Part shown: positions 1-22,369 of the stretch, one piece after another
How the letters are laid out: every line of letters begins with the position of its first letter
Numbering within the stretch: the first letter of the stretch is position 1
Source: a virus
Reading direction: 5' to 3' (one strand)
Virus record (IMG/VR): IMGVR_UViG_3300028557_000208
Location: 1-22,369 of that record
Length of the DNA stretch: 22,369 bases
Made by a program: the position numbers and the translations under genes
Notes under the pieces: generated by a model
Seen by the model: the letters and a program-made list of their open reading frames with translations, nothing else
Databases searched by the model: none
What the model was told of the DNA's origin: nothing

Positions 1-356
1 GCAACGTTTAAGTTCTCTGAAGAACCTAAGTTGTCTCCAGAATCCTGGAATTGGAAGGTTTTATTACCATCACCAGAGGTAATAGTAATACCAGCACCAT
101 CGGCAGCAGCATCATTAGCAGCACCATCAGCAATCTGAATATTTTTATCGTCTACAGTAACCGTTGTTGAATTGATGGTGGTTGTGGTACCATCAATTTG
201 TAAATCACCTTTAATCACAACTAGACCAGTGTTATCTCCTACAGCAGCAGGGTCAATGGTGATCGTTGCAGGACCAGAAATTGTATTGGTATTAATACCA
301 ATTGCTTCTCCAGAAGCACCAGTTACAAATTGAGCAGCAGTTACGATACCTGATGC
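1..356. repeat. Long in-frame internal duplication, copy at left edge
   Basis: This stretch matches 1627-1982 at a constant offset of 1626 bases with scattered substitutions and no indels. It encodes about 118 residues, including NTISGPATITIDPAAVGDNT and the TVDDKNIQIADGAAND region. The window edge cuts it, so its full extent is unknown. The offset is divisible by three, so the duplication keeps the fibre frame. Confidence 0.9.
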
Positions 357-3350
357 AACAACACTTGTCAGTGAAATGTTAGGATCAAGATTAACGGTAA
401 CAGTTTCACCCGAAGCAGATGATGTTAAGTTGGTGCCACCAGCAATGGTGAGAGTTTCTGAAAGTAAGTCAACGTTTCCAGATCCAGAATCACCGGCAAC
501 GGTTAAAGCAGTTCCAACTGAAGCAGTCCCTGCAGCAGTTAAACGACCTCTTGAGTCAACAGTAAATGTTGGAATTGAAGTAGAAGAACCATAAGAACCT
601 GCAACTACACCAGTTGTTGAAAGACCAAGAGTAACAGCAGCAGTTTCTGAACCAGATCCAGATACTACAATATCCGATGAACCAGCATCAGCAACTGTAG
701 CAACATAGTTACCGGTTGTGTCTGTACCAAGATCAACTGAGTTTGGTTGAATTGTGGCAGCAATTGAAACGTTTGCAGTACCATCAAAAGATACTTCACC
801 AACCACATCACCAGTCAATGCAATTGTTCTTGCTGTTTGAAGTTGTACAGCATTTGTTGCTGTTGTTGCTGTTCCCGTTACATCTCCAGTTACATTACCA
901 GTTACATTTCCAGTTACATTACCAGTTAGATTTCCTGAGAAACCACTAGTAGCAGTAGCAACACCAGTAACAACTACACCAGAAGCATTGGTATCAAATG
1001 AAGGAGCATTAACTTCACCTGTAAGATTTCCTGAGAAACCTGAAGTTGCGGTAATAACACCAGAAGCAACAACACTTGTTAAAGAAATGTTTGGATCAAG
1101 GTTAACTGTTACTGTGTTAGAGGCAGCAGATGAAGTTAAGTTGGTTCCACCAGAGATTGTTAAGGTTTCACTAAGAAGATCAACATTTTCTGAACCAGAG
1201 TCACCAGCAACCGTTAGAGCAGTTCCAACAGATGCAGTACCAGCAGCAGTTAATCTACCTTTAGAATCAACAGTGAATGTAGGAATCTGAGTTGAAGAAC
1301 CATAAGAACCAGGAGTGACTGCAGTGTTTGCAAGAGTAAGTGCTAAACCAACGTTAGCAGTACCATTAAATGAAACTGATGAAGCAGTTGCATCACCACT
1401 AATACTGAAATCTCTAGCAGTTTGAAGTTGTGTAGCAGAACTGGCTAAACCAGTTAGATTTCCAACAAAACCAGAAGTAGCAGTAACGATGCCACTTGAA
1501 TTAACATTACCAACACTTAAGTTAGTAAGAGTTCCAACAGAAGTCAGAGAAGAATTAACAACACCACTTCCTAAAGTATTATTAGAAAGAACTTCAGTAT
1601 TGTTAATTTTATAAACTTTACCTGAGGCAACGTTTAAGTTCTCTGAAGAACCTAAATTGTCTCCCGCATCTTGGAATTGGAAAGTCTTGTTTCCATCACC
1701 AGAGGTAATAGTAATACCAGCACCATCGGCAGCAGCATCATTTGCAGCTCCATCAGCAATCTGAATATTTTTATCGTCTACGGTAACCGTTGTTGAGTTA
1801 ATAGTGGTTGTTGTACCATCAATCTGTAGATCACCCTTGATAACCACAAGTCCAGTATTATCACCAACAGCAGCAGGATCAATTGTAATTGTTGCAGGAC
1901 CAGAAATAGTGTTAGTGTTAATTCCAATTGCAGAACCAGATGCACCAGTTACAAATTGAGCAGCAGTTACGATACCTGATGCATTAATATTAGTTGCAAC
2001 CAATGAAGTAACTGTAGAAACTCCAGAAGAGTTGATGTTACCAGTTACATTACCAGTTAGATTGCCAACAAAACCAGAAGTAGCAGTGATGACACCAGAT
2101 GCATTAACACTTGTAAGTGAAATATTTGGATCAAGGTTAACAGTAACAGTATTAGATGCAGCAGATGAAGTTAAGTTTGTTCCACCAGAGATTGTTAAAG
2201 ACTCACTAAGAAGATCAATATTTTCTGAACCAGAGTCTCCAGAGACAGTAAGTGCAGTTCCAACTGCTGCTGTTGTTACTGCAGTGACTAAACCTTTAGC
2301 ATTAACGGTAACAATTGGAATTAGAGTTTGTGAACCAAAAGATCCTACATTACTATTAACTGTTGCTAATGTAGTTGCTTTGTTATCTGAAGTGATATCT
2401 CCAGTGAGATTTGGGATATTGGTGGTTGATGTTGCTGTTCCAGTTAGATTTCCAACAAAACCAGAAGTAGCAGTTACGATGCCTGATGCATTAATATTGG
2501 TTGCATTCAGTGAAGTAACTGTAGAAACCCCAGAAGAGTTAATGTTACCAGTTACATTACCTGATACATTACCTGATACATTACCAGTGAGTGCTCCAAC
2601 AAAACCTGAAGTTGAAGTAGTAACACCAGTAATAACAACACCAGATGCATTAGTATCAAATGCAGCAGCATTAACTTCACCAGTTAGATTGCCAACAAAA
2701 CCTGAAGTTGCAGTAACGATACCAGAAGCAACAACACTTGTTAAAGAAATATTTGGATCAAGGTTAACAGTAACAGTATTACTAGCAGCAGATGAGGTTA
2801 AGTTGGTTCCACCAGAGATTGTTAAGGTTTCACTCAAAAGACTGATGTTTTCTGAACCAGAGTCTCCAGCAACCGTTAGAGCAGTTCCAACAGATGCAGT
2901 ACCAGCAGCAGTTAATCTACCTTTAGAGTCAACAGTGAATGTAGCAACTTCTGTTGATGAACCATAAGAACCAGGAGTAACTTCAGTGTTTGCTAATGTT
3001 CCTGTGCCTGTTACATTACCAGTACCATCAAATGACCCACTAGTATAAGTTAAGTCTCCAGTAATTGCTATAGTTCTTCCAGTTGCAAGTTGAGTAGCAG
3101 AACTAGCTAAACCAGTTAGATTACCAACAAAACCTGAAGTAGCAGTTACAATACCTGATGCATTAATGTTGCCTACAGACAAATTACCAGAAACTCTTGC
3201 ATTACCAAGTACATCTAGTTTTGCTGTTGGATTGTTTGTACCAATACCTAGTTGTGCTTCAGACTGTGATGGTATGATATTAACAAAAGTGCCGTCAGAG
3301 TTAATCTCTAGAAAATTTGCGAGTTGGGATAAATCTCTGTTAAATGCCAT
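1..3350 (-). CDS. Giant repetitive tail-fibre-like protein, C-terminus cut off by window edge
   Basis: An open frame of 1116 codons starts at ATG 3348-3350 and reaches base 1 without a stop, so the C-terminus lies outside. The N-terminus begins MAFNRDLSQLANFLEINSDG and is followed by GIGTNNPTAKLDVLG, a motif found at the head of many marine phage fibres. The rest is a Thr/Ser/Gly/Asn/Val-rich beta-repeat chain. It contains many SGFVGNLTG-type cassettes, four copies of a module around LLSETLTISGG and VTVNLDPNISLTSV, and two copies of a module containing DLQIDGTTTTINSTTVTVDD. No enzymatic or S74 domain is visible in this portion. A consensus late promoter lies 82 bases upstream, and the leader holds an inverted repeat. 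The role as a virion fibre or adhesin is inferred from composition and neighbours; attachment site and receptor are unknown. Confidence 0.85.
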   Translation of the reverse strand, partial: MAFNRDLSQLANFLEINSDGTFVNIIPSQSEAQLGIGTNNPTAKLDVLGNARVSGNLSVGNINASGIVTATSGFVGNLTGLASSATQLATGRTIAITGDLTYTSGSFDGTGNVTGTGTLANTEVTPGSYGSSTEVATFTVDSKGRLTAAGTASVGTALTVAGDSGSENISLLSETLTISGGTNLTSSAASNTVTVNLDPNISLTSVVASGIVTATSGFVGNLTGEVNAAAFDTNASGVVITGVTTSTSGFVGALTGNVSGNVSGNVTGNINSSGVSTVTSLNATNINASGIVTATSGFVGNLTGTATSTTNIPNLTGDITSDNKATTLATVNSNVGSFGSQTLIPIVTVNAKGLVTAVTTAAVGTALTVSGDSGSENIDLLSESLTISGGTNLTSSAASNTVTVNLDPNISLTSVNASGVITATSGFVGNLTGNVTGNINSSGVSTVTSLVATNINASGIVTAAQFVTGASGSAIGINTNTISGPATITIDPAAVGDNTGLVVIKGDLQIDGTTTTINSTTVTVDDKNIQIADGAANDAAADGAGITITSGDGNKTFQFQDAGDNLGSSENLNVASGKVYKINNTEVLSNNTLGSGVVNSSLTSVGTLTNLSVGNVNSSGIVTATSGFVGNLTGLASSATQLQTARDFSISGDATASSVSFNGTANVGLALTLANTAVTPGSYGSSTQIPTFTVDSKGRLTAAGTASVGTALTVAGDSGSENVDLLSETLTISGGTNLTSSAASNTVTVNLDPNISLTSVVASGVITATSGFSGNLTGEVNAPSFDTNASGVVVTGVATATSGFSGNLTGNVTGNVTGNVTGDVTGTATTATNAVQLQTARTIALTGDVVGEVSFDGTANVSIAATIQPNSVDLGTDTTGNYVATVADAGSSDIVVSGSGSETAAVTLGLSTTGVVAGSYGSSTSIPTFTVDSRGRLTAAGTASVGTALTVAGDSGSGNVDLLSETLTIAGGTNLTSSASGETVTVNLDPNISLTSVVASGIVTAAQFVTGASGEAIGINTNTISGPATITIDPAAVGDNTGLVVIKGDLQIDGTTTTINSTTVTVDDKNIQIADGAANDAAADGAGITITSGDGNKTFQFQDSGDNLGSSENLNV
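874..933. repeat. 12-bp tandem repeat, five units
   Basis: Five consecutive 12-base units of the form ccagttacatta, with one or a few changes each, encode NVTG-type tetrapeptide repeats on the minus strand. Such in-frame units can gain or lose copies without disrupting the gene. Confidence 0.85.
1627..1982. repeat. Long in-frame internal duplication, second copy
   Basis: Partner of the 1-356 copy inside the same fibre gene. Similarity ends near 1982, where this copy continues into a different cassette (gcattaatattagtt instead of gcaacaacacttgt). This fits cassette shuffling more than duplication of the whole gene. Confidence 0.9.
2548..2595. repeat. 12-bp tandem repeat, four units
   Basis: Units ccagttacatta, cctgatacatta (twice, identical) and a diverged fourth unit encode NVSG/NVTG tetrapeptides. 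It is the same repeat type as at 874-933 in the same gene. Confidence 0.8.
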
Positions 3351-3367
3351 GGTTTTAAGTGCTGAGG

Positions 3368-3399
3368 GGTAGAAAAATTGTTTACATTACGTTTCTACC
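3368..3399 (-). other. Inverted repeat in the leader of the giant fibre gene
   Basis: ggtagaaa at 3368-3375 pairs perfectly with tttctacc at 3392-3399 around a 16-base loop. It lies between the late promoter at 3432-3439 and the start codon at 3350, so it would form in the 5' leader RNA. No U-tract follows it on the transcribed strand, which argues against a terminator. Confidence 0.5.
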
Positions 3400-3431
3400 A
3401 TCTTCGTGACTAGCACTAGGCATCGTATGAT

Positions 3432-3439
3432 TATTTATA
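3432..3439 (-). promoter_or_regulatory. T4-type late promoter, exact consensus TATAAATA
   Basis: The minus strand reads TATAAATA, the T4 late -10 consensus. It lies 11 bases after the stop of the LamG gene and 82 bases before the ATG of the giant fibre gene. It is the only exact consensus copy among the gaps here. Confidence 0.8.
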
Positions 3440-3450
3440 ACTTTACAAAC

Positions 3451-4164
3451 TCAAATTCCAAATCTTCCTCTAAGTGCTTGGAAGTTTTGTTGTATTTCTG
3501 TGGTTGTAAGTGCTCTGTTGTATATTGATGCTTGTGCTATGTTTCCACCAAAATAATTATTATTATCTCTATAATCAAATCCCATTACATAGTCATTATT
3601 ACCATATGCAGCATTTAAAGCAGCAGTTGCAGTTCCATCTTGTAATCCGTTTAAATAAAAAATACCAGATGTTACATTTTTAACAAATCCTACTTGATAC
3701 CAAATATTTGCAGATAATGTAGTATTTGAAACTACCTGGTTAAATCCATATCCATTATTATAATCCCAAAATAATAACTTATTACCAGAAAGGTTGAGCA
3801 TCCATTCTGAATTTGAATCAGAAGGACTTCTACTTTGTTGTGCAATACTTCCTTGTTGTGTAAAATTAATCCAATATAATAATGTCATTGTGGATTGTGG
3901 TGTATTTGTAAAGGTGGGAATTCTCATATAATCATTCGTCCCATCAAAAGTCAAAGCACCTCCATTACTCGCAGAATACCCAACACCATTCACAAGAGTT
4001 CCAGTATTTCCATTACCACTCAAATCAGTCCAAGTGGTTCCAGAACCATTATAAGAGTTTTGTTGTCCTACATCTAAATGCAAAACAAGTCCTCTTGTAG
4101 AAATTTTAGGAAAAGTTGTTGCAACAGCAAAATTCTTACTTATAATAGAATTAAGAGGACTCAT
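3451..4164 (-). CDS. LamG/concanavalin A-like domain virion protein
   Basis: A 237-aa protein. From about residue 23 it carries a LamG-type beta-sandwich: LVLHLDVGQQNSYNGSGTTW, WTDLSGNGNTGTL, LTFDGTNDYMRIP, a WYQVGFVKN strand, FYLNGLQDG, and the closing IYNRALTTTEIQQNFQALRG. LamG/Laminin_G_3 domains bind carbohydrate or act as tail-fibre modules in many phages. A host-surface glycan-binding role is inferred. Its ATG overlaps the TGA of the upstream fibre gene (ATGA), so the two are translationally coupled. There is no signal peptide or membrane segment. Confidence 0.88.
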   Translation of the reverse strand: MSPLNSIISKNFAVATTFPKISTRGLVLHLDVGQQNSYNGSGTTWTDLSGNGNTGTLVNGVGYSASNGGALTFDGTNDYMRIPTFTNTPQSTMTLLYWINFTQQGSIAQQSRSPSDSNSEWMLNLSGNKLLFWDYNNGYGFNQVVSNTTLSANIWYQVGFVKNVTSGIFYLNGLQDGTATAALNAAYGNNDYVMGFDYRDNNNYFGGNIAQASIYNRALTTTEIQQNFQALRGRFGI

Positions 4165-5198
4165 TTGAAGTTTCCGTTAACCATTCCAAGAATTTGATAA
4201 TTTGAAGTTGTGCTACCTGAACCAACTATATTAATACCAGTGAAGTTAAAGATGTCGTATGAACTAGTGGATGCTACTGAAACAACACCACCTGGATATT
4301 TTACAGTTCTTGAGACACCGTTAAGATTTATTGTTGTGCAAGCATATCCAATTGCTGTCTGAATTGCAACAACAGTAAAATTGATTGTACGATTATCAAA
4401 AGAACTATCTGTTGGAATACCAGTTACATTAAGAGTAATAGCACCTGTTGGATTTGTGCAGATTGCAACATTACCTCCACCAGTGTTATAAACAAGACTT
4501 ACTGTGTTACCAGAAACTACTGTTGATTTTTCTGAAACTGACTGAAGACGAGAGTCTGTTACTGTAACGATACCCACAGATATATTAGGAGTGCCAGTTA
4601 AACCTTGAGAATTGGTTGCTATACCTGCTGATGTTGCAAAGGTTGCTGTTCCTGTTAAATTACCAACGAAAGAAGTAGCAGTAATAACACCAACACTCAT
4701 ACCATTAGATGAAGTATTTCCAAGTCCTAGTATATCATTTAATGTTTGAGATTCTGTGCTGATTCCTCCTCCTCCTGAACCAGTGCTTGTAGTGTTGTAT
4801 GCAAGAATATCTACTGTTTCTCCACCAAAACAAGATTCATTAAGAACAATAGAAGTTCCACTTGTTCCGGTAAATTCACTGTCTGTTAAACGAACACCAT
4901 TTATATAAACATCAACAAAACCAACATTATAAGAAACTGTAAAGGAAGTTTGTGCGACTCCTGCAGTAAAAACATTACCGGTTCTTAATGTTGGAAATGA
5001 TGCCCAAGTTACACCGATTCCGGTAGATTCTAAATATTGTCCCGAAGTCCCAGTAGTTGTACCAGTACTGACTGAACCATTTAGAACTACTTGCTGAAAA
5101 GATGAAATCCCTACAACACTTAAAGTTGTTTGATTTTCACTATGAGAAGCAATTCCTACATTTAATCTTGGTAACCGACCACTGACTAACTTTGCCAT
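4161..5198 (-). CDS. Tail-fibre-like structural protein
   Basis: A 345-aa protein. The N-terminus (MAKLVSGRLPRLNVGI) resembles short fibre heads in marine phages. Residues about 75-140 contain FTVSYNVGFVDVYINGVRL followed by LNESCFGGETVDILAYN, a beta module seen in phage fibres. Then come a GGGG hinge, a short FVGNLTGTA repeat and a C-terminal domain with VKYPGGVVSVASTSSYDIF. That C-terminal domain parallels the end of the 817+-aa protein at 19871-22369. The gene precedes and overlaps the LamG gene by four bases and follows the 113-aa gene by 19 bases. A late promoter at 7206-7213 probably drives the group. The structural role is inferred. Confidence 0.82.
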   Translation of the reverse strand: MAKLVSGRLPRLNVGIASHSENQTTLSVVGISSFQQVVLNGSVSTGTTTGTSGQYLESTGIGVTWASFPTLRTGNVFTAGVAQTSFTVSYNVGFVDVYINGVRLTDSEFTGTSGTSIVLNESCFGGETVDILAYNTTSTGSGGGGISTESQTLNDILGLGNTSSNGMSVGVITATSFVGNLTGTATFATSAGIATNSQGLTGTPNISVGIVTVTDSRLQSVSEKSTVVSGNTVSLVYNTGGGNVAICTNPTGAITLNVTGIPTDSSFDNRTINFTVVAIQTAIGYACTTINLNGVSRTVKYPGGVVSVASTSSYDIFNFTGINIVGSGSTTSNYQILGMVNGNFK

Positions 5199-5217
5199 TT
5201 ATTTTATTTCTCTCTCT

Positions 5218-5559
5218 TTACTTAAGTGTTTCCAGAATACTTCCGGTAAATTTAATATTAGAAGAATTACTTCCTGATATAACCAAGACATCGTTTGATT
5301 CCAAAACCAACTTTCCATCAAGAAAACTTGCTGAATCATTAGCAGGTATTGGAAAACTTTTAACAATTTCTGTGGTGACTGCAATTCCAGCAACGGTTCT
5401 TTGATGAGAGAATGTGACTGTTGCTGTTGTATTTCCAGTATTTGCAGCTTGTGCAAGAATAACTACAGAAGCATATCCAACTGGAGCAGTATAAATTCCA
5501 ACTGAATTGGTTGATACTACATTAGTGATTGTCTTAAATATGTTGAGTGGTAGTGCCAT
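5218..5559 (-). CDS. Small structural protein, beta-sandwich-like
   Basis: A 113-aa protein (MALPLNIFKTITNVVSTNSV...). It alternates short hydrophobic strands with Thr/Asn turns and has a central SFPIPANDSASFLDGKLVLE segment. The same architecture appears in the 124-aa protein at 14388-14762, where PISAYSTLVLIDK aligns with it, so the two look like paralogues. The family is common beside fibre genes of marine T4-like phages but has no firm function. A GGAGG sequence in the last codons of the upstream gene lies about 14 bases before the ATG, which is long spacing for a ribosome site. Confidence 0.75.
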   Translation of the reverse strand: MALPLNIFKTITNVVSTNSVGIYTAPVGYASVVILAQAANTGNTTATVTFSHQRTVAGIAVTTEIVKSFPIPANDSASFLDGKLVLESNDVLVISGSNSSNIKFTGSILETLK

Positions 5560-5569
5560 AATTTTTTAA

Positions 5570-7144
5570 TTAACCTCCAAGTGCTAGGATATATGGTGTT
5601 ACATTTGCAAGAACACTTCTTTGATAAAAGTTACCAAAGATTGTTCCTGAATTTTGGTCAATGGTGACACCATCACCAATTTTAAAGTTTCCTGATTGAT
5701 CGGTGCTCGTATAAACAACCAACCCACCATTTCTCATATCAACTTCATTTTCTTGTATAGCAACACCACCAGCAGATGGAAGTGCAGTCTCAATTGCGGT
5801 TCCAGATCCAACATATTCAAAAGAATGTCCCGAAGCAAGAATACGACTTTGCTTAAAGATCGGCACTGTGATTCCGACTCCAACTGCATAGGGTAGTTGC
5901 TCATTAATGGTAAATGTGCAAATACCTGCATTTGGTTGAGTGCAACTTATAATACTATAGTATTTTGGTTTTACATTAACAGACAAAACTGCAGTATTGA
6001 TTCCAACATTTGGTGCAGATACTGTAATTGTCGGCACAGTCTCAAATCCTCTTCCCGAAGAAAATAAACTAATATCACTTACCGACCCATTTGTAATAGT
6101 TGCTGTTGCCTCTGCAGTAATTCCCCAGGCAGTTTCTGGACTGCTGATTATAATCGTAGGTGCATTTGTATATCCAGTTCCTCCTGCACCAATCGTAATT
6201 GATTCAACCTCATAGTATAAATCATCAAAATAAACTACTTGACCATCAAATAATCTTGAAGTTCCAACTCCTGACATTGTAAAAGTAGTTGCTCCTGCAT
6301 CTGCATTTGAAGTGATAATGCCAGTATGTTGAATACTACTCACCCCATCTGCAACCAACCCATAATTTCCAAAAGAAGAATTGGAATTTGTTAAATCACA
6401 TGCTCCCCCAGATCCACAATATACTGCAATATCATTACAAATAGTAAACAAAGAAACTAATTGTGCATAACCATTATTTGTAATTGAAACACCAATTCCT
6501 CCCTGATTGTATTGAGTATAAGAATCAAGAACCATACTTTTTGTATTTCCTGATGCATGATTTCCATCAATTCTCATTCCAATACTGTTTGGAATAAAAT
6601 TAGTACAATTTTGAATATAAGGAGATTGTGTTATATTTCCTGCACCAGAAGGATTGAATGCAAAAATGGCCCCGGTATTTGCTGCACCAGTGAAAGACAT
6701 TTCTGCAATATAATTTCCATTTGTCACATAAAAAAGATTCCCCACATTTTGTGGAGAAACTGTAACTTCTCTTAAACTATCACCCACAATACTTACTTGT
6801 TGTGGAATATTAATTGGATTATTTTCGGAGTATGTTCCTGCCGAAACTTTAATTACTGTTCCGGTGGTTGCAATTGAAACTGCTCCTGCAATCGTTGCTT
6901 TTGCATCTCCAAGTTTTTGACCGGTATTTGTATCACTCCCATCTTTTGTAACATATAAGATGTTTGTAACTGTTGCACCAATACCAACACTTACAATATC
7001 TGTACCAATTCCAGATCTTTCTCTGCGAACAAAGATTTCTGCATCATAAGTATTGAGACTTAATTCACCTAAAGGTAACTGATCTACTGTCGGTTTCTTT
7101 CCCGGAACAGAAGATCTTTTTATTTTAATAATGGGTGCTGCCAT
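5570..7144 (-). CDS. Fibre/tropism protein with Mtd-N-like head and predicted beta-helix
   Basis: A 524-aa protein. Residues 1-60 (IKIKRSSVPGKKPT..., LGELSLNTYDAEIFVRR) resemble the N-terminal head of phage fibres related to the major tropism determinant. Residues about 62-115 hold LYVTKDGSDTNTGQK, then AKATIAGAVSIA, VIKVSAGTYSENNPI and VSIVGDSLREVTV. That pattern is typical of right-handed beta-helix (pectin-lyase-like) proteins. The C-terminal part has RILASGHSFEYVGSGT and GGLVVYTSTDQSGNFKIGD, shared with the giant protein at 19871-22369. A strong ribosome site, GAGGA, lies 7 bases before the ATG, and a late promoter sits 62 bases upstream. No catalytic residues of a polysaccharide lyase can be assigned, so a depolymerase role is not claimed. 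Confidence 0.85.
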   Translation of the reverse strand: MAAPIIKIKRSSVPGKKPTVDQLPLGELSLNTYDAEIFVRRERSGIGTDIVSVGIGATVTNILYVTKDGSDTNTGQKLGDAKATIAGAVSIATTGTVIKVSAGTYSENNPINIPQQVSIVGDSLREVTVSPQNVGNLFYVTNGNYIAEMSFTGAANTGAIFAFNPSGAGNITQSPYIQNCTNFIPNSIGMRIDGNHASGNTKSMVLDSYTQYNQGGIGVSITNNGYAQLVSLFTICNDIAVYCGSGGACDLTNSNSSFGNYGLVADGVSSIQHTGIITSNADAGATTFTMSGVGTSRLFDGQVVYFDDLYYEVESITIGAGGTGYTNAPTIIISSPETAWGITAEATATITNGSVSDISLFSSGRGFETVPTITVSAPNVGINTAVLSVNVKPKYYSIISCTQPNAGICTFTINEQLPYAVGVGITVPIFKQSRILASGHSFEYVGSGTAIETALPSAGGVAIQENEVDMRNGGLVVYTSTDQSGNFKIGDGVTIDQNSGTIFGNFYQRSVLANVTPYILALGG

Positions 7145-7178
7145 TCAAATTCCTCATATTTGGTATGTACCATAAGAA

Positions 7179-7194
7179 TCCAATATATATTGGA
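7179..7194. other. 16-bp perfect palindrome in a gene leader
   Basis: tccaatatatattgga is a perfect palindrome in the leader between the GATAAATA late promoter and the start at 7144. It could form a small RNA hairpin or bind a dimeric protein, or be chance in AT-rich DNA. Confidence 0.4.
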
Positions 7195-7205
7195 AGATTA
7201 TTATA

Positions 7206-7213
7206 TATTTATC
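7206..7213 (-). promoter_or_regulatory. T4-type late promoter, GATAAATA
   Basis: The minus strand reads GATAAATA, four bases past the stop of the 58-aa gene and 62 bases upstream of the 524-aa fibre gene. It differs from the T4 consensus only at the first base. Confidence 0.65.
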
Positions 7214-7217
7214 AATA

Positions 7218-7394
7218 TTAATTTTTGTCTAAATCAATATCCTTTAATTCATATTGCTCAATTTGAGAAGTTAAAGAATTGATTGTTTTTGTTAAACTAT
7301 TAACCTGTGTTTCTAAAACAATATTTTGATTAAACAACTCAAATGCTTTTTGTTGATATGATGCAATCACGGCTGTATAGTCTTCTTCGGTCAT
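7218..7394 (-). CDS. Small hypothetical protein, 58 aa, coiled-coil-like
   Basis: The minus strand from ATG 7392-7394 to TAA 7218-7220 reads MTEEDYTAVIASYQQKAFEL, then a helix-forming stretch with spaced Leu/Ile/Val (about residues 24-50: IVLETQVNSLTKTINSLTSQ), ending LKDIDLDKN. The length is 58 aa and there are no Cys residues. It fills most of the gap between two structural genes. A late promoter (7414-7421) lies just upstream and another just downstream, so it looks like a real one-gene unit. Short acidic coiled-coil proteins in this position are familiar from marine T4-like phages. The function is unknown; oligomerisation or a chaperone role is only a guess. Confidence 0.72.
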   Translation of the reverse strand: MTEEDYTAVIASYQQKAFELFNQNIVLETQVNSLTKTINSLTSQIEQYELKDIDLDKN

Positions 7395-7413
7395 AAAATA
7401 AGAAAGTTTCTCT

Positions 7414-7421
7414 TATTTATT
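7414..7421 (-). promoter_or_regulatory. T4-type late promoter, AATAAATA
   Basis: The minus strand reads AATAAATA. It overlaps the TAA stop of the 484-aa gene and lies 20 bases upstream of the 58-aa gene's ATG. Confidence 0.55.
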
Positions 7422-8874
7422 AGAAAGTTCCGCAGTCAATTGTAATATTTTCTAGTTTTCTTGTAGTTCCTGTGCAAGAAATCACCTGTGATGCTCCTGC
7501 ACAATCATTCACAAAGAGAGATGCAATCTCAATCGGTGCAAAGGTTGTGACTGTAAGTTGGGGAGTGTCTACAGTTGAACCATCAGTGTCAGCAGTAAGA
7601 ACACTTGCGAACTTAAATCTTGAGTCTACGTGTTCCCAAATAACTGCTGATTTCTTTGCAGCATTACCTTCGTGGTAATTGAAGAGAACACCCAAATCCC
7701 AGGTTGTTGTACTCGCAGGGGCAGCACCATTCACAATACCCAAATCAATTGTTCTGTCTTCTACTGTAAGAGCAGCAGTGTTGACTTGAGTTGTAGATCC
7801 GTTTACATAAAGGTTTCCACCAACTGTGAGATCATCAGCAACCGTAACATCATTACCTGCAAGTGTAATCGCAGTTGTACCATCAGATGCCTTAATGTCA
7901 TTACCATTAATTCTTATATCACCACCAACAACTAAATCTGTAGAGAAAGTAGAAACACCAGTAACATTAATACCACCGGCACCAACAATAAGTCCTGCTG
8001 CAGTACTGAAGGTAAGATTAGCACTATCTTCAAGAGCACCTGAAGTTCCGGCAAGAACAACTCTACCAGAAGTTAGGTCTGATACCGTTGCCGAAGAAAG
8101 AGTTGTTTCACCACCAGAAATATCAGCACCACCATTCGCATCAATCGCACCAGTAAAGGTAGAAAGACCAGTAATACTAATATTTGTAGTCGCAACACTT
8201 ACTACATTCAGATTTCTCCATCTCTTTGCATTACTACCTAAATCATGAGCATCATCAGTATTTGGTAAGAGACTTGAAATAAACTCACCACCGACATTAA
8301 TATCATCGGTGTTTCCATCACCAATATTAATTGTACCACCCTTAAATGTTACGACACCAACAAACTCTGCATATCCACCGACATGAAGATTTTCTTTGAC
8401 GGTAAGGTTTTTTGCAATTCCCAAACCACCATCAAATTGAACCGCACCAGTATTCTCGTCACCTAAAGTATTGTTGGTTGTTTCGGTAAATGATGCAATA
8501 CCACTAAAAACCGGAGATGCAGAACCACTTGACCAAGTTAGATTTCCACTACCATCATTCGTCAGAACAGAAGATGCCGAACCCTGAGATCCTGGAAGTA
8601 TAAAAGTTACAATCCCAGCAAGAGTTCCTGGGGATTTGATTGTAACAAAATCAGTGCCGTTATTTGTTCCTTCTACAAGATTTACACCACTTCCTGTGGT
8701 TGTAGTTTCTCTGGTCCAGTAACGATGAGAACCAAAAAACTTATTGTTTTGAGTGGTACTATCAATACCTACATAAAGTTCGTAAGAATCAGTTGTAAAT
8801 CCAGGTTCACCATCCCTGAGTCCGGGAAGATTAGCAAAAAGACCTCTTTTAAACTGTAAAACAGGAGCTGGCAT
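7420..8874 (-). CDS. Tail-fibre-like structural protein with Mtd-N-like head
   Basis: A 484-aa protein. The head (residues 1-60) has APVLQFKRGLFANLPGLRDG, GEPGFTTDSYELYVGID and NKFFGSHRYWTRET, a typical phage fibre N-terminal pattern. The middle has VLTNDGSGNLTWSSG and then LLPNTDDAHDLGSNAKRWRN, a motif widespread in phage fibres. Residues about 340-430 carry the module NTAALTVEDRTIDLG ... WDLGVLFNYHEG ... KKSAVIWEH. Related forms occur in the fibres at 1-3350 and 15097-17445. The C-terminus has three Cys in the last 31 residues (NDCAGASQVISCTG, TIDCGTF). A late promoter lies 21 bases upstream and the ATG is preceded by AAAAAG. A virion fibre role is inferred. Confidence 0.86.
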   Translation of the reverse strand: MPAPVLQFKRGLFANLPGLRDGEPGFTTDSYELYVGIDSTTQNNKFFGSHRYWTRETTTTGSGVNLVEGTNNGTDFVTIKSPGTLAGIVTFILPGSQGSASSVLTNDGSGNLTWSSGSASPVFSGIASFTETTNNTLGDENTGAVQFDGGLGIAKNLTVKENLHVGGYAEFVGVVTFKGGTINIGDGNTDDINVGGEFISSLLPNTDDAHDLGSNAKRWRNLNVVSVATTNISITGLSTFTGAIDANGGADISGGETTLSSATVSDLTSGRVVLAGTSGALEDSANLTFSTAAGLIVGAGGINVTGVSTFSTDLVVGGDIRINGNDIKASDGTTAITLAGNDVTVADDLTVGGNLYVNGSTTQVNTAALTVEDRTIDLGIVNGAAPASTTTWDLGVLFNYHEGNAAKKSAVIWEHVDSRFKFASVLTADTDGSTVDTPQLTVTTFAPIEIASLFVNDCAGASQVISCTGTTRKLENITIDCGTF

Positions 8875-8895
8875 CTTTTTATACTATTTTTTTAT

Positions 8896-8903
8896 TATTT
8901 ATG
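8896..8903 (-). promoter_or_regulatory. T4-type late promoter, CATAAATA
   Basis: The minus strand reads CATAAATA, five bases after the stop of the 107-aa gene and 21 bases before the ATG of the 484-aa fibre gene, leaving a very short leader. Confidence 0.65.
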
Positions 8904-8908
8904 ATTTT

Positions 8909-9232
8909 TTAGAACCCCCCTGCATCCACATCAATCTTATCATCTAGAGCAACATCAAGTTGGTCCACAAACTCTTGAGGAAGTTGAGCATCCTCAACTG
9001 CAGATTGTAAAACTTGGTCTGCAGGAACTAAAGTATATTTTTGAAGTGATGCATCATATGTCAAAACATAATTATCACTTGCGGGAAGATTTGAGACTGC
9101 AACATCTGCTAAATCTGAAAGAAATTCTGCCACAACTGTTTTCTCCTGACTGATTGTAAAACTATTACCAGAACTCAATTTCACACTATGAGCACTTGCC
9201 TCACTGTTTTGAGATACCTTAAAATCTGCCAT
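8909..9232 (-). CDS. Small acidic virion-associated protein
   Basis: A 107-aa protein (MADFKVSQNSEASAHSVKL...). It has a Ser-rich N-terminus, a middle motif LSDLADVAVSNLPASDNYVL followed by TYDASLQKYTLVPADQVL, and an acidic C-terminus (DVALDDKIDVDAGGF). The 'L.DV..S.L..N.YVL.YD....KY' pattern occurs in many marine phage structural proteins, often as a segment of larger fibres; here it stands alone. It has its own late promoter, which overlaps the stop of the preceding gene. No Shine-Dalgarno sequence is evident. The precise function is unknown. Confidence 0.78.
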   Translation of the reverse strand: MADFKVSQNSEASAHSVKLSSGNSFTISQEKTVVAEFLSDLADVAVSNLPASDNYVLTYDASLQKYTLVPADQVLQSAVEDAQLPQEFVDQLDVALDDKIDVDAGGF

Positions 9233-9254
9233 AAGTAAGGTAAGAAATTTTAAG

Positions 9255-9262
9255 TATTTATG
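9255..9262 (-). promoter_or_regulatory. T4-type late promoter, CATAAATA, embedded in a stop codon
   Basis: The minus strand reads ACA TAA ATA: the last Thr codon and stop of the 110-aa gene are part of the octamer CATAAATA. It lies 22 bases before the ATG of the 107-aa gene. Confidence 0.65.
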
Positions 9263-9590
9263 TTGAGATACCTGCAGTCACCAGAGCCATCCCTTCAATC
9301 ACTCTGGTTTTAGTTCCAGAATTGTTTGTGACTAAGATATCATAAAAATATCTTCCTGGAGTGATTGTGGAAGTAACTTCATCTGACATTGCAAGAGCAA
9401 TCACACCTGTTGCAACTGTAATCGTGGTTGAAAAAGAATAAGAAGTCGTGGACTCTGGAAACTTTTTGATTTTTGCAACTGCACTTGCACCTGATAATGA
9501 GTATACAGAACCATTTGCATTTGTAATCGTAAATGAAGATGCAAAATCTGCACCCTGTTCAATTGTAATATTGACTGCTGGAACTGCCAT
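9258..9590 (-). CDS. Small beta-sandwich virion protein, baseplate upper protein (BppU) N-domain-like
   Basis: A 110-aa protein. The order of motifs is ITIEQGADFASSFTITNANG, YSLSGASAVAKIKKFP, TGVIALAMSDEVTSTI, PGRYFYDILVTN and KTRVIEGMALVTAGIS. This resembles the Ig-like N-terminal domain of phage baseplate upper proteins: a short extended start, then a strand-rich domain with a conserved 'G.Y.YD....' near the end. The similarity is judged by eye and is moderate. It follows the DUF6165-like gene by 20 bases and has its own late promoter. A structural (baseplate or fibre) role is inferred. Confidence 0.75.
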   Translation of the reverse strand: MAVPAVNITIEQGADFASSFTITNANGSVYSLSGASAVAKIKKFPESTTSYSFSTTITVATGVIALAMSDEVTSTITPGRYFYDILVTNNSGTKTRVIEGMALVTAGIST

Positions 9591-9604
9591 TGTGGTTTTT
9601 TAGA

Positions 9605-9612
9605 TATTTATC
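9605..9612 (-). promoter_or_regulatory. T4-type late promoter, GATAAATA, overlapping a TGA stop
   Basis: The minus strand reads TGATAAATA. The TGA ends the DUF6165-like gene and its last two bases begin the promoter octamer. It lies 14 bases before the ATG at 9590. Confidence 0.65.
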
Positions 9613-9964
9613 AATATAATTTTATCTCTTGATATATTGATTGAGTTTCTTCGTTGATTTCTTTTTTGATTTGTGCTCTTAAGTCATTGGTGATATAAAC
9701 ACTTCTTGCAAGTTCTATAAACTCTTCATCAAACCTTTGTTCTTTTTCTAAAACTCTCAGGTCATCTTCAATCTTCCAAAGTTTTTGATTTATTTGAAAT
9801 AATTTTGTAAGATAAGAATCATTATAAACTTGAGATTCCTTTGCGATTTGAATGAGGTCTTGGAGTTCTTTTAAGACATATTGATTGTTTGTATATTGAG
9901 ACTTGATTGAGAGTATAGAAATCTTATCTAATAGTTCTCCTGTTGAGATTGGTATTTTTATCAT
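9611..9964 (-). CDS. DUF6165-like helical protein
   Basis: A 117-aa protein from ATG 9962-9964. The pattern MIKIPISTGELLDKISILSI, then KLWKIEDDLRVLEKEQRFDE and FIELARSVYITNDLRAQIKK is what I recognise as the DUF6165 family. That family is found in marine phages and in bacteria near glycan or sugar genes; its biochemical function is unknown. It is mostly alpha-helical, charged and without Cys. A TTG at 9971-9973 would add three residues and overlap the previous stop. The ATG is preferred because family members begin directly with 'M.KI.IS.GEL.DK'. It is the last gene of the block that starts at 14350, next to an oxygenase and close to a glycosyltransferase, consistent with a glycan-related role (inference). 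Confidence 0.78.
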   Translation of the reverse strand: MIKIPISTGELLDKISILSIKSQYTNNQYVLKELQDLIQIAKESQVYNDSYLTKLFQINQKLWKIEDDLRVLEKEQRFDEEFIELARSVYITNDLRAQIKKEINEETQSIYQEIKLY

Positions 9965-9969
9965 ATTTT

Positions 9970-10641
9970 TCAATCAGCAAACTCAACAAAAAAAACAATA
10001 ACAAGTCTAGAATCTTCCAACCCTTCTCCAAAATATTGACCTGGTGCATGATAATAATGTCCTGGATATATTACTACAGTGTTATATACATTTGGAACTT
10101 CATATTCAAAATCAAAATATTTTGTGTTATATTCAATTTTTTCTTTATTGAAAGATGAAATAATATCTTTATCTTTTGTAATAAAAGAAAGAACTTTGCT
10201 AGGTGGAATTGCTAGTTTATTCAAACAATTTTTTCTAAACAATTTGGTTCCAGAATTTTTTGGAGGATTTGGATTTAAATATATCACTCCGGAAAAAACT
10301 AAATTTTCTGAATTATTTTCATTCCAGACCGAATCCCTATGAATTAATCCACATTCATGTATAGATGTCGTTAAATGATATTTCATTTCTTGTATTCTAT
10401 ATTTATTTTTGGGATTTTGTTTATATTCAGAAAAATTTAAAATAGATTCTATTACTTTGAATTCAATATATTCATATAATTTTGGATTGATAATATGAAG
10501 ATTTTTACTTCTTATTCCTGGATAGTATTCACAATTATCATTAATTAAATCTTTATCAATAAATTGAGACAGACCAAATTCTCTAACACTATCAACATCA
10601 TGGTGTTCCTCAAAAAAATTATTAAACAAAACTAAATTCAT
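9970..10641 (-). CDS. Putative 2OG-Fe(II) oxygenase-fold protein (DUF6445-like)
   Basis: A 223-aa protein. Residues 98-103 (GLIHRD) supply a His101-x-Asp103 pair. SGVIYLNPNPPKNSGTKLFR follows at about 117-136. The C-terminal VVIYPGHYYHAPGQYFGEG and SRLVIVFF supply a distal His198 and Arg212. This is the HxD...H...R arrangement of non-haem Fe(II)/2-oxoglutarate enzymes on a double-stranded beta-helix. The 'YLNP.PP.NSGT.LFR' signature resembles DUF6445-type proteins. The substrate is unknown. The gene lies in the enzyme block between a 47-aa gene and the DUF6165-like gene. It is very AT-rich, and no late promoter is seen directly upstream. Confidence 0.75.
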   Translation of the reverse strand: MNLVLFNNFFEEHHDVDSVREFGLSQFIDKDLINDNCEYYPGIRSKNLHIINPKLYEYIEFKVIESILNFSEYKQNPKNKYRIQEMKYHLTTSIHECGLIHRDSVWNENNSENLVFSGVIYLNPNPPKNSGTKLFRKNCLNKLAIPPSKVLSFITKDKDIISSFNKEKIEYNTKYFDFEYEVPNVYNTVVIYPGHYYHAPGQYFGEGLEDSRLVIVFFVEFAD

Positions 10642-10671
10642 TATTTTTTACATTTCAATACTTATATATTA

Positions 10672-10815
10672 TTAAATAACATCAAAATATTTCATAATTT
10701 CTTTAATTTCTTTTTTCTCTATTTTTAAAACTCTTTGAATGTCATCTTCAGTATAATCTAAAAATTTTAACACTTTAAGAGTTTTTTTGAGATTTTCAAA
10801 TTCTGTTTCTTCCAT
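10672..10815 (-). CDS. Small hypothetical protein, 47 aa
   Basis: The frame from ATG 10813-10815 to TAA 10672-10674 reads MEETEFENLKKTLKVLKFLD, then YTEDDIQRVLKIEKKEI and a short tail ending YFDVI. It is Lys/Glu-rich and helix-prone, with no Cys or membrane segment. It lies 17 bases after the glycosyltransferase stop and 30 bases before the oxygenase start, filling an otherwise empty gap in the same orientation. It resembles nothing I can name. Coding potential is supported only by the open frame, spacing and helix-like composition, so it is a moderate call. Confidence 0.55.
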   Translation of the reverse strand: MEETEFENLKKTLKVLKFLDYTEDDIQRVLKIEKKEIKEIMKYFDVI

Positions 10816-10832
10816 TTTTATTTTGAATAAAC

Positions 10833-11810
10833 TTAATTATGAATCAAATATTCATTTTTGTCAATTTTATTTTCTTCAAAATCAAAGGTAGAATGAGATT
10901 CAATTTGCAGTATTATTTGTTTGTAATGTTTATACATTTCTTCTTCTGAAAATTCTACTCTTTGTTCATTCAACCTTGATGATAAGTTTGAAGAAAATCC
11001 ACTTATTCTCATCGTATCAGGATAAAATGGCAAATCTTTTTTGATAATATGAAAATCTTTTGGATAAGATACATTTGTTTCATGAGTTCCTGCAATAAAA
11101 ACAGATGCTTTTTGATTTACTGCTTTTGCCATATGTTGCCCACAACTATCACAACCAATAAAATAATCACAATATTGAATAATAGTTGCCCACTCTCTTA
11201 TTCCAACATCTGGATTTGGTATAAAAGTTTTTCCGTCATGAAGAGAAGAATCTCCCATATAAATTACGTTATAGTCTTCCATTAAAGAATCAACCAAATA
11301 TTCGTAAAAATCTTCAGGAATAGATCTATTGCTAAAATCAACAATTCCATAGTCTCTTTTATTTGCGGTGCTCCCATATGGTTGAATCACAATTGTTTTA
11401 TCCTTTCCTTGATTTTCTTTTGCAGTTTTTAAAACACTATATGCAATATCAACTTCTGCAGAAGAACAGAAAAAATCTAAATTTGGAAGATCTGAATGGT
11501 CTGTAGTCTTATTAATTTCAAAATCAAAAGACTCTGCCATAGAAATTTGATTTTTATAATATTCTGGAACTCTATATGGTTCTGGAGATATAACTTCTTC
11601 TGCATTCAACCAATAATTTTCAAATATTCCTTTTGTTTCTGAATGAAAAGATCTATTTTGAAGTTCGGGAATTCCCCAAAACAAATACTCCCATCCAGCA
11701 ACAATCACATACCATTCTTTATTTGGATTTAATCTGTGATATTTTAAAAGTGCCGGGATTGAGCAAAGAACTCTTCCTATTCCACCATCAATAAAAATAA
11801 TCGTACTCAT
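10833..11810 (-). CDS. GT9-like (ADP-heptose:LPS heptosyltransferase-like) glycosyltransferase
   Basis: A 325-aa protein. The N-terminus IIFIDGGIGRVLCSIPALLK matches the nucleotide-binding start of GT-B family 9 enzymes (GGIGD...PAL). The C-terminal half has TIVIQPYGSTANKRDYG, VIYMGDS and IIQYCDYFIGCDSCGQHMAK, with Asp221 and His226 in place of the family's 'DSG..H.A' donor-site motif; the Gly-Pro is changed to CG-Q. The family moves a sugar from a nucleotide-sugar donor to a glycan or lipid acceptor. The real donor and acceptor are unknown. It lies between a 2OG oxygenase (5-base gap) and a 47-aa gene. Decoration of a virion protein or host glycan modification are both possible. Confidence 0.82.
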   Translation of the reverse strand: MSTIIFIDGGIGRVLCSIPALLKYHRLNPNKEWYVIVAGWEYLFWGIPELQNRSFHSETKGIFENYWLNAEEVISPEPYRVPEYYKNQISMAESFDFEINKTTDHSDLPNLDFFCSSAEVDIAYSVLKTAKENQGKDKTIVIQPYGSTANKRDYGIVDFSNRSIPEDFYEYLVDSLMEDYNVIYMGDSSLHDGKTFIPNPDVGIREWATIIQYCDYFIGCDSCGQHMAKAVNQKASVFIAGTHETNVSYPKDFHIIKKDLPFYPDTMRISGFSSNLSSRLNEQRVEFSEEEMYKHYKQIILQIESHSTFDFEENKIDKNEYLIHN

Positions 11811-11815
11811 GTTTT

Positions 11816-12436
11816 TTAATTAGCAAATTGAATATAATTTCCATCTTGTAAGACATAATGAAAAAAAGATTGATGATAGTATGTATCATCATTTTGTGTT
11901 GAATTTTTTTTATCATGCCTTGATGGCAAGGGATCTCTCCAATGTGGTATTTGAATACCTTTATATACTATAGCATCTCCCGGATTTAATTGAACTGATT
12001 TTTCTTCTCCATACAGATTCATTAATTTAAAATCCCAATATTTTTTGAGATTAGATGAAATATGTAAACTACAAGAAATTTCACACTGCTCTTTATCCGT
12101 ATGTATTTTCAATTCTTGATTTGAAAAATAAAACCTATCATACCAATAAGTTGTATATAATTTTCTTCCTATAAAATTTTCTATTATTGATTTGATACTA
12201 AAACTAATATGTTGATATAGTGGAAAATTACGTCTAGCAGATGAATTTGGCACTTGTGATTCATCAGAAATTGAAATTAATTCACCAGATTTTTTTTGAT
12301 AGATTAAAACTTTGCCTTTAACTTCACCACTTGGAACTTCTGAATATAGAAGTGAGGGATCGCACAAATTTTTAATGATAAAAAATCCATGCTCTTCAAA
12401 TTTCTCATTATATGTCCATGAAATATTTTTATTCAT
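11816..12436 (-). CDS. Putative 2OG-Fe(II) oxygenase, second of three
   Basis: A 206-aa protein from ATG 12434-12436. Residues 110-121 (KIHTDKEQCEIS) give His112-x-Asp114. GDAIVYKGIQIPHWRDPLP gives distal His165, with Arg173 a candidate 2-oxoglutarate anchor. TTYWYDRFYFSNQ precedes the HxD as in prolyl-hydroxylase-like phage and bacterial enzymes. The substrate is unknown. A longer frame begins with TTG at 12470-12472, but the ATG is preferred. It lies four bases after the stop of the upstream oxygenase and has GGA about 9 bases before it. It differs strongly in sequence from the upstream oxygenase, so the two are not a recent duplication. Confidence 0.78.
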   Translation of the reverse strand: MNKNISWTYNEKFEEHGFFIIKNLCDPSLLYSEVPSGEVKGKVLIYQKKSGELISISDESQVPNSSARRNFPLYQHISFSIKSIIENFIGRKLYTTYWYDRFYFSNQELKIHTDKEQCEISCSLHISSNLKKYWDFKLMNLYGEEKSVQLNPGDAIVYKGIQIPHWRDPLPSRHDKKNSTQNDDTYYHQSFFHYVLQDGNYIQFAN

Positions 12437-12440
12437 AAAA

Positions 12441-13094
12441 TTATTTCCAACGTGGACCAATACACCATCCAACTAAAGATTTTCTTTGTCCTTTTGTAAC
12501 TTTTAAAACTCTATGTAACATTCTAGAATCAAAAATTATAAGAGTTCCTCTTTGCCTTGGAGCAAAATATGAGTCTTTTCCATCTAAAATTTGAAAATTT
12601 CCACCTTCATAATCATCAGCATCTGATAGCAATAAAGAAAAAGAAAGTTTTCTAACATGCTCTGTTTTAATTTGCAAGTAATTATAGTAATCATCAACAG
12701 TTTTTTCAAAAGTGGTAGATGAATTTGGACGAATAGATGCAACGTGAGAACTGTAATCATCGTCACTATGCCACTGGTAGTATTGCCCCTCACAATAAGA
12801 AGTGTATTGCATAGATTCGTTATCAATATTTGTTATATCATATTTAAAACATTCTTCATTTGCTCTACAGATATATGGCCATATAAAACCATGAGTCCAG
12901 TGAGTTGTTGGAATCCAAGCATTCTTTGAATTTCTTATTTTTTGATTTAAGTTATTAAAATTTTCATTTTTTATCTTTGAATCTTTAAATTCTTTATCAA
13001 AAAATAATAAATCATTTTCAATTGAATTACAAATTTCTAGTGGTAAATTTGTGTTAAACCATACATTAGAATTTCTATATTTTATCTTATTCAT
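12441..13094 (-). CDS. 2OG-Fe(II) oxygenase, prolyl 4-hydroxylase (P4Hc/PiuC)-like
   Basis: A 217-aa protein with a clear family signature. YYQWHSDDD has His109-x-Asp111. RKLSFSLLLSDADDYEGGNF is the conserved strand. RGTLIIFDSRMLHRVLKVTK, followed by GQRKSLVGW, gives distal His194 and Arg204. These residues bind Fe(II) and 2-oxoglutarate. The family hydroxylates prolyl or other residues and small molecules. Related genes are frequent in cyanophage genomes with unknown targets. Its ATG lies within the last codons of the Cys/His-rich protein gene (8-base overlap), so the two are likely translationally coupled. A virion-protein substrate is therefore a reasonable inference. Confidence 0.88.
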   Translation of the reverse strand: MNKIKYRNSNVWFNTNLPLEICNSIENDLLFFDKEFKDSKIKNENFNNLNQKIRNSKNAWIPTTHWTHGFIWPYICRANEECFKYDITNIDNESMQYTSYCEGQYYQWHSDDDYSSHVASIRPNSSTTFEKTVDDYYNYLQIKTEHVRKLSFSLLLSDADDYEGGNFQILDGKDSYFAPRQRGTLIIFDSRMLHRVLKVTKGQRKSLVGWCIGPRWK

Positions 13095-13896
13095 TCACGT
13101 TATCATTTCTTCCTGTAGATTTTATATGCACCCAACCAGGGCAACTAAACAACGTTGTGTGGTGGGATTCTCCCGAACTGGTATGAAAAGTTGCATCAGA
13201 TCTGGGAACAGTTGTTCCAAATACGTTCAGAGGAGATGGTACGAGTTTGCCAGAGTAAGAGGATTGCAAATATCCACTACAGCATCCTGATCCGGCAACA
13301 TTACAAACATCATAAAACACTCCGGCAGTATTATTAGTAGTAGTAGCAGCTGCACCGAGGGTTCCATTGGCACCATTTGAAGCTTCGTGTACATAATGAT
13401 CGTGCCCCTGGGGATTATGACTAACTCCTCCACCGTTTGCATTACATCCTGAAGTGGATGCACAAGATAGTATTCCTAAAGAACTATCTAGCAAATTACA
13501 AAAAAATGTTGAAGTTCTTGAGGCGCCAACAACTGAACACCCCGGTCTTTTAAAACACCAGGTTCCATTATTAAAACTGTTTACTTTTGAAAAAATGAAA
13601 GGACTTCCACATCCAGCGCCGCCACTTGCTCCACCGCCAGAACGGTTGCCCTCGCCATTGGGATGTCCCGACGACCAAGGGCCCACATTTGCACCGGCGT
13701 GAGTACCTGAAGCTTGAATTGCTACACATGCATCAACCATATCTTTGAGATTTGATTTTCCAACAAAACAATATTGACAGGTGCAACAAGAGGTAGTAGA
13801 TGTTACACCAGTTACGTTTGAGTATGAGTTTGTATTGAGTGTTAATTGGGTGTCTGAAATTTTTCGTAAAATTTTTGGTTTATTGGGTCTTGGCAT
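13087..13896 (-). CDS. Cys/His/Gly-rich protein of unknown family, candidate adhesin tip
   Basis: A 269-aa protein not recognised as a named family. It has 15 Cys (including SCCTCQYCF at residues 36-44 and GCC at 204-206) and 10 His. The His are concentrated in SHNPQGHDHYVHEASNG (159-175) and FHTSSGESHH (237-246). A Gly-rich segment lies at about 77-97 (GHPNGEGNRSGGGASGGAG). No signal peptide or membrane helix is seen. The HxH motif recalls metal-binding tips of T4-type long and short tail fibres, but one HxH is weak evidence. A good ribosome site (GAGG, 9 bases before the ATG) overlaps the end of the chaperone-like gene. Local base composition at 13600-13710 is strikingly GC-rich for this genome. 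A metal-stabilised or disulfide-rich adhesin is inferred from neighbours. Confidence 0.7.
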   Translation of the reverse strand: MPRPNKPKILRKISDTQLTLNTNSYSNVTGVTSTTSCCTCQYCFVGKSNLKDMVDACVAIQASGTHAGANVGPWSSGHPNGEGNRSGGGASGGAGCGSPFIFSKVNSFNNGTWCFKRPGCSVVGASRTSTFFCNLLDSSLGILSCASTSGCNANGGGVSHNPQGHDHYVHEASNGANGTLGAAATTTNNTAGVFYDVCNVAGSGCCSGYLQSSYSGKLVPSPLNVFGTTVPRSDATFHTSSGESHHTTLFSCPGWVHIKSTGRNDNVNE

Positions 13897-13897
13897 T

Positions 13898-14350
13898 TTA
13901 TATTACCTCAAATAAAAGTTTTGCATCGTAAAACAATTTTTCAATTTGTTGTTCTGATTTTGGAATTTCATATTCTCCTTTCAAAACTTTTTCTGGCAAA
14001 TTTCTCAACCAATCTCTATAAGATTTAAATTTCAATTTAGACTCAGGTGAAATTGGATAATCTTCAATCATAGTAATATCACTTTGATTAAGTTCAAGAT
14101 TTCTGAAATTTCTGAGAATATTGATATAGTGTTCATCTGAATAATCATTTAATTCATATCTTAAATTTTCAGAATTCCACGATAAAAATTGTAAAATATT
14201 ATCATATTCTGGTATAGTATATGGTCCAGTGTAACCACACAATTCCAATTCTTCTTGTGTAAAATTATCTGTTCTGGTTCTTCCGTCTGGAAGAATCAAC
14301 ATCACAACTTCTTTAGGAGTTTCTCCATTTTTAGAATAAAGGTTAGTCAT
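13898..14350 (-). CDS. Tail-fibre assembly chaperone-like protein (Phage_tail_APC-like)
   Basis: A 150-aa protein. Its middle (residues about 77-119) reads like the tail-assembly chaperone family in which '..R...L..tD.t.l.D.pls.e....w..YR..LR.lP' is conserved: LELNQSDITMIEDYPISPES, then KSYRDWLRNLPEKV. The N-terminal part has LPDGRTRTDNFTQEELELCG and YTGPYTIPEYD, typical of the same marine phage proteins. These chaperones are usually adjacent to the fibre or adhesin they help fold, which here would be the Cys/His-rich protein one base downstream. GAGGA lies about 9 bases before the ATG. It is the first gene of the eight-gene block. Confidence 0.75.
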   Translation of the reverse strand: MTNLYSKNGETPKEVVMLILPDGRTRTDNFTQEELELCGYTGPYTIPEYDNILQFLSWNSENLRYELNDYSDEHYINILRNFRNLELNQSDITMIEDYPISPESKLKFKSYRDWLRNLPEKVLKGEYEIPKSEQQIEKLFYDAKLLFEVI

Positions 14351-14381
14351 TTACAATTTCCTCGTTTTTTTTTTTATTGTT

Positions 14382-14389
14382 TTTTTATC
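14382..14389 (-). promoter_or_regulatory. Degenerate late-promoter-like site, GATAAAAA
   Basis: The minus strand reads TGATAAAAA, overlapping the TGA stop of the 124-aa gene in the same way as the better sites, 31 bases before the ATG at 14350. Positions 6-7 depart from the consensus, so it may be weak or not a promoter at all. Confidence 0.3.
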
Positions 14390-14762
14390 AACTAATTTCT
14401 TCATAAGAACATATAATATCCAAAAGTCCAGAAACACTTGATGAAGTTGCAGTCAAACTAGTATTTTCTTCCAAATAAATTGAAGATGATTTATCAATTA
14501 AAACCAAAGTTGAGTATGCAGAAATTGGAGTGCTATTTGCAATTTTAAATGCGGTGCCACCACCGGCCGCGGCCGTCCTATATGAAACTGTGGCATTTAC
14601 TGAAGTTGATGTTGTATTTGCAATAATAACGTTATTTACTTTTATAACTTCATTAGTGGAAGCTGGAGCATTGAGGAAAACTGTTTCGGTGTTGCCAGTT
14701 AATGTTTTGTATGTGGTAATTCCAGTAATAGTTGTGACGTTTACAATATTTGGTGCTGACAT
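14388..14762 (-). CDS. Small structural protein, paralogue of the 113-aa protein
   Basis: A 124-aa protein (MSAPNIVNVTTITGITTYKT...). It is Thr/Ser/Ala-rich with alternating strands, has a VSYRTAAAGGGTAFK turn, and ends GLLDIICSYEEIS. The run PISAYSTLVLIDKSSSIYLE corresponds in position and pattern to SFPIPANDSASFLDGKLVLE of the protein at 5218-5559. A GC-only palindrome encodes part of the AAAGGG turn. GAGG lies about 9 bases before the ATG, and a late promoter (14819-14826) lies 56 bases upstream. A small virion or fibre accessory protein is inferred. Confidence 0.75.
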   Translation of the reverse strand: MSAPNIVNVTTITGITTYKTLTGNTETVFLNAPASTNEVIKVNNVIIANTTSTSVNATVSYRTAAAGGGTAFKIANSTPISAYSTLVLIDKSSSIYLEENTSLTATSSSVSGLLDIICSYEEIS

Positions 14763-14818
14763 TTTGTGAAACCTCTTTTTGTGAAATTTTTTTTATTTAC
14801 ATAACAAAAAATTTTGTT

Positions 14819-14826
14819 TATTTATC
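14819..14826 (-). promoter_or_regulatory. T4-type late promoter, GATAAATA, overlapping a TGA stop
   Basis: The minus strand reads TGATAAATAAAC. The TGA ends the 80-aa gene and its GA begins the promoter octamer. It would drive the 124-aa gene and possibly the block behind it. Confidence 0.65.
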
Positions 14827-15067
14827 AACCAAAGACCATTGCCATTGCAATTGCTTTTCCTGTTGATGCCTTTGTGTTGATTGCCGTGAGAAGATTTGTG
14901 CCACCATCAATAAAATCACTTGCAGTGATTACACCAACAACATTGATACCAGAAGAGTCGATGGTAACACCAGCACCAACTTTGAGTGTGGTTACAGTAA
15001 TTATTCCTACGTTTTGTATATTCCTACTGTCATCAATAACAGTAGTTCCTGAAATTTTAATTGCCAT
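14825..15067 (-). CDS. Miniature fibre-like protein, 80 aa
   Basis: An 80-aa protein beginning MAIKISGTTVIDDSRNIQNV. The same head opens much longer fibres in marine T4-like phages. It then has one beta cassette (VTIDSSGINVVGVITASDF) and the ending TGKAIAMAMVFG. Its central cassette closely resembles one inside the neighbouring 782-aa fibre (VTINSSGINVTGVVTATSF). It is therefore a fibre reduced to head, one repeat and tail, or a decoration or capping protein. Proteins of this size and ending recur in cyanophage structural clusters, so it is probably intact. It has its own ACTAAATA promoter-like site. Confidence 0.8.
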   Translation of the reverse strand: MAIKISGTTVIDDSRNIQNVGIITVTTLKVGAGVTIDSSGINVVGVITASDFIDGGTNLLTAINTKASTGKAIAMAMVFG

Positions 15068-15096
15068 CGTCGTTGATTACTCGGCTTAAGTTATTA

Positions 15097-17445
15097 TTAT
15101 TTAGTATTTTTAAGTTCTTCAATTTGTTTCTGTTGTTCTTTCACTGCCTCAATCAGAACTCCAATCAGACCATTATAGTTGACTGATTTTACATCACCTT
15201 GAGTTACAAGTTCTGGAAGTACTTCTTCCAATTCTTGTGCAATCACACCATAAGAACTTCTACCAGTTTCTTTCCAATCAAATGAGACACCACGAAGTTG
15301 TTCTGTGATTTCTAATGCATTTCCTACTGTGCGAATATTCTCTTTGAGATTTATATCACTAGTAGAATTAAAATCAACTGCAGTCATAGCCCCCGTAGAA
15401 GGGTTATAAGTCAGTTTTGATGTTGAGATGCCTGATGCAGTAATAGTTCCTGATGTAGTTGCAGTAAAGAGTGGGAAGAACTCTTGGTTTGTTGTTGTAT
15501 CATCAGCAACAGTAGAACCAGCACCAGTCAGTCCAGAACCATTACCAACAAAAGATGTTGCTGTTACTACACCAGTAACATTAATACCTGATGAATTGAT
15601 TGTAACTCCACTACCAATCACCGCAGAAGTAGTAACATTAAGAATTCCTGTGGTGATTGCAGTACTTACAATATTTGCAGTATTTGCAATACCGGTTAGA
15701 TTTGCTCCAGAACCAACAAAAGATGTTGCTGTTACTACACCAGTTACATTGATATTAACACCACTTAAATTAGTAATAGTCCCAGAAGTGCTATTCAGTG
15801 TTGTAATAGTTCCAGCAGTACCAGAAATATTAGTAATAGTCCCAGAAGTGCTATTCAGTGTTGTTAATGTAGAAACTCCAGTAATACTAAAACCAATATT
15901 AGAAGTATTTCCAGTATTTAAAACTGCTTGTAAATTTGGACTTGAAGCAGTACCAGTCAGATAAGTACCATCACCATAATAAGTAACGATGCCTGATGTT
16001 GCAGTAATAATACCAGAGACAATCTTAACAGTACCAATCGTTGCTGCAGTGCCAGTCAGGTTTGTTATGGTTCCATTGGTAATAGTTCCATTGGTACTAT
16101 TAAAAGTCGTAATGGTTCCCACACCGGCATTCACATTTCCAATAAATGTAGTTGCAGTAACGATACCAGATGAGTTTATATTTCTTACAACTGCTAAATC
16201 ATTTTGTGTAAACTGAACATTACCAGCAGCCAGTCTTGTACCTAATGGAAATTGAGTACTACCAATACCAACAGCATAGTTGATCAACCAAGCATCAGTT
16301 CCAAGTCCGGCAAAAGTACCAGACTTAAACCACATTATTTTCTTATATGTTGGTGGGTTAGTCTCAATCCCAGCAATGAATAACTGAACTAATGGTGTTC
16401 CTTCAGTAGATGCAAGTGCAACACCACCGTGATTTGCAGTATTATCATTAGAAACATCATTACCACTTCCGTCGGTTCTAAATCCAAGAACAATATCAGG
16501 GTCTGATATTTTAAGTTCGGTTGTAAATAAAGTCGCAGATGTTCCACCAATCGTAATGTTTCCATTCACATTTAAGTTACGATTAACTAATAAATCTCTT
16601 GTAACTGTTACGTCTTGTGGTGCAGTAAATTGATTGGGAACACTTAAAGTTGGTGTAGAACCTTCACCAGAAGTTACACTTACACTAATCTGGTTTGAAG
16701 TTCCGGTAATGTCTCTTACATAATCACCGGTTGTATCAGTTCCAAGTCCAACACTATTTGGTTGTATTGTTGCTGCTAATGATACATTACCAGTTCCATC
16801 AAAACTGATTGGAGAAGCAACAACATCACCAGTAATCTCAAAGGTTCTTGGTGTAACTAGTTGTGTTGCGGATGCTGCAATACCACTGACTGCACCACTA
16901 AATGTAGTTGCAGTTACAACACCAGTAATTCTTGCATCACCAACAACGTGAAGTTTTGATGTTGGATTTGTAGATCCAATACCAAGATTACCAGAAACAT
17001 AAGTCCCACCAGTGACTTGAAGTCTTTGTGATGCTGTTCCTGTAGAAGTACCAGAACCAATTAGTACTGGTCCATTGGTGAATGTAGAGATTCCACCAAC
17101 CGTAAAATTGGTAACTGCGATTCCGGTTGCGTTCAATGTCGCAATCGTACCAATACCAGTTACATTGAGGTTGGTGCTTCTTAAATTGGTACTATTAAAA
17201 GTCGTAATAGTTCCTGCAGTACCAGTAAGATTGGTACTGGTCAGATTGGTAACAATACCAGTTGTAATCGTTGCAATACCAGAAACATAAAGGTTCGTTA
17301 CACCAATCCCACCACTAACGTGAAGAGTGTATTGTGGATTTGTGGTACCAATACCAACCTTATCAGTTACAATATCGGCAAAAATGAGATCGGTATTTAC
17401 CTCCAATCCATTTTTTATGACGAAATTCTTATTGATCGCAGCCAT
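15097..17445 (-). CDS. Tail fibre with C-terminal peptidase S74 intramolecular chaperone domain
   Basis: A 782-aa protein. The head (1-60) has FVIKNGLEVNTDLIFADIV and VGIGTTNPQYTLHVSGG. A second GIGSTNPTSKLHV motif lies near 152. Then come ATQLVTPRTFEITGDVV and a FDGTGNVSLAATIQPNSV module, TTELKISDPDIVLGF..., and long NGTITN/LNSTSGTITN repeats. The C-terminus (about 690-782) is a peptidase S74 domain: SDINLKENI with the expected Ser696 and Lys701 dyad, SYGVIAQELEEVLPELV, VNYNGLIGVLIEAVKE and a final helix. S74 domains trimerise and fold phage fibres, then cut themselves off just before the serine. A mature protein of about 695 residues is predicted. A late-promoter-like site lies 31 bases upstream. 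Confidence 0.92.
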   Translation of the reverse strand: MAAINKNFVIKNGLEVNTDLIFADIVTDKVGIGTTNPQYTLHVSGGIGVTNLYVSGIATITTGIVTNLTSTNLTGTAGTITTFNSTNLRSTNLNVTGIGTIATLNATGIAVTNFTVGGISTFTNGPVLIGSGTSTGTASQRLQVTGGTYVSGNLGIGSTNPTSKLHVVGDARITGVVTATTFSGAVSGIAASATQLVTPRTFEITGDVVASPISFDGTGNVSLAATIQPNSVGLGTDTTGDYVRDITGTSNQISVSVTSGEGSTPTLSVPNQFTAPQDVTVTRDLLVNRNLNVNGNITIGGTSATLFTTELKISDPDIVLGFRTDGSGNDVSNDNTANHGGVALASTEGTPLVQLFIAGIETNPPTYKKIMWFKSGTFAGLGTDAWLINYAVGIGSTQFPLGTRLAAGNVQFTQNDLAVVRNINSSGIVTATTFIGNVNAGVGTITTFNSTNGTITNGTITNLTGTAATIGTVKIVSGIITATSGIVTYYGDGTYLTGTASSPNLQAVLNTGNTSNIGFSITGVSTLTTLNSTSGTITNISGTAGTITTLNSTSGTITNLSGVNINVTGVVTATSFVGSGANLTGIANTANIVSTAITTGILNVTTSAVIGSGVTINSSGINVTGVVTATSFVGNGSGLTGAGSTVADDTTTNQEFFPLFTATTSGTITASGISTSKLTYNPSTGAMTAVDFNSTSDINLKENIRTVGNALEITEQLRGVSFDWKETGRSSYGVIAQELEEVLPELVTQGDVKSVNYNGLIGVLIEAVKEQQKQIEELKNTK
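15098..15105 (-). promoter_or_regulatory. Variant late promoter, ACTAAATA
   Basis: The minus strand reads ACTAAATA within the last codons and TAA of the 782-aa gene, 30 bases before the ATG at 15067. It lies in a 17-base sequence repeated exactly at 17468-17484, which supports a functional element despite the C at position 2. Confidence 0.5.
15769..15864. repeat. Exact 36-nt direct repeat with 60-bp period
   Basis: 15769-15804 and 15829-15864 are identical 36-mers separated by 24 bases and keep frame. They encode the LNSTSGTITN units in the 782-aa fibre. Perfect identity suggests recent unequal exchange or gene conversion. Confidence 0.85.
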
Positions 17446-17476
17446 AGGTGGAGAACGCCAACCTGTTAGTTATTAT

Positions 17477-17484
17477 TATTTAGT
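17477..17484 (-). promoter_or_regulatory. Variant late promoter, ACTAAATA
   Basis: The minus strand reads TAACTAAATA. The last base of the stop of the 791-aa gene is the first base of the octamer. It lies 31 bases before the ATG of the S74 fibre. The surrounding 17 bases (17468-17484) repeat exactly at 15089-15105. Confidence 0.5.
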
Positions 17485-19859
17485 TAATTTACAACTCTTA
17501 AAACAACCTTTGCAGTTCCTGTTGATCCACCTTGTTGTGTGGAAATCACTGTGATCGAACCATCAGTATATCCACTTCCTCCCCCACCTCCACCATTTAT
17601 TCCACCATTTCCACCTGTTGCACCATTTCCACCTCTACCACCATTTGTAGTTCCATCTCCTGCAGTTTCATTAATTCCATAACCTGCCTTAAATCCTCTT
17701 GCGATTGAACCAGTATTAGTCAGTATCGTTCCATTAGACAATCTAAATTGTGTAGTTCCCACATCTAGACAAGCACTGAACCCTTGTTGTCTCCAATAAA
17801 CACCTCTATGACACGATAAAACTCTTCCACCATTTGGAGAAACTGCTTTTGTATCTGGAGACACTGCAGTTAAGTTCGTTGCCGAACCAAAAATTCCGTT
17901 TGCGGGTAAATTTCCTGCAGTAATAATTGTACCACCAGATCCATTATCTCTTCCAAATCCGGATTGACCACCAATATTTACTCCTCCACCAAAACCACCT
18001 TTACCCGAAGTTCCTGCATTTCCTCCACCACCAACAGCAGCAATTAAGTTTGCTTTTCTATAAAGAAATGGTGCATTAATACTGCTTATAAGTCCTGCAA
18101 TTACATATTCGGTGTTTCTTAACATTGTAAATCTTATTCTAGAAAATCCACCCTCACCACCAGCATAAGAACCTTTATCGGAACCCTTTCCACCATAAAG
18201 ATCCATTTCAACATTAATGTTTCTATCTGGAGCATAAAAACTATATAAGTTTGTGCTTAAATTTTCCACAATATCTGTAGAAGTAACTAAAAATTGATAG
18301 TCACCATTAAATAAATTAATTGTAGAAATTAATGCAGTAGTATTTGTGATTGCCTCTACATTTATATTAAATTGTTGAGTGTCTGATACAGTAGCAAAAT
18401 TTACAACATTAGAAATAATTGGTGAGTTTGTTGCATTAATGTTTGAAACAACACATCTTATTGTTTGTATACCAACAATATCTGATTTGATTGTAAGTAT
18501 CGGAGTTTTAGTTCCAGATACTGTTGTATTTCTAGTGGTTGTTGTTGCAGTTGTAGATACTGCGGTGTATTTGAGATTAGCATACCCACTGCCACCATTT
18601 GTCCATTGACTTTGTAATGTGGACAATTCAGGACGATATTTGCTTCCACCACCTGAACCTCCTCCACCACCAGAACTATTATCTTCTCCTGCTCCGCCAC
18701 CACCTCCTCCGGTAGCACCCCCCCCTCCTCCACCACCACCAGCACCATCACCACCCTTATCTCCACCGGTTCCACCACTTGTTGTTTGAATTGTTGATGT
18801 AGTGGCATCAAAACCTCCACCACTACTTCCACCAGAACCAGATGCATTGAGAGAACCACCACCACCACCTCCACCACCGGCAGCACACATTACAAGAAGA
18901 GATCCATCAATCACACCAGAGGCAGAACCCCCACCTCCTCCACCACCAGACCAACCACTCTCACCGGCACCACCACCTCTACCTCCAGGTGCAATATTAC
19001 TTAAACCAGCACTACCATAGGCACCAAAGTTTCCAGTACCTCCACCATTTCCACTACTGCCAACAATAAAAGATAAAGTTCTGGTTGTTCCTGATACGTA
19101 TGTAAATTTTCCAACACGGCCAGAACCTCCTCCACCACCAGATCCACCACTATCACTTCCACCCCCACCACCTGCGGAACCAGCAATTGTTATTTCTATG
19201 TTTGTTGCACTTGCTGGTAATGTAACTGTAGCACTACTTGAATAATTAAATTCTTGTGGGGTGGCAACTGTTGTAGATGTTGTTGTGGATGAAACAATCA
19301 CACCATCATCAACATTTTGACCATTCAATTGCCACTGATAAGATACACCAGACCCAAAAGAAGTATCAGTTAAACTTGCATCAATATTAAAGGTCGTATT
19401 TGTATTTAAAATTGCCTGACCATCTGTTGGTTGTGCAATAACTTCTATTAAAGGATATACTGTGAGAATACCTACAGTAGAACTTAATGGATCATTAATT
19501 GCATTTCCAGTTGAACGTGCCGTACCTGCAGTGACTGGTGATGATGATTGATATGCAGAGGGAACATAATCTGCAGTAAGAAAAAATCTTCTATTATTAT
19601 CAGTAGGAGTAATTAAATTTGTAATCGTAAGTGTTGTAGTTGCAGTTCCAGTTACATTTGTGCTATTGCTTAATGGTCCAACATCAGATTCATACCACTG
19701 ATATGCGATACTCCCAGTTCCAGATGCTGTTGCAATTCCAGTAAAAGTAGCAGTTCCTCCTCCGGTTGATCCAATACTAACACCAGTAGATGCAACACCA
19801 ACAGGATTTTGAGTAAATGATAAAATAGGTCCGTTTAGATCTAAAGTTGTTTGTTTCAT
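17484..19859 (-). CDS. Ig-like / glycine-rich adhesin candidate
   Basis: A 791-aa protein. Ig-like beta-sandwich sequence at about 10-135 has SIAYQWYESDVGPL, TTTLTITNL and FFLTADYVPSAY. A second Ig-like unit starts at about 136 (GVSYQWQLNGQNVDDG, 171-186) and appears to resume at 451-490 (PILTIKSDIVGIQTIRCVVS, then NSPIISNVVNF). A glycine-rich domain of about 225 residues lies between (TVTLPASATNIEITIAGSAG, then many GGGGGG runs). Another Gly-rich domain spans about 555-790, with a Cys683/Cys697 pair (VLSCHRGVYWRQQGFSACLD). Gly-rich domains of this kind occur in phage receptor-binding proteins, where they can form polyglycine-II helix bundles. It follows the giant structural gene by 11 bases and probably shares its transcript. 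Receptor binding is inferred. Confidence 0.85.
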   Translation of the reverse strand: MKQTTLDLNGPILSFTQNPVGVASTGVSIGSTGGGTATFTGIATASGTGSIAYQWYESDVGPLSNSTNVTGTATTTLTITNLITPTDNNRRFFLTADYVPSAYQSSSPVTAGTARSTGNAINDPLSSTVGILTVYPLIEVIAQPTDGQAILNTNTTFNIDASLTDTSFGSGVSYQWQLNGQNVDDGVIVSSTTTSTTVATPQEFNYSSSATVTLPASATNIEITIAGSAGGGGGSDSGGSGGGGGSGRVGKFTYVSGTTRTLSFIVGSSGNGGGTGNFGAYGSAGLSNIAPGGRGGGAGESGWSGGGGGGGSASGVIDGSLLVMCAAGGGGGGGGSLNASGSGGSSGGGFDATTSTIQTTSGGTGGDKGGDGAGGGGGGGGATGGGGGGAGEDNSSGGGGGSGGGSKYRPELSTLQSQWTNGGSGYANLKYTAVSTTATTTTRNTTVSGTKTPILTIKSDIVGIQTIRCVVSNINATNSPIISNVVNFATVSDTQQFNINVEAITNTTALISTINLFNGDYQFLVTSTDIVENLSTNLYSFYAPDRNINVEMDLYGGKGSDKGSYAGGEGGFSRIRFTMLRNTEYVIAGLISSINAPFLYRKANLIAAVGGGGNAGTSGKGGFGGGVNIGGQSGFGRDNGSGGTIITAGNLPANGIFGSATNLTAVSPDTKAVSPNGGRVLSCHRGVYWRQQGFSACLDVGTTQFRLSNGTILTNTGSIARGFKAGYGINETAGDGTTNGGRGGNGATGGNGGINGGGGGGSGYTDGSITVISTQQGGSTGTAKVVLRVVN
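18635..19185. repeat. Low-complexity Gly-codon tract (ccacca/cctcct on + strand)
   Basis: Clusters of ccaccacc and cctcctcc on the plus strand encode polyglycine runs of up to eight residues in the adhesin. Glycine codons are mixed (GGT, GGA, GGG, GGC), so the runs are maintained at the protein level, though slippage is still possible at the c-tract near 18719-18727. Confidence 0.7.
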
Positions 19860-19870
19860 TTTACTTTGTT

Positions 19871-22369
19871 TTAGTTAGCAAAGTTTTGACCGACAACCAC
19901 TCCATAAAGTCCTACACTGGTAATATTACTACCATCAAAAGTTTTAAAGATGTAAATATCAGAACGACTTGCTGTTGGAGTTACAATCGGAAGAACACCA
20001 CCACCAGGCCAATAAACAGGAATTGTAGCATTAACAGAATCCCTAAAGGTATCAATACCAACAGTACGACCACCTGTAGAATCCTGATCTATTTTAATCG
20101 TAAATTCAGTGGATGCAGAAGGAGGGTTGAGTAGATTAAACTGATTAATATTACTTGTTGCAGTACAAATAAATGATTGTGCCTTAGAAAGGTCTATGGT
20201 TACCTGATTTGCAACAACCGATAAGTATTCTATATTTTCACTATATGTCTTAAATCTTGTGTGACCTTCTATATCAAGTTTTGCTCTTGGTACTGTAGTT
20301 CCAATTCCAACAGAAGTAGAATCTGTTGTAATTATGGTTCCACCAGTACCAACATTAAATGTTGTTGCAGTAATAATACCTGCACGAATGTTACTTGATG
20401 AACCATCTAATCGGAATGATGTGGAGGTCAGCATTCCACCAACGACTACATCTTGAGTCGTTGTAAATCCTGCAAAGACTGCTCTACCATTCACATAAAG
20501 TGAAGTTGATGATGAACCAACAGCACCAAGTTCCAAATTAAATCTTGGAACAGAAGTACCAATACCAACATTATTCAGTGCAGTATTGTATATTCCTCCG
20601 GTTATTTGAGTCCATCCAAGTGCAGCAGCATTTAGGTTTATAAGAGAACTACCATCACCAGAGAAAAAAGATGCAGTAATTGTTCCACCAATATTTGTGT
20701 TTCCATTCACATTCAGTTTAAATTGATTTGCAGTCGTTCCAATTCCAACACCACCAGTTGCATTCACAGAGAAGAGTGAAGAACCTGCACCGATTACAAG
20801 TCTAGAGGTTCCTGCACTGGTGGTTGCAATACCGACACGATCAAAAATCATATGATTTTCAGTTTTAGAAATGCTTATATTTCCAAAACGATACCAATCA
20901 TTTTCTAGAGTATAAATCCAACCAACATATCCACCCCGATTTGGGTCTGCATAATATGCAATATCTCCAGGATTTCCTGAAACTGTTGGTTGTGTGACTC
21001 CAACAGTATATTTACGTGATACTGTTGCATCTCCCTGAAGGAAAATACTATTTGCCTCAATTCCATCAGGTGCATTTGAGGTAATCTTTTGATTGAAGAT
21101 TACTGGACCATCAAATTCAGAGATGAGTGTCCCGTCTGTTCCACCCTCAACACGAATCGAACGAGAAACTGAAATTTCAAGAGGAGTCAGGGCATCAAAT
21201 CCGACACTCACTGCAGATAAAATATCTTCTCCGGTCACAGTCGGAATTGGAGAATCAAAGACCTGTTCTTGTCCTGTTGCAGAGTTTACTTTCTTATTTC
21301 CCACATAAAATGCACCACGATCATTCATTCCTGTAAATACAACCAGACCACCATTCACTTTGGTGGATTGTGAGAGTAGTTCTTCTTGATCTGATAGAAC
21401 TCTATCTTGACGATCTGGGAATGCCGTAGAATAGTTTCCTGGACCAAATCCAACATACTCAAAGGTATGTCCAGATGCACGAATAATAGAGTGTCTTCTT
21501 AATTCAATCGGACGAAGTTTAATTCTACGAACAACAGAACCATTATTGTGAGAAGTTGCATTAGTACCATAAATCCCTCTAAATACTGATATTGGATTGG
21601 TTATATATCCAGGTCCACTAACATTGCTGGTAGAAGGTGATGATTTTATTCTCATTATTTCAGAATCAATCAACAAATAATCTCCAATATTCAAATCTAA
21701 ACTGGTGATATTTGTAATATTAAAATTAGCAGTCGTTGCATCATTAATTGCAGAAGAAAGAGTTGTTGTAATCCCTGCATATTGTGGTTCCAATCTTCCG
21801 GCAATATTCTCATCTTCCGGAGTAACTGTTCCCCCTTGTGATCCAAATGCCTTGATATAGATTGTTTTTGCTCCTGTTGTGGCCGGAGATGTGGTTCCGA
21901 TTCCAACAAAGGTTTCGAATTGAACCAGACTATTGACTTTTTTAACCAGAAAATCTGAATTAAAGAGAGAAGAGTTTGCTCCACCAATGGTAATTTTATT
22001 CCCAACTGTTAATCCGTGATTCTGAATCGTGGTAATCGTTGAGATTCCAGTTACATTATTATAAGTAAGTGTAGTAATATCAATTGATTTCCCTGCATTA
22101 ATTGCTCGTGAATATGCAGTTACAGTAACTCCAATTCCAGTCGTAGAGGCATTTCCAACTGCTGATGCAGATTGGACCTGAAGTTGTTTTATATTTCCGG
22201 TTGCAATACCAGTGATTTTATAGACAGTATTATAACCATCCAGAGCAGCAGGAACCACTCCGGCAACTGTGAGACATTCTCCAATATGATTATAAACTCC
22301 GGTTACAGTTACATATCCTTGCACGAATCCAGAAGTTGTTGCGACTCCAACAACCGCAAGAGTATTTCC
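19871..22369 (-). CDS. Giant structural/fibre protein, N-terminus outside window
   Basis: The frame is open to the right edge (it begins ..GNTLAVVGVATTSGFVQGY), so the start lies outside. An internal GTG at 22322-22324 is not a credible start. The visible 832 residues include LTVGNKITIGGANSS, GDYLLIDSEIMRI, SIIRASGHTFEYVGFGPGNY, NGGLVVFTGMNDRGAFYVGN, GWIYTLENDWYRFGNIS, several GIGTT.P..KL.V fibre motifs, and a C-terminal domain with VTIDLSKAQSFICTATSNI, VYWPGGGVLPIVTPTASRSD and IYIFKTFDG. The combination is characteristic of very long structural proteins of marine T4-like phages. It lies first in the visible transcription order. The exact position in the virion is unknown. Confidence 0.88.
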   Translation of the reverse strand, partial: GNTLAVVGVATTSGFVQGYVTVTGVYNHIGECLTVAGVVPAALDGYNTVYKITGIATGNIKQLQVQSASAVGNASTTGIGVTVTAYSRAINAGKSIDITTLTYNNVTGISTITTIQNHGLTVGNKITIGGANSSLFNSDFLVKKVNSLVQFETFVGIGTTSPATTGAKTIYIKAFGSQGGTVTPEDENIAGRLEPQYAGITTTLSSAINDATTANFNITNITSLDLNIGDYLLIDSEIMRIKSSPSTSNVSGPGYITNPISVFRGIYGTNATSHNNGSVVRRIKLRPIELRRHSIIRASGHTFEYVGFGPGNYSTAFPDRQDRVLSDQEELLSQSTKVNGGLVVFTGMNDRGAFYVGNKKVNSATGQEQVFDSPIPTVTGEDILSAVSVGFDALTPLEISVSRSIRVEGGTDGTLISEFDGPVIFNQKITSNAPDGIEANSIFLQGDATVSRKYTVGVTQPTVSGNPGDIAYYADPNRGGYVGWIYTLENDWYRFGNISISKTENHMIFDRVGIATTSAGTSRLVIGAGSSLFSVNATGGVGIGTTANQFKLNVNGNTNIGGTITASFFSGDGSSLINLNAAALGWTQITGGIYNTALNNVGIGTSVPRFNLELGAVGSSSTSLYVNGRAVFAGFTTTQDVVVGGMLTSTSFRLDGSSSNIRAGIITATTFNVGTGGTIITTDSTSVGIGTTVPRAKLDIEGHTRFKTYSENIEYLSVVANQVTIDLSKAQSFICTATSNINQFNLLNPPSASTEFTIKIDQDSTGGRTVGIDTFRDSVNATIPVYWPGGGVLPIVTPTASRSDIYIFKTFDGSNITSVGLYGVVVGQNFAN

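Follow-up and report, generated by a model that had tools for sequence, protein, structure and literature searches.

Motifs of the HxH type hold iron in the fibres of phage T4, and the same has been proposed for marine phages (PMC11705849, PMC10579305). In T4 gp37 a series of such motifs binds seven irons. The gp38 adhesins of the T2/S16/PP01 type are Gly-rich proteins of ~250-270 aa, encoded by a separate gene of the fibre cluster and hypervariable between relatives. In the available part of the report on the myocyanophage Pam3, the fibre gp24 has a glycine-rich distal domain and is encoded next to its chaperone gp25, which is Mu TFA-like, and no Cys/His cluster of gp24 is mentioned there (PMC9608196). 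Tail fibres of the pelagimyophages and cyanomyophages are encoded in a hypervariable cluster for host recognition, and such islands also hold non-fibre genes (PMC7029224).

The stretch of DNA analyzed here (the window) is a 22.4-kb virus record (22,369 nucleotides). Its ORF 13087-13896 is encoded within a tail-fibre/host-recognition cluster and adjoins an assembly chaperone gene. Like the tips of the T4 gp37/gp12 type, the product has a conserved HxH and, as proposed here, would take a distal position on a fibre; unlike them it is Cys-rich, comes from a separate small gene, has one conserved HxH instead of a series, and is without a sequence match or a profile match to the phage tail collar domain (PF07484). 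It resembles the gp38 adhesins in length, Gly content, separate gene and variability, but its Gly residues form no regular glycine-rich motifs, it is rich in Cys and His, and it follows a PF16778 chaperone; neither a gp38 family profile nor any other known adhesin family in Pfam or PHROGs matched it. With Pam3 it shares the cyanophage fibre with a chaperone gene alongside and a likeness to the glycine-rich distal domain of gp24, and it differs in the family of the chaperone and in having no match among the phage records searched. The coordinates of the features are summarized in Table 1.

Table 1. Features of the tail-fibre cluster in the window, and of a second Cys-rich family in other viruses
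Feature	Position	Strand	Remarks
Cys/His/Gly-rich protein, proposed fibre-tip adhesin	13087..13896 (incl. stop)	minus	269 aa; ORF, composition, relatives L008 and L108
CC.C..C cluster, residues 37-43	13768..13788	minus	C43 alone conserved in relatives
His cluster, residues 160-170	13387..13419	minus	three members agree at H160, P162, H165, H167; candidate metal site of HxH type
C-terminal CPGWVH, residues 252-257	13126..13143	minus	invariant in three members; holds X-Pro-Gly
Tail-assembly chaperone (PF16778)	13898..14350	minus	Pfam E 1.2e-8; immediately upstream of ORF 13087-13896
2OG-Fe(II) oxygenase (PF13640, 2OG-FeII_Oxy_3)	12441..13094	minus	Pfam E 3.8e-12
Second gene after the slot; 'ferrochelatase' by PHROG label	11816..12472	minus	similar gene in second fibre module of G001
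Small protein, 124 aa	14388..14762	minus	upstream of chaperone; conserved partner in L008, L108, L111, L112, L116, L119
Tail fibre-like protein	15097..17445	minus	PHROG baseplate-wedge and tail-fibre families; upstream in same run
Gly-rich virion structural-type protein	17484..19859	minus	phrog_24848, also phrog_29022 and phrog_2155
Fibre protein	19871..22324	minus	51% identical to Synechococcus phage S-SM2 fibre; 92% in relative G003
Second Cys-rich family	L111:6613-7323, L112:1772-2353, L116:6486-7049, L119:6425-6994		directly after chaperone; no Pfam match

The resemblance of its fibre protein to that of S-SM2, and an oxygenase up to 53% identical to cyanophage oxygenases, place the virus among the relatives of the T4-like cyanomyophages. 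A protein similar to the 124-aa product is present in S-SKS1. One base separates the stop of the chaperone gene from the ATG of ORF 13087-13896, and the oxygenase gene overlaps the 3' end of the ORF by 8 bases. No terminator-like site was found between the three genes, which is in keeping with a single transcript. A 33.8-kb contig (G001) shares 18.8 kb of identical sequence with the window; in its second fibre module (L142:11863-14262) the gene of a Gly_rich_2 protein precedes another 2OG-Fe(II) oxygenase gene and one similar to 11816-12472. The 'ferrochelatase' label of the latter looks doubtful, as Pfam shows no ferrochelatase domain.

The 269 residues include 15 Cys (37, 38, 40, 43, 57, 96, 114, 120, 133, 145, 151, 198, 205, 206, 252), 10 His (66, 78, 160, 165, 167, 170, 238, 245, 246, 257) and 36 Gly. 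Cys makes up 5.6%, about ten times the mean of the other 20 window genes (0.52%; mean His 0.82%). Relative to these genes the binomial P is 2e-11 for at least 15 Cys and 9e-5 for at least 10 His. Against a generic background of 1.2% Cys the P is 1e-6, and the His content is unexceptional when 2.3% is taken as background (P 0.09). Shuffling the sequence placed four Cys within 7 residues in ~2.7% of cases and four His within 11 residues in ~2.7%; given the composition, the clusters as such are only mildly unlikely. The earlier note's counts and its positions for the CC.C..C and HxxxxHxHxxH clusters were reproduced on the minus-strand ORF, as was its placement of the gene between a fibre chaperone-like and a prolyl-hydroxylase-like gene (PF16778 and PF13640 by Pfam). 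It had called the Cys and His content extreme, which is borne out for Cys, an outlier in the window, and less so for His.

The earlier note had recognized no family, and profile searches gave the same outcome: ORF 13087-13896 had no real match in Pfam, PHROGs or PDB sequences, and tblastn with E values up to 10 gave none among 50,697 phage records. A Pfam match to NADH_4Fe-4S (E 0.095) lay under the family's cut-off and was discarded. One relative, L008 of IMG/VR, was found by a composition screen of loci fetched via the neighbouring oxygenase, and another, L108, by a genome scan with a two-sequence profile; the scans of viral contigs and genomes yielded only these two and two contigs identical to the window, and 54 further genomes related to that of L108 held no additional member. 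The L008 protein had four weak Aeromonas matches at E 6 by tblastn. Identity to ORF 13087-13896 is 29-35% for L008, depending on the alignment, and 37-38% for L108, while the two relatives are of equal length (251 aa) and 74% identical. Judged by these relatives ORF 13087-13896 is a real gene, because they share the start MPxPNK, the end CPGWVH and the gene order, and the three sequences form a small, previously undescribed family (n=3). All three loci have the same four-gene order, with the family gene between the PF16778 chaperone and the 2OG-Fe(II) oxygenase. AlphaFold2 runs on the three sequences as monomers, with either one first, gave pLDDT 27 and 33 and no fold. Oxic seawater, assumed as the setting by the earlier note, is not established, and L108 lies on a contig of an assembly from Lake Lanier, a freshwater reservoir. 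The contig is of phage type but was binned in a bacterial genome (MAG LLD_282), and is probably a virus contig within the bin.

The DNA of G003, the contig of L008, is 89% identical to the window over 19492-22369 and mostly 82-100% over 9600-12600 in 150-base blocks. Between these tracts the protein identities run, in order, from the fibre at 92% through 43, 36, 41 and 65% to the chaperone (53%), ORF 13087-13896 (29%) and the oxygenase (62%), followed by 86 and 98%. The 29% compares with 53-98% for the genes from the chaperone to 10833, and in all three pairings the other three cassette genes are better conserved than the family gene. A divergence peak of this kind is what a receptor-binding tip encoded in a host-recognition cluster would be expected to show; part of it could come from the ends of recombined tracts. 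A diversity-generating retroelement was considered because the protein is rich in C/S/G/N/H, and no match to RVT_1 (reverse transcriptase) was found in the contigs behind L001, L002 and L008, all of which are fragments. The same run of genes holds a DUF6445 (9970-10641) and a DUF6165 (9611-9973) gene, 84% and 93% identical in G003.

A search with the chaperone alone retrieved further viruses in which the slot after the chaperone could be compared. The adjacent gene is a LamG-like fibre in S-SKS1 and relatives, a tail-collar fibre (collar by Pfam) with HDH and HQH motifs in L126, and a short Cys-rich protein in L111, L112, L116 and L119. In S-SM2 and S-MbCM6 a fibre-like or Gly-rich protein precedes the oxygenase. 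The second Cys-rich family (23 Cys in 236 aa in L111, 10-13 Cys in the others) resembles ORF 13087-13896 in being short, Cys-rich and located right after a PF16778 chaperone, with a 2OG-Fe(II) oxygenase as the next gene in three of four loci. It differs in having almost no His and, in three of four, an end containing [SA]FRC; with no similarity at the profile level (hhalign probability 0.1%), homology was rejected. Seven of the ten ORFs with at least 4% Cys in 22 loci sit directly after the chaperone (Fisher 1.5e-5, indicative only, since the Cys-rich gene or its composition had been the basis for including three of the loci); in loci picked by the chaperone alone the figure is four of six.

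The residues invariant in the three family members include H160, H165, H167, H257, C43, C114 and C252, but not C37, C38, C40 or H170. His retention is 47-95% against a mean identity of 32-74%; His and Gly are retained more often than the average residue, Cys as often as it. At ~35% identity, that both relatives retain three of the four cluster His carries no significance by itself; with H160 and H165-x-H167 invariant in three of three members, the cluster is a plausible candidate metal site. It is unlikely that CC.C..C and the other cysteines form a defined framework, crosslinked by disulfides or binding metal, that locks a virion part after lysis in oxic water. A very high Cys content as such recurs in every member (15, 10 and 11) and in the unrelated Cys-rich proteins that occupy this slot elsewhere (10-23), yet in the comparisons with ORF 13087-13896 the identity at Cys is 27-35%, the overall identity being 32-37%, and in the pair of relatives it is 76% against 74%. 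A shared framework would keep its columns, whereas five differ between L008 and L108 (C/Y, T/C, C/N, S/C, Q/C); the family alignment is uncertain at ~35% identity, and these changes are still seen in the 74% identical pair of equal length. Cys columns conserved no better than average argue against a fixed disulfide or metal-Cys scaffold in the three-member family, and the protein was not assigned to the disulfide-rich or Cys-metal scaffold class. The two metal sites suggested by the earlier note are thus reduced to a plausible one at the His cluster, only C43 of CC.C..C being kept.

It is improbable that the product serves fibre assembly as an accessory chaperone or other factor and is missing from the mature virion. 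The gene adjoins the PF16778 chaperone, and T4 fibre chaperones are absent from mature particles (PMC9608196), but a chaperone is already present next door and is better conserved (53% against 29%), an assembly factor would be expected to diverge more slowly than a tip, and the composition is Gly-rich and loop-like. A non-structural protein of the island, for example one that handles metal or works with the adjacent 2OG-Fe(II) oxygenases, would agree with the non-fibre genes known from such islands (PMC7029224), the 8-base overlap with an iron enzyme gene and the high Cys and His; it is quite unlikely, as no enzyme family in Pfam or PHROGs matched the ORF, its Cys are not positionally conserved and the slot genes of other phages are of fibre type.

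ORF 13087-13896 thus probably encodes a chaperone-linked distal receptor-binding adhesin tip of one tail fibre, because of the slot after the chaperone, the divergence peak and the other adhesin types in the same slot; we infer its virion location, receptor binding, trimeric state and metal. The adhesin-tip role put forward in the earlier note is thereby supported, as is a location in the tail-fibre cluster from the flanking chaperone and fibre genes; of the metal stabilization, the His site stays plausible and CC.C..C does not. In a T4-like, cyanomyophage-related virus the tip would be translated directly after the chaperone, whose probable task is to fold it or attach it to the fibre. Its fast divergence among close relatives would stem from contact with the host surface, and its Gly/Ser/Asn/Cys-rich stretches are probably variable surface loops, most cysteines being lineage-specific loop residues instead of a family scaffold. 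A metal ion may be bound by the conserved H160...H165-x-H167 and add rigidity to the tip; as in HxH fibres, its likeliest place would be the threefold axis.

A wider scheme is speculative and has little probability: short Cys-rich tips in the chaperone slot, here also His-rich and metal-binding, would recur as a class among T4-like aquatic phages and would have evolved at least twice, with the oxygenase modifying the tip (e.g. at the invariant Cys-Pro-Gly) and tip chemistry, not only sequence, deciding adsorption. Gene order is what suggests the link between oxygenase and tip, and we know of no established target of the cyanophage 2OG-Fe(II) oxygenases. A separate ORF, L009:3682-4932 (416 aa, 143 Gly), has many NPG/SPG/TPG repeats and a weak collagen match; a 2OG-Fe(II) oxygenase is encoded three genes further on.

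If confirmed, the protein would offer, in an aquatic T4-like phage, a receptor-binding tip with bound metal that is open to testing, and would bear on the proposal of iron-carrying phage fibres (the Trojan Horse idea). The slot would be a place where unrelated Cys-rich proteins are exchanged, and the tip a possible substrate of the cyanophage 2OG-Fe(II) oxygenases.
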